Below, piece after piece: positions 1 through 64,000 of a DNA stretch of 64,000 nt; position 1 is the first letter of the stretch; each line of letters begins with the position of its first letter. This DNA comes from Thalassospira lucentensis (GTDB taxonomy: Bacteria; Pseudomonadota; Alphaproteobacteria; Rhodospirillales; Thalassospiraceae). The stretch spans positions 62,001-126,000 of the forward strand of contig NZ_JAATOV010000008.1 in NCBI RefSeq assembly GCF_011806425.1. Reading direction: 5' to 3'. The notes beneath the pieces are model-generated. The model made no database searches. It was not told where the DNA came from and was given only the letters and a program-made list of their open reading frames with translations. The translations under genes were made by a program, and so were the position numbers.

Positions 1-1
1 C

Positions 2-184
2 GGCATGGGTAAATTCATGGAAAGCTCCAACGCGCAGCTTTACCCGATCCGTCAGCTTGCCCTGTTCAAAGACAAGCTGAAAATCCAGAACACCGAGGAA
101 CTTTCTGCTGACGACAAAGCAGAACGTATTGCCTTCATCGATAAGAAACTGGCTGAACTCGACATACTGGTTTCTTACGAATAA
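2..184 (+). CDS. phnD: Phosphonate ABC transporter substrate-binding protein PhnD, C-terminal end only
   Basis: The reading frame is open from the left edge and ends at TAA 182-184, giving about 60 residues. The tail (GMGKFMESSNAQLYPIRQL followed by a charged helix) resembles the end of alphaproteobacterial PhnD, the periplasmic phosphonate-binding protein that delivers substrate to PhnE and the PhnC ATPase. The gene next to it is phnE, which supports the call. The start and most of the protein lie outside the window, so binding residues cannot be checked. Confidence 0.75.
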   Translation, partial: GMGKFMESSNAQLYPIRQLALFKDKLKIQNTEELSADDKAERIAFIDKKLAELDILVSYE

Positions 185-195
185 TCGACCTTTCG

Positions 196-226
196 ACAGG
201 GAGCGCGCGTTTTGCGGGCTCCCTGT
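196..226 (+). terminator. Stem-loop between phnD and phnE
   Basis: A perfect 9-bp inverted repeat (acagggagc / gctccctgt) with a 13-base loop starts 12 bases after the phnD stop. No clear T-run follows, so it is more likely an attenuator or 3'-end stabiliser, which would favour binding-protein mRNA over permease mRNA, than a full terminator. Confidence 0.45.
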
Positions 227-253
227 TTGCATTTACCATCCGGGATTAACACG

Positions 254-1066
254 ATGAACAGCAGCGTTTCTTCGACATCACTTGCCGCACCGGTTCTTCC
301 GCCGCGTGACCTGAAACGGTCGATGGGAAGTATGCTTCTTTGGGCCTTTATTTTTGGTCTTTTGGCATTGTCGTGGGAAGGGGCGGATATGCGCCCAATG
401 GCCCTGATCGAAAACAGCGGCAATATGGTCGATTTCGCAGATGGCTTTTTCCCGCCGGATTTCATGATGTGGAAAAGCTATGTCAGTGAAATGTGGATCA
501 CGATCCAGATCGCGATCTGGGGGACGGCGCTTGCGATTGTGTGTTCGATCCCGTTTGGCATTTTATGTTCTGAAAACATTGTACCGTTCTGGGTCTATCA
601 GCCGGTGCGTCGTTTGATGGACTCCTTTCGCGCGATCAACGAAATGGTTTTTGCCATGTTGTTTGTAGTCGCGGTGGGGCTTGGTCCATTCGCCGGTGTG
701 CTTGCCCTTTGGATTCATACGACGGGCGTATTGGCAAAACTATTTTCCGAGGCGGTTGAGGCAATTGATCCTGAACCGGTCGAAGGTATCCGTGCCACCG
801 GGGCCAATGGCCTGCAGGAAGTTATATTTGGGGTGATCCCCCAGGTGTTGCCACTTTGGATTTCATACTCGCTATATCGGTTTGAAAGCAACGTGCGGTC
901 CGCCACGGTTCTTGGCATCGTTGGTGCGGGCGGCATTGGCATGGTTTTGTGGGAATATATCCGCGCGTTCTATTACGCAGAAACCGCCGCCGTCATGATC
1001 ATTATTATCATCTCTGTCAGCTTGCTCGACATTGTGTCGCAGCGCCTGCGTAAATTGGTGACCTGA
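254..1066 (+). CDS. phnE: Phosphonate ABC transporter permease PhnE
   Basis: A 270-residue inner-membrane permease with several hydrophobic segments and the EAA loop that contacts the ATPase (around [19 protein letters not shown]). It would form the channel for phosphonate uptake with PhnD and PhnC. ATG 254 was chosen because the only longer in-frame start is a TTG at 212 inside the preceding hairpin; no strong ribosome site is visible. The start lies 69 bases after the phnD stop, and a transferase gene follows at once. Only one permease gene is visible, whereas some relatives carry phnE1 and phnE2. Confidence 0.88.
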
Positions 1067-1102
1067 TCAGTGGGCTTTAAAGTAACGCAGAGCAAACCGG
1101 CC

Positions 1103-1717
1103 ATGAAGCAATTGTCTAAGAAGCCAACGATTGATGAAAGCGCGGTGGTTGTCGATTGCGAACTGGGGGCTTGGACCGAAATTGGACCACGCACCTGTGT
1201 GCGCGAAACGGTGATGGGCGATTATTCCTATGTCGTCAATGACAGCGAGATCATCTATTCAGACATCGGAAAATTCGTAAATATCGCCGCCCATACCCGG
1301 ATTAATCCCGGCCAGCATCCGATGGACCGGGCATCCATGCATCACTTTCAGTATCGATCCAGTGCTTATGATTTGGGGGATGATGATCCGGCCTTTTTTG
1401 ACTGGCGCCGTGAAAAGCGGGTCAAGCTGGATCAAGATGTTTGGATCGGACATGGGGCCATTGTGCAAGGTGGTGTTACCATCGGGATCGGGGCCGTTGT
1501 CGGATCGGGGGCCGTGGTGACCAAGGATGTTGCGCCCTATACGATTGTGACAGGCATCCCAGCCGCGCCGCTGCGGCCTCGCTTTGATGCGGACATCGTT
1601 GATGCGTTGATGCGGATCCGCTGGTGGGATTGGAGCCACGATATGCTGGCTGAACACCTTAACGATTTTCGCACCCTTCCGGTCCGCGATTTTTGCATGA
1701 AATTCGATACCGTTTGA
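1103..1717 (+). CDS. Phosphonate-metabolism hexapeptide-repeat acyltransferase-like protein
   Basis: A 204-residue left-handed beta-helix protein of the LbH transferase type: the C-terminal half has hexapeptide repeats (for example VWIGHGAIVQGGVTIGIGAVV). It matches the family of xenobiotic-acetyltransferase-like proteins found in C-P lyase operons, for which acetylation of aminoalkylphosphonates or of a pathway intermediate is suspected but not proven. Start 1103 was chosen because family members begin near the MKQLSKKPTIDES block; a GTG at 1070 would add 11 residues. It follows phnE closely and is followed by a stem-loop terminator. Confidence 0.75.
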   Translation: MKQLSKKPTIDESAVVVDCELGAWTEIGPRTCVRETVMGDYSYVVNDSEIIYSDIGKFVNIAAHTRINPGQHPMDRASMHHFQYRSSAYDLGDDDPAFFDWRREKRVKLDQDVWIGHGAIVQGGVTIGIGAVVGSGAVVTKDVAPYTIVTGIPAAPLRPRFDADIVDALMRIRWWDWSHDMLAEHLNDFRTLPVRDFCMKFDTV

Positions 1718-1727
1718 CAGAGTTATC

Positions 1728-1762
1728 GCGCAGAGCCTGCTATCCGTGGTTCTGCGCTTTTT
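1728..1762 (+). terminator. Rho-independent terminator after the hexapeptide transferase
   Basis: A 10-bp stem (gcgcagagcc / ggttctgcgc, one G-U pair) with a 10-base loop is followed directly by TTTTT. It lies 11 bases after the transferase stop and separates that transcript from the next gene. Confidence 0.8.
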
Positions 1763-1799
1763 ATGGGCGCGGCGGATCACTTCTTTGTTGCGCAATTGG

Positions 1800-1838
1800 C
1801 ACGGGCTTCTCAAGATGCCTGTCTGTCTTAAGCCCGTG
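1800..1838 (+). other. Inverted repeat upstream of the DUF1045 gene
   Basis: A 9-bp perfect repeat (cacgggctt / aagcccgtg) with a 21-base spacer ends 15 bases before the next start codon. It could be a leader hairpin or an operator; there is no T-run that would make it a terminator. Confidence 0.35.
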
Positions 1839-1853
1839 AGTTAAAAAGTCTTC

Positions 1854-2552
1854 ATGACCGACTATCACCGCTACGCACTTTATTATGCCCCGTCTGCCCA
1901 AAGTGACCTTGGCCTGTTTGGCAATGCGTGGCTTGGTCGCGACCCGGTCCGGGATGTTGAACTGGTCCGGCCTATGATTGATGGTCTTGATCAGGATGAA
2001 ATCATTGCGGCGACCACATCACCCACCCGATATGGCTTGCACGGAACGTTAAAACCGCCATTCGCATTAAAAGATGGACAAACACGGGCGGCGCTTGAGG
2101 ACGCAGTGGAAAACCTCTGCGCAGATATTGCGCCAGTAACATGCGGTCCGCTGGTGCTTAAATCGATCAGCCGCTTTCTGGCGTTGGTGCCGAACGATCC
2201 GGTGGCAGCGCTTGAAGACCTGGCAGGGACCCTTGTGCGGGGCCTTGATGATTTTCGAAAACCCGAAGATACGGCGGCGATGAATAAGCGCCGTGCAGCT
2301 GGTTTGACTGCGCGCCAAGAAAGCTATTTGGTTGCCTGGGGTTATCCCTATGTGATGGATGAATTTCGGTTCCATCTGACACTGAGTAATAAGCTTGATC
2401 CTGATCAGCTTGAACGGTTTGAGGCATCGCTTGCACCGCTTGTTGCCCCTTTATGCAAGGCGCCGTTCGTGGTCGACGATATCTGCCTTTTTGGTGATCC
2501 GGGAGATGGAAAGCCATTGAGATTGCTAAGGCGATTTGCGCTGCGCGGATAA
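1854..2552 (+). CDS. DUF1045 phosphonate-metabolism protein (2H phosphoesterase-like)
   Basis: A 232-residue protein of the DUF1045 family that accompanies phn genes. Two H-x-T-L motifs are visible (H63-G-T65 and H174-L-T176), the signature of the 2H phosphoesterase fold, so hydrolysis of a cyclic ribosyl phosphate is plausible. In other bacteria the cyclic phosphate made by C-P lyase is opened by PhnP or an equivalent; no PhnP is visible here, so this protein might fill that step, which is inference. It is convergent with phnN across a strong bidirectional terminator. Confidence 0.75.
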   Translation: MTDYHRYALYYAPSAQSDLGLFGNAWLGRDPVRDVELVRPMIDGLDQDEIIAATTSPTRYGLHGTLKPPFALKDGQTRAALEDAVENLCADIAPVTCGPLVLKSISRFLALVPNDPVAALEDLAGTLVRGLDDFRKPEDTAAMNKRRAAGLTARQESYLVAWGYPYVMDEFRFHLTLSNKLDPDQLERFEASLAPLVAPLCKAPFVVDDICLFGDPGDGKPLRLLRRFALRG

Positions 2553-2584
2553 AAAATGCTGCAGTTAAAGCTGCAGCATTTTTT
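2551..2584. terminator. Bidirectional terminator between the DUF1045 gene and phnN
   Basis: A near-perfect 14-bp inverted repeat (aaaaaatgctgcag / ctgcagcatttttt) with a short loop has A-rich and T-rich flanks, so it can end transcription from both converging units. Confidence 0.85.
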
Positions 2585-2622
2585 CCGGGAGCATGTTTGC
2601 CGGGGCGGTTTTAAGTAGCTGT

Positions 2623-3288
2623 TTAATCGGGCTGGGATTCTGATAGGATTGTATCTTGTTGGTGCTGTACTGCATCAATAAATCGCCGGATCCCGGTTTC
2701 CAAATCAGCATCATTGTGAAGCTCAATGATATTGGGTCCTTCAACCTGATAGGCCGATGCACGGGCCAGACGTTGCGCAATATCGTATCGATCTTCACGG
2801 CCGCGCGCTTCAAGGCGTTGACGCAGGACTTCGGCCGTTGCGCAGATATTAATCACCCGCACATGATCCATCCCGACAAGGCTGCGGGCATCGTTAATCA
2901 CGCTACGTGACACGTTGACGATGACCGTTTTCCCTTGAATGACATCATCCTGAACATGTCGCGGAACGCCGTAAAAAAGGTTATGTGCCTGCCAGCTGAG
3001 CAAGAAAGCACCCTGTTTGGCCATGGATGGAAAGTCTTCTGGCCGCACGGGAATATGGTTTTCGCCAATCGATCCTGCAGGCCGGGTGATACAGCGTCGG
3101 GGAAAGCAGAATTGTTCTGCTGTGGCAAGGCGCTCTCGCGCGCCATCCAAAAGGCTGTCCTTGCCGACACCACTGGGGCCCACGACAAGAATCAGCAATC
3201 CGGTTTTGGGTGCGCTACCAGGAATTTTGTCAGGCATTTCATCAGGAACTTCATCCGGTATGGCGCACCCATTTGCGGGCTTGGTCAT
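2623..3288 (-). CDS. phnN: Ribose 1,5-bisphosphate phosphokinase PhnN
   Basis: A 221-residue P-loop kinase that phosphorylates ribose 1,5-bisphosphate to PRPP, the last step of C-P lyase ribose salvage. The Walker A loop GPSGVGKDS lies near residues 37-45, as in guanylate-kinase-like PhnN proteins. ATG 3288 overlaps the phnM stop (ATGA), which fixes the start and implies translational coupling. Before the P-loop sits an unusual 30-residue leader with three near-repeats (PDEVPDEMPDKIPG). It is the last gene of the phnG-N operon. Confidence 0.88.
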   Translation of the reverse strand: MTKPANGCAIPDEVPDEMPDKIPGSAPKTGLLILVVGPSGVGKDSLLDGARERLATAEQFCFPRRCITRPAGSIGENHIPVRPEDFPSMAKQGAFLLSWQAHNLFYGVPRHVQDDVIQGKTVIVNVSRSVINDARSLVGMDHVRVINICATAEVLRQRLEARGREDRYDIAQRLARASAYQVEGPNIIELHNDADLETGIRRFIDAVQHQQDTILSESQPD

Positions 3289-4427
3289 GACACCCGAACA
3301 CCTTGACGCCACACCCCGCGCACGATCGGGTGATGAGGGGAATGATGAACGCGAATAAGATCACCACGTTTGCCAACGGCAATCTCGCCGCGATCCGTCA
3401 GGCCCACTTGCGTTGCCGGATTCAGCGAAATTGTCCGAATGGCAGCGGGTAAATCATATTCGGCAAAATCATCAAACAGCTTCATCGCCCCGTGCAGTAA
3501 GCTGTGCGGTACATAGTCGCTGGAAATGATATCAAGATATCCATTCTTGGCCAGATCGCCCGCCGCGACATTGCCGCTGTGGGACCCGCCGCGCACCAAA
3601 TTTGGCCCGCCCATCATCACACCAAGTCCGGCTTCGTGGGATGCTTTGGCGGCCTCTAGTGTGGTCGGGAATTCGGCCACCGTCATTTTATCATTAACGG
3701 CCTCGGCGACATGTGAGGTGGTGGCATCGTCGTGACTGGCCAGGGCAAGGCCCTTGGCGTGGGCGGTTTCAACCACATGGCGGCGGTGTTTTGCCGAGTA
3801 AAGCTCAGAATCGCGTTTTCGGGTCGCGACGAATTTGCGCATTTCCTCGTCATTCAGGCCATATTTACCCTGATAATAGGTGTAATAGGCTTCCAAGCTG
3901 ACGAACTGACGCTGCCCGGGGGTATGGTCCATTACCGACAACATCTTGACCAGCGGAATATCAACCAGCTTGCCAAGCGCATCGATCATGCCCGGAAACG
4001 ATGTTTCGCACCGCAGATGCAATTTATGATCTGCGCGCAAAAGGTTGTTGTCTTGCGCATGGCCAAGGGCTTCGACCGATTCAACCAGTCGTAAAACGCG
4101 CTCTGACCCTTCATTCACGTCGCCAATCGATACCGCGTCAAACACCGTGGTAATGCCGGCACTGGCAACTTGGTTGTCGTGGGCAACAACGGCCGCCGTT
4201 GCCGGCCAACGGGTTTTGGGGCGGGGTGTCAGATGTTTATCGAGGTTGTCAGTATGCAGCTCGACAAGACCCGGCATCAGGTAATCACCGTCCAAGTCTT
4301 GCGCACCGGGCAGGTGAGAGGCCTGGTCTGAGACATCGGCAATCATCCCGTCTTTGATCTGCACGGCACCGTCAATGACATCATGGGCTAGAACGATTTT
4401 GGCATTGGTAAAAATTTGTTCAGTCAT
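3285..4427 (-). CDS. phnM: Alpha-D-ribose 1-methylphosphonate 5-triphosphate diphosphatase PhnM
   Basis: A 380-residue amidohydrolase-family enzyme that removes pyrophosphate from the methylphosphonate-ribose triphosphate made by PhnGHIL. The metal-binding entry motif ELHTDNLDKH lies near residue 58, and the C-terminal NPA motif of the amidohydrolase fold is present (SLNPATQVGL). Start 4427 matches the family (MTEQIFTNAKIV) and overlaps the phnL end by 8 bases; a longer reading to 4523 would lie wholly within phnL. Confidence 0.9.
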   Translation of the reverse strand: MTEQIFTNAKIVLAHDVIDGAVQIKDGMIADVSDQASHLPGAQDLDGDYLMPGLVELHTDNLDKHLTPRPKTRWPATAAVVAHDNQVASAGITTVFDAVSIGDVNEGSERVLRLVESVEALGHAQDNNLLRADHKLHLRCETSFPGMIDALGKLVDIPLVKMLSVMDHTPGQRQFVSLEAYYTYYQGKYGLNDEEMRKFVATRKRDSELYSAKHRRHVVETAHAKGLALASHDDATTSHVAEAVNDKMTVAEFPTTLEAAKASHEAGLGVMMGGPNLVRGGSHSGNVAAGDLAKNGYLDIISSDYVPHSLLHGAMKLFDDFAEYDLPAAIRTISLNPATQVGLTDRGEIAVGKRGDLIRVHHSPHHPIVRGVWRQGVRVS

Positions 4428-5124
4428 TGGCCCCAACTTTAAACGATGTGACATCAAATGCCCCGGTGCAGACAGCATCGCGGGTTTCATGGTCGTGGAA
4501 AATGCCGGCAATTGCCGCACCACGTGATTTGGCTTCTTCTATCAATGCCAGAACTGTCGCCCGGTTGTCTGCATCCAATGATGCTGTTGGTTCATCAAGC
4601 AGCATGACCGGATAATCGGCAATAAAGCCACGGGCAATGTTCACGCGTTGTTGTTCGCCGCCAGAAAATGTCAGCGGGGATAACTGCCACAGTCGTTCGG
4701 GAATGCGAAGGCGGGTTAACAGATCGCGTGCTTTGTCGGTGGCGTCCGGGCGTGATGCGCCAAGCGCCACCAAAGGTTCCGCGACAATTTCAAGGGTGGG
4801 GACACGCGGGATGACGCGCAAAAACTGGCTGACATAGCCCATCGTGCGTTTGCGCATATCAAGGATCGCATGCGGACTGGCGGTGGTGATATCCATCCAG
4901 TCGCCATCATGCATGACCTTAATCGACCCGCTTGAACATGTGTAATTGGCATAAAGCATGCGCATAAAGGTGCTTTTTCCTGACCCGGATTCCCCAGTCA
5001 GCGCGATGCATTCCCCAGCCGACAGGCTAAAATTAACGCCGTCAAAAACCGGGATCGTCACACTGCCTTGCGTGTGCAAGGTAAAGCTTTTCGTGACGTT
5101 TTGCGCATGAAGCATTTCAGACAT
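4420..5124 (-). CDS. phnL: C-P lyase complex ABC-type ATPase PhnL
   Basis: A 234-residue ABC ATPase-fold subunit that works with PhnG, PhnH and PhnI in forming the ribose-phosphonate triphosphate. Walker A GESGSGKST, the signature FSGGEQQRVNIARG and Walker B VMLLDEPTASLD are all intact. It lies between phnK and phnM in the usual order. It is not a membrane transporter component despite the ABC fold. Confidence 0.9.
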   Translation of the reverse strand: MSEMLHAQNVTKSFTLHTQGSVTIPVFDGVNFSLSAGECIALTGESGSGKSTFMRMLYANYTCSSGSIKVMHDGDWMDITTASPHAILDMRKRTMGYVSQFLRVIPRVPTLEIVAEPLVALGASRPDATDKARDLLTRLRIPERLWQLSPLTFSGGEQQRVNIARGFIADYPVMLLDEPTASLDADNRATVLALIEEAKSRGAAIAGIFHDHETRDAVCTGAFDVTSFKVGAND

Positions 5125-5139
5125 TTTTTCGCCCCGGTA

Positions 5140-5922
5140 TCAGTTCTGAAGAATGGAAGAAACAAGCAGCTGTGTATAGGCATGCTGCGGATCATCAAGA
5201 ACCTGATCCGTCAGGCCACTTTCGATGACCTTGCCCTGCTGCATCACCATCAAACGATGCGACAAAAGCCGCGCAACGGCCAGATCGTGCGTGACGATGA
5301 TCACCGCCAGATTAAGATCGTGAACCAGCCCGCGCAGCAGATCGAGCAAGCGCGCCTGGACCGAAACGTCCAGACCACCCGTGGGTTCGTCCATAAAGAC
5401 AAGGCGCGGACTGGTGACTAGGTTGCGGGCGATCTGTAGACGTTGCTGCATGCCCCCCGAAAAGGTGGACGGCAAATCGTCAAGGCGCTCGGACGCAATT
5501 TCGACCTTGCCCAGCCAGGTATCCGCGGCATTTCGGATATTGCCGTAATGGCGATCGCCAACGGCCATCAGGCGTTCGCCAATGTTTGCACCTGCACTCA
5601 CATTCATGCGCAGGCCATCACGTGGGTTTTGATGCACAAAGGCCCAGTCTGTACGCATTAACAAGCGTCGTTGGGCTTCGGACATTTCATAAACATCGCG
5701 GGTTCCGTCGATGCGGGTTTGGTATTCAACCCGTCCTTTGGTCGGTTCCTGTTGTGCGGAAATGCTGCGCAGCAAAGTTGACTTGCCGGACCCGGACTCT
5801 CCGACAATACCAAGGACTTCACCGGGCCGCAGGTCAAAGCTAACATCCTTACAGCCAACCCGGTCGCCATACATCATGGTCAGGTTATCAACACGCAGAA
5901 GCGGATCATTCATCTTGGTCAT
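5140..5922 (-). CDS. phnK: C-P lyase complex ABC-type ATPase PhnK
   Basis: A 260-residue ABC ATPase-fold protein that docks on the PhnGHIJ core complex. Walker A GESGSGKSTL, signature FSGGMQQRLQIARNL and Walker B LVFMDEPTGGLD are present. The ATG overlaps the phnJ stop as TAATG, indicating coupled translation; an internal ATG three codons later is an alternative start. Confidence 0.9.
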   Translation of the reverse strand: MTKMNDPLLRVDNLTMMYGDRVGCKDVSFDLRPGEVLGIVGESGSGKSTLLRSISAQQEPTKGRVEYQTRIDGTRDVYEMSEAQRRLLMRTDWAFVHQNPRDGLRMNVSAGANIGERLMAVGDRHYGNIRNAADTWLGKVEIASERLDDLPSTFSGGMQQRLQIARNLVTSPRLVFMDEPTGGLDVSVQARLLDLLRGLVHDLNLAVIIVTHDLAVARLLSHRLMVMQQGKVIESGLTDQVLDDPQHAYTQLLVSSILQN

Positions 5923-6860
5923 TATTCTGCTGCCTTTTCGCTGTTTGGGCTGCTTTTGGTGCTGCCAAGCGGTTGGTCATGATGTTGTGGGCCGCGATGG
6001 CCTGCTTCTTGTCGCTCCGTGCAATAATCGGTGTCGGAACAAACAAACATCCGGTTGCCCTTGTCATCGAGGATGACTTCATCAAGGTAACTGTCGCGCG
6101 CACCGCACATCCCGCATTCGTCGTCCCACGATTGCACCTCGAAGGGGTGGTCTTCGAAATCAAGGCTTCGGACTTTGGTATAGGGTGGCAGGGCATAAAT
6201 ACGCTTCTCACGACCCGCCCCAAAAAGCTGAAGGGCGGCCATATTATCCATTTTCGGATTGTCAAATTTTGGAGTTGGTGATGGATCCATCACATAGCGA
6301 TCATCGACCATCACCGGATAGGCATAGGTGGTCGCGATATGTCCATGGCGCGCGATGTCTTCGTAAAGCTTCACATGCATCAGTCCGTATTCTTCCAGTG
6401 CATGCATTTTCCGGGTTTCGGTTTCCCGCGGCTCAAGGAAACGAAGGGGCTCGGGAATAGGCACCTGATAGACAAGAATCTGATCTTCGCGCAGTTCCCT
6501 CTCGGGAATACGGTGACGGGTTTGAATGATCGATGCGTCGGCGGTTTTTTCGGTGGTTGCCACATTGGCGGTCTTGGCAAAGAACTGGCGAATGGATACC
6601 GCATTGGTGGTGTCATCAGCCCCCTGATCAATAACCTTAAGGGTATCTTGGGGGCCAATGACAGCAGCCGTTACCTGAACCCCGCCCGTGCCCCAACCAT
6701 AGGGCATTGGCATTTCGCGCCCGGCAAACGGGACTTGATAGCCCGGAATGGCAACGGCCTTAAGCAGAGCGCGCCGGATCATGCGTTTGGTTTGCTCGTC
6801 CAGATAAGCAAAATTATAGGCCGAAGCCGTATCGTCCATTTGGTTTACAGTCTGTTCCAT
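5922..6860 (-). CDS. phnJ: Carbon-phosphorus lyase catalytic subunit PhnJ
   Basis: A 312-residue radical-SAM enzyme that cleaves the C-P bond of ribose 1-methylphosphonate 5-phosphate, releasing methane or another alkane and the cyclic phosphate. The diagnostic cysteine spacing is intact: C249-x2-C252-x21-C274-x5-C280, matching PhnJ, whose cluster motif differs from the usual CxxxCxxC. The protein runs about 30 residues past the last Cys into a polar tail, somewhat longer than in E. coli. It sits between phnI and phnK. Confidence 0.95.
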   Translation of the reverse strand: MEQTVNQMDDTASAYNFAYLDEQTKRMIRRALLKAVAIPGYQVPFAGREMPMPYGWGTGGVQVTAAVIGPQDTLKVIDQGADDTTNAVSIRQFFAKTANVATTEKTADASIIQTRHRIPERELREDQILVYQVPIPEPLRFLEPRETETRKMHALEEYGLMHVKLYEDIARHGHIATTYAYPVMVDDRYVMDPSPTPKFDNPKMDNMAALQLFGAGREKRIYALPPYTKVRSLDFEDHPFEVQSWDDECGMCGARDSYLDEVILDDKGNRMFVCSDTDYCTERQEAGHRGPQHHDQPLGSTKSSPNSEKAAE

Positions 6861-6865
6861 GGCGA

Positions 6866-7999
6866 TTACTCCGCGGCTTCGGTTTGGGGATTGCTATTGT
6901 CGGCTTCTGCCTTGGCAAGGCGGGCTTCGACTTCGGTCCGCATGCGGCGCACCAGTTCAAGTTCACCCTGGAAATCGACGTAATGGGGCAGCTTGATATG
7001 TTCGACAAAGCCGGTGGATTGGACATTGTCGCTATGCTCCATAACGAATTCACTGTCTTGGGCCGGGCCCATGATTTGTTCGCCCATTTCATCGGCCCGC
7101 ATGGCCCGGTCAACCAATGCCATCGAAATTGATTTGCGTTCGTTCTGACCAAACACCAGCCCATAGCCACGGGTAAATTGCGGCAGCTTGGTTTTCGATC
7201 CCTTGAACTTGTTGACGGTTTCGCACTCGGTCAGTTCGATGTCGCCAATATCGATGGGGAAACCGAGTTCCTCGGGCTCTATTTCCACAGAAACAGTGCC
7301 ATAGCGAATTTCACCAACAAACGCATGGCTGTTGGCATAGCCGCGCTGGGTGGAGTACCCAAGGGCCAAAATGAACCCTTCATCACCGCGCGACAGGTTC
7401 TGAAGACGCAGGTCGCGGCCCGCTGGGAATTTGACCGGTTCGCGGGTTAAGTCGGCAACTGGGGCGTCTTCGTCAACGGGGGTTGGTTCGTCCTGAATAA
7501 GCCCTTCATAGTTTAGGATATCATCCAAAACACGCGGCATATGGTCATCTACCGGATTTTCTGCACTTGGCGCGTCGGCTGGATTTTCACCATTTGCCAT
7601 CAGGGTGAAATCCAAAAGCCGGTGGGTGTAGTCAAAGGTTGGGCCCAATATCTGACCACCGGGAAGGTCTTTGAACGTTGCGGATATGCGGCGCGAAACA
7701 TCCATTTCCGCTGTTTTGGTCGGATTGGAAAAGGCAAAGCGCGGCAAGGTCGTGCGATAGGCACGCATCAAGAAAATCGCTTCGATCAAATCGCCGCGTG
7801 CCTGCTTGATCGCAAGGGCTGCCAAATCGCGATCATAAAGCGATCCTTCGGCCATAACGCGTGTCACGGATAGCGATAATTGTTGTTCGATCTGATCGGT
7901 TTGGATTTCGCTGACGTCTTTGTCGCCGCGGCGCTGTTCTGCCAGAAGCCGGTGGGCGTTGTTGATGGCGCGTTCGCCACCTTTTACGGCAACATACAT
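6866..7999 (-). CDS. phnI: Carbon-phosphorus lyase core subunit PhnI
   Basis: A 377-residue PhnI. With PhnG, PhnH and PhnL it exchanges the adenine of ATP (or GTP) for the phosphonate, giving ribose 1-phosphonate 5-triphosphate. The length and the N-terminal block MYVAVKGGERAINNAH are typical of the family. It lies 2 bases after phnH and 5 bases before phnJ, so it is part of one tight operon. Confidence 0.92.
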   Translation of the reverse strand: MYVAVKGGERAINNAHRLLAEQRRGDKDVSEIQTDQIEQQLSLSVTRVMAEGSLYDRDLAALAIKQARGDLIEAIFLMRAYRTTLPRFAFSNPTKTAEMDVSRRISATFKDLPGGQILGPTFDYTHRLLDFTLMANGENPADAPSAENPVDDHMPRVLDDILNYEGLIQDEPTPVDEDAPVADLTREPVKFPAGRDLRLQNLSRGDEGFILALGYSTQRGYANSHAFVGEIRYGTVSVEIEPEELGFPIDIGDIELTECETVNKFKGSKTKLPQFTRGYGLVFGQNERKSISMALVDRAMRADEMGEQIMGPAQDSEFVMEHSDNVQSTGFVEHIKLPHYVDFQGELELVRRMRTEVEARLAKAEADNSNPQTEAAE

Positions 8000-8001
8000 G
8001 G

Positions 8002-8610
8002 TTACTTGACCTCAATCCGGGTGGTGCGTGAAAGGGCGGCGATTTTGGTGTCGGTCACGAAAATCACATCGACACCGCACGGGAATAAATGATGATTTTC
8101 GGCCCGCCACGCATGAAATGCTGGCGTCAGGCCCGCAACGGCAAGGTTGTGCGTGTCCTTGATCCCCGGGCCACGACAAATCATTTCTGTGCTTTCGGAA
8201 ACATCATCAACCAACAGAATCAAGGTTGCCGATTGATCCGGGTATTCGGCATTGCCAACCGAAAGCTCGGTGATAAAGGACAGGTCTTCGTCACAGCGCG
8301 CAACGGCGAAATCAGCCTTCGCGACGTTGGTTGTTATCGGACTGCCACAATGAAATTTCAGATGCGCCGTGGCTGCCTTGGTCGCACAACCGGGTGATAA
8401 CCATATCGTGGTGTCCATGTCCGCCATTGCAAGCAATGTCGCGGTTGCGGACGCGTTTAACCCATCTGGTGCGGTGATATGAACCGGCAGGTCGTAAATA
8501 CGTCCGGGACGTGACATCGCATCCAAAAGCACACGAAAAACAGCGTTTGAATCAAACGCAGCGTGGTCAAAGCCGGGCAGCAGATCACTTGTCTGGGCGT
8601 TTAGGGTCAT
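8002..8610 (-). CDS. phnH: Carbon-phosphorus lyase core subunit PhnH
   Basis: A 202-residue PhnH, a non-catalytic structural subunit of the PhnGHIJ core. The conserved LLPGFDHAAFDSNAVFR and AMSRPGRI blocks near the N-terminus are family hallmarks. The ATG at 8610 overlaps the phnG stop (ATGA), giving translational coupling. Confidence 0.92.
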   Translation of the reverse strand: MTLNAQTSDLLPGFDHAAFDSNAVFRVLLDAMSRPGRIYDLPVHITAPDGLNASATATLLAMADMDTTIWLSPGCATKAATAHLKFHCGSPITTNVAKADFAVARCDEDLSFITELSVGNAEYPDQSATLILLVDDVSESTEMICRGPGIKDTHNLAVAGLTPAFHAWRAENHHLFPCGVDVIFVTDTKIAALSRTTRIEVK

Positions 8611-9095
8611 TCGTCTTCTCCGCGGACAAGGGTAAAGAAATCGACTTTGGTCGCGGCAACCTTGCGGGCATGGTCGCGTTTTGCGGTGGCTTGTTTTTCT
8701 GCGAGGGTATCTATGAAAGTGCTGGCCGCTTGATCACGCAGCATTACGGCGTCAAACAGGGCCGCATATTGCGCCTGAATACGGTCGCGTCCCTTGACAT
8801 AGGAATGGCCAACCGTTCCGTCCGCCAGTGTAACAGCACAACGTGTGACAGTCATCTCGCCAAGGTTAAATCGTTGTCCTGCGCCGCCGGCACGACTGCG
8901 CACCATGACCATGCCGATCTGAGGCTCGCGCAGGTGTTTCCAGCTGACATCGCCAAACTTGTCGGTCCACTCGGCTTCAAGCGTTGCTTGATCGGTACGC
9001 GCCAGAACGCCCATCCAGCGTTGGCGTGCAGCAATTGCATCATCGTCTGTTCGGAGGTGGTCGGTTGCCTTGGTCGGGGCGGCTTTGGCGGTCAT
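8607..9095 (-). CDS. phnG: Carbon-phosphorus lyase core subunit PhnG
   Basis: A 162-residue PhnG, the first gene of the leftward C-P lyase operon. Start 9095 (MTAKAAPTK) was chosen because an AAAGGA ribosome site lies about 10 bases upstream; the frame extends to 9131 but without such a site, and that extension would run toward the operator. The RQRWMGVLA block near residue 25 is typical of PhnG. Confidence 0.9.
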   Translation of the reverse strand: MTAKAAPTKATDHLRTDDDAIAARQRWMGVLARTDQATLEAEWTDKFGDVSWKHLREPQIGMVMVRSRAGGAGQRFNLGEMTVTRCAVTLADGTVGHSYVKGRDRIQAQYAALFDAVMLRDQAASTFIDTLAEKQATAKRDHARKVAATKVDFFTLVRGEDE

Positions 9096-9135
9096 ATGTC
9101 TGATCCTTTTTATGGATGTCGACAAATGCAATATT

Positions 9136-9153
9136 TGTCTAGACGTCTATACA
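9136..9153. promoter_or_regulatory. Candidate PhnF operator in the phnG-phnF divergent region
   Basis: An imperfect palindrome, tgtctagacgtctataca, matches its reverse complement in 8 of 9 positions per arm and is also a near-direct repeat (gtctagac gtctatac). It lies 41 bases before the phnG start and 74 before phnF, where GntR/HutC-type repressors bind. HutC-family regulators are known to recognise GT-N-TA-N-AC-type sites, which this contains. Confidence 0.6.
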
Positions 9154-9226
9154 TATTTACGTTATAAGCCGATTTATTGATCTTGGCAAAGGTCTTGCGG
9201 TGAAAGTTTTGTGAACGGGAAAGATT

Positions 9227-9940
9227 ATGGATTGGGAACCGGGGCTATCTATTTGGAAGCAAATCGAAAAACAGCTTCTTAGTGATATTGCCGACGGGGT
9301 CTTCGCCCCGGGTGATAAAATGCCGACTGAAATGGAACTGGTGCGCCGTTTTGGCGTGAATCGGCATACGGTACGGCGTGCCATGGCTGCACTTGTCGAT
9401 ACGAATGTGGTTCGGGTGGAACAGGGTCGGGGGGCGTTTGTTCAGGAGCAGATCCTTGATTATCCGCTCGGCGCTAAAACCCGGTTTTCCCAGATTGTGT
9501 CCGGTCGGCACCGGCTGCCTGACAAACGTCTTGTCTCTTCTGAGGTGATCAAGGCAAACGCAACAATTGCTGGGTATCTTGACCTTAAGCCCGGGACAAG
9601 GGTGATCGAACTCTTCTCGGTTTCAGAAGCCGACGGTGTGCCTTTGGCCGTCGCAACAAGCTATCTGCCAGCCGGCCGTTTCGATGGCATTGTCGAGATT
9701 TTCAAGGAAACCAAATCCCTGACCGAGGCCTTCAAGCGCTTTGGCATTGATGATTATAGCCGCAAAACCACCCGCATTTCCGCAACCTTGCCATCATCGC
9801 GGGTGGCAAGTCTGCTTAAGCAGGCCAAAAATCGACCCGTAATTTCGACCGAAAGCATCGATGTCGATGCGGACGGAGTGCCGATAGAATTCGGCACCAC
9901 GGCCTTTTCGAGTGATCGGGTTCAGTTGATTGTCGAATAA
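9227..9940 (+). CDS. phnF: GntR/HutC-family phosphonate regulator PhnF
   Basis: A 237-residue regulator with an N-terminal winged helix-turn-helix (residues about 8-72; PTEMELVRRFGVNRHTVRRA is the recognition region) and a C-terminal UTRA ligand-binding domain. It is divergent from phnG and probably represses the phn operon until phosphonate or phosphate limitation is sensed. The ligand cannot be read from sequence. The start ATG follows a weak GGGAAAG ribosome site. Confidence 0.85.
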   Translation: MDWEPGLSIWKQIEKQLLSDIADGVFAPGDKMPTEMELVRRFGVNRHTVRRAMAALVDTNVVRVEQGRGAFVQEQILDYPLGAKTRFSQIVSGRHRLPDKRLVSSEVIKANATIAGYLDLKPGTRVIELFSVSEADGVPLAVATSYLPAGRFDGIVEIFKETKSLTEAFKRFGIDDYSRKTTRISATLPSSRVASLLKQAKNRPVISTESIDVDADGVPIEFGTTAFSSDRVQLIVE

Positions 9941-9982
9941 TGAACTGCGGTTATCTTGCGTAACTTCGGGTTGTTTAAGGTA

Positions 9983-10618
9983 TCAGTATTCCCGGCCTGG
10001 GCGGGCTTTGTATACCGGAAAGCTAAGCTTGAACCGGATGGCGCTGGCGCGCAGTAGAAAGGCGGCAAAAAACGCGATAATCGCAATTGGCCCGCGCGGG
10101 AGCTCAAGGATGTCTGTGCCGATGACATAGATGCTGGCACCCAGAAGCGCACAACTGATGTAAATCTCTTGGCGCAGGATCAGCGGGATTTCATTACACA
10201 CCACATCGCGCACCATGCCGCCGAATGTTGCGGTGATCATACCCAAAATAATCGCAACCAGTGGCGATACGCCAAGGTTTAACCCAATGGCAGCACCCGT
10301 TACGCCAAAAAGCGCAAGCCCAAGTGCATCAAGCCAAATCAGGGCGACATAGCGACGTTCGACCAAATGTGCGGTGAAATATGTGAAGATCGCTGCAGCA
10401 ATACAGGTGATCACCCAAGCCGGGTCTTTGATCCAGAAAACCGGGGTGGCACCGGTAATCACATCGCGTACCGTTCCCCCGCCAATACCGGTAAAGGTCG
10501 CGATCAGGACAAAGCCGACAACATCCATTTGGCGACGGGACGCTTCAAGCGCACCTGTGATTGCAAAAACCGCAACACCCGCAAGTTCAAGCCAATAAAT
10601 AATCTGGGTAATATCCAT
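9983..10618 (-). CDS. TRIC-family (YadS/UPF0126) membrane channel protein
   Basis: A 211-residue, seven-segment membrane protein with two internal repeats. Each carries the glycine-arginine motif of bacterial trimeric intracellular cation channels (GIGGGTVRDV near residue 45 and FGGMVRDVV near residue 132). Prokaryotic TRIC channels conduct monovalent cations, and some are proposed to carry amino acids. The tail is basic. It is convergent with phnF, with about 40 bases between them and no clear terminator. Confidence 0.85.
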   Translation of the reverse strand: MDITQIIYWLELAGVAVFAITGALEASRRQMDVVGFVLIATFTGIGGGTVRDVITGATPVFWIKDPAWVITCIAAAIFTYFTAHLVERRYVALIWLDALGLALFGVTGAAIGLNLGVSPLVAIILGMITATFGGMVRDVVCNEIPLILRQEIYISCALLGASIYVIGTDILELPRGPIAIIAFFAAFLLRASAIRFKLSFPVYKARPGREY

Positions 10619-10890
10619 TTCGCCCTATCATGTCGTCGGTTTCGTCGCTGTTGTACTGTCGTCTTTATCACGGTTTTAGCACGCACAATTTGTCAATTTA
10701 TAACGCGAAACCAGAAATATAAGGGCTCAACCTCATTTTGTGGATTTCCGAATATATGCGTTGAGGAGCCCAAGCTCCGATATGCTGTTGATCGGGCAAG
10801 TTGTGCGGGATGATATCTTTAACCTTTTCCCTCATTAAGGGTGACGCAGCTTTTCTTGACTTCATTGCATGGCGCCGCAATAACCACCTT

Positions 10891-11640
10891 ATGACAATCT
10901 CATCTGACAAAGAACTCGATCATCTGCGCCGTATTGGTCGCATTTGTGCCCGTGCACGCGATGTTATGGGGGCTGCTGCTGTCCCAGGCATCACGACAGC
11001 TGAACTTGACCATATCGGGCGCAAAGTCCTTGAAGATGCTGGGGCGATTTCGGCACCGGAAAGCGAATACAACTTCCCCGGCGCGACCTGCATCAGTGTT
11101 AATGAAGCAGTCGCCCACGGCATCCCTGGCGATCAGGTTCTTTGTGACGGTGATCTGGTGAACATTGATGTTTCAGCATCGCTTGATGGTTATTTTTCAG
11201 ATACGGGTGCCAGCTTTATTTGCGGCACAGCAAAGCCGGAAATCGCCAAATTGTGCGAAGACGGTAAAAAAGCCATGTGGGTTGGCATCAATGTTGTGCG
11301 CGATAAGGCGCCGATCCGCGAAATTGGCCTTAAGATTGAAAATTTTGCCCGCAAAGGCGGCTATAGTCTGATTGGCAACCTTGCCAGTCACGGCATTGGC
11401 AAATCCCTGCATGAGCATCCACATACCATCCCCACCTGGGATGATCCAAAAGAACGGCGTTCGTTGAAAAAAGGACAGGTCATTACAATTGAACCGTTCC
11501 TGTCGCGCGGGGCCAAATGGGCGCTAGAGGGCGAAGACGGTTGGACCTTGTTTGCCGATACCGGTGCCGCCACGGTGCAGTACGAGCACACACTGGTTGT
11601 GACCGATAAGGGTTATGAGATTATGACGCTGGGTGGCTAA
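10891..11640 (+). CDS. map: Methionine aminopeptidase, type I
   Basis: A 249-residue enzyme that removes N-terminal Met. All metal and catalytic residues line up with the E. coli enzyme: H76, D93, D104, H167, E201 and E232. Start 10891 (MTISSDKEL) matches the family; the frame stays open to 10801, but the extra 30 residues are not conserved in type I enzymes. It has no N-terminal zinc-finger extension. The neighbours are unrelated, so it may be a second map copy. Confidence 0.92.
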   Translation: MTISSDKELDHLRRIGRICARARDVMGAAAVPGITTAELDHIGRKVLEDAGAISAPESEYNFPGATCISVNEAVAHGIPGDQVLCDGDLVNIDVSASLDGYFSDTGASFICGTAKPEIAKLCEDGKKAMWVGINVVRDKAPIREIGLKIENFARKGGYSLIGNLASHGIGKSLHEHPHTIPTWDDPKERRSLKKGQVITIEPFLSRGAKWALEGEDGWTLFADTGAATVQYEHTLVVTDKGYEIMTLGG

Positions 11641-11662
11641 GGCTGTCTGCGATCTTGGCGCT

Positions 11663-12721
11663 TTAAGGAACGTCCTTTAGCAAATCCAAGGGCCCGGTTA
11701 GCGCGGTTCTTTGCGGCACAAATTGTGGTGGGATTAGATAGGTGCGCGGCGTCATTTCGCCCGCATCAATCAACTGAAATGCGCGGTCGATCATCTTTTC
11801 CACATCCTGTCGGACCATCGTTACCTGGAACGGCAAAAACGACCCGAATGGGTCATAGTCAAAACATCCGATAACCAGATTTTCAAACGTTTCTGGGGGA
11901 TGCTTGGCCATAAAGCGCAATAACCCCTCGTAGTTGATCGACGAGTTGACAAAAATGCCGCGCGGCAAGTTACCGTGTGTTTCGTAGAACTCCTCAAACG
12001 CTTTTTGCGCGAATCCCGGCGCATATCCTGTCGGAACAATGGTTTCTTCGGTTTTTGTTTTGAAGTGCGCGTCCTTGACGTCGCGAAAGCCCCTGTTGCG
12101 TTCTCGGCTGTTGTGATCATCTCGTCCACCAAACATGTAAATGTCGGATGGCGTAATCGAGTCGTCATCAGAAAAGCTATTAATGATCGACCAGGTCAGT
12201 TCGACGGCACCGGCATAGTTGTCGGTAATTACCGACGGGCCGCTGCGCCCGGGAAGGTCAATATTGATGTGCTTTAGACCAGCTTCCTTGCACAGGCGAT
12301 GGATGCTGTCTGGATCTGTCGCGCCGGCAATCAAGAGGGTATCGACGGAATAGGATATCAGCGTTTCGACAGTTTGGTATTCTTCCTTGGGATCGCGGCA
12401 GGTGCTGATCACGATCGGACATTGGCCGCGTTCGCGCACCCGGGCGTCGAATGTTTGCGCCATTGACGAAAAATACCGGCTGTCATGGACAGGCAGCAAA
12501 AGCGCGACAAGCCCCGACTGAGAGCTTCTAAGCCCCCGGGCCTGCATGTTCGTGGTGTAGTTGTGGTCGCGGGCAAGACCCAAAATACGTTCTGCCGTGC
12601 TTTCGCTGATTCTGCGTTGGCGCCATGTCCCGTTCAAGACAGCACTTATAGTTGACGCAGAGCACCCCGAAAGGACCGACAGGTCATAAATTGTTGCTTT
12701 TTTCTTCGTCGATTTTTTCAT
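11663..12721 (-). CDS. LacI-family transcriptional regulator of the adjacent sugar transporter
   Basis: A 352-residue repressor. The helix-turn-helix is at residues 8-50 (ATIYDLSVLSGCSASTISAVL, with the usual V-L-N-G hinge entry), and a periplasmic-binding-protein-like sugar domain follows. Start 12721 was chosen for its AGAGGTGAA ribosome site; the frame remains open upstream to 12829 but would run through the operator region. It is divergent from the transporter operon and probably represses it and itself. Confidence 0.85.
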   Translation of the reverse strand: MKKSTKKKATIYDLSVLSGCSASTISAVLNGTWRQRRISESTAERILGLARDHNYTTNMQARGLRSSQSGLVALLLPVHDSRYFSSMAQTFDARVRERGQCPIVISTCRDPKEEYQTVETLISYSVDTLLIAGATDPDSIHRLCKEAGLKHINIDLPGRSGPSVITDNYAGAVELTWSIINSFSDDDSITPSDIYMFGGRDDHNSRERNRGFRDVKDAHFKTKTEETIVPTGYAPGFAQKAFEEFYETHGNLPRGIFVNSSINYEGLLRFMAKHPPETFENLVIGCFDYDPFGSFLPFQVTMVRQDVEKMIDRAFQLIDAGEMTPRTYLIPPQFVPQRTALTGPLDLLKDVP

Positions 12722-12786
12722 TTCACCTCTTAGGGTTGTATACGGCCAGAATAGCCTTGACGGAAGAAAAAAACTATCCAATATTG

Positions 12787-12808
12787 ATTGCACCATCGAT
12801 TGTGCAAT
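12787..12808. promoter_or_regulatory. Candidate LacI-family operator (near-perfect 22-bp palindrome)
   Basis: The arms attgcac and gtgcaat flank an 8-base centre containing atcgat; 20 of 22 positions are symmetric. It lies 66 bases before the repressor start. Its right half, atcgattgtgca, recurs 22 bases downstream at 12817-12828, on the same helix face. Two helical turns of spacing fit cooperative binding by a LacI-type dimer or tetramer. Confidence 0.65.
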
Positions 12809-12816
12809 TTTGAAAT

Positions 12817-12828
12817 ATCGATTGTGCA
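12817..12828. repeat. Second half-site atcgattgtgca
   Basis: An exact copy of bases 12795-12806, exactly 22 bases further on. It may be a half-operator for the divergent repressor. Confidence 0.5.
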
Positions 12829-12871
12829 TCCATAAAAATCAAAAAAATAATGTCGATGGGGTCGGGAAATC

Positions 12872-12886
12872 AGGTGCATTGCACCT
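12872..12886. promoter_or_regulatory. Candidate downstream operator aggtgcattgcacct
   Basis: A perfect 15-base palindrome (aggtgca-t-tgcacct) with the same TGCA core as the site at 12787. It lies 90 bases before the binding-protein start, where it could act as a second operator for the transporter operon. Confidence 0.55.
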
Positions 12887-12975
12887 TTGTTTCTACAAGT
12901 TGTGGAAATCGCGTTCTTAAGGCTGGTGATTATGCCTTTTTGCCCGCTTTTCACCTGTTGACTGGGAGGAATATG

Positions 12976-13965
12976 ATGAAAAAACTTCTTGCCGCAGCAT
13001 TTGCTGCATCTCTAACGATTGCGTCTGCCTCACCTTCCTTTGCAGCCGATTCCGGCAAAGTCGGTGTTGTTGTTAAAATCGGTGGCATTCCGTGGTTCAA
13101 CGCGATGAATGCCGGTATCGACGAACAAGCCGAGAAGCTTGGTGTTGATGCGACCATGATCGGCCCAACCAGTGCTGATCCGGCACTTCAGGTTCGTGCG
13201 ATCGAAGACCTTATTGCGCAGGGGGTCAAGGTGATTGGGGTTGTTCCCAACGATGCCAAGGTTCTTGAACCGGTTCTTCAAAAAGCCAAAGACAATAACA
13301 TTATCGTTCTGACCCACGAGTCCCCGAGCCAAAAGGGCGCGACCTGGGATTTTGAGCTGGCATCTGCGCAGGGCTTCGGTGAAGCACATGGCAAATTGTT
13401 GGCCGAGAAAATGGGCGGTAAAGGTGAATATGCCGTTTTCGTTGGCTCGCTTACCGGTCCGTTGCATAACGCATGGGCCGATGCCGCGATTGAATATATC
13501 ACTGAAAACTACCCGGACATGAAAGTGGTTGGCGATCGCTATGGCGTTGCCGAGGACGTTGATAAAAGCCGCAGCACGGCATTGGATTTGATGTCTGCCC
13601 ATCCTGATCTTAAGGGCTTTATGGCATTCGGTAGCCAAGGTCCGATCGGCGCGGGCCGCGCCATTCAGGAACGCCGCATGATCGGCAACGTCTTTGTTGT
13701 TGGACCGAGCTCCCCCGGGCAGAGCCGTCGTCTGATCAAAAGTGGCGCACTTGCAGGCGGGTTCATGTGGAACCCGAAACAGGCGGGTGAAGTGTTTGTC
13801 ACCTTGGCTGATAAGCTGATGAAGGGCGAAAAAATCGAGGATGGTGAGACCATTGAAGGTCTTGGTGTCGTGCATCCAGATTTTGAAAACCGCAACATCA
13901 TCGTTGATCAGCTTGTCGCGATTAACAAATCCACTGTGGATAAGCTTGCCGCGATGGGGCTTTAA
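12976..13965 (+). CDS. Sugar ABC transporter periplasmic binding protein (RhaS/LsrB-like)
   Basis: A 329-residue protein with a signal peptide (residues 1 to about 23, ending SFA) and a type I periplasmic-binding fold for sugars. The start MKKLLAAAF is favoured by GGGAGGA six bases upstream; an ATG three bases earlier is too close to it. It resembles the rhamnose/autoinducer-2 binding-protein branch, but the ligand is not defined. It heads the operon and is followed by a strong stem-loop, so it is probably made in excess of the membrane parts. Confidence 0.85.
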   Translation: MKKLLAAAFAASLTIASASPSFAADSGKVGVVVKIGGIPWFNAMNAGIDEQAEKLGVDATMIGPTSADPALQVRAIEDLIAQGVKVIGVVPNDAKVLEPVLQKAKDNNIIVLTHESPSQKGATWDFELASAQGFGEAHGKLLAEKMGGKGEYAVFVGSLTGPLHNAWADAAIEYITENYPDMKVVGDRYGVAEDVDKSRSTALDLMSAHPDLKGFMAFGSQGPIGAGRAIQERRMIGNVFVVGPSSPGQSRRLIKSGALAGGFMWNPKQAGEVFVTLADKLMKGEKIEDGETIEGLGVVHPDFENRNIIVDQLVAINKSTVDKLAAMGL

Positions 13966-13990
13966 GGTCCCTTAGGCCTCCCTCATGAAG

Positions 13991-14035
13991 CCAGCCGATC
14001 CTGCATATTTTTAAAGCCGGGTCGGCTGGATTTTT
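13991..14035 (+). terminator. Attenuating stem-loop after the binding-protein gene
   Basis: An 11-bp stem (ccagccgatcc / gggtcggctgg, one G-U pair) is followed by ATTTTT. It sits between the binding protein and ATPase genes, so partial termination would give more binding protein than transporter. Confidence 0.75.
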
Positions 14036-14051
14036 CTAACGTTTAAAATGT

Positions 14052-15581
14052 ATGGGTCAATCCATGTCGGCAGATGCCAGCTTAAATGTGTCTGGTCCGG
14101 CACCGGTATTGTCATTGCGAAATATCAGCAAGACATTCGGTGGCGTGAAGGCACTCGACAAGGTCGATTTCGAGGTTCTTCCCGGAGAGGTTCATTGCCT
14201 TGCCGGTGAAAACGGATCCGGTAAAAGTACCCTGATTAAGATCATTACCGGCGTTTACCAGCCAGAGCCGGGTGCGGAAATCATCTATGACGGGCGTACG
14301 TACACGCAAATGTCCCCGGTGATTGCGCAGGCCGAGGGTATTCAGGTTATCTGGCAAGACCTTGCTCTTTTCCCTGAAATGACGGTTGCCGAAAACATTG
14401 CGTTTCAAAGTGTTTTAGGCCGTCGTCCCCGTCTGGTCAGTTACAGCAAGATGCGCAAAATCGCGCTGGAAGCCCTTTCGCGCCTTGGCGTGGAAATGGA
14501 TGTCGACAAACCCCTGCGCGATTTCCCCATTGCCCAGCGACAAATCGTTGCCATCGCGCGCGCCCTGACCGGTGAGGCCAAGCTGGTATTCATGGATGAA
14601 CCAACCGCCTCGCTTACACAGTCAGAAACAGATTACCTTCTTGATATTGTGCGCATGCTTTCTGATGCGGGTGTTGCTGTCGTGTTCGTCAGCCACCGTT
14701 TGGCAGAGGTTTTGGAGATTTCGCACCGGCTGACGGTTTTGCGCGATGGCAAACTGGAAGGTGTCTATCCGACAACCGATCTGACCCAGTCGCGCATTAC
14801 CGAGCTTATGACCGGCAAAAGCTTTGACAATGTCGTCCGTGCGACGCCAAAGCCGGACGTCAAACCGGTGATCGAGCTTCGCAACCTAAGCCGCGCTGGT
14901 GAATTTAGCGATATTTCATTTACCGTTGGGCAGGGCGAAACCGTTGGCATTACCGGGCTTCTTGGTGCCGGGCGTACCGAGTTGGCGGAAACCTTGTTTG
15001 GCATGCGTAAACCAAGCAGTGGTGAAATCGTTCTTGATGGCGCCAGTGTTAAATTCTCGAACAATCGCGAAGCAATCGATGCCGGCGTTGCGTATCTGTC
15101 AGAGGATCGCCTATCGCTTGGTTTGCTGCAGCCGCAATCAATTGCCGACAACCTTGTGATTGCTTCCCTTGATGGGATTCGCGATGGTGTTTTCCTGTCG
15201 GAACGCCGCAAAAACGAAGTGGTTTCGGAATGGTGCCGTGACCTTGGCGTGAAGATTGGTCTTCCAGAAGATGCGATTTCCACCCTGTCTGGCGGGAACC
15301 AACAAAAGGTCGCCATTGCCAAATGGCTGGCCACCAATCCCAAGCTTTTGATTCTTGATGCGCCAACTGTTGGCGTCGATGTCGGTGCCCGTAAAGGGAT
15401 TTTCGATATCGTTGCAAAGCTTGCCGAAAGCGGACTTGCGATCATTCTGATCTCGGACGAGGTCCCCGAGGTCTATTTCAATGCAGACCGCGTGCTGCAT
15501 ATGGTCAATGGCCGGGCCGCTGGATGGTTTTCTCCCAACGAATGTACTCTTCAAGAAATAGAGGCGGCTGTCTATGCGTAA
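14052..15581 (+). CDS. Sugar ABC transporter ATP-binding protein (two fused nucleotide-binding domains)
   Basis: A 509-residue double ATPase of the RbsA/RhaT type. Domain 1 (about 20-250) has Walker A GENGSGKSTL and Walker B LVFMDEPTASL; its signature is the weak form FPIAQRQIVAIARAL. Domain 2 (about 265-505) has a degenerate P-loop (GLLGAGRTEL) but an intact signature LSGGNQQKVAIAKWLA, the usual asymmetry in this family. The ribosome site is poor and ATGs at 14048 and 14064 are near, so the start is uncertain by a few codons. It overlaps the first permease by 8 bases. Confidence 0.9.
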   Translation: MGQSMSADASLNVSGPAPVLSLRNISKTFGGVKALDKVDFEVLPGEVHCLAGENGSGKSTLIKIITGVYQPEPGAEIIYDGRTYTQMSPVIAQAEGIQVIWQDLALFPEMTVAENIAFQSVLGRRPRLVSYSKMRKIALEALSRLGVEMDVDKPLRDFPIAQRQIVAIARALTGEAKLVFMDEPTASLTQSETDYLLDIVRMLSDAGVAVVFVSHRLAEVLEISHRLTVLRDGKLEGVYPTTDLTQSRITELMTGKSFDNVVRATPKPDVKPVIELRNLSRAGEFSDISFTVGQGETVGITGLLGAGRTELAETLFGMRKPSSGEIVLDGASVKFSNNREAIDAGVAYLSEDRLSLGLLQPQSIADNLVIASLDGIRDGVFLSERRKNEVVSEWCRDLGVKIGLPEDAISTLSGGNQQKVAIAKWLATNPKLLILDAPTVGVDVGARKGIFDIVAKLAESGLAIILISDEVPEVYFNADRVLHMVNGRAAGWFSPNECTLQEIEAAVYA

Positions 15582-16575
15582 AATGATCAATTCAAACGCG
15601 ACAGAGGTCGCCCTGATCGGCGTGCTGCTTTTGATAGGAATTTTTCTATCGCTATCAACCGACCGGTTTCTCACCCTTGGTAATGTGTTCGACCTTCTGA
15701 ATACCAGTGCCGTGAATATTATTTTTGCAGTCGGGCTTTTGGTTGTTTTGATTGCGGGCGGGATCGACATTTCGTTCGCCGTCGCGGCATCTGTGGTTCA
15801 ATATATTACCGCCCTTGCACTTGGTGCGATTGGTGGCGGAAACTGGGCGATTGGTCTTATCATTGCCGGCAGTGTTGGTATCCTGTTTGGGGCCTTCAAC
15901 GCTTTCTTTATCCACTATTTCCGGATCATTTCGATTGTCGTGACAATTGCGACATTCAACATTTATTTCGGCATGTTGATGTTCTTGACCGGCGGGGTGT
16001 CGATTTACGACCTTCCTGATTGGCTGGTTACGCCGGTTATCTTGTTTGAACATCAGGCCGCCAATGGCAGCTGGTCTGAAATTACCCTGCCCAGCTTGAT
16101 CATGGTGGGGTGCGTTTTGGCGACCTGGCTTTTGATCACCCGCACCACGACCGGCCGCCAGATTATTGCCTTTGGCGATAACCCGGAAGGTGCCCGTCGT
16201 TTCGGGATCAACATCGCCGCCATGCAGTTTATTGCGTTTGGTTGGCTGGGACTGATGTCGGGTATCGCTGGTTTGGTTCAGGCGCATTACGTGCAGGAAG
16301 TGGTTCCAAACGCCCTTTATGGCCGCGAACTTGATGTGCTTGCCGCCGTTGTCCTTGGCGGTGCGCGTCTTGGTGGTGGTCGCGGAACGGTTCTGGGTTG
16401 CGTGCTTGGTGTGTTGCTGATTTCGGTGACGCAAAATGGCCTTAACCTGCTTGGGGTGTCTCCCTATGCGTTCAAGATGATCATCGGTGCCATTATTCTG
16501 GCTGCGATCACGCTTTCCAACACTGGGCTTGAACGCCTTCTTCCCGTCTTCGCAAATAAGGGAGAAGCAAAATGA
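15574..16575 (+). CDS. Sugar ABC transporter permease 1 (RbsC/RhaP-like)
   Basis: A 333-residue inner-membrane permease of the BPD_transp_2 family with 8-10 hydrophobic segments. A typical conserved stretch is GDNPEGARRFGIN near residue 205. It overlaps both neighbours (8 bases with the ATPase gene, ATGA with permease 2). It should pair with permease 2 as a heterodimer, as in rhamnose and autoinducer-2 transporters. Confidence 0.88.
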   Translation: MRKMINSNATEVALIGVLLLIGIFLSLSTDRFLTLGNVFDLLNTSAVNIIFAVGLLVVLIAGGIDISFAVAASVVQYITALALGAIGGGNWAIGLIIAGSVGILFGAFNAFFIHYFRIISIVVTIATFNIYFGMLMFLTGGVSIYDLPDWLVTPVILFEHQAANGSWSEITLPSLIMVGCVLATWLLITRTTTGRQIIAFGDNPEGARRFGINIAAMQFIAFGWLGLMSGIAGLVQAHYVQEVVPNALYGRELDVLAAVVLGGARLGGGRGTVLGCVLGVLLISVTQNGLNLLGVSPYAFKMIIGAIILAAITLSNTGLERLLPVFANKGEAK

Positions 16576-17564
16576 GCACCGCTATCAAACGCCTTCGCTC
16601 TTTTGTTGGTCCGGAAATGACCGGCCCACTGGCAGCACTTGTTGCAGTGCTCGTTATTTTCAGCATTGCAAGCCCGCGCTTCTTAAGCTCGGCAACATTC
16701 GGATCCGTTGCGTTCCAGTTGCCAGAACTTGGTTTGCTGTGCTTGGCGATGTTGCTGCCGGTTCTGACCGGCGGACTTAACCTTGCTGTGACGTTTACCG
16801 CGAATATCTCTGGGCTGACACTGGCTTGGACGATGTTTTATTTCGGTGGCGCCGATGCCGGCCCTGAGGCCTTTGCGCTTGGTTGCGTTTTGGCCCTTGC
16901 TGTTGGCGCGCTGAGCGGCCTGATCATCGGGGTTGTCGTGGCCTATACAAAGGCCCATCCGATTTTGGTATCGCTTTCGATGATGATCTTTGTCCGCGGT
17001 TTGGGTGAATTCCTAACACGTGGTGGTGATATTTCAGGCTTCCCCGATTTTGTTCAGCCTTTGGGCCATGGAAGCATCATCGGGATTCCGATCCCGCTTC
17101 TTGTTCTGTGTGCGGGGGTGGCCGTTTGGCACATCGTGCTTCAGAAAACCAAGCTTGGCTTTAACACCTATATGATCGGTTCGAATATCGAGGCCGTGCG
17201 TTATTCCGGGATCAATACCCGCCGGGTCGTGATGCTGGTTTACACCCTTTCGGGGGCGATGTGTGCGGTCGCTGGGATCATCATGCTTTCGCGTTTCAAC
17301 TCTGTTCGCGTTGGACATGGGGAATCTTACCTGCTGATCACGGTTCTGGCCTGTTTCCTTGGGGGCGTAAATCCCTTTGGCGGATTTGGCAAAGTTCTCC
17401 CCGTTTTTGTGGCGCTTATTGTTCTGCAGCTTCTGTCTTCCGGCCTCAACCTTATCGGTGCCAATCAGCATTTGGCGACAGCCGTGTGGGGCATTTTGTT
17501 GCTTGGCGTGATGGTTCTGCGTTGGGTCGCCACACACTTCACATTCTTGAGTCATAAAAAATAA
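16572..17564 (+). CDS. Sugar ABC transporter permease 2 (RbsC/RhaQ-like)
   Basis: A 330-residue permease of the same family as its neighbour, with the matching stretch GSNIEAVRYSGIN near residue 199. ATG 16572 overlaps the permease 1 stop. The operon continues 13 bases later with an epimerase gene that has an AAGGAAGG ribosome site. Confidence 0.88.
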   Translation: MSTAIKRLRSFVGPEMTGPLAALVAVLVIFSIASPRFLSSATFGSVAFQLPELGLLCLAMLLPVLTGGLNLAVTFTANISGLTLAWTMFYFGGADAGPEAFALGCVLALAVGALSGLIIGVVVAYTKAHPILVSLSMMIFVRGLGEFLTRGGDISGFPDFVQPLGHGSIIGIPIPLLVLCAGVAVWHIVLQKTKLGFNTYMIGSNIEAVRYSGINTRRVVMLVYTLSGAMCAVAGIIMLSRFNSVRVGHGESYLLITVLACFLGGVNPFGGFGKVLPVFVALIVLQLLSSGLNLIGANQHLATAVWGILLLGVMVLRWVATHFTFLSHKK

Positions 17565-17577
17565 GGAAGGAAAGCCA

Positions 17578-18426
17578 ATGCAAGGATTTGGCGTGCATAC
17601 CAGCATGTGGACCATGAACTGGGACCGCGAAGGTGCTGAAAGAGCAATCCGTGCGGCATCGCACTACAAGATGGATTTCATCGAAATCGCATTGCTCAAT
17701 GCGCCGGCAGTTGATGCCGAACATAGCCGCAAGCTTCTTGAAGCTAACAATCTGCGTGCTGTTTGCTCATTAGGCCTGCCGGAGGAGGCATGGGCATCCG
17801 TTCATCCGGAAGCGGCGATTGAGCACCTGACCGTTGCGATCAAAAAGACTGCCGAAATCGGCGCCGAAGCCCTTTCGGGCGTGATTTACGGTGGCATCGG
17901 TGAACGTACCGGTGTTCCGCCAACGGAAAAAGAATATGACAACATCGCCCGCGTTCTGCAGGCGGCGGCCAAAGTGGCCAAAGAACATGGTATCGAACTG
18001 GGTGTTGAAGCGGTCAACCGTTATGAAAACCATTTGATCAACACTGCCAGCCAGGCCGTTGACATGATTGAGCGTGTCGGCGCCGACAACGTGTTTGTCC
18101 ATCTCGATACCTATCATATGAATATTGAAGAAAAGGGTGCTGCAAACGGCATTATCGAAGCTGGCGAGCACCTGAAATACATCCACCTGTCCGAAAGCGA
18201 CCGTGGCACCCCTGGCTATGGCAACTGCCCATGGAATGAAATCTATGCCGCATTGGCCGCCATCAACTTCAAAGGTGGTCTTGCAATGGAAAGCTTCATC
18301 AATATGCCGCCAGAAATCGCTTATGGCCTGGCTGTATGGCGTCCTGTCGCAAAAGACGAGGAAGAAGTGATGGGCAATGGCCTGCCGTTCCTGCGTCACA
18401 AGGCTGAGCAATACGGATTGCTCTAA
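17578..18426 (+). CDS. Sugar phosphate isomerase/epimerase, tagatose/psicose 3-epimerase family
   Basis: A 282-residue TIM-barrel protein. The four metal ligands of D-tagatose/D-psicose 3-epimerase align exactly (E144, D177, H203 and E238, each eight residues before the Pseudomonas cichorii enzyme's), and E150 matches its substrate-binding Glu. The enzyme would interconvert ketoses at C3, so the operon probably imports and isomerises a ketose or a related rare sugar. The exact substrate is not known, and no kinase is encoded in the operon. Confidence 0.85.
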   Translation: MQGFGVHTSMWTMNWDREGAERAIRAASHYKMDFIEIALLNAPAVDAEHSRKLLEANNLRAVCSLGLPEEAWASVHPEAAIEHLTVAIKKTAEIGAEALSGVIYGGIGERTGVPPTEKEYDNIARVLQAAAKVAKEHGIELGVEAVNRYENHLINTASQAVDMIERVGADNVFVHLDTYHMNIEEKGAANGIIEAGEHLKYIHLSESDRGTPGYGNCPWNEIYAALAAINFKGGLAMESFINMPPEIAYGLAVWRPVAKDEEEVMGNGLPFLRHKAEQYGLL

Positions 18427-18495
18427 TAGCTTTCCGATCAGAAAGGCTGTTTGCAATCCGCCAATAGGGCTGAGGTCGCGTCAACCTTGCATAAA

Positions 18496-18526
18496 AAAAG
18501 CCGCCCAAATCAATTGGGCGGCTTTT
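18496..18526. terminator. Bidirectional terminator between the epimerase gene and glcB
   Basis: A perfect 13-bp inverted repeat (aaaagccgcccaa / ttgggcggctttt) with a 5-base loop and A/T flanks on both sides serves both converging transcripts. Confidence 0.88.
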
Positions 18527-18551
18527 GCTTTGTTTGACGGCTACCGCTGAG

Positions 18552-20744
18552 TTACGCGCCGTATTTGGCCTTGGCTTCGCGGCGGCGGGCATGCAAAACC
18601 GGCTCCGTATAGCCGTTTGGCTGCTCGCGGCCTTTAAAGACAAGATCACAGGCCGCCGCAAACGCGATGCTGTCATCAAAATTCGGTGCCATGTTCCGAT
18701 AGGTTGGATCGCCTTCATTCTGTTTGTCGACAACAGCGGCCATGCGTTTAAGCGTTTCCAGAACCTGTTCTTCGGTGCAAAGACCATGGTGCAACCAGTT
18801 TGCGATATGCTGGCTTGAAATGCGCAGCGTCGCACGGTCTTCCATCAGGCCAACATTATTGATGTCTGGCACCTTTGAACAGCCAACGCCGCTGTCGATC
18901 CAACGCACAACATAGCCAAGGATACCTTGCGCGTTATTGTCGAGTTCTTCTTGAATTTCGCTGGGCATCGGTTTCATGTCGCCAAGACGCGGGATCGACA
19001 GAATATCATCAAGGCTTGCACGTTCGCGTTTGCCGATTTCATCCTGTACGGCGCGCACATCCACCTGATGATAGTGAATGGCATGCAATGTGGCCGCGGT
19101 CGGTGACGGGACCCATGCGCATTTTGCGCCGGCTTTTGGATGGCCGATTTTGGCCTCCATCATTTCTGCCATGCGATCAGGTTTCGCCCACATGCCTTTG
19201 CCAATCTGGGCAACGCCCTTCATGCCGCACTGAAGTCCAACATCGACGTTCGCGTTTTCGTATGCTTCGATCCAGTATTGATCTTTCATCGCATCTTTTC
19301 GGACCATCGGGCCGGCTTCCATACTGGTATGGATTTCGTCGCCAGTCCGGTCCAAGAAGCCGGTATTAATGAAAACAACCCGGTCTTTGGCCGCACGGAT
19401 ACATTCCTTAAGGTTCACCGTTGTGCGGCGTTCCTCATCCATGATCCCGACTTTCAGCGTATGTTCGGGCAGATCAATGGCCTCTTCGACAAAGGCAAAC
19501 AGATCGTTGGTTAGTTCGACTTCTTCGGGGCCATGCATTTTGGGTTTAACGATATAAACGCTGCCATGGCGCGAATTGGCCAGTTCGTTTTTGCCTTCGA
19601 CGTCATGCTTGGCAATCAGGCTGGTCACCATGGCATCAAGGAACCCTTCGGGGACTTCGTTGCCATCGGCATCCAGAACCGCATCGGTCGTCATCAAGTG
19701 ACCGACATTGCGCACCAACATCAAGCTACGCCCAGGCAGGACAACCTCATGACCGTCGCAGCCCTGATAAGTCCGGTCTGGGTTAAGGCGACGGGTGATG
19801 GTTTTGCCATCCTTCTCGAACTTTTCTTCGAGCGTGCCTTTCATCAGGCCAAGCCAATTGCGATAGGCAAGGGTTTTGTCTTCGGCATCAACGGCGGCGA
19901 CTGAATCTTCGCAGTCCTGAATGGTTGTAACAGCCGATTCCATGATCACGTCGCAAACGCCCGCGGCATGTTCCTTGCCAATCGGGTGGGTCGGATCAAT
20001 ACGGATTTCGATATGCAGGCTGTGTTTGCGCAGCAGAATTTCCGTAAGAACACCGTCTTTTTCATTGTAACCATGGAACTGCGAAGGCAGGACAAGCGCG
20101 CTTTCGCTGCCATCGGCCAAGGTCATGACCAATGTCCACCAGCCCGCACCGTCATCACGCACTTCGTATTTGGTGACGTCCGCGTGGCTGCCCGTGGCAA
20201 GTGGGGCTGCTTCATCAAGGAAGTTTGCCGCATAGGCAACAACCGCTGCACCGCGTTTGGGGTTAAATTCCTTGGTCTTTTCTTTGCCGTCGGCCTCGTC
20301 AATAACGTCAGTGCCATACAGCGCGTCATAAAGACTGCCCCAACGCGCATTTGCCGCGTTCAACGCGTAGCGCGCATTCATCACCGGCACAACAAGCTGC
20401 GGTCCGGCCACGCGGGCAATTTCCGGATCAACATTGGTGGTGCTGATGTAAAAATCATCGCCTTCCGGCAAAAGATAGCGAATCTCGGTCAGGAAGTTCT
20501 TATAGGCCGCAGGGTCGCGTGCCTGATCCTGACGCGACAGGTGCCATTCATCGATCTTGGCCTGAAGCTCATCACGTTTTGCCAGAAGTGCTTTGTTGCG
20601 TGGTCCCAGCTCAGTGACGAGTTTTTCAAACGACGCCCAGAACTGGTCGGCATTGATACCGGTTCCGGGGATAACTTCGTTGGCAATCAAATCATGCAAA
20701 ACCGTTGCAATCTGAAGGCCACCTTTTTGGATGCGTTGGGTCAT
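18552..20744 (-). CDS. glcB: Malate synthase G
   Basis: A 730-residue cytosolic enzyme that condenses glyoxylate and acetyl-CoA to malate. Start 20744 gives the canonical [13 protein letters not shown], and the length is close to the usual 723. The conserved [19 protein letters not shown] block carries the catalytic Asp, and [14 protein letters not shown] carries the active-site Arg. No isocitrate lyase gene is nearby, so it may serve glycolate/glyoxylate metabolism. It ends at a terminator shared with the sugar operon. Confidence 0.95.
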
Positions 20745-21044
20745 GTGTACTCTCACCAGACTTGGGACCGTCACGGGAACCGGCATGAAAAATTCTCAGG
20801 CCCGCGATAACGTTAGTCATAACAATACGGTCTGAAACCACGGTGGGTCCACAGCAGGTTTTATTATTTTGGGATGTTTTCCGCATTATGGAAGGCAGCC
20901 CAATGTGCCGACAGCCTGACTAAGTCCTGATAATTGCGTAACTTTCGCCGTCAAACGGTTGCTGGCGTTTCCTCATGGGACAGACCGTTGCCAACGGCCG
21001 CCACGGTTGGTTGGTGTATTGGTATGGCTTGATTAAGTGCTGAA
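20745..21044. other. Non-coding region upstream of glcB
   Basis: No coding sequence is visible here; it presumably holds the leftward glcB promoter. A perfect 13-base palindrome (ccgttgccaacgg, 20985-20997) is the only clear element, and its role is unknown. Confidence 0.5.
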
Positions 21045-21081
21045 ACGAAAATCGCTGGCGCGATGATGTCACGCCAGCGAT
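21045..21081 (-). terminator. Terminator after the MFS gene, placed just downstream of its stop
   Basis: A 10-bp perfect stem (atcgctggcg / cgccagcgat) with an 11-base loop. On the minus strand it is followed by TTTTC. It starts 7 bases after the MFS stop. Confidence 0.75.
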
Positions 21082-21087
21082 AGAGTC

Positions 21088-22551
21088 TTATTTCGTTTCA
21101 GGTTTTGTCTTTTCTTCGGATGCATCGGACGTTTTGTCCGTGTCGTCGTCCGTATCCGCGTCCTGATCCGTTACGGGATCTTCGACAACCTCTTCGACCG
21201 CGACATAGCCGTAATCATCCGGATGTGCGGTGCCATCAGGTGTTAAATAATCTTCCTCGTTATAGCCTGCCGGCTGTGTGGTTTCGGTGCTGCCTTCTTC
21301 ACCGTCTTCGACAAGTTCATCGGTGATCGGGGAAAGCTCAAACGCCATAGGGGTTGTGCGCGGTACAGCAACGAACTGACCTTGTTCCTCGATGGAGATA
21401 CGGCGACCAAAACCGGCACGGTAAATGGCAAATCCAGCAACCAAGGCACCAATCACGGAAAACATGAAAGGCAATGCCCATGGGCCAAAATGACCAATCG
21501 CACTTGATCCCAACAGCGGACCCGCCGCCGCAGACCCACCGTAAATAATCAACAGACCACCCGATGCGGGTACGATATCCTCTGGTTCGAGGTAGTCGTT
21601 CACATACGCAACAGCCAGCCCATAGATCGGCATAATGAAAACGCCGATAATACCGCCCCAAACTGTCAGATTGTCGCGGACCAAATTGGGAAGAACAAGC
21701 GGGATCAAACCGCAAATAACCAGCCCCAGCAACACAACGATCATCACGTATTGACGCGGTACAATGTCCGATATTTTACCAATCGGGAACTGCATGATCA
21801 TGCCGCCCAGAATGACAAAGAACATGAAGTACGCCACGCTTTGCGTGGTTAATCCAAGATCGGCGGCAAAAACGGGTCCAACACCATAAATGGCCCCGGA
21901 CAAAACACCCGCCCCGGATGCAGCGACAAATCCCAGTGGGGAAATCTTATATAGACGACGGAACGTCATGCGGTCGCCACTAACAGCTGAGGGCGGTGGT
22001 TGGCGGGTTAAGGCCAGTGGGACCAGTGACAGCGACAGCAAAACAGACGCGATGGTAAACAGCTCAAAGCTTCCGATCGGCGACATGTTCAGCAACAGCT
22101 GACCAATGGCAAGGCCGCCCAAAGATACGGTCATATAGATCGCGATTGTGCTGCCACGTGACGTATTGTCGGCTTGCTCATTCAGCCAGCTTTCGACCAC
22201 CAGATACAAACCCGAAAGACAAAGACCCGTCATGGCACGAAAAACGGCCCATGTGATCGGATCAACAAACACCGCATGCAGCAACGTGATCGCCGACCCG
22301 GTCGATGCCAGTGCCGCAAATGTCCGGATGTGGCCCACCCGGTTCACAAGGCTTGCGCCCCAGACAATCCCGGCGACAAAACCGATATAGTAGGACGCCA
22401 TGATGATACCGGTATAGACCGGTGCGAATCCTTCTGACGATGCACGCAGCGCCAACAGGGATGATTGCAAAGATGAACCGCTATTTAGCGCAAAGGCGGC
22501 AAAAAGCGTCGCAGACAATGCAATAATCAGGGCGACCGGCGAACGCGGCAT
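21088..22551 (-). CDS. MFS transporter, YcaD-like, with a long acidic C-terminal tail
   Basis: A 487-residue, twelve-segment major facilitator protein. The membrane part (about 1-390) resembles YcaD-type MFS carriers, including the ESWLNEQADNTSRG loop after segment 4. From about residue 400 it runs into a hydrophilic tail of about 85 residues rich in Asp, Glu and Thr (runs such as DQDADTDDDTD), which is not needed for transport and is unusual for the family. The substrate is unknown. It is divergent from the TAXI transporter. Confidence 0.75.
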   Translation of the reverse strand: MPRSPVALIIALSATLFAAFALNSGSSLQSSLLALRASSEGFAPVYTGIIMASYYIGFVAGIVWGASLVNRVGHIRTFAALASTGSAITLLHAVFVDPITWAVFRAMTGLCLSGLYLVVESWLNEQADNTSRGSTIAIYMTVSLGGLAIGQLLLNMSPIGSFELFTIASVLLSLSLVPLALTRQPPPSAVSGDRMTFRRLYKISPLGFVAASGAGVLSGAIYGVGPVFAADLGLTTQSVAYFMFFVILGGMIMQFPIGKISDIVPRQYVMIVVLLGLVICGLIPLVLPNLVRDNLTVWGGIIGVFIMPIYGLAVAYVNDYLEPEDIVPASGGLLIIYGGSAAAGPLLGSSAIGHFGPWALPFMFSVIGALVAGFAIYRAGFGRRISIEEQGQFVAVPRTTPMAFELSPITDELVEDGEEGSTETTQPAGYNEEDYLTPDGTAHPDDYGYVAVEEVVEDPVTDQDADTDDDTDKTSDASEEKTKPETK

Positions 22552-22994
22552 GGTGTCCTCAACAATATTCTGGTGATGCAGGGGTAAGCCTGCAGTAAAG
22601 GTGCGACCGCTATCAGATACGACAACGTATTGAGCTCAAACGATTAACAGCGTGTCAGAAGCTCAACGTCACCTCGTAAGTTATGTTCCCGCAGTAAGCG
22701 ATTGCACCCTTTAAGCGCGAAGCTTGGCCGCGAACAGCGTCCGTTTTGCACAACTGCCATGTGAAAACAAGCCCGTACGTAATGAGAATTTCACCACGCC
22801 GGGGCGGCAAATACGCATAAGCACCTTGACCTTCACATGCGTGATGCTTTCTATGGCGAAGAAATTAGTTCATTTTTGCCAAAACCGCCCCGTATCGGGG
22901 TTGGATTTTGCGTTTATCGGACCAGTGAACGGGGCGCTTTTAAGTTCGGCATTCAAAGCTGACAAGCAATCCTATTACCCAAGGGGAGGAAACC
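22552..22994. other. Divergent non-coding region between the MFS and TAXI genes
   Basis: No supported gene. A 10-base palindrome (ttgagctcaa) lies at 22630-22639. A short GC hairpin with the core ccccg-tat-cgggg (about 22883-22904), followed by GGATTTT, could be a leader structure in the rightward transcript. A strong ribosome site, GGGGAGGA, ends the region. Confidence 0.5.
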
Positions 22995-23957
22995 TTGAAA
23001 ATTTTGCGAACACTCGGCGTGATGGCTGCCGGTATTATGGCTTTATCTGTTGCAACTGCTGCACAGGCCGAAACCCGCGTCACCCTTAAATCAGCGAAAG
23101 CCGCGTCGTCTTATTATCAGATGGCAGCACAGCTGGCCGAAGCAATGAAAATCGGAACCGATGGTGACGTGATCGTCACGGTCGAAGAAAGCCAGGGTTC
23201 AGTTCAGAACGTCATGGAAGCCATGGTCCGTTCCGGCAACTACGTGTTCACGTCCCCCCCCGGTTTGGTTGGATTGGCCCAACAGGGTAAAGGTCCGTTT
23301 GAGGGCCGACCGACGGAAAAATTTGAGGCTGTTCGCGCGCTGTTTCCAATCCCGTCACTGACCATGCATTTCGTCACCAGCCGTGAATCCGGTGTAACCG
23401 ATTTTGCAGGTCTTGAAGGCAAAACCATTCTTCTGGGTAAAGGGTCCTTTGGCGCGCGTGAAGGCGAAAAGTACCTCAAGCTGTTTGGTCTTGATGACAA
23501 GGTCAAATTGGCTGATGCCGAACTTTCCAACGCGGTTGCGGCCCTTAAAAACGGTCAGATCGATGGGTTTGTGACGGCTGGCTCGTGGCCGGCCCCGAAC
23601 GTGATCGAAGCCGCGGCGGGTACGGATGTGAATATCCTATCCCTTTCGGATGATCAGCTTGCCCTGACCAAACGCGACAAGACGGTTATTCCGGCTGGCA
23701 CCTATAATGGTCAGGACAAAGACATCACCACCGCGTCGCTGTCGGTTGTTGCCTTTGCAACCACCCAGATGGATGACGATACGGCGTATGAACTGACCAA
23801 GGCATTTTGGGAGCAGAAAGCCAAAATGGGTGAAAGCTCATCCTGGTGGAATGGTGTGGACCCGGAAATGCTGGGCAATATTCCGGGTAAAATTCATCCC
23901 GGTGCGCTGCGCTACTACGCCGAAGCTGGCTTCCCGGTGCGTGACGATCAACGCTAA
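22995..23957 (+). CDS. TAXI-family TRAP transporter solute-binding protein
   Basis: A 320-residue periplasmic protein with a signal peptide (cleavage after AQA near residue 26) and the TAXI family fold, the solute receptor of TRAP transporters fused as DctQM. It begins with TTG; the strong GGGGAGGA site four bases upstream supports that start, and no ATG sits at the same spacing. TAXI ligands in characterised cases include glutamate, but the ligand here cannot be read. It is followed by a hairpin and the membrane protein. Confidence 0.85.
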   Translation: MKILRTLGVMAAGIMALSVATAAQAETRVTLKSAKAASSYYQMAAQLAEAMKIGTDGDVIVTVEESQGSVQNVMEAMVRSGNYVFTSPPGLVGLAQQGKGPFEGRPTEKFEAVRALFPIPSLTMHFVTSRESGVTDFAGLEGKTILLGKGSFGAREGEKYLKLFGLDDKVKLADAELSNAVAALKNGQIDGFVTAGSWPAPNVIEAAAGTDVNILSLSDDQLALTKRDKTVIPAGTYNGQDKDITTASLSVVAFATTQMDDDTAYELTKAFWEQKAKMGESSSWWNGVDPEMLGNIPGKIHPGALRYYAEAGFPVRDDQR

Positions 23958-23983
23958 GGCCTGATTGCCATCTCAATATGACA

Positions 23984-24012
23984 GGCCCGGCAAAACTGCC
24001 GGGCCGTTCTTT
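23984..24012 (+). terminator. Attenuating hairpin between the TAXI receptor and permease genes
   Basis: A perfect 9-bp stem (ggcccggca / tgccgggcc) with an AAAC loop is followed by GTTCTTT. The T-run is weak, which fits partial read-through into the permease gene. Confidence 0.65.
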
Positions 24013-24044
24013 ATTCAATCTTCATACGAAAAAACTGATCAAAC

Positions 24045-25811
24045 ATGTCGGCCATGTCTCGCCCTTTCTGGATTATCCTTGGTGCAATTTCGATTGCATT
24101 TCACCTATGGCTGATTTTCTCAGGCCTCGTTCCCAATCTTGTCAGCCGCCCGATCCATATGGCGCTGGCATTGCCATGGGCGTTGATCTTTGTCGCCAAA
24201 ACCCGCGCGCAGCAGGTTTCAGGCGCGATATTGACCGTCATTGGGCTTTTGGGATGTGGTTGGATTGTCTTTAACCATGCCGCTCTTGCCGATCAGTATG
24301 GTTTCCTGATGGGCAATGATCAGATTGCGATTTCAGCCGTTCTGTTGGTCATTGTCCTTGAAATGGCGCGTCGTGCAATTGGTTGGCCTTTGCCATTGGT
24401 CGCAAGTCTTGCACTGCTTTATGCGCTGTTTGGTGAATATGTCCCGGGCGAGTTTGGCCATCCGGGGCTTCCGGTGGAAAGCATGCTGGGCACCTTGACC
24501 ATCGCCGAAGGCGGCCTTTGGGGCAGTTTGACCGGTGTTTCAGTCAGCATTGTTTCGATCTTTGTGATTTTTGGCGCTGTTTTGAACGGCGGTGAAGCCG
24601 GGCAGGGCTTTATGAATGTTGCCGGTGCGGCTGCTGGGCGTCTTAAGGGCGGTGCGGCAAAGGTATCTGTGGTGTCATCGGCTTTGTTTGGTTCTATTTC
24701 CGGGTCGGCATCGGCAAATGTTGCATCCACCGGCGCCATCACCTTGCCCGCGATGACCCGTCTTGGGTATCCCAAACGTCTTGCTGCCGCGGTCGAAGCG
24801 GTGGCATCTTCTGGTGGCCAGATCATGCCACCTTTGATGGGGGCAGGGGCCTTTGTCATGGTTGAACTGACCGGTCGCCCCTACGTCGATATTATGGTCG
24901 CAGCGACCTTACCGGCCTTTTTGTATTTCCTTGCGGTTTGGGTTGGGATCAATGCCTTTGCCATGCGGTTTGATCTTCCTGGTGTGCCAAAGGAAGACCG
25001 ACCGACAATGCACGCGGTTTTGATCACCTCGTGCTTCTTCCTTGTGCCGTTTACCATTTTGTTGTGGGGAATGTTCGGCGCGGGCTACACGCCGCAATAT
25101 TCCGCATGTTTGGCCCTGATTGTTGGGGCGGGACTGCTGTTTCTTGATGGTAATTTGTCGTTTGATCGGGCGCGCACCAAGGATCGGTTTATCGATGTGT
25201 GCCTGAATGCCGGACGGCAGGTGGCGATGATCGGGTCGATCATTCTCTGTGCATCAATTGTGATTGGTGTGCTGGGTCTGACCGGCCTTGGGGTAAAAAT
25301 CACGTCCTTGTTGCTGTCGGGCTCTGGCGGGATGCTTTGGCCCGCCTTGCTGTTGACCGCACTGGCCTGTTTGATTTTGGGCATGGAAGTGCCGACAACG
25401 GCGGCCTATGTGATTTGTGTGTCGGTTGCTGGACCGGCCTTGATCGAACTTGGCCTTGATCCGCTTCAGGCGCATTTGTTTATTTTCTGGTTTGCCCTGT
25501 TATCAACCATCACACCACCCGTGTGTGGCGCTGTTTTCATTGCAGCAGGCATGGTCGAAGAAAACTGGCTAAAGGTTGCAGGCACCGCGATGGCACTTGG
25601 TATCGGGCTTTATATCGTTCCGCTGGCCATGGTGGCGAATGCATCGCTTATTGATCTTGGTAATGATCCGCTTTGGGCGGTTGTTGCTGGCCTTAAAGTG
25701 GCGCTTGGCTTAACCGCCATTTCATATGGTCTGATTTCGCCGCGTTCGATATTGATCCGTGCTGGGCTTGTGCTGGCGGGTGGGGTTGCGATTTTCGCTG
25801 CTGGCGTTTGA
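24045..25811 (+). CDS. TRAP transporter permease, fused DctQ/DctM (4TM/12TM) protein
   Basis: A 588-residue inner-membrane protein. The N-terminal part has a small DctQ-like module with about four segments, and the rest is the DctM-like transport domain with the family block SGSASANVASTGAITLPAM near residue 220 and GGQIMPPLMGAGAFVM near residue 257. These mark the TRAP 4TM/12TM fusion that partners TAXI receptors. It uses an ion gradient, not ATP. An ATG three codons later is an alternative start. Confidence 0.9.
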   Translation: MSAMSRPFWIILGAISIAFHLWLIFSGLVPNLVSRPIHMALALPWALIFVAKTRAQQVSGAILTVIGLLGCGWIVFNHAALADQYGFLMGNDQIAISAVLLVIVLEMARRAIGWPLPLVASLALLYALFGEYVPGEFGHPGLPVESMLGTLTIAEGGLWGSLTGVSVSIVSIFVIFGAVLNGGEAGQGFMNVAGAAAGRLKGGAAKVSVVSSALFGSISGSASANVASTGAITLPAMTRLGYPKRLAAAVEAVASSGGQIMPPLMGAGAFVMVELTGRPYVDIMVAATLPAFLYFLAVWVGINAFAMRFDLPGVPKEDRPTMHAVLITSCFFLVPFTILLWGMFGAGYTPQYSACLALIVGAGLLFLDGNLSFDRARTKDRFIDVCLNAGRQVAMIGSIILCASIVIGVLGLTGLGVKITSLLLSGSGGMLWPALLLTALACLILGMEVPTTAAYVICVSVAGPALIELGLDPLQAHLFIFWFALLSTITPPVCGAVFIAAGMVEENWLKVAGTAMALGIGLYIVPLAMVANASLIDLGNDPLWAVVAGLKVALGLTAISYGLISPRSILIRAGLVLAGGVAIFAAGV

Positions 25812-25832
25812 CGATACCAAACATGAACACGC

Positions 25833-25869
25833 AAAAAGGCCGACAGGGAATAATCCTGTCGGCCTTTTT
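25833..25869. terminator. Terminator after the TRAP permease
   Basis: A perfect 15-bp stem (aaaaaggccgacagg / cctgtcggccttttt) with a 7-base loop lies 21 bases after the stop; the T-run on the plus strand and the A-run on the other make it bidirectional. Confidence 0.88.
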
Positions 25870-25944
25870 GTTTAACTTTTGGCATGCTTTTTATGACTTA
25901 GGTCCGACGCATTAGCGATCAGATCCATCTGTCATAAGGTAATG

Positions 25945-26136
25945 CTAGACCTTACCGCTACGCGGACCGGCAATAAGCCAGATGATCAGGCCCAAGATCG
26001 GCAGAAGCAGAACAAGGACGATCCAAAGTACTTTTGAGCCGGTGCTTGCACCGCTGCCCATAATATTAATGATCGCCCAGATATCAGCGATCAGGATAAT
26101 TAAGCCAAGTATCCCACCATATTCAAACATGTCCAA
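25945..26136 (-). CDS. Small two-segment membrane protein with a PLDc_N domain
   Basis: A 63-residue protein with two hydrophobic helices (about 8-28 and 36-57) and the PLDc_N hallmark of a W-I-V-L-V stretch with a Pro-containing second helix (KVLWIVLVLLLPILGLIIWL). This domain is the membrane anchor seen at the N-terminus of cardiolipin synthases, but the catalytic phospholipase D part is absent, as in many free-standing PLDc_N proteins. Function is unknown. It has its own transcription unit. Confidence 0.75.
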   Translation of the reverse strand: MDMFEYGGILGLIILIADIWAIINIMGSGASTGSKVLWIVLVLLLPILGLIIWLIAGPRSGKV

Positions 26137-26274
26137 ACCTCATTTATTAATTGCAACGGCATTCAGCACCGCGCTTGATCATGAAACGGCTTAGGACCTA
26201 ATTTGTTCCCTCATGACGAAACGCACTGGATAAATATGCGCCTAATGGTTGGGTTCGGCAATTGAATTTCGACT

Positions 26275-27459
26275 TTACGCAACCTGTCCTGCGGACCAGC
26301 CAGATGACCATGCCCACTGGAAGTTAAAGCCCCCAAGATGCCCTGTAACATCAACGACTTCGCCGATGAAATACAGGCCAGGGACCTTGCGGCATTCCAT
26401 GGTTTTCGAGGACAATTCGTTGGTATCAACCCCGCCTAGGGTGACCTCGGCGGTACGATATCCTTCTGTGCCATTTGGCATAACGGCCCACTGATTAACG
26501 TCCATTGCCAACTTCCGAAGTGCCTTGTCCCCGGTTTCGCCTATCGGGCGTTCCAGTTCATGGCGCGCGGCAATCAGTTGCGCCAAACGGTTTGGCAAAA
26601 TACGTGACAGAACCGTATGCACCGCTTGTTTGGGTGTTTCAGATTTGGCCGATTTTAAAACGTCAAACGCGTCTTCATCGGGGTTGAGGTTGACGACAAT
26701 GCCATCACCTTCATCGCAATAAGACGATATCTGCAAAATCGACGGACCTGACAGGCCGCGGTGGGTAAACAGCAACCCTTCGCGGAATTGCTTTTTGTTG
26801 CATTGAACCACCGCATCGACCGAAATCCCCGATAGCTGACCCATTTGGGCGCGAAGGTCGGGATCAAATGTCAACGGCACCAAAGCCGCACGGGTCGGGA
26901 TGATGTTCAGGCCAAACTGGCGCGCAATCTGATAGCCAAAACCGGTGGCACCGATTTTCGGGATTGAAAGCCCACCGCACGCCACGACAAGTGACTGACA
27001 GGTCCATTGCGCGCCGGTGCGTGTGGTAACGTCAAATCCGCCATCCTCGCGCGCGAGTATGTTGGAAATTTCGGTGTTCATACGGATGGTAACACCCGCG
27101 TCATCACATTCATCAAGCAGCATGTCGATGATCTGGAATGAGCTTTCATCACAGAAAAGCTGTCCCAGTGTTTTTTCATGCCAGCCGATGTTGTGGCGGT
27201 TCACCATTTCAACGAAATCATGCTGGGTATAGCGTTTAAGGGCCGATACACAGAACCGCTTGTTTTGCGAAATGAAGTTTTCCGGGCTGGTATGGATATT
27301 GGTGAAATTACACCGCCCGCCCCCGGAAATACGGATCTTTTCGGCAGGCTTATCGGAATGATCGACCACAACGACAGATCGGCCGCGTTTGCCAGCTTCG
27401 ATGGCACACATAAGGCCCGCAGCACCCGCACCGATTACAAGGACTTCAATCTTTTTCAC
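26275..27459 (-). CDS. BaiN/HI0933-family NAD(P)/FAD-dependent oxidoreductase
   Basis: A 394-residue flavoprotein. The N-terminal GAGAAGLMCAIEAGKRG Rossmann motif binds FAD, followed by the family's SGGGRCNFTN segment near residue 45 and the C-terminal GEVVDVTGHLGGFNFQWAW block. The substrate is unknown; annotated relatives include aminoacetone oxidase and the bile-acid enzyme BaiN. It is a single gene, divergent from the next membrane protein. Confidence 0.85.
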   Translation of the reverse strand: MKKIEVLVIGAGAAGLMCAIEAGKRGRSVVVVDHSDKPAEKIRISGGGRCNFTNIHTSPENFISQNKRFCVSALKRYTQHDFVEMVNRHNIGWHEKTLGQLFCDESSFQIIDMLLDECDDAGVTIRMNTEISNILAREDGGFDVTTRTGAQWTCQSLVVACGGLSIPKIGATGFGYQIARQFGLNIIPTRAALVPLTFDPDLRAQMGQLSGISVDAVVQCNKKQFREGLLFTHRGLSGPSILQISSYCDEGDGIVVNLNPDEDAFDVLKSAKSETPKQAVHTVLSRILPNRLAQLIAARHELERPIGETGDKALRKLAMDVNQWAVMPNGTEGYRTAEVTLGGVDTNELSSKTMECRKVPGLYFIGEVVDVTGHLGGFNFQWAWSSGWSAGQVA

Positions 27460-27689
27460 GCCGAACCAACCCGTTTGAATTTGTAAATAGTGCCCCGCTT
27501 ATACGGATAATCGCACGGTTTGTCAGTGCGCATAGGTGCAAGGCAGCAATGAAAACACCAAGTGTGCTATTCCTTGTTTTGCCAATTGATGAACGATGTT
27601 CGCAATTTCGAAACGCTTTTGATGGGATTCTAACGCCTTCGCAGGTATCGTGCGCAGATTATAAAATACGAAACAAAGGGATGGGGAAA

Positions 27690-28631
27690 ATGTCCAAGCG
27701 ACTGGCAACGTTTGTTGCGTCACTTTTAATCGCAATCGGCATGTTTGCCGCACAGCCGGGACTTGCCCAATCGTCGGACGAGGCCGCAGAATCAAGTAAG
27801 GCATTTGATGCTTCGCCGGAAGTCGATTTTCGGCGCCTGGATGAAACAGAACGCAGCAACATGCCGCCGCTGATGGAACGGTATGTCCTTGATGAACTAA
27901 AATCCCTGCGCACAGAAATGCAGGGCATGCGCGCCGAACTGATGCGCGAAGTCGTCAACCGCCAACTCGAAGCCATCGACAAGGCGATTTCTTATTCGTC
28001 CAACACGGTTACGTATTTCTTCTATTTCGTTGCGGCCGTTGGTGCCCTTTTGACCATGCTTGGCTGGCAATCTCTGCGTGAATTGAAATCAAGTGTACGC
28101 AATCTCGCCAATACAGAATTACAGCGCCTGTCTGAGGAATTTGAACGTCGCCTTACCTCGCTCGAAGATGAGTTGCGTTTGAAGTCCAAAGTGATCAACG
28201 AACATCAGCATGAAATCGAGCGCACCCAAGAAATTCATGCGCTTTGGCTTCAGGCCAATCAGGTCACGAACCCGCGTTCAAAAATCGAAACCTATGACAA
28301 GATCCTTGAACTGGCACCGGGCGACCCAGAAGTCATGGCCTATAAGGCCGATGCGGCGCTTCAACTTGGTGATCGTGACTGGGCGCTTAGTTTATGTAAC
28401 CGCTTGCTGGCTGAGGAACCGGGCAGTGCAAATGGTCACTATCAGCGCGCCTGTGCAAATGCCGGTCTTGGTTTCCGCGAAGCAGCCCTTGCCGATTTGC
28501 AGCGTGCGGTCGAACTTTCTGAATCCATGCGCCAACCCGCCTGGACCGAAGAAGAATTTGAACCCCTACGCGACATGCCGGAATTTGATCATATTCTGGG
28601 TGACAAAAACGACTTGCCACCTTCTGAGTAA
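27690..28631 (+). CDS. Secreted/membrane protein with a coiled coil and TPR-like C-terminus
   Basis: A 313-residue protein of unknown function. Start 27690 (MSKRLATFV) was chosen because GGGATGGGG precedes it; an ATG lies nine bases earlier. A signal-like segment (residues about 5-25, ending GLAQ) is followed by a hydrophilic stretch, then a membrane segment near 108-130 (TYFFYFVAAVGALLTML), a Glu/Arg-rich coiled coil (about 133-190) and two TPR-like helices (about 200-290). It may be a periplasmic or inner-membrane scaffold. Confidence 0.6.
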   Translation: MSKRLATFVASLLIAIGMFAAQPGLAQSSDEAAESSKAFDASPEVDFRRLDETERSNMPPLMERYVLDELKSLRTEMQGMRAELMREVVNRQLEAIDKAISYSSNTVTYFFYFVAAVGALLTMLGWQSLRELKSSVRNLANTELQRLSEEFERRLTSLEDELRLKSKVINEHQHEIERTQEIHALWLQANQVTNPRSKIETYDKILELAPGDPEVMAYKADAALQLGDRDWALSLCNRLLAEEPGSANGHYQRACANAGLGFREAALADLQRAVELSESMRQPAWTEEEFEPLRDMPEFDHILGDKNDLPPSE

Positions 28632-28669
28632 GGTTTGGCCATGCGCGATTATTCTGTCCGCTAAAACAC

Positions 28670-28702
28670 AAAAAGCCCCGCAAGACTGACTTGCGGGGCT
28701 TT
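28670..28702. terminator. Bidirectional terminator between the TPR protein and D-lyxose isomerase genes
   Basis: An 11-bp perfect stem (agccccgcaag / cttgcggggct) with a 5-base loop and A-rich and T-rich flanks. Confidence 0.87.
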
Positions 28703-28729
28703 AATTTTACTTGGGTATAAGTGGCCTTA

Positions 28730-29404
28730 TTAAGCAGGCAGCTCATTCCAAAGCGGATGGATCGGTGCGACGTCTTCCTCGATCTCGGTAAAGCGCGCAT
28801 CACAATCAAAGAAATAGTTATCCGTCAGATCGTCATTCACCTGGGATACTTCACCAACGATGACCGGTCCCTTGCCTTCTTCACCGTAGAAACGATGCAC
28901 TAATGTGCGCGGCAATGTAACACTTTGGCCCGGCTCAAGGACGACCTTGCCGCCAGCAGGCAGGATATTAAGCTTACCATCGGTGTGCACCTGAACATCA
29001 TTCACGCGGTCCATCTGGCCATCTTCGGTCAGGTTGCACAGCTCAATCACAAGGTTGCCGCCACCGCGCACGATGATGTCTTCCATTTTGACCTTGTGGT
29101 AGTGCCATGGGCATTCCTGATTTTCACCGACGATCATGATCTTTTCGGCATAGGGTACTTCGCCCGGCTGACGCAGGATGCCGTTCCGCAGACAAAACAG
29201 GATCAAACCCCGTTTGGCAAAATCACCTTCGCCATAATCGGTCACATCCCAGCCCATTTGATGCCCACGGCACCATTTGGCCAAATCCGGTTCGGCGGCC
29301 CACTGGTCCGGGCTGTAATGCCCCCAAGCCGGAAGCTTAAAGGAAATGGACGCGTAAAGTTCCTTTGCATGCTCGATGCAGGCATTGATTTCCGAACGCA
29401 GCAT
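28730..29404 (-). CDS. D-lyxose ketol-isomerase (cupin)
   Basis: A 224-residue cupin close in length and sequence to the D-lyxose isomerases (DUF1498), which convert D-lyxose to D-xylulose and often accept D-mannose. The metal-binding motif PWHYHKVKMEDI (near residue 98) and a second His in LVHRFYGE (near 172) are as expected. It is isolated, with no pentose kinase or transporter beside it; the rare-sugar ABC operon 11 kb away could be related, which is inference. Confidence 0.83.
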   Translation of the reverse strand: MLRSEINACIEHAKELYASISFKLPAWGHYSPDQWAAEPDLAKWCRGHQMGWDVTDYGEGDFAKRGLILFCLRNGILRQPGEVPYAEKIMIVGENQECPWHYHKVKMEDIIVRGGGNLVIELCNLTEDGQMDRVNDVQVHTDGKLNILPAGGKVVLEPGQSVTLPRTLVHRFYGEEGKGPVIVGEVSQVNDDLTDNYFFDCDARFTEIEEDVAPIHPLWNELPA

Positions 29405-29654
29405 GGTGACCTCTTATGACGTTTGACTGTGGCGGGGCAGTATATCCGCCCCTTTGTTCTATTGGGTTCTATCGGGTGTTTTATCATGTGGCATCAAAGA
29501 TTGCGACAGGTTTTGAATGCATTCAATCCCGGTATGTGATGATGCTTTTCTGGTGAATATCTTGCCTCGTTCATGCCGCTTTTGATTGTGATAAATGATG
29601 CGTAAAGCGTCGCGAATATCGTTCCTTCCGACATACACATCAAAAGGCAAATAC

Positions 29655-30389
29655 ATGGTTCAGTCGTCTGGTTTGGTCAAAGTAAGTGCAGCATTGATTG
29701 TCGGTGTGGCGATTGCAGGGGCAGGGTGGTTTGTTGGTGCCGGTATTGAAAACATGCGCTCCCTTGATCGGTATGTCACGGTTAAGGGGCTGGCGGAACG
29801 CGATGTTCAGGCGGACCGTGCCGTTTGGCCAATTACAATTTCTGCTACTGATGATGTTTTGCAAACCGCACAGGCCAAAATCGAAGCCGATACAAAGACC
29901 TTGATGGATTTTCTCGGCAGCCACGGCATTTCCAAGGACATGACCGAACTACAAAATCTTCAGGTTACCGACCAGCTCGCCCAAGCTTATCGGTCGGGGC
30001 CGATTGAAAGCCGCTATATCATTAATCAAACCATTCAGGTCCGAACCGATGACATCCAGGCCGTTGTGGTGGCGTCGCAGGATATCGGAAAATTGCTGCA
30101 GGACGGGATTGTTCTGGGCGGCCAAGGATATAACCCGGGGCCAAGTTACCTGTTTACCGGGTTGAATGATATCAAACCGGAAATGATTGCCGCTGCCACG
30201 GCCAATGCACGCGAAGCCGCCCAGCAATTTGCCGCAGATTCTGGTGGCCAAGTGGGCGGAATTCGCCGCGCTACGCAGGGATTTTTCCAGATATTGGCCG
30301 CAGACGGCGTACCAAACATTAATCAATTAAGCCAGATCACCAAAACCGTGCGCGTGGTCACCACCATGGAATATCTGATCCGCGACTGA
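29655..30389 (+). CDS. SIMPL domain (DUF541) protein, membrane-anchored
   Basis: A 244-residue protein with an N-terminal hydrophobic anchor (about 12-32) and the SIMPL/DUF541 domain (VTVKGLAERDVQADRAVWPI begins it). SIMPL proteins form ring-shaped periplasmic assemblies; roles in oxidative stress and in membrane organisation have been suggested. Start 29655 has an AAAGG ribosome site; the frame is open further to 29595 but without one. Confidence 0.82.
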   Translation: MVQSSGLVKVSAALIVGVAIAGAGWFVGAGIENMRSLDRYVTVKGLAERDVQADRAVWPITISATDDVLQTAQAKIEADTKTLMDFLGSHGISKDMTELQNLQVTDQLAQAYRSGPIESRYIINQTIQVRTDDIQAVVVASQDIGKLLQDGIVLGGQGYNPGPSYLFTGLNDIKPEMIAAATANAREAAQQFAADSGGQVGGIRRATQGFFQILAADGVPNINQLSQITKTVRVVTTMEYLIRD

Positions 30390-30488
30390 TGTTTGGCTGG
30401 CTTGCGGGGCGTCTGGTCGTAATCCGGTGATGAAAAATTGCCGGTCGAATGCGGCGGATATGTTGACAGTCGCGGCAAAGCTGGTTTT

Positions 30489-31247
30489 ATGCGCGCCATG
30501 GCGCAATTGATCCTATTTAACAAGCCCTATGGGGTGCTGACACAGTTCACCGACCGTGAAAACGGTCGGGCGACGCTGGCGGACTATATCAAGCAGCCTG
30601 GTGTTTATGCTGCCGGGCGCCTTGACCGCGATAGCGAAGGTTTGCTGTTATTGACCGACCATGGGCCGCTCAATGCCCAAATCGCCCATCCGAAATATAA
30701 AAAACCAAAAACCTATCGGGTTCAGGTGGATGGGGAGCCGACCGACGAAGCACTTGATGCCCTGCGGCGCGGGGTAGAGCTTAAAGACGGTATGACGCTT
30801 CCGGCAAAGGTCCGTCGCATCGCAGAGCCGGAAGATCTGTGGGAACGCGATCCACCGGTGCGTTATCGCAAAGAAATCCCGACAAGCTGGATCGAGCTTA
30901 CCATCACCGAAGGCCGCAATCGGCAGGTGCGTCGAATGACGGCGGCCGTTGGGTTCCCGACCTTGCGCCTGATCCGTTATGCGATTGGGGATTGGACGCT
31001 TGATGGGATTGCGCCCGGTGAATATCGCACGATTGAGGTGGATGCACCGCCGGCAACGCATCGCCGTGTTTTACCAGGATCGGGCAAGCCGCCGCGCAAA
31101 AGTCATAAGGCCGCCAAGGGGGCCCATGTTGCGCAAGGTGGTCAGGCTGCACGCGGTGGACAGCGTGGCAAGGCGGATGCCGCGCCTGATCAATCTAAAC
31201 AATCGCAAAAGCCGGGCCGCAATCGGTCACGCCCGAAGAAAGGATAA
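30489..31247 (+). CDS. rluE: 23S rRNA pseudouridine synthase, RluE-like
   Basis: A 252-residue RsuA/RluE-type enzyme. The catalytic-Asp motif [15 protein letters not shown] and the [25 protein letters not shown] block align closely with E. coli RluE (pseudouridine 2457 in 23S rRNA). No S4 domain precedes the catalytic core, as in RluE. A basic tail of about 55 residues rich in Lys, Gln and Gly follows. Starts at 30489 or 30498 are both possible, with no ribosome site; rlmJ follows after 6 bases. Confidence 0.87.
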
Positions 31248-31253
31248 GCCAAG

Positions 31254-32141
31254 ATGCTGAGTTATCTGCATGGCTTTCACGCCGGAAATTTCGCCGATCT
31301 GCATAAGCATGCGGCCCTATGGCTTATTCTGGCGCATCTGCGCAAGAAAAAGAAACCGTTCTGCGTGATCGATACCCACGCAGGGTCGGGATGGTATGAT
31401 CTTGGCAGTGAACAGGCCGCCAAAACCGGCGAATGGCATGGCGGCATTGGTGCGGCACAGGCGGGTAAAAACGCACCCGAAATGCTGCAAGGCTATATGG
31501 ACCATGTTGCACGGTTTGATCCCGTGGGCCACGGACGTGACTATGGGGTGCGCGAAAGCGATGAATATACCGGGCCGTTTTACCCCGGATCACCCTTTAT
31601 TGTGCGCGAAATGCTGCGCGAAGACGATGAACTGGTTCTGATGGAACTGCATCCGCGCGAACACAAAACCCTGCATCACCGCGTGAAACGCGATCCGCGC
31701 ATTCATCTGCATAAACGCGATGGATATGAAGGCCTGGTTGCGATGATGCCGCCCGCCATCCGGCGTGGCTTGGTTTTGATGGACCCCAGCTACGATGTAA
31801 AACAGGACTATCAAAAAGCCGCCAACGCCATAAAGCAGGCATGGGATAAATGGCCAACTGGCACCTTTATGCTCTGGTACCCCATCCTTGAGGACGGCTT
31901 TGATGCAGAGCTTCGTCAATCGATCGGCGCGATCAAGGCAAAAGGTGGTGTTTTGTGTGCTGAACTTGCCGCGGAACATGGTGGCGCAAAGGGGCGCATG
32001 CGCGGAACTGGTCTGTTGGTGATTAACCCGCCATGGCAATTTGATCAGGACCTTGATGCGATTGGTACCTGGCTTGCAAAAACCTGCAAGTTCCCCGGAC
32101 CGACCCATCATTCAATAAGCTGGCTGGTCGCCGCCGCCTAA
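31254..32141 (+). CDS. rlmJ: 23S rRNA (adenine2030-N6)-methyltransferase RlmJ
   Basis: A 295-residue SAM-dependent methyltransferase whose start MLSYLHGFHAGNFADLHKH is the signature of RlmJ, which methylates A2030 of 23S rRNA. The catalytic tetrad reads DPSY (in LMDPSYDVKQDY, near residue 179) where E. coli RlmJ has DPPY. It forms an operon with the pseudouridine synthase gene. Confidence 0.9.
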   Translation: MLSYLHGFHAGNFADLHKHAALWLILAHLRKKKKPFCVIDTHAGSGWYDLGSEQAAKTGEWHGGIGAAQAGKNAPEMLQGYMDHVARFDPVGHGRDYGVRESDEYTGPFYPGSPFIVREMLREDDELVLMELHPREHKTLHHRVKRDPRIHLHKRDGYEGLVAMMPPAIRRGLVLMDPSYDVKQDYQKAANAIKQAWDKWPTGTFMLWYPILEDGFDAELRQSIGAIKAKGGVLCAELAAEHGGAKGRMRGTGLLVINPPWQFDQDLDAIGTWLAKTCKFPGPTHHSISWLVAAA

Positions 32142-32167
32142 GATCGTTGCGACGGATGCCAAACAAA

Positions 32168-32202
32168 ACAAAGCCCCGCAGCAAAATGCTGCGGGGCTTT
32201 GT
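32168..32202. terminator. Bidirectional terminator between rlmJ and the ChrR gene
   Basis: A 16-bp perfect stem (acaaagccccgcagca / tgctgcggggctttgt) with an AAA loop ends both convergent units. Confidence 0.88.
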
Positions 32203-32230
32203 TATTACTATGGGACTTTGGCCGGGTTGC

Positions 32231-32935
32231 TTAGATGCCAAAGAATGGCTGCAACAGTTTTGGCAAAAACCCGCTGAATTTCATCGGGGCGTCGGTCGCG
32301 ATCAGGCAGATACATTCTTCTGCCGTATCGGCAATCGGCTGATGATCAACGTCGTCACTTAGATCGGCAACATCGCCGGCCCGGAACCGACCGATATCAT
32401 CAATATAAGATCCCTTGATCAACAAGGTCATTTCATGGCCGTGATGGCCGTGATCAGGGATGGAAACACCCGGCGCGATTTTCATCAGGCGCACGGTGCC
32501 TTTGCTTTCAACTGATTTCAGCTGATAGTGCTTAACGCCTGGCGCCAATGTTTTCCATGGAATGTCCTCAAGCGAGGTCACACCTTCTGGCAACATTTCG
32601 ATCAAAGGTGTAGGGATCGATGGCATTGCACTTCCGGTGATGCTTTCACCCACGGCAACTTTGCGCGTTATCGGTAATTCTTCGACCGCCAGATTTTCAT
32701 TGGCTGTTTCGCGCTCAAGCATCGCCATGACGTGATCCAATGAATGGTCCGTCATATCCATGCTGGTCGCGGATTCAAGAACAGCACCGCCCATGGCTTC
32801 GAACTCGGCAACCTTTTTGCGGCACGCCGGGCATACGGTCATATGCGTCGCCACAAGAAGTTCCATCGCCTGCGACATCGAGCCGCTGGCATAGGCCATC
32901 AACGTTTCTTCGGTCGGATGATGTTTAATATTCAT
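32231..32935 (-). CDS. chrR: ChrR-family zinc-binding anti-sigma factor
   Basis: A 234-residue anti-sigma factor of the ECF11 sigma factor encoded upstream. Residues H6, H31, C35 and C38 form the zinc-binding anti-sigma domain at exactly the positions known for Rhodobacter sphaeroides ChrR, and the C-terminal cupin has a second site (H162, H164, E168 and H198). In that organism singlet oxygen triggers sigma release through the C-terminal domain. ATG overlaps the sigma stop (ATGA), so the two are coupled. Confidence 0.92.
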   Translation of the reverse strand: MNIKHHPTEETLMAYASGSMSQAMELLVATHMTVCPACRKKVAEFEAMGGAVLESATSMDMTDHSLDHVMAMLERETANENLAVEELPITRKVAVGESITGSAMPSIPTPLIEMLPEGVTSLEDIPWKTLAPGVKHYQLKSVESKGTVRLMKIAPGVSIPDHGHHGHEMTLLIKGSYIDDIGRFRAGDVADLSDDVDHQPIADTAEECICLIATDAPMKFSGFLPKLLQPFFGI

Positions 32936-33522
32936 GCGAGATCTTCCAGTCCGCTACGCATCTTTCCAAGTGCTAACCGCAATCGGGATTTTACTGTTCC
33001 GAGCGGGATATCAAGGCGCTCTGCAATTTCGCTATGCGAGCAATCTTCAAAAAAAGACAATTCAACAACAGTCTTTTGATCGGCGGGTAAGTCTTCCAGC
33101 GCCGATTTCACAAGAACGGCATGTTCGTCACGGCTTACGACTTCATCGGCTAATGGATCACCATCAACAATCAGCGCCGTATCCGAATCATCAACCTCGA
33201 TATGTTTTCGTTGCCGGAACCTGTCAATCCGCAGGTTCCTGGCGATGGTGAAAATCCATGTACTGGCAGCGGCCTTTGACGGATTAAACAGATGCGCCTT
33301 ACGCCACACCTGCATCATTGCTTCTTGCGCAAGTTCTTCGGCCGTTTCCGAATTCCCACCAAACCGGAACATGTATGCTTTGACGCGCGGGGCAAAATGG
33401 GCAAACAACCGCGCGAACGCTTCACGATCGCGGGTTGCCGCGATCGAAACGATCCAATCGGCACATTTTTTGGCCTCAACCGGGTCAGCCGGTCCGGGGC
33501 GTTTGGTAACGGTGCCGGTCAT
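32932..33522 (-). CDS. rpoE: ECF11-type RNA polymerase sigma factor (RpoE/ChrR system)
   Basis: A 196-residue extracytoplasmic-function sigma factor with regions 2 and 4 (ETAEELAQEAMMQVWRKA and the LDIPLGTVKSRLRLALGKM helix-turn-helix). It directs the singlet-oxygen/stress regulon. Start 33522 was chosen because the upstream promoter's predicted start site (about 33572) would leave no leader for ATG 33570, and a G-rich segment precedes 33522 at a longer than usual distance. The ATG at 33570 is less likely. Confidence 0.88.
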   Translation of the reverse strand: MTGTVTKRPGPADPVEAKKCADWIVSIAATRDREAFARLFAHFAPRVKAYMFRFGGNSETAEELAQEAMMQVWRKAHLFNPSKAAASTWIFTIARNLRIDRFRQRKHIEVDDSDTALIVDGDPLADEVVSRDEHAVLVKSALEDLPADQKTVVELSFFEDCSHSEIAERLDIPLGTVKSRLRLALGKMRSGLEDLA

Positions 33523-33577
33523 TTTGGTTTCAGGTCCCCCTTGGGGCCGCGCCAAGATCATGTTCATCATGGAAAAT

Positions 33578-33605
33578 CTTACGGCGGCTAAGAACTATCG
33601 GATCA
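33578..33605 (-). promoter_or_regulatory. ECF11 promoter of the rpoE-chrR operon
   Basis: On the minus strand TGATCC (33605-33600) is followed after exactly 16 bases by CGTAAG (33583-33578). This matches the -35/-10 spacing and sequence at two other sites in the window and indicates sigma autoregulation. Confidence 0.8.
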
Positions 33606-33664
33606 CTAAAAATAATATGTTATTTACCAGCGGCTTACAAACTTACCTATACAATACGGCTAAG

Positions 33665-33692
33665 TGATCCAGCATCTGGTACCCTACGTAAT
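33665..33692 (+). promoter_or_regulatory. ECF11 promoter of the flavoprotein-DUF1365-cfa operon
   Basis: TGATCC at 33665-33670, then 16 bases, then CGTAAT at 33687-33692. The element lies about 45 bases before the flavoprotein start. Overlapping it is an inverted repeat (cctac at 33683-33687, gtagg at 33698-33702), which might add another control. Confidence 0.78.
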
Positions 33693-33736
33693 CATATGTA
33701 GGTTTAACCTTAACACTGCAAGCGGACCGAACGCAT

Positions 33737-35080
33737 ATGAACAAAGTCACTTCTGGGAAAATGAACATCGCGGTGGTCGGTTCGGGCATCTCTGGCCTGT
33801 CGGCCGCCTGGCTTTTAAGCCAGTCCCATAATGTGACGTTGTATGAAAAGGATGACCGTCTGGGCGGCCATTCAAATACGGTAGATGCGGGAAATACCCC
33901 GGTTGATACCGGTTTCATTGTTTATAACACGCGGTGCTATCCCAACCTGTGCGCGCTGTTTGATCACCTTGATGTCAAAACCACCGAAACTGACATGTCG
34001 TTTGCGGCATCAATGGAAAATGGTGGGCTGGAATATGGTGGGGCAAACCTGTCCGCCCTTGTTGCGCAAAAACGCAATATCCTGCGCCCGCGCTTTTGGA
34101 AAATGGTCCGTGATATTTTACGGTTTTACCGCGAAGCCCCCCGCGCCCTTGACGATGGCACCGCCGAGACAACCAGTCTGGGCGACTATCTGCGCGATAA
34201 TCGCTATTCCAAGGCCTTTATCAACGACCACCTTTTGCCGATGGGGGCGGCCATTTGGTCAACGCCGGTTGATACCATGATGGCCTACCCGTTGGCGGCG
34301 TTTGTGCGGTTCTGCCAAAATCACGGACTATTGCAAATCAAGGATCGCCCACAATGGCGCACGGTTGTCGGTGGTTCCCGCGAATATGTGAAACGCATGA
34401 CCGCGGGCATTTCAGGCGGTGTTGTGTTGGATCGTGCGATTGCAAAAGTCGGACGGGGCGCAACGGGCGGCGCATATGTTGAAGACCGCTATGGCAAGCG
34501 GGATGAATATGATCATGTTGTTTTGGCCTGTCACGGTGATCAGGCGCTGGCGCTGCAAGATGATCCCAAAGCGCGCGTGCATGAATTGCTGTCAGCCTTC
34601 AAATACGAACGCAATCTGGCGATCTTGCACAATGATAAAACCCTGATGCCGAAAAATCACAAGGTTTGGTCAAGCTGGAACTATCTGGCCGAAGAACAGG
34701 ATGGGGAGCAAAAGGTCTGTGTCACCTATTGGATGAACCGCCTGCAACATCTTGATGAAAGCAATCCGCTTTTCGTGACCCTCAATCCCCCCAAACATCC
34801 CCGCGAAGGCAGCGTGATCCGATCCTTTTTATATGATCACCCGCTGTTTGATGCGGGTGCAATGGCCGCCCAAAAAGACCTTTGGTCGATACAGGGTGTG
34901 GATAATATTTGGTATTGTGGCAGTTACTTTGGCTATGGCTTCCATGAAGATGGCATCCAATCTGGCCTTGCGGTGGCTGAGGCACTTGGCAATGTGCGCC
35001 GTCCGTGGACAGTGGAAAATGAAAGTGGACGCATTCACGTTACCGAACGTCCGTCCAATCAGGGTCAAGAGGCCGCATGA
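33737..35080 (+). CDS. FAD-dependent amine-oxidase-like flavoprotein (COG2907)
   Basis: A 447-residue flavoprotein with the dinucleotide motif VVGSGISGLSAAWLL at the N-terminus and the COG2907 signatures HSNTVD and YCGSYFGYGFHEDGIQSG near the end. Members of this family sit in ECF11 regulons beside cfa-like genes. In R. sphaeroides the comparable genes contribute to furan fatty-acid synthesis (the UfaD/UfaO proteins); which of those this protein corresponds to is uncertain. It overlaps the next gene by ATGA. Confidence 0.8.
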   Translation: MNKVTSGKMNIAVVGSGISGLSAAWLLSQSHNVTLYEKDDRLGGHSNTVDAGNTPVDTGFIVYNTRCYPNLCALFDHLDVKTTETDMSFAASMENGGLEYGGANLSALVAQKRNILRPRFWKMVRDILRFYREAPRALDDGTAETTSLGDYLRDNRYSKAFINDHLLPMGAAIWSTPVDTMMAYPLAAFVRFCQNHGLLQIKDRPQWRTVVGGSREYVKRMTAGISGGVVLDRAIAKVGRGATGGAYVEDRYGKRDEYDHVVLACHGDQALALQDDPKARVHELLSAFKYERNLAILHNDKTLMPKNHKVWSSWNYLAEEQDGEQKVCVTYWMNRLQHLDESNPLFVTLNPPKHPREGSVIRSFLYDHPLFDAGAMAAQKDLWSIQGVDNIWYCGSYFGYGFHEDGIQSGLAVAEALGNVRRPWTVENESGRIHVTERPSNQGQEAA

Positions 35081-35931
35081 CGCAAAAATTTGCATCAGCT
35101 TTATATGAAGGTGTGGTGTCCCATCACCGATTGCGCCCCAAAAGGCACAAGTTACGCTATCGGGTGTTTTCCTTCCTGCTTGATCTTGATGAAATCGATG
35201 CTCTTTCATCCCGCCTGCGTCTGTTTAGCCGCAATCGATTTAACCTGTTTTCATTCCACGATGCAGACCACGGCAGTATCAAAGCCAAGGGTCAGAGATC
35301 TGACAAATCGGCCGATCTTCGCCCCCGGGTCGAAGCCGTCTTGAACGCCCATGATTTGGGCGATTGTGCGTATAAAATTGAACTTTTGTGCTATCCGCGT
35401 TTGCTTGGTTTTGTGTTCAATCCGCTGTCGGTTTATTTTTGCCATCGATCTGACGGTTCTGTTGGCGCGGTGCTGTACGAAGTATCCAACACGTTTGGCG
35501 ACCGCCACAGCTATCTGATCCCGGCGGGGCCGGATGGTGCGGACAAAAAAGGTGTGCTGCGTCAATCCTGCGCCAAGGGGTTTTACGTATCGCCCTTTAT
35601 CGATATGGAAGCTGATTATCACTTCCGCATTGCGATGCCTGACGACACGGTTGCGGTGGCCATTCGCGAAACCGATTCCAAGGGTGTGTTTTTGACGGCG
35701 GCATTTACCGGTGATCGAAATGCGTTATCTGATCGTAACTTATTAAGTGCATTCATTCGCTACCCATTGATGACTTTGAAAGTTGTCGCTGGAATCCATT
35801 GGGAAGCTTTGCTTCTATGGCGTAAAGGGATGAAATTTCACAAACGACCAGCCCCGCCACCCAATTCGGTGACGTATGTGCTGGCAAACGCGAACGAAGC
35901 GGCCCAAGCAGGAAAGAGATCATCACAATGA
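35077..35931 (+). CDS. DUF1365 protein
   Basis: A 284-residue protein of the DUF1365 family. The GVVSHHRLRPKRHKLRYRVF opening and the LLCYPRLLGFVFNPLSVYFC block are family hallmarks. The family is nearly always found with a COG2907 flavoprotein and a CFA-synthase-like gene, which fits a role in lipid modification. No catalytic residues are established. It is coupled to both neighbours by ATGA overlaps. Confidence 0.83.
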   Translation: MTQKFASALYEGVVSHHRLRPKRHKLRYRVFSFLLDLDEIDALSSRLRLFSRNRFNLFSFHDADHGSIKAKGQRSDKSADLRPRVEAVLNAHDLGDCAYKIELLCYPRLLGFVFNPLSVYFCHRSDGSVGAVLYEVSNTFGDRHSYLIPAGPDGADKKGVLRQSCAKGFYVSPFIDMEADYHFRIAMPDDTVAVAIRETDSKGVFLTAAFTGDRNALSDRNLLSAFIRYPLMTLKVVAGIHWEALLLWRKGMKFHKRPAPPPNSVTYVLANANEAAQAGKRSSQ

Positions 35932-37205
35932 CCAACCGCAATCGCACTGCTTCTGTTTTTGGCAACCCATTGCGCAGCCGTCTGGTTCCAATGCTGGGCA
36001 GCATGACGGGCAGCCGTGTCATCCTCAAAGCAATGCTGCGGCATGTTCTTTCACATCTGCATTACGGTCGGCTAACAACGATATTGCCAGACGGCGAAAG
36101 CTTGCATTTCTGCGGGCAACAAGAAACCGATCTTCAGGCGGTCATTCAAATTCACAATTGGGATGCTTTGCGCCGCTTGGCCACGGGCGGCGACGTCGCC
36201 TTTGCCGAGGCCTATATGGATGGCAGCTGGAGCAGCCCGGATATTTCCCGCCTGATGCGCATGGCGGTGATGAACGAATTAATCGTCAAGGCGCGGCTTG
36301 CCGGTGGCTTTTTGTCGCGCACGATTGCCCGCATCGGGCATTTGCGCAACAGCAATACCCTTGAAGGATCGAAACGCAACATTGCCTATCACTATGATCT
36401 AGGCAATCGTTTCTATGAAACATGGCTTGATCCAAGCATGACCTATTCGTCTGGGTATTATCAAAACGCCGATATGACGCTTGAGCAAGCCCAGGCCGCG
36501 AAATACGAACGCATTTGCGATTTGGCCGGGCTTCAGCCCGGTGAAAACGTTCTTGAAGTTGGATGTGGCTGGGGCGGTTTTGCCGAACTGGCAGCGTCAA
36601 AGTATCGCTGCAATGTTACTGGTTTAACACTGTCGAGCGAACAACATACCTATGCCCGTCGACGTTTGTTGATGCAGGGGCTGAATGATCGCACCGATAT
36701 TGTCTTGCGCGATTATCGCCACGAAGAAGGCCAGTACGACAAGATCGTTTCAATTGAAATGTTCGAGGCCGTCGGCGAAGAACATTGGCCAAACTATTTT
36801 GAGATGATCCGCAACCGCCTGCGCCCGGGGGGCAAGGCCGTTTTGCAAATCATCACCATTGATGATGGTCGTTTCGAAACCTACCGCAAGGGGGCTGATT
36901 TTATTCAGCGCTATATCTTCCCGGGTGGGATGTTGCCATCGCCAACCGCGTTGGTCAAAGCTGTGAATGATGCAGGTTTGTATTTGCAGTATTCTGAATT
37001 CTTTGGCCAATCTTATGCCCGCACCCTGGCCGAATGGCAGCGGCGTTTCGCCCATGCATGGCAGGATATTTCAAAGCAGGGCTTTGATACGCGGTTCAAA
37101 CGGATGTGGGAATATTACCTCGCCTATTGTGAAACCGGGTTCGAACAGGGCTCGATCAATGTCGGTCTGTTCGTGATTGAACATCCCAACAATGCAGCAT
37201 CCTGA
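35928..37205 (+). CDS. cfa: CFA-synthase-like fatty-acid methyltransferase (bicarbonate site altered)
   Basis: A 425-residue SAM-dependent enzyme of the cyclopropane-fatty-acid synthase family (SAM loop VGCGWGG, 211-217; catalytic Glu E280 in MFEAVG; Y363). However, two bicarbonate ligands of E. coli CFA synthase differ: C139 aligns with S175 and H266 with Q307. Without bicarbonate the general base is missing, so the product may be a methylated fatty acid rather than a cyclopropane, as proposed for UfaM in furan fatty-acid synthesis. It belongs to the ECF11 operon. Confidence 0.85.
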   Translation: MTNRNRTASVFGNPLRSRLVPMLGSMTGSRVILKAMLRHVLSHLHYGRLTTILPDGESLHFCGQQETDLQAVIQIHNWDALRRLATGGDVAFAEAYMDGSWSSPDISRLMRMAVMNELIVKARLAGGFLSRTIARIGHLRNSNTLEGSKRNIAYHYDLGNRFYETWLDPSMTYSSGYYQNADMTLEQAQAAKYERICDLAGLQPGENVLEVGCGWGGFAELAASKYRCNVTGLTLSSEQHTYARRRLLMQGLNDRTDIVLRDYRHEEGQYDKIVSIEMFEAVGEEHWPNYFEMIRNRLRPGGKAVLQIITIDDGRFETYRKGADFIQRYIFPGGMLPSPTALVKAVNDAGLYLQYSEFFGQSYARTLAEWQRRFAHAWQDISKQGFDTRFKRMWEYYLAYCETGFEQGSINVGLFVIEHPNNAAS

Positions 37206-38526
37206 CAAAAGCCAACTTTCATCGGTTTTCTATGCGCTGCCCGCCATGGCGGCGGCTGTACCGACAATCCCCGCCTATGTGCTGTTGCCAAGTTATTATG
37301 GTGACGACCTTGGTCTTGGATTGACCATTACCGGTGCGGTTTTGTTGCTGGTACGCATCATCGACATGATGACCGATCCGCTGGCTGGATGGCTTTCGGA
37401 TCGCAGTGGCCAACGTAAAATATGGGTTGGCATTGGTGCGGTCGTTGCCGGGATCGGATTGTGGTTCCTATTTACCCCGCCGCCAACGCCGTCTGCGGGC
37501 TATTTGCTGTTATGGGCCAGTGTGCTGTTTTTGGGTTGGACCCTTTTTCAGGTGCCTTACCTTGCGTGGGGGGCGGATCTTTCGGGGAATTATAAAAAGC
37601 GAACCTCGATCACCGCCATGCGCGAAGGGGCCGGGTTGCTTGGTATTGTTTTGGCAGGCGGCATTCCGGTTGTCATGACCCATTCTGATCGCGCTGGCGA
37701 AATCGAAACGCTGGCCATCGTGACCATCGTTCTTGGGGCTGTTTTTATTGGTTTGATGCTGTGGCGGGTTCCCGACCGTGTTGCGCAACATAAATCCAAT
37801 GGTCTTGGTAATCACGACAGTTTGCAAACGACGCTGCGTGTCGGGATTAAAAGCCTGCGCCAAAATGGGTTGTTTGTGCGGCTTTTGTCGGCGTGGATGA
37901 TCAATGGGTTGGCGGCGGGTCTTCCCGCGGTCTGTTTTCCGCTTTTTGTGCGCTACTACCTAAAACTTGATCAGGAAACCGAAAATCTGCTGATTTTGCT
38001 TTACTTCGTGGCGGCCATCGTTGCCATTCCGCTGTGGGTGGTGTTGGCGGGGCGACTTGGCAAACATCGCATCTGGTGCGCGGCGATGATTATGGCCATC
38101 GCGGCATTTGTTTTTGTGCCTGTGCTTGATGCCGGGGACAGTTTCGGTTTTGCCGTCATTTGTCTTTTTACCGGGGCGGCATTGGGGGCGGATTTGGCAT
38201 TGCCACCCGCGATTCAGGCCGATGTCGATGATTGGGACCAGTATCGGTTTGGTAAACGCCGCACGGCACTTTTATTCGCACTTTGGAACATGACCAACAA
38301 GCTTGCGATGGCGCTTGCCGCCGGGATCGCCTTGCCGATCTTGGGGGCGTTTGACCTGACCAAGGGCGGGGCGAATAATTCTTTGGCATTGATTGTCTTG
38401 GTTTTGATCTATGCGGCGATCCCCATCGTATTGAAAATAGGCGCAATCGTGATGATGTGGGGGTTCCCGCTTGATGCATCACATCAGGTTGCAATTCGTC
38501 GGCGCCTGTCACGCCGCAACGTTTGA
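37192..38526 (+). CDS. MFS transporter of the GPH (MelB-like) type in the ECF11 operon
   Basis: A 444-residue, twelve-segment carrier of the glycoside-pentoside-hexuronide family, with the D-P-L-A-G-W-L-S-D motif after segment 2 (MMTDPLAGWLSDRSGQRK). Carriers of this type recur in ECF11 operons and may export or move lipid-related compounds; the substrate is unknown. ATG 37192 overlaps the cfa end by 14 bases; a TTG at 37177 is a weaker option. Confidence 0.78.
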   Translation: MQHPDKSQLSSVFYALPAMAAAVPTIPAYVLLPSYYGDDLGLGLTITGAVLLLVRIIDMMTDPLAGWLSDRSGQRKIWVGIGAVVAGIGLWFLFTPPPTPSAGYLLLWASVLFLGWTLFQVPYLAWGADLSGNYKKRTSITAMREGAGLLGIVLAGGIPVVMTHSDRAGEIETLAIVTIVLGAVFIGLMLWRVPDRVAQHKSNGLGNHDSLQTTLRVGIKSLRQNGLFVRLLSAWMINGLAAGLPAVCFPLFVRYYLKLDQETENLLILLYFVAAIVAIPLWVVLAGRLGKHRIWCAAMIMAIAAFVFVPVLDAGDSFGFAVICLFTGAALGADLALPPAIQADVDDWDQYRFGKRRTALLFALWNMTNKLAMALAAGIALPILGAFDLTKGGANNSLALIVLVLIYAAIPIVLKIGAIVMMWGFPLDASHQVAIRRRLSRRNV

Positions 38527-38560
38527 TCTTGGCCTATAATTCAAAATCAGGAGCAAGCCG

Positions 38561-39109
38561 ATGCTGCGAAATTCGATGGCGCTGCTTTTTATCGTGGTCT
38601 TAACCGGATGTGGGTCGATGAAACCGCAGGATTTTGCGCAAAAACAACCCCAGTTCGATATCTTTGACTATTTCAAAGGCGACAGCCGGGCCTGGGGCAT
38701 CTTTGAAGATCGGTTTGGCACCCTACGCCGTCAATTTACCGTCGATATTACCGGAACCATCGAAGACGATGTCCTAACACTCGACGAGCGGTTCTTATAT
38801 GACGATGGTGAAAAAGACCGCCGTGTTTGGACCATTCGCAAGACCGGCGATCATTCCTATCAGGGGCAAGCCGACGACATTATTGGCGAAGCCGTTGGCA
38901 GCCAGTATGGCAATGCATTGAACTGGTCATACGATATGGATCTTAAAGTCGGTGACGGATCCTGGCGGGTGACATTTGATGATTGGATGTTCCTGCAACC
39001 CGATGGTGTGCTTGTGAACCGGGCGCGTGTGACAAAGTGGGGATTTGAAATCGGCGAAGTGACGCTGTTCTTTAAACAGCAGCCACCCGTCGCGCAAGCA
39101 GCCGAATGA
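38561..39109 (+). CDS. DUF3833 lipoprotein
   Basis: A 182-residue lipoprotein; the signal peptide ends in the lipobox LTGC (Cys17), followed by a DUF3833 domain. The D-x-F-D-Y-F and W-x-W-F-like patterns typical of the family are visible near residues 33 and 156 (FKGDSRAWGIFEDRFG and FDDWMFLQPDG). DUF3833 proteins are frequent partners of the COG2907/DUF1365/cfa set, possibly carrying lipid. Its end overlaps the convergent NTF2 gene by 38 bases. Confidence 0.82.
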   Translation: MLRNSMALLFIVVLTGCGSMKPQDFAQKQPQFDIFDYFKGDSRAWGIFEDRFGTLRRQFTVDITGTIEDDVLTLDERFLYDDGEKDRRVWTIRKTGDHSYQGQADDIIGEAVGSQYGNALNWSYDMDLKVGDGSWRVTFDDWMFLQPDGVLVNRARVTKWGFEIGEVTLFFKQQPPVAQAAE

Positions 39110-39518
39110 TGCAACCCAGCACCGGGATTTTGGCATAAAAGTTCTGCGATGCGTCCCAATGATCAACGTGGGATGCGATCTTGGTGCCATCCTCATTGAA
39201 TGTTAGCGCTGTCATGCCGGTAAATTCCCAAAGTCCGATGACTTTAAGTTTCGCGCTAAAGCGCCAGCGTAAAAAACCAAGATCACCATCAAGGGCCTGA
39301 TGTGTGACGACAAAATTTGGATTCTTGGTTTCGCTAAATGTCTTGGACAAATAGGCGCACACGTTTTTAGGGCCGTGTTTTTTCGTAAACGGATCGGTAA
39401 ATTCAAAATCGTCGGTCACAAGATCAAACAGATCATCAACATTGTCAGAATTCAAATCGCAGTAATATTTGCTATAGGCCGCCATGATCTGGCGTTTGTT
39501 CTCTGACACGTCACTCAT
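39072..39518 (-). CDS. NTF2/SnoaL-like protein, last gene of the second ECF11 operon
   Basis: A 148-residue protein with an NTF2-like alpha+beta cone fold pattern (helix MAAYSKYYCDLN, then ...FTDPF...). The fold serves as an isomerase, hydrolase or binding pocket in different proteins. It is coupled to the SDR gene by ATGA and runs tail-to-tail into the DUF3833 gene. Function is not known; a role in oxidised-lipid handling is only suggested by the operon. Confidence 0.75.
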   Translation of the reverse strand: MSDVSENKRQIMAAYSKYYCDLNSDNVDDLFDLVTDDFEFTDPFTKKHGPKNVCAYLSKTFSETKNPNFVVTHQALDGDLGFLRWRFSAKLKVIGLWEFTGMTALTFNEDGTKIASHVDHWDASQNFYAKIPVLGCIIRLLARRVAAV

Positions 39519-40282
39519 TTCGTCACCATCTTACGCATAAGTTTGAAATAGATCCGATACGGCAAAAGTCGCGCAATTTTCAATTGGCGCACGAAGGGCG
39601 GTGGAAAGGCGATTTCAAATTTGTCATTTTTACACAGACCGTCATAGATGAAATCGGCAGCCTGCTCTGGCGTTTGCAAATACGGCATTTCGAAATCATT
39701 CTTTTCGGTCAAACGCGTTTTGACAAATCCGGGATTGATCACACGCAGCAAAACGCCACTTCCTTCAAGCTCGGCATGCAGTGTTTCACACAGATTGATC
39801 AATGCCGCCTTGGTCGGGCCATACGCGCCGGCATTTGGCAATCCGCGATATCCGGCAACAGACGCCACAACCGCGATTTCACCAGACTTCCGTGCCCGCA
39901 TTTTGGTCAAAAGCGGCTCCAGACAATTCACGTTGCCCAGATAGTTGGTATCAATGTGGTCCTTGATGGTCGACGCGCTAAAGTCCTTCACATTCATCGG
40001 CGCATAAACGCCCGCGGCCAGAACGACAAGGTCGGGCAGGCCAAACTCGTCTTCAATCGATGCCACGGTCTTTGTGACGGTGTCCGCATCGGTAATATCA
40101 AGCGGCATGGTTTTGATATTGGCGTTTCCAGCGGCCAGTTTGTTTAAGGCATCTTCATTTCGCGCCGAAATAATGATTTTCTGGTCAGCATTGGTCGGAT
40201 GGTTTTGAAATTTCTCGACCACGGCCGCACCGATGCCAGCAGACGCGCCAACGATCCAAATTGTTTTAAAGCTTTTTGTCAT
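39515..40282 (-). CDS. Short-chain dehydrogenase/reductase
   Basis: A 255-residue SDR. The cofactor motif is VGASAGIG near residue 12, and the catalytic motif Y-G-P-T-K lies near residue 151 with a preceding Ser. Start 40282 overlaps the upstream stop (ATGA); the frame is open to 40315. The protein has the short C-terminal basic tail of the COG0300 type. It belongs to the second ECF11 operon. Confidence 0.82.
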   Translation of the reverse strand: MTKSFKTIWIVGASAGIGAAVVEKFQNHPTNADQKIIISARNEDALNKLAAGNANIKTMPLDITDADTVTKTVASIEDEFGLPDLVVLAAGVYAPMNVKDFSASTIKDHIDTNYLGNVNCLEPLLTKMRARKSGEIAVVASVAGYRGLPNAGAYGPTKAALINLCETLHAELEGSGVLLRVINPGFVKTRLTEKNDFEMPYLQTPEQAADFIYDGLCKNDKFEIAFPPPFVRQLKIARLLPYRIYFKLMRKMVTK

Positions 40283-41073
40283 CCTTGGTCCTTTTGCTCG
40301 CCCATGGGGGCGCAATTCATGCAGCGATATACGATGGTTGATCCATCCCGCGCCTTAAACTGTAACCCAACCCATCGACCGTCCCGATCGTACCAAGCAT
40401 TGGTCACAAGATCGCCGTCATAGGTAAAATGTGTCGCGGCAAGCGGGCCCTTGGCCGATGGCAGTTTTTCCTGATCGCGGGGACGTATGGTGACGTCATT
40501 GGGATTCCCGGTCAGGGTGTTAAGCACCATCGTGCTGCTTAGAACCCCGCAATTCCAATGATCGGTTGGAAAAATTCCCGGCGGCAGGGTTTTTTCCCCG
40601 TCCGGTCCGGTGACAACCAGTTCATTGTTTTCACGTTTTGCCGTGATGTTTGTCAGATCACCATCATCATCAACCTTGACCGAAAGGGCTGCAAGCGCAC
40701 CATTCTGCCACAGGCTTTCAGACCGGTATCGGAAACTGTACGCATTAAAGCCAAGGAATGAGATATCGATCTTGCTTTGCGCTACGACCTGAATTCCATC
40801 GGCACCGCGATTAAACTGCACAATATGCGTCCCCACAGGGGCGTCATCGCGACGGATTTGAAACCGCAATTCATTGCCATATCGCGCGATGGGATCAACG
40901 TTTTCGCAGGTGTTTGGGCTTTTAAAGGCTGATGTCAGGGCGGAAATTTCCGTCACCCCATCGTTCATCGAAGATGGTTGGCTCTGTGCGGCGACTGGCT
41001 TTGCGATGCAAATACCGGCCAACAGGCCAACGGCGATAATGGGTGCACGGCGTATCAATGCGTTTCGAACCAT
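40279..41073 (-). CDS. Secreted DUF6134-like protein, first gene of the second ECF11 operon
   Basis: A 264-residue protein with a signal peptide (cleavage near residue 29, after VAAQ) and a beta-rich domain that resembles DUF6134 (VGTHIVQFNRGADGIQVV pattern), often fused or coupled to lipid-modifying genes. No catalytic residues are known. It has its own ECF11 promoter and heads the operon containing SDR and NTF2. Confidence 0.6.
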   Translation of the reverse strand: MVRNALIRRAPIIAVGLLAGICIAKPVAAQSQPSSMNDGVTEISALTSAFKSPNTCENVDPIARYGNELRFQIRRDDAPVGTHIVQFNRGADGIQVVAQSKIDISFLGFNAYSFRYRSESLWQNGALAALSVKVDDDGDLTNITAKRENNELVVTGPDGEKTLPPGIFPTDHWNCGVLSSTMVLNTLTGNPNDVTIRPRDQEKLPSAKGPLAATHFTYDGDLVTNAWYDRDGRWVGLQFKARDGSTIVYRCMNCAPMGEQKDQG

Positions 41074-41129
41074 AATTGTTGGTGCCCCTGATACAGTTTC
41101 ATCACGTCATGTTTTTGCGACTTATCCTT

Positions 41130-41157
41130 GTTACGTAAGGCAACCGCTTGCAGATCA
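41130..41157 (-). promoter_or_regulatory. ECF11 promoter of the DUF6134-SDR-NTF2 operon
   Basis: On the minus strand TGATCT (41157-41152) is followed after exactly 16 bases by CGTAAC (41135-41130). The spacing equals that at the rpoE and cfa operon promoters; a single base differs in the -35. It lies 56 bases before the gene start. Confidence 0.72.
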
Positions 41158-41226
41158 AACGTCATGAACGTTGCTGCACTGACCATGATGGGGTAAAGCA
41201 GGGGCAGATATGAAAGGCTACACACC

Positions 41227-42015
41227 ATGCTCCATCCAATCGCCGAAGACCTTATTGCGCATGTTCTGCATCGTGATTCAAACATCATCGTGCTGAACAA
41301 ACCGCCGGGATTGGCGTCTCATGGGGGGCCGAAAACCTATTTCCATGTCGATGCCTATTTACCCGATTTGAAATTTGGCATTCAGCCCGAACCGACTTTG
41401 GCGCACCGCCTGGATCGGGATACAGCAGGCTGCCTGTTGCTGTGTCGGCATCCGAAATCATCGAAAAAAATCACCCGCCTGTTTACCGAAAAAAAGATCG
41501 GTAAAACCTATTGGGCGGTGGTGCGTGGTGCGATGGCCGATGATCATGGTTTCATCGATGCGCCGATTGGCAAAACCAACGATGAAAGTGGCTGGCAGAT
41601 GCTGGTCCACGAGGATGGCCAGCCGTCCAAAACCGAATACAAGGTACTGGGCCGTGGCAAGGACGCCGATGGCGCGGACATTACGTGGCTGGAACTGATC
41701 CCGCATACCGGACGCACCCATCAATTGCGTGTGCATCTGGACCATGTGGGTCACCCAGTGATTGGGGATCCGTTTTACGGGCGTGGCGATGAACCGCCGA
41801 TCTTTGGCGAACCACCAACGTTGATGTTGCTATCGCGTCAAATCACTGTGCCGTTCCACGCCGAACGTGAACCGGTGATTGTCGACGCACCGCCGCCGGA
41901 ATTAATGCGTCCTGGCTTGTCTGCTTGTGGCTATGACGGCGATTACGCCGAACATGCCGCGTCAATTGATGCTCAGTACACCGGCGATGACGGCGACGCT
42001 GAAACCCGCGAGTAA
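41227..42015 (+). CDS. RluA-family pseudouridine synthase
   Basis: A 262-residue single-domain enzyme with the RluA catalytic motif HRLDRDTAGCLLL near residue 60 (catalytic Asp in RLDRD) and HTGRTHQLRVHLDHVGHPVIGDPFY. The S4 domain is absent, so it resembles the RluA/RluE-like small forms. The substrate (tRNA or rRNA) cannot be assigned. Its end overlaps the convergent AEC gene by 54 bases. Confidence 0.82.
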   Translation: MLHPIAEDLIAHVLHRDSNIIVLNKPPGLASHGGPKTYFHVDAYLPDLKFGIQPEPTLAHRLDRDTAGCLLLCRHPKSSKKITRLFTEKKIGKTYWAVVRGAMADDHGFIDAPIGKTNDESGWQMLVHEDGQPSKTEYKVLGRGKDADGADITWLELIPHTGRTHQLRVHLDHVGHPVIGDPFYGRGDEPPIFGEPPTLMLLSRQITVPFHAEREPVIVDAPPPELMRPGLSACGYDGDYAEHAASIDAQYTGDDGDAETRE

Positions 42016-42888
42016 CGTTTCAAGTGTGATGATGGATGCCATGGCTTCGGGGTCGCCATTTAATTGGCGTGCCAGGATATAGGCGTTCCCGGCACATGGC
42101 ATCCCGGCATACAGAACCCCCATTGCCAGCACCATGCCATCTACCCCCGCCAGATGCAGGCAGATGCCCGTAATCACCGGCAGGACGGCAAGCTTGATGG
42201 TGGTGGCAAGGGCGATGGCACCCAAGGCCTGCTTGTCCATCACAAAGCGTAAACCCGCCCCAACGGACAGAAGGCTAAGGGGCAAGGCAGCTGTCTTAAA
42301 CAAAGCAGCCGTGTTTTCAATCGGAAGCGGCACGTGAATGTTACTGACATTCAGAACCGCACCTGCACCAGCCGCCAAAATGATCGGATTTCTGACGATC
42401 CCGCCAAGGATGCGTTTCAGGTTGCTTTTACCGTCGCTAAACGCGCTTAGCACGACAACGCCCAGCATATTGGTGGCAATCACCATCACCGCGACAAACA
42501 CGATGGCCAGGGCAAGACCGGAACTTCCATAAAGCGCATCCGCCACGGCGAGTAGCACATAACTGTTATAGCGCACCGATCCTTGAAAGATTGATGTGAA
42601 CAGCGGTGTGTTCCGGGTGATGAGTGGACGCAGCAACAGCAACGCCGCCGATAGGCCAAGGGTCGCAAACAGGGTCACCGTGACCGCCGTTCCGGCATGA
42701 CCGCGTGAAAAATCCGCACGGTAAATTTCAACGATCAAAAGCGACGGCAGCAGCAAATAATAGGTCAGCCGATCAATCCCGGCCCAAATATCGGTACCCG
42801 TGATCAAAAATCGCTTTAAGGCCGCGCCAACCAAAATGGCGGCAAAGATCGGAAAGATGGCGGCGAACAAGTCATAGGCGAGCTGCAT
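41962..42888 (-). CDS. AEC-family (auxin efflux carrier-type) transporter
   Basis: A 308-residue membrane protein with ten hydrophobic segments and the AEC family pattern, including GMPCAGNAYILARQLNGDP near residue 261 in the second half. AEC proteins export organic acids or other anions. The neighbours give no clear hint of substrate. Confidence 0.8.
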   Translation of the reverse strand: MQLAYDLFAAIFPIFAAILVGAALKRFLITGTDIWAGIDRLTYYLLLPSLLIVEIYRADFSRGHAGTAVTVTLFATLGLSAALLLLRPLITRNTPLFTSIFQGSVRYNSYVLLAVADALYGSSGLALAIVFVAVMVIATNMLGVVVLSAFSDGKSNLKRILGGIVRNPIILAAGAGAVLNVSNIHVPLPIENTAALFKTAALPLSLLSVGAGLRFVMDKQALGAIALATTIKLAVLPVITGICLHLAGVDGMVLAMGVLYAGMPCAGNAYILARQLNGDPEAMASIITLETLLAGFSVAVIAGVLSIN

Positions 42889-42988
42889 GGGGCGATCACA
42901 TATGTTTGCGGTTATGCGGGGTGTGCGGCAGGTACAGGTGCGGATGCGCGAAGCCGGTGGCCGCCTGCGCGATCATCGCGCCGACGGA

Positions 42989-43435
42989 TCAGACCTTGCG
43001 ATTGGTGTAATCGGCAAACGCCTGTTCCGGGGAATGATCGCGATATTGCTCGCAGATTTCCTCGAAATTCGGATTGCTGATCAAAAGGTCGGCGGTGCTG
43101 CGGTTGCACGCAATTGGCACTTCATACATGTTCGCCAATCGGATCAAGGCCCGCACATCGACATCATGGGGTTGGGGTGTCATCGGATCGGTGAAGAAAA
43201 ACATCGCCTGTAATTCCCGATGCGCAATCATCGATCCCAATTGCTGATCCCCGCCGAACGGACCGCTTTTCAATGCGATAATATCAAAATTGGGAAACCG
43301 TTCCTGAAGGACGCGACCGGTGGTACCGGTTGCCACGATCCGGGTTCCCTCAAACTGTGCTTTATGGGTTTCCAGCCAATCCGCCATTTCACGTTTACGA
43401 CGGTCGTGTGCAACAAGTCCGATGGATAAAGTCAT
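42989..43435 (-). CDS. mgsA: Methylglyoxal synthase
   Basis: A 148-residue enzyme that converts dihydroxyacetone phosphate to methylglyoxal. It matches E. coli MgsA with the catalytic Asp in GGDQQ (D63) and the conserved H90 in PHDVDVRALIRL; the phosphate loop ATGTTG (35-40) is intact. Start 43435 is preceded by a GGAGA ribosome site; the frame stays open to 43543 without one. It is divergent from the GH8 gene. Confidence 0.92.
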   Translation of the reverse strand: MTLSIGLVAHDRRKREMADWLETHKAQFEGTRIVATGTTGRVLQERFPNFDIIALKSGPFGGDQQLGSMIAHRELQAMFFFTDPMTPQPHDVDVRALIRLANMYEVPIACNRSTADLLISNPNFEEICEQYRDHSPEQAFADYTNRKV

Positions 43436-43522
43436 TGGAAATTCTCCGAAGACGGTAAAATCATGTTTATTAAGCATACAATTAACCCAGCGGTCACGCA
43501 GCATTGCAGGTAAGTTTGTGAA

Positions 43523-44797
43523 ATGATGAGATATTCGACGCAAATATTGAACATGGTGATGGCAGTGATCGCTGTCGGGGTTTGTCTGGGACCCGTTTTG
43601 GAAGGTACTGCACAGGCGGGTGATACGCCGTTAAGGCCGTTTGCCCAGCATCAGGTATATGCACCAGACGCGTTATTTCCATCGCGCTGGACGCCCGAAG
43701 AACGCGACGAGGATGTTCTGGCATTTTACCGGCAATGGAAAGTCGACTATCTGCGCAAAGTTGATGTCGCCAGTGATGTTGATGACGATGCTGTTCAGTA
43801 CCGCATTACATTTGGTCACAATCAGCCAGAACGCACCGTTTCGGAAGGGCAGGGATACGGCATGATGATTTCCGCCCTGATGGCGGGGGCGGATCCCGAT
43901 GCCCAAACTATTTTTGATGGTTTGTGGCGGTTTGCGCGTGCCTGGCCCAGTGACCGTGATCCACGATTGATGGGCTGGCAAATCCCCCCTGCGGGTGACA
44001 GCAATGACAGTGCCTTTGATGGTGACGCTGATATCGCGTTTGCCCTGCTTTTGGCGGCGGACCAATGGGGGGATGCGGGTTATCTGGATGCGGCGCGGTC
44101 CATAATTTCCGCAATCGGCGAAAGGACAATCGGACCAGACAGTTTGCTGCCAATGCTGGGGGACTGGGTCGATATAGATGGCGAACAATATAATCAGTGG
44201 GGTACGCGTCCGTCTGACTTTATGCCAGAACATTTTGTGGCCTTTGGGCGCGCAACCAACGATCCGATCTGGATGAAAGCACGCGACCGAGTTCTCGACG
44301 TCGCGGCAGACCTGCAGCGCGACGTGTCACCACGAACCGGATTGCTTCCCGATTTCGCGGTTGTTGAGCCCGATGGCACGGTTCATGCGGCACCGCCGAA
44401 TTATCTGGAAGGATATTACGACACCGCATTCTATTTTAATGCCGCACGGGTCCCATGGCGCATCGCCAGTCATGCCTTATTGTCGGATGATAAAAAGGCG
44501 CGTGACATTGCACGCATGATGGCAGGTTGGATGCGGTCGCGCGTGGCAGGTAATGCGGTCGCAATCCAGTCGGGATATATGCTAAGTGGCTTGCCACTGC
44601 CCTATGAAACAGAAAACAGCACCCTTTTTGTCGCACCGATCGCGGTGGCATCGATGTTGCTCCCCGAAGGGCAGGACTGGCTAAATGATTTGTATGACAA
44701 TATCCGCGATCGCCATATGGACTATTACGAAGACAGCGTGACGTTGTTGTGTTTGCTGGTTTTGTCGGGCAATTTCCGGTCGCCAACCGGACACTAA
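43523..44797 (+). CDS. Secreted glycoside hydrolase family 8 protein
   Basis: A 424-residue protein with a signal peptide (cleavage near residue 32, after TAQA) and a GH8 (alpha/alpha)6 domain. The general-acid Glu lies in VSEGQGYGMM (E108), and the DSNDSAFDGDADIAFALL block carries the Asp that holds the sugar. GH8 members cut beta-1,4 glucans, chitosan or xylan; some act in cellulose synthase operons (BcsZ), but no bcs genes are near. The substrate is therefore open. Confidence 0.87.
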   Translation: MMRYSTQILNMVMAVIAVGVCLGPVLEGTAQAGDTPLRPFAQHQVYAPDALFPSRWTPEERDEDVLAFYRQWKVDYLRKVDVASDVDDDAVQYRITFGHNQPERTVSEGQGYGMMISALMAGADPDAQTIFDGLWRFARAWPSDRDPRLMGWQIPPAGDSNDSAFDGDADIAFALLLAADQWGDAGYLDAARSIISAIGERTIGPDSLLPMLGDWVDIDGEQYNQWGTRPSDFMPEHFVAFGRATNDPIWMKARDRVLDVAADLQRDVSPRTGLLPDFAVVEPDGTVHAAPPNYLEGYYDTAFYFNAARVPWRIASHALLSDDKKARDIARMMAGWMRSRVAGNAVAIQSGYMLSGLPLPYETENSTLFVAPIAVASMLLPEGQDWLNDLYDNIRDRHMDYYEDSVTLLCLLVLSGNFRSPTGH

Positions 44798-44816
44798 AGA
44801 CGTCTTTGCTAGCAAA

Positions 44817-44853
44817 CAAAAACGGCCGCCAGATTTCTCTGGCGGCCGTTTTA
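44817..44853. terminator. Bidirectional terminator between the GH8 gene and lpd
   Basis: A 13-bp perfect stem (aacggccgccaga / tctggcggccgtt) with a 4-base loop is flanked by A-rich and T-rich runs. Confidence 0.88.
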
Positions 44854-44877
44854 TCGATCAGACAATTGTCTGATGAA

Positions 44878-46284
44878 TTACATGTGGATTGCGCGGCCGT
44901 CTGCTGCCAATGCCGCTTCCTTGACCGTTTCGCCAAGGCACGGATGGGCGTGGCAGGTGCGTGCGATGTCTTCGGCGGATGCGCCGTATTCCATCGCCAG
45001 AACCACTTCGGCAATCAGGTCGCCGGCAGCCGGGCCGACAATATGCGCGCCGACAACACGGTGCGTTTTCTTGTCTTCCAGGATTTTGACGAACCCTTCG
45101 GTGCTTTCCATTGCTTTGGCGCGACCGTTGGCGGTGAAGGGGAATTTTCCGACGGAATAGTCAACGCCGTCTTCCTTCAGCTGCTCTTCGGTTTTGCCAA
45201 CAGAGGCAACTTCCGGCCAGGTGTAAACAACACCCGGGACCTTGTCATAATCGACATGGCCTTCTTCACCGGCCAGCATTTCTGCAAGCGCAACGCCGTC
45301 TTCCTCAGCCTTGTGGGCCAGCATCGGGCCGGCGATTGCATCGCCAACCGCAAAGATGCCACCAACATTGGTCTGGAAATGCTCGTCGGTTTTAACCCGA
45401 CCGCGGTCGTCAAGCTCAACGCCCGCATTCTCCAAACCAAGACCTTTGGTGTAAGGACGGCGACCGATCGCCACCAGAACCACGTCTGCGCTGATTTCTT
45501 CTGCATCGCCGCCTTTTGACGGTTCAACAGTCAAGGTCACGCCAGACTTGCTGGTTTTGGCATTGGTGACTTTTTGGCCAAGTTTGAATTCAAGCCCCTG
45601 CTTGGCAAAGATGCGCTGGGTTTGTTTAGCCAGTTCGCCATCCATGCCCGGCAGAATACGGTCAAGATATTCAACAACCGTGACTTCAGAGCCGAGACGA
45701 CGCCAAACGGAGCCGAGCTCAAGACCGATCACGCCTGCACCGATGACAACCATCTTTTTAGGCACTTTCGGCAGAAGCAGACCACCGGTTGACGAGAGGA
45801 TTTTGTCCTCGTCAATCTCAACACCCGGAAGCGGGGTCACTTCTGAACCCGTCGCAATGACGATGTTTTTGGTGTTCAGGGTTTCTTCGCCGCCATCAAG
45901 AAGCTCTACCTTGACCGAGGTCGGCGAGGTGATCTCGCCGGCACCTTTGACATAGGTAACCTTGTTCTTTTTGAACAGGAACTCGATGCCTTTGACATTG
46001 CTGTCAACGACCTTGTCCTTGCGGGCCATCATCTTTTCGATGTTGACCTTCGGCTTGGAGATTTCGATGCCGTGGGTATCGAAATGCTCGTTTGCTTCTT
46101 CAAAAAGGTGCGAAGAATGCAGCAGGGCCTTGGACGGAATGCACCCAACATTCAAGCAGGTGCCACCCAAGGTGCCGCGTTTTTCAACGCAGGCAACTTT
46201 AAGGCCAAGCTGTGCGGCGCGGATGGCGCATACATAACCGCCAGGACCGCCACCGATCACGACAACGTCGTAGTTCTCACTCAT
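44878..46284 (-). CDS. lpdA: Dihydrolipoyl dehydrogenase
   Basis: A 468-residue flavoenzyme, the E3 component of 2-oxoglutarate dehydrogenase. FAD motif GGGPGG (11-16), redox pair C43 and C48 in [16 protein letters not shown], and the C-terminal CHAHPCLGE catalytic His-Glu dyad are intact. It is the last gene of the suc operon, 24 bases after sucB, so it is probably dedicated to that complex. Confidence 0.95.
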
Positions 46285-46308
46285 GAGTTCTGTGATCCTT
46301 TTGTCTGA

Positions 46309-47580
46309 TCAGATGTCGAGCAGGATGCGTTCCGGATTCTCGATGCATTCCTTGACGCGGACCAAGAACGAAACCGCTTCGCGGCCGTCAATGATACGGT
46401 GGTCATAGGAAAGCGCGAGATACATCATCGGACGGATTTCAACTTTGCCGTCGATGGCAACCGGGCGCATCTGGGTTTTGTGCATGCCGAGGATACCCGA
46501 CTGCGGTGCATTGAGGATCGGCGAGGACAGAAGCGAGCCAAACACACCACCGTTCGAAATGGTGAACGAGCCGCCAGTCATTTCATCCATGCCAAGTTTG
46601 CCGTCACGCGCACGCTTGCCGAAATCGACAATGGTGCTTTCCAGTTCAGAGAAGGTTTTTTCTTCTGCCGAACGGATAACCGGAACAACAAGACCCTGCG
46701 GGGTACCAACAGCAACGCCGATATCGCAGTAGTTTTTATAGATGAAGCTGTTGCCGTCGATTTCGGCATTCACAGCCGGCCATTCTTTCAGCGCCGTGGT
46801 GCAGGCTTTGATGAAGAAGGACATGAAGCCAAGCTTCACACCGTGTTTCTTCTCGAAACCGTCTTTGTATTTGTTACGGCATGCCAGAAGGTTGGTCATG
46901 TCCACTTCGTTATAAGTGGTCAGCATGGCCGCAGTGTTCTGGGCTTCTTTCAGGCGGCGCGCAATGGTCTGGCGCAGCTTGGACATTTTGACACGCTCTT
47001 CACCGTCGCGCAGGTCACGCTCTGGTTTCGGCGCTGCCGGTGCGGATGCTGCCGGGGCAGGCGCACGTGAGGCGGATCCACCACCTTCGAGGAAGTTCAG
47101 AACGTCGCCCTTGGTCAGGCGGCCGTCTTTACCCGTTGCCGGAATTTTGGACGGATCAAGATTTTTGTCTTCGACCAGTTTGCGTACAGCAGGGGCCAAC
47201 GGATGGTCGCTGTTTGACGCGGTCGTCGAAGCAGGCGCAGCAGCAGGAGCCGATTTGGCTTCTTCTTTCTTCGCCGGTGCTTCTTCTTTTTTCTCAGCAG
47301 GAGCTTCTTCTTTGGCCGGTTCGTCCGAAGAAGAACCTTCAGCGCCTTCGGTGATCATGGCGATAAGCGCGCCAACTTCAACTTCGTCGCCTTCTTGCGC
47401 AACCAGCTCGGCAATCGCGCCAGCAACCGGTGCGTTGACTTCGACAGTCACTTTGTCGGTTTCAAGTTCGACAATCGCTTCATCGGCTGCAACAGCATCA
47501 CCAACTTTTTTGTACCATTTTGCAATCGTTGCTTCAGATACAGACTCGCCCAGCGTGGGAACTTTAACTTCAGTCGCCAT
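46309..47580 (-). CDS. sucB: 2-oxoglutarate dehydrogenase E2 (dihydrolipoyl succinyltransferase)
   Basis: A 423-residue E2. The N-terminal lipoyl domain (lipoyl Lys in ETDKVTVE, near residue 43) is followed by an Ala/Glu/Pro/Lys-rich linker (about 80-125), an E3-binding domain ([28 protein letters not shown]) and the catalytic domain with the [13 protein letters not shown] motif. Start [13 protein letters not shown] has a GAGGAAAAA ribosome site; the frame extends further to 47625 without support. Confidence 0.95.
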
Positions 47581-47653
47581 TTTTTCCTCGACCGTTTTTT
47601 CAATCAGGCAGTGTGGGGCTGCCATGATGCGAATGAATTCTAAATGAACGTAA

Positions 47654-47679
47654 CGGACGGGCGATTGTTCGCCCGTCCG
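47654..47679 (-). promoter_or_regulatory. Stem-loop between sucA and sucB
   Basis: An 11-bp perfect inverted repeat (cggacgggcga / tcgcccgtccg) with a 4-base loop lies 7 bases after the sucA stop. There is no following T-run, so it is more likely an mRNA processing or stability element than a terminator. Confidence 0.5.
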
Positions 47680-47685
47680 GTAAAG

Positions 47686-50598
47686 TTATTTGACGCTTAG
47701 TGCCGCATCGACCAGTTCGGCCTGTTCACGCAAGTGGGCCTTAAGAAGACCCGTTGCCGGCGAAGCAGATGCTGCGCGACCGACATAGACGGGACGACCC
47801 GTCTTATGTTTGATGCTGGCAAGCGTACCTTCGATACGACGATCGACGAAGTACCAAGAACCCATATTTTCGGATTCTTCCTGACACCAGACAACATCAG
47901 CATTCGGATATTTGGCCAGTTCCGCGGCAAGTTCTTGTTCCGGCCACGGATAAAGCTGTTCGATACGCACAAGCGCAACATCTTCGATGCCGCGGTTTTC
48001 ACGCTCGGCGAGAAGATCGTAGTAGACCTTACCCGACGACAGAACAACGCGTTTGACCTTGCTGTCAGCAACCATTTTGCCTGATTCGCTGATCACAGGC
48101 AGGAATTTGGTGCCTGCGCCGAATTCCGACAAGGAAGACACAGCCTGCTTGTGACGCAGAAGCGATTTCGGCGTCATCAGGATCAACGGTTTACGGAACG
48201 AACGGCGAATCTGACGGCGCAGGATGTGGTAATAGTTTGCCGGTGTCGTACAGTTCGCCACCTGCATGTTATTTTCACCACAAAGCTGCAGGTAACGTTC
48301 CAGACGAGCAGAACTATGTTCCGGACCCTGGCCTTCGTAACCATGCGGCAGAAGCATTACCAGACCCGACATACGCAGCCATTTGGCCTCGCCCGAGCTG
48401 ATAAACTGGTCAATGATGACCTGTGCGCCGTTGGCAAAATCACCAAACTGGGCTTCCCACAGAACCAAGGAATGCGGTTCAGCAAGGGAAATACCATATT
48501 CAAAGCCAAGAACACCTGCTTCGGACAAGGGAGAGTTGAGAACCTCAAGCTCGGCCTGACCGGTACGGATGTTATTGAGCGGGGTGTATTTTGCTTCGTT
48601 GGTCTGATCAATCAGCTTGGCATGACGTTGCGAGAACGTCCCACGCTGGCAATCCTGACCCGACAGTCGAACCGGTGTGCCTTCGCACATCAAAGTCCCG
48701 AATGCCAAAGCTTCGGCTGTTGCCCAGTCGATCCCTTCGCCGGTTTCAAACATCTTGGCTTTGGCCTTCAACTGACGAAGGATTTTGCGGTTGATGTCAT
48801 AATCAGACGGTGGGGTCGAAATGGCGCGACCAACTTCGGCCAGAAGATCGTCCGAAACGCCGGTATCACCGGTCCAATCCGCGTCTTCGCCGTGCGAGGA
48901 TGCAAGACCCGACCATTTACCTTCAAGCCAGTCAGCTTTGTTCGGGCGGTAGTTTTCTGACGCTTTGAATTCTTCATCAAGGTAATCCTGGAACGATTTG
49001 TCCAGTTCCTTGATGCGGTCTTCGGTCAGAAGGCCTTCCTTAACAAGCTGCTCGGCATAGATGTCTTTGGTGGTCGGATGTTTGCCGATCACGTCGTACA
49101 TCTTTGGTTGGGTGAATGCCGGTTCGTCGCTTTCGTTGTGGCCAAAGCGGCGATAGCAGAACATGTCGATCACGACGTCTTGTTTGAATTCCTGACGGAA
49201 TTCGGTCGCGATACGTGCTGCGTGCACCACGGCTTCGGGGTCATCACCATTCACGTGCAGGATCGGAGCCTGAACGACTTTGGCAATGTCCGAGCAATAA
49301 GGCGAAGAACGTGAATCGGTTGGTTTGGTCGTGAAACCGATCTGGTTGTTGACCACAAAGTGGATCGTACCACCGGTACGATAGCCTTTAAGGTGCGACA
49401 GATCGAAGGTTTCAGCCACAAGACCCTGACCCGCAAACGCCGCATCACCGTGCAGGAGGATACCCATAACCTGGTCACGTGCGGTGTCTTTGCGTTGGGA
49501 CTGTTTGGCGCGGACTTTACCAAGGACAACGGTGTTGACCGCCTCAAGGTGCGACGGGTTTGCCGTCAGCGAGAGGTGAACAACATTGCCATCAAATTCG
49601 CGGTCGGCCGAGGTGCCAAGGTGATATTTAACGTCACCTGAGCCCATCACGTCGTCCGGCTTGGATGGGTTGCCCATGAATTCCGAGAAGATCGCACGGA
49701 ACGGCTTGCTCATAACGTTGGCAAGAACGTTCAAACGACCACGGTGCGGCATGCCGAACACAACCTCACGCACGCCAAGCTGGCTGCCACGTTTGAGGAT
49801 CTGTTCCATTGCCGGGATCAGGGATTCACCACCATCAATACCAAAACGTTTGGTGCCGACATATTTGGTGTGAAGATAGTTTTCGAAACCTTCAGCTTCG
49901 ACCAGGCGCTCAAGGATGGCTTCCTTGCCGCGTGCGGTAAACTGCGTCTGGTTACCGATGCTTTCGATACGCTGCTGAATCCATGCTTTCTGTTCAGGTT
50001 CCTGAATGTGCATGAATTCAATACCGATCGACCCGCAATAGGTTTTGCGCGCCATCGAAACGATCTGACGGATCGTCGCGGTTTCAAGGCCAAGAACATT
50101 GGCGATGAAAATCGGACGGTCCAGATCTTCTTCGGTAAAGCCGTAAGTTTTCGGATCAAGTTCTGGATGCGGCTCACGCGGGGCAAGGCCCAGCGGATCA
50201 AGGTTGGCTTCCAGATGTCCGCGCACACGGTACGAACGGATCAGCATCAGTGCGCGAATGGAATCATTTGCCGCCGCACGAATGGCGTCGGAATTCACCG
50301 CACCACCAACTGGTGCAGCGTAGGCTGCCGGCGCATAGCCCACTGGGGCCGGGCGTTCAGCATGCCCTTGTGAGACGTCGTATCCCTCCATGCCGCCAAC
50401 AACCTTGGTTTCCCGCGGCTGCCAGCTTGGCCCACGCATTTCTGCGAGGAGTTCAGAGGCGTCGTCCTGCAACCCGTCAAAGAACTCAGCCCAGCTTTGG
50501 TCAACCAACGACGGGTTTTCCGAATAGCGGGCATAAAGTTCAGCGATGTAGGTTGCGTTCGACTCGTTTAGAATCGTGTCGAGATCTTGAGGTTTCAT
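47686..50598 (-). CDS. sucA: 2-oxoglutarate dehydrogenase E1 component
   Basis: A 970-residue thiamine-diphosphate enzyme that decarboxylates 2-oxoglutarate. The N-terminal LNESNATYIAELYARYSENP helix is the E2-contacting element, GMPHRGRLNVLANV is the conserved active-site block near residue 286, and GDDPEAVVHAARIATEFRQ is the ThDP region. The length is typical. It is the largest gene of the operon. Confidence 0.95.
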   Translation of the reverse strand: MKPQDLDTILNESNATYIAELYARYSENPSLVDQSWAEFFDGLQDDASELLAEMRGPSWQPRETKVVGGMEGYDVSQGHAERPAPVGYAPAAYAAPVGGAVNSDAIRAAANDSIRALMLIRSYRVRGHLEANLDPLGLAPREPHPELDPKTYGFTEEDLDRPIFIANVLGLETATIRQIVSMARKTYCGSIGIEFMHIQEPEQKAWIQQRIESIGNQTQFTARGKEAILERLVEAEGFENYLHTKYVGTKRFGIDGGESLIPAMEQILKRGSQLGVREVVFGMPHRGRLNVLANVMSKPFRAIFSEFMGNPSKPDDVMGSGDVKYHLGTSADREFDGNVVHLSLTANPSHLEAVNTVVLGKVRAKQSQRKDTARDQVMGILLHGDAAFAGQGLVAETFDLSHLKGYRTGGTIHFVVNNQIGFTTKPTDSRSSPYCSDIAKVVQAPILHVNGDDPEAVVHAARIATEFRQEFKQDVVIDMFCYRRFGHNESDEPAFTQPKMYDVIGKHPTTKDIYAEQLVKEGLLTEDRIKELDKSFQDYLDEEFKASENYRPNKADWLEGKWSGLASSHGEDADWTGDTGVSDDLLAEVGRAISTPPSDYDINRKILRQLKAKAKMFETGEGIDWATAEALAFGTLMCEGTPVRLSGQDCQRGTFSQRHAKLIDQTNEAKYTPLNNIRTGQAELEVLNSPLSEAGVLGFEYGISLAEPHSLVLWEAQFGDFANGAQVIIDQFISSGEAKWLRMSGLVMLLPHGYEGQGPEHSSARLERYLQLCGENNMQVANCTTPANYYHILRRQIRRSFRKPLILMTPKSLLRHKQAVSSLSEFGAGTKFLPVISESGKMVADSKVKRVVLSSGKVYYDLLAERENRGIEDVALVRIEQLYPWPEQELAAELAKYPNADVVWCQEESENMGSWYFVDRRIEGTLASIKHKTGRPVYVGRAASASPATGLLKAHLREQAELVDAALSVK

Positions 50599-50611
50599 TT
50601 GTGGTCTTGGA

Positions 50612-50639
50612 AGGCATGGTCCGATGAAGGACCACGCCT
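50612..50639 (-). promoter_or_regulatory. Stem-loop between sucD and sucA
   Basis: Arms aggc-a-tggtcc and ggacca-c-gcct pair with one internal mismatch around a 6-base loop. Like the sucA-sucB hairpin it lies inside the operon and lacks a T-run. Confidence 0.4.
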
Positions 50640-50667
50640 CCCCTTGCCTTTCCTCTGACTACCCAGA

Positions 50668-51543
50668 TTAGCCCTTCAAAGCCTTCAGCATGGTCGAACC
50701 AAGGCTTGCAGGCGAATCAGCTACAAGTACGCCAGCGCTGCGCATTGCATCCATTTTCGCGTCCGCAGTGCCCTGACCGCCGGAGATGATCGCACCGGCA
50801 TGGCCCATGCGTTTACCCGGAGGCGCGGTTACACCAGCGATGAAGCCAGCAACCGGTTTCTTGACAGCCGAAGCTTTCAGGAACTCACATGCTTCTTCTT
50901 CTGCGGTACCGCCGATTTCACCAATCATGATGATGCCTTCGGTTTCCGGATCCCGCAGGAACAGGTCAAGGCAATCGATGAAGTTGGTGCCGTTAACCGG
51001 GTCACCACCAATACCGATACAGGTCGACTGACCCAGGCCAGCGGCCGTGGTCTGTGCAACTGCTTCGTAGGTCAGTGTACCGGAACGTGAAACGATACCG
51101 ATTTTACCGCGACGGTGAATGTGACCGGGCATGATGCCGATTTTGCATTCGTCCGGGGTAATGATACCCGGGCAGTTCGGGCCGATCAAACGGGTCGAAG
51201 AACCGTCAAGGGCACGCTTAACGCGCACCATATCAGCAACCGGAATGCCTTCGGTGATGCAGACAGCCAGTTCGATTTTGGCATCGATGGCTTCGAGAAT
51301 TGCATCAGCAGCGAAGGGCGGCGGAACATAGATAACCGAGGCATTTGCTTCGGTAACGTGTTTCGCTTCGGCAACGGTGTTGAAAACCGGCAGGTCAAGG
51401 TGCTTGGTGCCGCCTTTGCCCGGGGTTACGCCGCCAACCATTTTCGTGCCATAGGCAATTGCCTGTTCGCTGTGGAAGGTACCCTGCGAACCAGTGAAAC
51501 CCTGGCAGATAACTTTGGTGTTTTTATCGACGAGAACAGCCAT
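50668..51543 (-). CDS. sucD: Succinyl-CoA synthetase alpha subunit
   Basis: A 291-residue subunit. The N-terminal CoA-binding [15 protein letters not shown] and the C-terminal active His in [17 protein letters not shown] (phosphohistidine, near residue 248) are intact. It follows sucC by 2 bases and precedes sucA. Confidence 0.95.
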
Positions 51544-51545
51544 AG

Positions 51546-52745
51546 TTACGCGGCCTCCTTCACAGCTTTGACCACTTTCTCAGCGGCATCGGCAAGGTTA
51601 TCAGCCGAAACAATCGGCAGACCCGATTCTTCGAGGATTTTCTTGCCAAGTTCGACATTCGTGCCTTCAAGGCGAACGACCAGCGGAACGTTCAAGCTGA
51701 CTTCGCGGGCTGCTGCCACAACGCCGTCTGCAATCACGTCACAACGCATGATGCCACCAAAGATGTTGACCAGAATGCCTTCGACATTCGGATCAGACAG
51801 GATCAGTTTGAAGGCCGTGGTTACGCGTTCTTTGGTTGCGCCGCCACCAACGTCAAGGAAGTTTGCCGGTGCGCCACCATAAAGCTTAATGATGTCCATG
51901 GTTGCCATGGCAAGGCCTGCGCCGTTAACCATGCAGCCGATGGTGCCATCAAGCTTGATGTAGTTGAGGCTGTGTTTTGCAGCTTCGAGCTCGGCTGGGT
52001 TTTCTTCGTCTTCGTCGCGCAGTTTTTCGATGTCCGGATGACGGAACAGCGCGTTGTCGTCGAAGTTCATTTTGCAATCAAGCGCAATGATGTCGCCTTC
52101 GCCGGTTACGACCAGCGGGTTGATTTCAACCATGGCAGCATCGGTATCAAGGAAGCACTGGTACATTGCTGACATGAACTTGACAGCTTTGGAAACCTGT
52201 TTGCCTTCAAGACCAAGCGCGAAAGCCAATTTACGGCCGTGGAAGCCAGAGAAGCCAGCAGCCGGATCGATGTCAACGGTGACGATCTTTTCCGGGGTTG
52301 CTTCGGCGACTTCTTCAATGTCCATACCGCCTTCGGTGGATGCCATGAAGATAACGCGTGAGGAAGCGCGATCGACAAGAACCGAAAGATACAGTTCGCG
52401 TGCGATGTCGCAGCCTTCTTCGATGTAAACGCGTTTGACTTCTTTGCCGTCCGGACCGGTCTGGTGGGTAACCAGGGTCGAACCGAGCATCTGTTCTGCG
52501 TTGGCACCGACTTCTTCGACGCTTTTGACAACGCGAACGCCGCCTTTATCGCCGGCTTTGTCTTCCTTGAAGGTGCCCTTACCGCGGCCACCTGCATGGA
52601 TCTGTGATTTCACCACGTAAACTGGACCAGCCTGTGACTGGGCAGCCTCGATGGCTTCCTGAGCGGTGTATGCGACTTTGCCGTTAGGCACGGTCACACC
52701 GTATTTGCGAAGAATTTCTTTCGCCTGGTACTCATGAATATTCAT
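51546..52745 (-). CDS. sucC: Succinyl-CoA synthetase beta subunit
   Basis: A 399-residue ATP-grasp subunit. The opening [17 protein letters not shown] is canonical, and the conserved [29 protein letters not shown] and [11 protein letters not shown] blocks are present. A 170-base gap with a terminator separates it from mdh, so it may have its own promoter. Confidence 0.95.
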
Positions 52746-52877
52746 GTTAGGTCGCTTTCTTGCCTTCCGTACGATTTCCGGTGGGTCAGAAATCGGGATT
52801 TCAATGTCCCATAACTTGCGGGAGGGACTTTATTGCGAGGCCCGCGATCATTGATGTTTGAAAAACAACAATGATTG

Positions 52878-52905
52878 AAAAACGGGCCGGTCACTGACCA
52901 GCCCG
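52878..52905 (-). terminator. Terminator after mdh
   Basis: On the minus strand cgggctggtca pairs with tgaccggcccg around a one-base turn and is followed by TTTTT. It lies 10 bases after the mdh stop. Confidence 0.8.
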
Positions 52906-52915
52906 CTTCGCGTTC

Positions 52916-54485
<1,570 letters not shown>

Positions 54486-55616
54486 TCAGGTCAGGTGCGC
54501 CATGTCGAGATATTCCTGGCTGCGCATTTCGGTCATGCGCGACACAGTGCGTTGAAATTCAAACGAATAATCACCGTCGGTGTAAATTTCGGCCGGATCG
54601 CATTCGATGGCGCAAATCAGTTTGGTTTTGTGTTCATACATCGCGTCGATCAAGGTGCCAAAACGCTTCGCCCAGTCGCGACGGCCATCATGCAATTTCG
54701 GTATGAAATCAATGACAATGGTATGGAAATGGGTTGCCAACGCAATGTAGTCGCCGGGCCCCAACGGGCGGGTGCACAATTCATCAAAACTGAATTTGGC
54801 AACACCGGCACCAACCGCAGAAATTTCGATTTTGCGGCCCTTCACCGTCAGGCTGTCGGGCGCAACGCGTGCGCCCTCCGTCAGGGTGGTGAACATTTCA
54901 TCGATTTTCGGCTGGGCTTCTTCGCGCGATATCGGATAGATGAACACGTCCGACGCGGTCAGATTGCGCATGCGGTAATCGGTTGGGCTGGCCAGTTCGA
55001 GAACATCAAGCTTCTGCTTGATCATATCAATGAAGGGCAGGAAGTTTTGACGTTGCAGGCCGTCCTTGTAAAGGTCATCGGGTTCGCGGTTTGATGTCGT
55101 GACAATCACCACCCCATGATCGAATAACTGTTCGAACAGGCGCCCCAAGATCATGGCGTCGGTAATGTCGGTGACCTGCATTTCATCAAAACACAAAAGC
55201 CACGCATCTTCGGCCAGGTCTTTCGCAATCGGTGGGATTGGATCGGCGTCGTCTTTTTTCTTTGACTGGCGATACCGGTGCATCCGGCTATGCACATCTT
55301 GCATAAAATCATGGAAGTGCACCCGACGCTTTTTTTCAATGTCGACGGTCTCATAAAACAGATCCATCAGCATCGATTTGCCGCGTCCGACTTCGCCGTA
55401 AATATAAAGTCCCGATGGCGGGGTTGGCTCGTCGCGTCGGCGGGTTAATCCAAACCGTTCGCGCCAGCCGCCAGAACCAGTCGACGGTTCGTAATGCGAT
55501 AAGGCGTTCATCAGGCTTTGCAGCTTTTCTGCACACAATTCCTGCATCGGATCATGAGTCAGCTCACCATCGGTGATTTTCGCGCGGTAACGTGAAAGCG
55601 GGCCAGCAGTCATCAA
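54486..55616 (-). CDS. zapE: ZapE/AFG1-like ATPase
   Basis: A 376-residue AFG1-type P-loop ATPase. Walker A is YGEVGRGKSMLMD near residue 77; Walker B is WLLCFDEMQVTD near residue 141. Bacterial ZapE interacts with the FtsZ ring and is needed under some stresses. No insert or truncation is visible. ATG 55616 and the next codon ATG are equally possible. Confidence 0.9.
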   Translation of the reverse strand: MMTAGPLSRYRAKITDGELTHDPMQELCAEKLQSLMNALSHYEPSTGSGGWRERFGLTRRRDEPTPPSGLYIYGEVGRGKSMLMDLFYETVDIEKKRRVHFHDFMQDVHSRMHRYRQSKKKDDADPIPPIAKDLAEDAWLLCFDEMQVTDITDAMILGRLFEQLFDHGVVIVTTSNREPDDLYKDGLQRQNFLPFIDMIKQKLDVLELASPTDYRMRNLTASDVFIYPISREEAQPKIDEMFTTLTEGARVAPDSLTVKGRKIEISAVGAGVAKFSFDELCTRPLGPGDYIALATHFHTIVIDFIPKLHDGRRDWAKRFGTLIDAMYEHKTKLICAIECDPAEIYTDGDYSFEFQRTVSRMTEMRSQEYLDMAHLT

Positions 55617-55781
55617 TATATCTCGATTGCAGTGAATAAAATTCGGGTGCGTTCAAAGTCATAGCGCCAAGCAGTACCGCTTTGCAACCAGCCGCTTTGC
55701 AATGCTGTTTCAAGGGCAGCACATCTTACGAAGGTATGTTGGAGGAACCGTCTGACGGTGACAGTGTCTTTGTTTAAATGT

Positions 55782-56771
55782 TCAAATCAGGCGCAATTTT
55801 TTAAACAGCCAGATTTCGAACGCGACGATCACGGCCAAAAGGGCGGCCACGGTAGCAAATCCCCACGGGCTATCTGATGCCGGAATGCCGCCAACATTAA
55901 TGCCGAGTAACCCGGTGACAAAACTAATTGGCAGGAACAAGCCCGCGATCACGGTGAGCCAATACATGGTCCTATTCATGCGTTCGCTTTCAAGGGCCAT
56001 CAGGTTTTCATTCACGATCTGAAGGCGTTCGCGCAAGGAATCAAAATCTTCGACCAGGCGTATTGTTTTGTCGGTCAGTGCACGGGCACGGCGTTTGAAC
56101 CGTTTATCCGCCCAGCTTGGTTTTTGTTCGACAAACATCGCAAGCGCATCGCGCTGTGGGGCCAAATGACGGCGCAGGCGCGACAGTTGATTGCGGATAT
56201 CCGATCCGCGCATCCGAAGGGGCAGGGTCTTACCCTCGGTCACGGTTTCTTGGTCATCTTCGACGGCTTCAACATTTTCCTCAAGATCGCGAACAACATT
56301 TTCCACGCGATATGCCAGCCGTTCGGCAACGGTTAAAACAAAGTCATCCGGGCTGTGCGGGGCGGTGCTCGCCGCAATCGCCGAACGGATATCGTCAAAG
56401 GCCTTAAGCGGTTGGTTGCGCAGGGTAATAATGATGTTTTCCGATAGCCAGAAACGCACCGAAATCATATCGGCGGGATCATTTTCCGCATTCAAGTTAA
56501 CGCCGCGCAAGTTCATGGAAAAACCATGATCATAGAAGAACACAGAGGGGCGCGTGCCACGGGTCGCAAGATTGGTGGCAATCGTTGGATCAATGCCCGC
56601 AATTTCAATCAGCCAATCGTGAACACCATCAGCCATCCAATCCAAATGAACCCAAAGATAATGACCATCTGTAAGGACAGGCAGTTTTGTCTTGATGTCC
56701 TCCCAGCCAATCGGTTGTGCCGAACCGTTCGGGGCGATATCAAATGCGTTGATCAGACCGGATGTCTTCAT
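55782..56771 (-). CDS. CorA-family metal transporter, ZntB-like
   Basis: A 329-residue transporter with a large cytoplasmic domain, coiled helices and two C-terminal membrane segments. The pore motif reads G-I-N in LLGINVGGIP, as in ZntB zinc exporters, rather than the G-M-N of CorA. Start 56771 (MKTSGLINAFD) has an AAGGG-type site; the reading frame extends to 56921, close to the divergent mscS start. Confidence 0.85.
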   Translation of the reverse strand: MKTSGLINAFDIAPNGSAQPIGWEDIKTKLPVLTDGHYLWVHLDWMADGVHDWLIEIAGIDPTIATNLATRGTRPSVFFYDHGFSMNLRGVNLNAENDPADMISVRFWLSENIIITLRNQPLKAFDDIRSAIAASTAPHSPDDFVLTVAERLAYRVENVVRDLEENVEAVEDDQETVTEGKTLPLRMRGSDIRNQLSRLRRHLAPQRDALAMFVEQKPSWADKRFKRRARALTDKTIRLVEDFDSLRERLQIVNENLMALESERMNRTMYWLTVIAGLFLPISFVTGLLGINVGGIPASDSPWGFATVAALLAVIVAFEIWLFKKLRLI

Positions 56772-56936
56772 CTTGGGGACCCTTACGGATTTTGACTTTG
56801 TGCGATGCGTTGGGTGTTCCCATGTTGAAGGGAACGAAACGTTTCGTGATTCGTTAGCGCCTTCAGTGTAACTTGTTTGCAAATTGGGAAAAACGGTCAA
56901 ATACCGTTCTCTTAAGAACATGATGGAATATCAAGC

Positions 56937-59642
56937 ATGACTTCAGTACGGCATTTGTGTGTTGGGTTTGTTATTTGCCTTTTGGCAATGACACTAGCAC
57001 CGGGGTTGCAGGCACAGGACAACGGACTGGTCGCCGCAACGAGCGAGGCTTCGCGTCAAGCCGCAGACGAAGAAGCCGCCCCAAAAGTCGAACTGGAAAA
57101 TGCCCAGTCGCGCATCGCGGAATGGGGAAAGCAGCTTGATACACTAAATCAAACGCTTGATGCCGGCGATGTTTCGGGCCGGATCATTGCGACCGGGCGC
57201 ACAGATACTGAGCAAATTGTTGATTCAGCAACGTCTTTGCGTGATCTGGCCGAAGAACGGCTAAAGCGCCTAAAAGCGGCCAATGGCAAGCTTGGTGAGC
57301 CACCAGCCGAAGGGCAGGATGAAGTCCCCGCCGTCGCGCGGGAGCGCGAACGCCTTGGCCAGGAAATCGCCAATGTAAGCGGCGTGATTAAACAGATCGA
57401 ACTGGTTAATTTTCAAGCGTCTGAGCTATCTGACCGGTTATCAACCCTAGCACGGGAGCGCTTTACTCAGCGTATTCTTGGCCGTGTCGATGTGCCGATG
57501 AACCCGGCGGTTTGGATTGATGCCAGCAGCGAAATACTTGCAATCCCCAGCACCATTCAGGCCCGATATGCCAATCTTGAGCTAGACGGCAAAATCGCAT
57601 CCGAGCTTTCGGATGTGGCCCCTGGTCTGGTGTTTCTCGCCATGATTGTGCTGGCGGCCTTGATCGGTGGCGAGGTCATCGTGCTGCGATATATTCCGGC
57701 GCGCTGGAAAACGGTATCGAGTGACGATCGGATTGCCATGATATCGGGCACACGGTTTTTGTTTACCGCGCTGGTGCCCGGCGTTGCCCTTTTGATTGCC
57801 TATAGCATTATTGATTCTCAGGAAGAGCTGCTTAAGGGCAGCATGGGTGATTTCATCCATCAATGTTTTGCTGCGGCTTTGTTCTTGCTGTTTGTCGGGG
57901 CATCGGTGCGCAGTGTGCATTCCCCGTTCGCGCCAAGCTTGCGCCGGTCCGGCACCACGGTAACAGGTGCCCGGGTGGTTGGCATTGCATCGCTTGGGGT
58001 GGCGCTGATTTTTGCGTTGGACATGATCCTGCTTCAAGGTGCAACCACGCTTGGCACCTCTTTGAATGTCGCGTTGATCCAAAGCATCACCAACGTTCTG
58101 CTGATCTCAGTTTTGCTGTTTATCTGCTCTTTGGGTGCCTTTTGGGTCCACGATGAGCGCGACCGACACGAATTTTGGGCCAAGCTTGAACGCCGTAGTC
58201 GGCGGTTCATGAAGGCGGTGTCGATTGTTTTGCCGCTTTTGATGCTTTTGGGTTATGTCGCGCTGGCGCGCTTCATCCTTGAAAACCTGATGATGGCGAT
58301 GGCGTTTGCGACCTGTTACTGGCTGCTGCGCGGTTTCTTCCGGGCCTTGATGCATACCTATTTGGTCAAACCCGAAGAAGCCACAGATGACAGTGCACCT
58401 GATACGGTTCATGGCACCTTGTATTTCTGGCTGCGGGTGATGATCGATGTCGTGATGATCATTATAGCAGTTCCCGCTGCGGTGATGGTCTTCACCGATA
58501 TTGCGTGGGTCGATTTGCTTAGCGCTGGCGAGCAGGCGTTTGTTGGCATTCAGGTTGGCGGCATCAACTTTTCGCTGCGATCGATTTTGTTGGCGGTGCT
58601 GATCTTTGTCATCGTGCTGGGCCTGATGCGCTTTTTCCAGCGGATGCTTTCCACCCGGGTCTTACCCAACACCAAGCTTGATCAGGGCTTGCAGCATTCT
58701 GTCTCGGCGATCTTTGGTTATGCCGGGATTTGTCTTGCTGTTCTGATGGCGATTTCGGCGGCGGGTATGGATTTGTCCAACCTTGCCATCATTGCTGGTG
58801 CGATCTCGGTCGGTATCGGTTTTGGGATGCAAAGTATCGTGAATAACTTTGTATCTGGCCTGATTTTGCTGGTCGAACGCCCGATTAAGGTCGGTGACTG
58901 GATCGTGGTTGGTGCGGATCAGGGCTTTGTCAAAGATATCCGGGTGCGCGCAACGGAAATTGAAACCTTTGATCGGTCTTCGATTGTCATTCCGAACTCC
59001 GAATTGATTTCCAATCGGGTCCTGAACTGGACGCTTAAAGAGCGGTCTGGGCGCGGTATCATTAAAATCGGTGTTGGCTATGAGTCTGATGTCGAAAAGG
59101 TGCGTGAAATCCTGCTTGAAATGGCTGAAAGCCGCCGGGAAATCCTAAGCTATCCGGCGCCGCAAGTCGTGTTTATGGATTTTGGGGCCAGCTCGCTTGA
59201 TTTTGAATTGCGCTATTTCTTGCGCGATATCGGCGACGTGCTGGCTGTTGCAAGTTCCATTCGGTTTGAACTGGTTCAGCGTTTCCGTGACGAAGGGATC
59301 GAAGTGCCGTTCGCGCAGCGCGACCTTCACCTGCGCGATATCGACAAACTGACCGATGCCATTCGTGGGGCGGGACAGGGACCGAAAGCTCCTGAAAATT
59401 CGGGCGCAGACGAACTAGGATCTGAAACCGAAGAGGATGCGAAGTCCCAAAAGCAGACGGAGACGGACACGCCCGATGAAGCATCGTCAGATAATGATGC
59501 GGATGGCGGTGAAATTGGCGAAGGTGCAAAGCAAAAAGCAGCCCCGTCATCTGCGGCAAAGGATGTGTCGCGTGACCGGGATGCTGCCGGGCGGTCGCTT
59601 CCTGATGCCGGTGGTGATATGGACGGGGATGCCCCGCGATAA
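56937..59642 (+). CDS. DUF3772 mechanosensitive channel (MscS-type)
   Basis: A 901-residue protein: a signal peptide (cleaved near 26, after LQAQ), a periplasmic DUF3772 domain with coiled segments (about 40-175), about ten membrane segments and an MscS domain (about 600-790; GIGFGMQSIVNNFVSGLILL is the pore helix, followed by VERPIKVGDWIVV). The last 90 residues are polar and acidic, rich in Glu, Ala and Asp. It relieves osmotic shock or senses the envelope; a close homologue of known function is not identified. Confidence 0.87.
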   Translation: MTSVRHLCVGFVICLLAMTLAPGLQAQDNGLVAATSEASRQAADEEAAPKVELENAQSRIAEWGKQLDTLNQTLDAGDVSGRIIATGRTDTEQIVDSATSLRDLAEERLKRLKAANGKLGEPPAEGQDEVPAVARERERLGQEIANVSGVIKQIELVNFQASELSDRLSTLARERFTQRILGRVDVPMNPAVWIDASSEILAIPSTIQARYANLELDGKIASELSDVAPGLVFLAMIVLAALIGGEVIVLRYIPARWKTVSSDDRIAMISGTRFLFTALVPGVALLIAYSIIDSQEELLKGSMGDFIHQCFAAALFLLFVGASVRSVHSPFAPSLRRSGTTVTGARVVGIASLGVALIFALDMILLQGATTLGTSLNVALIQSITNVLLISVLLFICSLGAFWVHDERDRHEFWAKLERRSRRFMKAVSIVLPLLMLLGYVALARFILENLMMAMAFATCYWLLRGFFRALMHTYLVKPEEATDDSAPDTVHGTLYFWLRVMIDVVMIIIAVPAAVMVFTDIAWVDLLSAGEQAFVGIQVGGINFSLRSILLAVLIFVIVLGLMRFFQRMLSTRVLPNTKLDQGLQHSVSAIFGYAGICLAVLMAISAAGMDLSNLAIIAGAISVGIGFGMQSIVNNFVSGLILLVERPIKVGDWIVVGADQGFVKDIRVRATEIETFDRSSIVIPNSELISNRVLNWTLKERSGRGIIKIGVGYESDVEKVREILLEMAESRREILSYPAPQVVFMDFGASSLDFELRYFLRDIGDVLAVASSIRFELVQRFRDEGIEVPFAQRDLHLRDIDKLTDAIRGAGQGPKAPENSGADELGSETEEDAKSQKQTETDTPDEASSDNDADGGEIGEGAKQKAAPSSAAKDVSRDRDAAGRSLPDAGGDMDGDAPR

Positions 59643-59653
59643 GGACAAAATAA

Positions 59654-59686
59654 TCCCGGCCCGCGGGGACGCTGTAAGGGCCGGGA
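59654..59686. other. GC-rich hairpin after the MscS gene
   Basis: A perfect 9-bp stem (tcccggccc / gggccggga) with a 15-base loop lies 12 bases after the MscS stop. There is no T-run on the plus strand; it may stabilise the mRNA end. Confidence 0.4.
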
Positions 59687-59768
59687 AAGACGTTCTCAAA
59701 GGGGCAAGAACGTAAAATCGCGCCGCCTTGGACATGCGAAAAAAAGCGGCCGACCGACAATATTGGTT

Positions 59769-60221
59769 CTAATTGTTTGCGCCGGATGCAGTTGCCAAAG
59801 CGTCGCTCAGTGAGCCGCTCGTGGAATTCGTTGAATTATCTGTGGTGTTTGCGGTCTGGTCGCCTGTGGAATCTTGCCCCGTATCGACGACGCCGTTTGA
59901 ATTGTTCATGATGATGCAGGCGGAGTTCGCCGTCGCAGAGGACGTGCCACCGCCACCACCGCAGACCAATTGGGTCAGGCTGCCGCCGGTGCCAGTACCA
60001 GTGCCGGTGGATTTATCAAAAAGACCGCTTTCGGCTTGCTTCATATAGACAGCAAGTGACGAGCGATCTCGTGATTTTGCTGACCACGGCTTTTCAAACA
60101 TCTGAGCAGAGACTGGCGCAACCTGCGTTAACAGCATTCCTGCGGCCACCAAAACGGGTGCACCCCATTTCAGCATGCGGCGCGTTTTTGGAAAGTTCGT
60201 GGTCTGAGCGGGATAAGCCAT
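59769..60221 (-). CDS. Secreted low-complexity protein of the HfaB-like locus
   Basis: A 150-residue protein of unknown family. A membrane-directed signal segment (about 17-40, ending VSAQ) is followed by a Thr/Gly run (TGTGTGTGG), two Cys (about 87 and 100), a Gly run and an Asn/Thr/Ser-rich tail (TGDQTANTTDNSTNSTSG). The ribosome site AGGAGGG is strong. It lies downstream of the repeat-protein gene across a stem-loop. A minor fibre subunit or adhesin is possible, but the resemblance to curli or Hfa proteins is weak. Confidence 0.6.
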   Translation of the reverse strand: MAYPAQTTNFPKTRRMLKWGAPVLVAAGMLLTQVAPVSAQMFEKPWSAKSRDRSSLAVYMKQAESGLFDKSTGTGTGTGGSLTQLVCGGGGGTSSATANSACIIMNNSNGVVDTGQDSTGDQTANTTDNSTNSTSGSLSDALATASGANN

Positions 60222-60256
60222 GATCCATCCCTCCTAAGGTTATGTTGCCTTGTCAG

Positions 60257-60291
60257 GCAAAAAGGTGCGGGAGAACAATTTGTTCTCCCGC
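60257..60291 (-). terminator. Attenuating hairpin between the repeat protein and low-complexity protein genes
   Basis: On the minus strand a 10-bp stem (gcgggagaac / gttctcccgc) with a 5-base loop is followed by ACCTTTTT. It would lower expression of the downstream gene relative to the repeat protein. Confidence 0.7.
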
Positions 60292-60301
60292 TGGGCTGAC
60301 G

Positions 60302-61057
60302 TTAGTCGTCCAAGCCAACTTTGACCGAGATGTTGTTCCCGATGGCCGAAGCAGCTGCATTGACCTTCGCACCTGGGTTCCCCCAGCCGCTTGCAACGCC
60401 GCCAACTTGGGTAATGGCTGTTACGTCGGCAAAGGAGAACTGCGAGGCATCGGCAATTGCGACGCTTTCGGTGTCACCCGGATTGACCGTGAAGCTCAGG
60501 TTGTTGGAAATAGCGGTCGAAGTTGCATCAACCGTTTTGACGCCACCCGTCCACATCACTTCGGAGTAGGCTTTTACTTCTGCCTGATCGAGCCCACCAC
60601 CGAGTGCGGCGTCGGTCATGTCGAGGGCATCGGAAAGGTCTTCAGCGCCGCCACCATGGCCGTGTGAATCCATCACGAACTGAGTGGTGTGGATGTTGCC
60701 GATTTCTTCGCCTTCAAGCGACATGTTGTTGCCAACAGCCGTTGCTGCACTGTCGACTTTCAACTCTTTACCGAGCACGCCGTCAATCTTTGACACTGCT
60801 TTGATGTCGCCGATCTGGACCTGTTCGAGTTCGCCAAGCAAATAGTCTTCTGCTTGGTTGATGTTCAGGTTGATGTTTACTGCGCTGTCAACGTCAGCTT
60901 CCCAATCCCATTTATAGTTATTGGATGATGAGCTGCCGCCGGAATTGCCGCCGCCGCTGCCGCCGCCGTTATTCCAGTCCCAGGCGAATGCCTGTCCGGC
61001 AAACATAATCATGCTACCAGCCATAAGGGTGCTGATCATAAGTTTTGACTTGGTCAT
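60302..61057 (-). CDS. Secreted protein with three A-I-G-N-N repeats (putative Hfa/curli-type subunit)
   Basis: A 251-residue exported protein: signal peptide (1-25, ending AFA), Gly/Ser/Asn linker (30-47), then three copies of a 30-36 residue unit ending in a shared motif: VDSAATAVGNNMSL (101-114), VDATSTAISNNLSF (176-189) and VNAAASAIGNNISV (232-245). Each unit opens with an acidic-V/I-x-A motif. The pattern recalls the ATAIGNN stretches of holdfast anchor proteins HfaA/HfaD. It overlaps the HfaB-like gene by ATGA, so secretion through it is likely. Confidence 0.7.
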   Translation of the reverse strand: MTKSKLMISTLMAGSMIMFAGQAFAWDWNNGGGSGGGNSGGSSSSNNYKWDWEADVDSAVNINLNINQAEDYLLGELEQVQIGDIKAVSKIDGVLGKELKVDSAATAVGNNMSLEGEEIGNIHTTQFVMDSHGHGGGAEDLSDALDMTDAALGGGLDQAEVKAYSEVMWTGGVKTVDATSTAISNNLSFTVNPGDTESVAIADASQFSFADVTAITQVGGVASGWGNPGAKVNAAASAIGNNISVKVGLDD

Positions 61058-61908
61058 TTCACTGTCTCCTGTTGGTCTTTACGTGATGCTGAAAACCGCT
61101 CCAAATGCCTGCTCATGTCGCTGCCTTCATCGAGCTGGCATTCCTCTTGCTGTGGCAGCCCCAAGAAATCTGTCATGATTTGATAGACCCCCATTTCTGC
61201 TACTGCCCTGACGCCGAGTTGGAGCGGTTCATTGCGGATCCGCCCGGCGTCAAATTCGACCAAATTTATCCCGAAGAACCGAAACACGCCGGCGCCTACC
61301 TCGTATCCGAGGATCTGCTTTTGCAAAGAGCTGACATATCGCACTGCGAAGTTTCGGGAATCGATTACGCGCATATCCATGGCCACATTGATCACGACGG
61401 TACGTCCGCCGCCGCCAATGCCCCGGATATAAAGCTGCGCGCCTTCACTCAGGATGTTGTAATTGAGTTCGGTAATGGCCCCGACCAAGATGAAGTCAGA
61501 GGCAGGAATCTTGTCATATTCAGTCGGTTCGCGATTAAGCCGACCCTGTTCCGACAGTTTTACTTCGGCCAGTGGAATGCGAAGATCAAATCGCTCGACA
61601 AGGTTCGCGCGACCGGTTTTATAAAGCGCGCTCATAACCATTTCTGTCGTGCCTTGGGAAACGGCATGGCCGTTTTCGTCGTAGTTGATCTGTCCCGTCT
61701 TGTCGGCAATTTCACCAACAGCGAATACTGGCAGCTGGCTTGCTTCAACATTTGCAAGCTGTCTTAAGCAGACGCTGTATGGCGTTTCGTTACTGGTGAC
61801 CGGAAACGAAACCATTGGCTCTACCGAGCCATTCACTGCGCTAACTCCGACCCCGCACCCCGTTAAGCTGCACAATGTTAAAGTTGTTGCTGCTAATTTT
61901 CGAAACAT
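61054..61908 (-). CDS. hfaB: HfaB/CsgG-family outer-membrane secretion lipoprotein
   Basis: A 284-residue CsgG-family protein with a lipobox SLTGC (Cys18). Conserved CsgG-type features include FPVTSNETPYSVCL (near 34), VFAVGEIADKTGQ, the glycine-rich IRGIGGGGRTVVINVAMDMRVIDSR and QKQILGYEVGAGVF. The N-terminal block is closer to holdfast anchor protein HfaB than to CsgG of curli. CsgG forms a nonameric outer-membrane pore for fibre subunits. It heads the leftward operon. Confidence 0.8.
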   Translation of the reverse strand: MFRKLAATTLTLCSLTGCGVGVSAVNGSVEPMVSFPVTSNETPYSVCLRQLANVEASQLPVFAVGEIADKTGQINYDENGHAVSQGTTEMVMSALYKTGRANLVERFDLRIPLAEVKLSEQGRLNREPTEYDKIPASDFILVGAITELNYNILSEGAQLYIRGIGGGGRTVVINVAMDMRVIDSRNFAVRYVSSLQKQILGYEVGAGVFRFFGINLVEFDAGRIRNEPLQLGVRAVAEMGVYQIMTDFLGLPQQEECQLDEGSDMSRHLERFSASRKDQQETVK

Positions 61909-62192
61909 ATTCGCCTTCCCCTTTACGAATGCAGGCTTATACAGCTCGCCTTTGCATGATTTATTATTGATCAGGGGGTGTTATTTAGTAAGCGAGATAA
62001 ATAGTTATAAGGTGGAAACTTCAGGTGCTTTATTTTTAACCATTTATGTTCTTTTTTATTCTTTTTCGTCTTTCTGAATATTTTGGGTTAGTCCTTTTGA
62101 GATGCGTGGGGACCCGGATGTGCAATTGTCAATGCGCTTGGAATAGCCGAGCCTGAAAACGGGGGTAAGGCAAACCCAAGGAGGGCATTGAT
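61909..62192. promoter_or_regulatory. AT-rich divergent region of the HfaB-like locus
   Basis: The non-coding region between the HfaB-like gene and the CsgD-like regulator is markedly AT-rich (especially 61980-62080), unlike the surrounding genes. It should hold both divergent promoters. A strong ribosome site, AAGGAGGG, precedes 62193. Confidence 0.6.
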
Positions 62193-62825
62193 ATGAATAT
62201 GATGCACGACGCTCATTCCCAGCCACGCCGGGTTCTGGCTGTTGGGTTTAATGCGTCTGAAAGCAAAGCATTGGCCGATGGAAATGAGCTGTCGTTTTTT
62301 GCTGATCCAGAATTCAGTTTGCTTCATCGCGACACTGTCGGTTTTGATGGCGCAATTATCGATCAGAAACAGCTTGGCAGTTTGCAATATAATCAGGCGC
62401 GCTATCTGGTCGAGCTGACCCGCAAAATGCCGCTACTGGCCTATGTGACGGATGCGATTTTCTTTGATTCTCGTCATTGCCCGTGCATACCCGACGGGCT
62501 GATTTTCAGATCCCGACTAAGAATGCTCGAAAAAGTATGTCAGCTTGGAAAAGCGGGATATTGGGCTTTGCCCGGGCAACTGGAATGGCAGGATTTGCTT
62601 TTGGGCAAATCGCGGGACGATTTGTGCGCCGGATTTGGTGACGTCGAATGGGCATTTCTCAATTGCCTAAAGGACGGACTTTCGAACCGACAAATCGCCG
62701 CGAAAATTGAATTGAATATTAGCGAGGTCAAAGTGAAATTGATCGAGCTATATCGACGGTTGGGCGTTGAGAACCGGACGCAGGCCGCTATCGTTGCTTT
62801 TTATTTGGCCATGGAACGAGAATAA
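62193..62825 (+). CDS. CsgD-like LuxR-family regulator
   Basis: A 210-residue regulator. The first 130 residues resemble a degenerate receiver domain like that of CsgD, without the usual pair of N-terminal acidic residues. The LuxR helix-turn-helix follows at 150-200 (LSNRQIAAKIELNISEVKVKLIELYRRLGVENRTQAAI). It probably controls the HfaB-like operon and the gene downstream; the trigger is not visible. An AAGGAGGG ribosome site fixes the start. Confidence 0.78.
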   Translation: MNMMHDAHSQPRRVLAVGFNASESKALADGNELSFFADPEFSLLHRDTVGFDGAIIDQKQLGSLQYNQARYLVELTRKMPLLAYVTDAIFFDSRHCPCIPDGLIFRSRLRMLEKVCQLGKAGYWALPGQLEWQDLLLGKSRDDLCAGFGDVEWAFLNCLKDGLSNRQIAAKIELNISEVKVKLIELYRRLGVENRTQAAIVAFYLAMERE

Positions 62826-63054
62826 TCGAAGTCAGCGTTTGTTTACTCATCTCTGTCTGAAAATAACTCCAGATTATCGATGGTATTATTTCGAATGCCA
62901 GATAGTCATTCCGATAGATATTTTCGGGATCATAGGGGGTATTTCCCCTTTATTGGATGTTTCTGAGTTTTTTCAGACTATATAAAAATCGTTATTCGAT
63001 TCTTGTCTGAAGTCTCAAATATTTCAGAGGCTTTTAGGAAAATGAGGTAGTAAA

Positions 63055-63570
63055 ATGACCAGCTCCAGTCTCTTCCGGTTTCTGTCAATTTCTACATTTC
63101 TGCTAATTGTATTTGCCTGCCTGCCGTTTGATGCGCATGCGCAACTCAACAATAAACCTTATTCCTTTGGGACGCCCGATGGCTCTGTCGGGATGAGTAG
63201 GGCGGCAAAGCAAGCGATCATTAACGATCAGCTTTTTAATGTTCGTCCGCAGAATATGTTACGCGGCCTAACAGGTGAGCTTTTGTCGGTTGAGAAAAGC
63301 AAAGGCGGCACAGCGCTTGTTCGTGATTCTGCGGGGGCAACTCTGCCAGGTTATCGCGGAACGAACGTATTTGGTTCGGGGCAGTTTGCAGGTGCATTTA
63401 ACAGCTACTTTGTTTCCGATAGTACCGTCGACCGCCCTCCCTATAATCTTCATGCGCGCGATGCGATTAACGGGTGGATAAATTTGGTCGATACGCGCGG
63501 TGTTCCTTTGATTTCCTATGGTGCGCCGTCCCCCATCGATGCCTGGACCTCGATGGTCCGCTGGAACTAG
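63055..63570 (+). CDS. Secreted protein of unknown family in the HfaB-like locus
   Basis: A 171-residue protein with a signal peptide (about 1-29, ending AHA, followed by QLNN). I do not recognise a family. The mature region has GMSRAAKQAIINDQLFN near 44-60, a LRGLTGELLSVEK block near 69 and several Tyr/Asn/Gly turns. GAGGT precedes the ATG. Its place between two LuxR regulators beside an HfaB-like pore suggests a surface-exposed or anchor role, by inference. Confidence 0.6.
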   Translation: MTSSSLFRFLSISTFLLIVFACLPFDAHAQLNNKPYSFGTPDGSVGMSRAAKQAIINDQLFNVRPQNMLRGLTGELLSVEKSKGGTALVRDSAGATLPGYRGTNVFGSGQFAGAFNSYFVSDSTVDRPPYNLHARDAINGWINLVDTRGVPLISYGAPSPIDAWTSMVRWN

Positions 63571-63601
63571 GGGGATGGGCACAAAGGAATTATTCAGGTT
63601 T

Positions 63602-63637
63602 AAGAACGGTTGAGATCAGGCGATCTCGACCGTTCTA
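63602..63637. terminator. Hairpin between convergent genes at the right end
   Basis: Arms of 14 bases (gaacggttgagatc / gatctcgaccgttc, one G-T pair) with a 4-base loop. The plus-strand stop and the minus-strand stop are both close; T-runs are short, so efficiency is uncertain. Confidence 0.55.
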
Positions 63638-64000
63638 AAGGCAGGTGTCGGCCGGGAACGCAATGCCCAGATTGCCGCCTGCGTGCGGTTATCGACCTTT
63701 ATTTTGCGCAGGATACTTTTCACGTGCACTTTTACGGTCGCCTCTGAAATATTTAAGTTCAGAGCAATGCGTTTATTGGAATCGCCGCGCGCCAGGCAAT
63801 CAAGGATCTCTCTTTCGCGGTGAGAAAGATCGATATTGTCGCATGTATGATCGGAAATCCCGATGGACGACATATACTGAAAGCGCTCCATCATCACATT
63901 GGCCAGATTTGAAGGGTAAATCTTTTCGCCTTCGCTCATAAGCCGCAATGAGAGCTCAATGGTTGTCTGCGAGACATCATTTAACAGTGCGCCGCTAACC
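63616..64000 (-). CDS. LuxR/NarL-family response regulator, N-terminus cut by the window edge
   Basis: At least 128 residues of the C-terminal part are visible, and the frame stays open to the right edge with no stop. The left part (LLNDVSQTTIELSLRLMSEGEKIYPSNL) looks like the end of a receiver domain, followed by a LuxR helix-turn-helix (LSHREREILDCLARGDSNKRIALNLNISEATVKVHVKSI). Internal TTG/ATG codons near 63948 are therefore not the true start. It is probably a second regulator of the locus. Confidence 0.8.
   Translation of the reverse strand, partial: VSGALLNDVSQTTIELSLRLMSEGEKIYPSNLANVMMERFQYMSSIGISDHTCDNIDLSHREREILDCLARGDSNKRIALNLNISEATVKVHVKSILRKIKVDNRTQAAIWALRSRPTPAFRTVEIA

Follow-up and report, generated by a model that had tools for sequence, protein, structure and literature searches.

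The window, i.e. the whole stretch of 64,000 nucleotides analysed here from the 4.5 Mb, 12-contig genome of Thalassospira lucentensis, carries at its right-hand end a group of six genes, all of which lie where the initial annotation had placed them (Table 1). The genes of a CsgG/HfaB-type lipoprotein (hereafter the pore), a three-repeat secreted protein and a small secreted protein run leftwards in this order, a LuxR-type regulator and a third secreted protein are encoded divergently from them, and a second LuxR-type gene converges on the gene of the third secreted protein. The start of the repeat gene lies within the stop codon of the pore gene (4-bp overlap), and thus translation of the two is probably coupled. 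Cut by the window end, the second LuxR-type gene ends in full at would-be position 64338 (L002:5616-6338) and codes for 240 aa. Among the flanking genes, mscS and corA were named by Pfam, and nadC, nadA, nudix and glnA, on the other side, by eye. The G+C content of the cassette genes (0.484-0.552) is ordinary against 0.528 for the window, and a foreign island was rejected on these grounds. The AT-rich control region with unlike surroundings that had been annotated is therefore confirmed for the intergenic stretches flanking luxR (G+C 0.412 and 0.349) and not for the genes. The gap between pore and regulator is also AT-rich in two other carriers of the cassette (G+C 0.33 and 0.302), and AT-richness is common in intergenic DNA.

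Table 1. Features of the secretion cassette in the window.
Feature	Position	Strand	Basis or remark
Small secreted protein, 150 aa	59769..60221	-	HfaA-like by profile only
Three-repeat secreted protein, 251 aa	60302..61057	-	HfaD-like by profile only
CsgG/HfaB-type outer-membrane secretion lipoprotein (putative pore)	61054..61908	-	PF03783, NF037935, CsgG-structure profile match
AT-rich divergent intergenic (putative control) region	61909..62192	.	G+C 0.412
LuxR-type regulator, 210 aa	62193..62825	+	PF00196, 31.6 bits; HTH domain alone recognised
Third secreted protein, 171 aa	63055..63570	+	N-terminal motif in common with the small protein
Second LuxR-type regulator	63616..64000	-	NarL-like overall; extends beyond the window end

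The pore was recognised by the CsgG family PF03783 (88.8 bits, cut-off 20.8) and scored 171.6 bits against the HfaB model NF037935, under its cut-off of 300, in agreement with the earlier view of the locus as a CsgG/HfaB-type secretion system; the CsgG equivalog NF011731 was not matched (51.6 of 505 bits). Solved CsgG structures were found by the pore profile (8.8e-23, pore positions 45-251), and the homology spans the membrane-spanning part. A lipobox (LTGC) in the pore and signal-peptide-like starts in the three other secreted proteins were read from the sequence by eye. In a tree of 102 pore rows (71 cassette, 19 HfaB and 12 others, identical rows used once; cassette denotes presence of the repeat gene, plus L089, L098 and L115, and HfaB a score above the curated cut-off), the 71 cassette pores formed one clade with support 100/100, apart from the 19 HfaB pores (100/99), and the 12 others required two changes. 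As long branches meet, according to a warning of the tree program, the relation between the pore groups is unsure.

A 14-row pore alignment was scanned against genome contigs of 84,980 species, and the best 80 of 85 relatives, making up 79 loci, were kept, with the pore ORF recognised in 77 of the 79 named loci. In 66/79 loci the repeat protein is encoded next to the pore and on its strand, and in 59 of these 66 the listed repeat ORF starts no more than 100 bases from the pore stop; in seven of the 66 (L103, L123, L124, L127, L129, L132 and L136) the ORF starts are odd or the pore frame is split. The small protein stands behind the repeat gene in 64/66 loci, a count made with an iterated small-protein model, from which L091 and L095 are left out because their small-protein ORF starts inside the repeat gene and hence beyond the limit. 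Separation of the pore from its partners in relatives, which would have spoken against the initial annotation, is thus not what these loci display. The 13 loci without a repeat protein comprise L089, L098, L109 and L134, all close to contig ends, L115, and L137 and L139-L145, whose pores are 37-40% alike to that of the window and mostly have another HfaA-like protein upstream. At weak scores, 11 and 9 C-half repeat units were detected in two proteins of 611 and 620 aa (L140:6879-8714 and L140:8924-10786) encoded behind the lone-branch pore of L140; neither protein has a Pfam match. A pore on a Variovorax plasmid (L005:5866-7281, 37.1% identical) has a small Asn-rich protein before it and, after it, a protein of ~1566 aa annotated as S-layer family.

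According to ORF clusters judged by example sequence, LuxR-type genes occur in 62/79 loci, the third secreted protein, invariably encoded on the opposite strand, in 38/79, a Sel1-repeat protein (by Pfam) in 14/79 and a small lipoprotein-like gene in 16/79. Plasmids of V. alginolyticus and Photobacterium carry the pore at 54.8% and 52.3% identity together with the same two partners. One Fodinicurvata genome (L057, L058, L059) encodes 6 repeat and 6 small proteins alongside 5 pores; its repeat and small genes are paired throughout, including where there is no pore copy. Searches of protein collections by profile yielded at least 247 proteins (120 of them listed) among a capped set of 7997 candidates for the repeat protein and 104 among 7993 scored for the small protein; wherever the full name given by a source could be read, it was hypothetical or uncharacterized, bar P0198, called thiamine phosphate synthase by one source. 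Precomputed labels assign PF27294 or PF27277 to the repeat-protein relatives P0008, P0009, P0020 and P0024; a Pfam scan of P0008 and P0009 reported neither.

None of the 150-aa, 251-aa and 171-aa secreted proteins reached a Pfam or NCBIfam family above cut-off, and relatives of the small and repeat proteins likewise met no curated family. The repeat protein of the window contains three repeat units. Three C-half units were counted in 70/80 repeat proteins by a model trained on the same set, and three N-half units in 55/80. After the signal peptide, 75/80 repeat proteins have the motif F[DENS]xxxWxW, which the protein of the window lacks while retaining both tryptophans in the alignment. In the small protein, the mature N-terminus begins with a P-[WYF]-type motif in 61/72 sequences by the pattern used, and several of the remaining 11 have variants of it. 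An N-terminal segment of CsgA is reported to be bound by CsgG (PMC12822426). By analogy with this segment, the N-terminal motifs of the cargo may be recognition signals for the pore. The family of the small protein matches that of the third secreted protein over an 18-column N-terminal profile (probability 92.7), and the latter is probably a further cargo. The first LuxR-type regulator reached 27.6 bits against the CsgD equivalog (cut-off 250), and the second has no Pfam receiver match. An extra LuxR-type paralogue lies beside the second regulator in three carriers (L013:14769-15503, L014:14992-15726 and L015:14045-14779).

The earlier description of the two cargo proteins as not simply matching CsgA/B or HfaA/D holds: the HfaA and HfaD equivalogs found no protein in the genome or the window, curlin repeats (PF07012) were absent from the window proteins and from 29/29 genomes of the genus, with a positive E. 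coli control, and a strong match to CsgA/CsgB or HfaA/HfaD was rejected. Remote profile matches to both HfaA and HfaD nevertheless qualify this picture and make the partners less unfamiliar than they look. Small proteins (72) aligned with HfaA (9) in hhalign at probabilities of 97.0 and 96.1 over ~40 C-terminal columns; repeat proteins (80) aligned with HfaD (5) at 95.6 and 79.6, and after addition of two more HfaD sequences at 97.0 and 94.3 over ~120 columns. In control comparisons with 40 column shuffles each, scores did not exceed 16.8 and 16.2, compared with 64.1 and 50.2 (73.3 in the opposite direction) for the unshuffled profiles, and reversed alignments gave probabilities of 0.1-0.5. 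Probabilities for the other pairs were 6.0 (repeat-third), 4.8 (HfaD-third), 76.4 (HfaA-third), 84.9 (repeat-small) and 54.2 (HfaD-HfaA). Since Asn-rich repeat families partly resemble one another, the kinship of the repeat protein with HfaD suggested by these profiles is treated as likely rather than established; models of single repeat units did not find HfaD. The iterated small-protein model drifted, taking in HfaA and the third secreted protein, and because of this it is not used as proof of the HfaA link, for which the separate profile comparisons stand.

Taken together, the gene set probably exports two or three surface proteins through a curli-type pore and, unnamed in many other bacteria, may build an undescribed fibre or anchor. 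We put at about even the chance that it is an exporter of the CsgG type serving a cross-beta fibre or a surface anchor, with polymerisation as a prediction, and a distant, unnamed cousin of HfaABD. The main rival is a surface anchor for polysaccharide in the manner of HfaABD, in which the pore and two surface proteins would tether an exported sugar polymer. This rival is in keeping with the distant homology that links the cargo to HfaA and HfaD and with what is reported for Caulobacter, where both Hfa proteins lie on the surface and depend on HfaB (PMC6707917); the source genome also has one Poly_export gene. However, this gene is present in 29/29 genomes of the genus (exactly one match in 27), in carriers and non-carriers alike, so it does not track the cassette and was rejected as a linked component, and no polysaccharide gene was recognised by example sequences among the clusters found in at least 4 of the 79 loci. 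We regard a polysaccharide anchor as conceivable and rather unlikely.

The structure model of the repeat protein is beta-rich with moderate confidence, and that of the small protein is disordered. The sole Foldseek match of the repeat model at E<=0.001 was the amyloid FapC, with weak likeness, followed in later rows by ice-binding and adhesin beta-helices, so that any beta-helix fold is possible. The rows reported by VIA-align (FapC, the CsgA fibril and SufB-SufC-SufD) give no argument against other folds, and the repeat profile found no chain among PDB sequences at E<=10, FapC included. The model and the later Foldseek rows would suit an ordinary, non-polymerising folded adhesin or S-layer-like protein that leaves the cell through the pore; against this, unfolded amyloid subunits are the known substrates of CsgG-type pores, and the top fold match is an amyloid. 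HfaD itself has been likened to S-layer proteins and adhesins (PMC6707917), in favour of a folded protein, an explanation that we consider improbable on balance.

Within the genus, the pore was found in 6/29 genomes and the cassette was absent from the other 23. Besides the source genome, carriers include T. xianhensis (G028), T. mesophila (G010), Thalassospira sp. MCCC 1A01428 (G019) and T. profundimaris S25-3-2 (G013); the six-gene set is whole in the source genome and four others, and the G013 contig ends after the pore. The distance from mscS to nadC is 5.8-10.1 kb in five carriers, the two genes lying on separate contigs in G013, versus 414-1520 bases in 22 non-carriers and 3.2 kb in another, G009; five of the six carriers demonstrably have the cassette at one chromosomal site. 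A tyrosinase-domain gene occupies the same site alone in G009 (L146:976-2535), the copy on which the Pfam call was made, and beside the cassette in G019 (L014:6758-8314). Carriers fall in three places of the mscS+nadC tree, a scatter that old presence with losses fits as well as transfer.

Comparison of G010 and G019 revealed DNA identities of 99.7% for the pore, 98.5% for the repeat gene and 90.1% for the small gene, 74.5% for luxR, 77.0% for the third secreted gene and 83.0% for the second luxR, and 89.7% and 84.2% for nadC and mscS. A sliding comparison showed identity falling from 100% to 72% immediately upstream of where the pore gene starts. Since likeness at silent sites would not be preserved by selection on protein, the two species must have recently exchanged a block that included both the pore and the repeat gene; this joint exchange speaks for both working as a pair. 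The module may accordingly be called variable, as had been suggested, given this exchange and the 23/29 genomes without it. That it is mobile, an adhesin module captured as a foreign island, appears quite improbable: its presence in 6/29 genomes, the scatter of carriers in the tree and related cassettes on Vibrio and Photobacterium plasmids argue for this, but base composition is ordinary, the same neighbours occur in carriers where both flanks are visible, carrier csgG proteins keep roughly the nadC order of relatedness save for the exchanged pair, and no mobile gene was seen in those ORFs of the mscS-nadC interval that were read.

On the grounds of gene linkage, homology, repeat pattern and co-exchange, the cassette as an exporter for a fibre or surface anchor could be envisaged as follows. 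The lipoprotein, judging from CsgG homology, would form an outer-membrane pore through which the three-repeat protein and the small HfaA-like protein would pass unfolded, each putatively marked by its conserved mature N-terminal motif. Outside the cell, as the model and the repeat pattern suggest, each repeat unit would fold into one cross-beta layer and the molecules would stack into a fibre or surface patch, which the small protein, paired one-to-one with the repeat protein, may cap, nucleate or anchor. The LuxR-type regulators probably control the divergent promoters. In terms of descent, the cassette and the holdfast anchor HfaABD of Caulobacter would be distantly related. More tentatively, and at less than even confidence, it might represent a new class of functional amyloid with a FapC-like three-layer cross-beta subunit, a CsgG/HfaB-type pore and an HfaA-like partner, distributed among Alphaproteobacteria, Halomonadaceae and Vibrionaceae plasmids.

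In 2012, relatives of CsgG that lie outside curli were described as unexplained paralogues (PMC3521004). Among the papers listed by literature searches, no account of the cassette outside the holdfast was seen. For one large group of such CsgG relatives, the cassette supplies a consistent cargo, a gene order and a function that can be tested. Should the repeat protein polymerise, it would unite the curli pore, the Fap repeat pattern and the holdfast anchor, three systems studied apart; if the FapC-like amyloid reading is true, HfaD would share the fold through the profile link, and an amyloid-type stack would anchor the holdfast. Culturable marine hosts, both natural carriers and non-carriers, are on offer.

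Compared with curli, the cassette has in common a CsgG-family pore and LuxR/CsgD-type regulators, whereas its genome lacks curlin repeats and neither CsgE nor CsgF was found in it; both are also missing from some alphaproteobacterial curli (PMC3521004). With FapC it shares three imperfect repeats, conserved Asn/Gln and variable linkers, the fold match being weak, and it differs by its repeat sequence, by the CsgG-type export pore and by the absence of FapC from the profile search of PDB sequences. Unlike Caulobacter HfaA-HfaB-HfaD, it is ordered B-D-A instead of the A-B-D of holdfast loci, falls short of all three curated Hfa models, has its pore in a different clade and is accompanied by LuxR-type regulators and a third secreted protein, and nothing was found tying it to a holdfast. 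Like HfaABD, it combines in one operon an HfaB-type pore with two small secreted partners, which by profile are remotely related to HfaA and HfaD.
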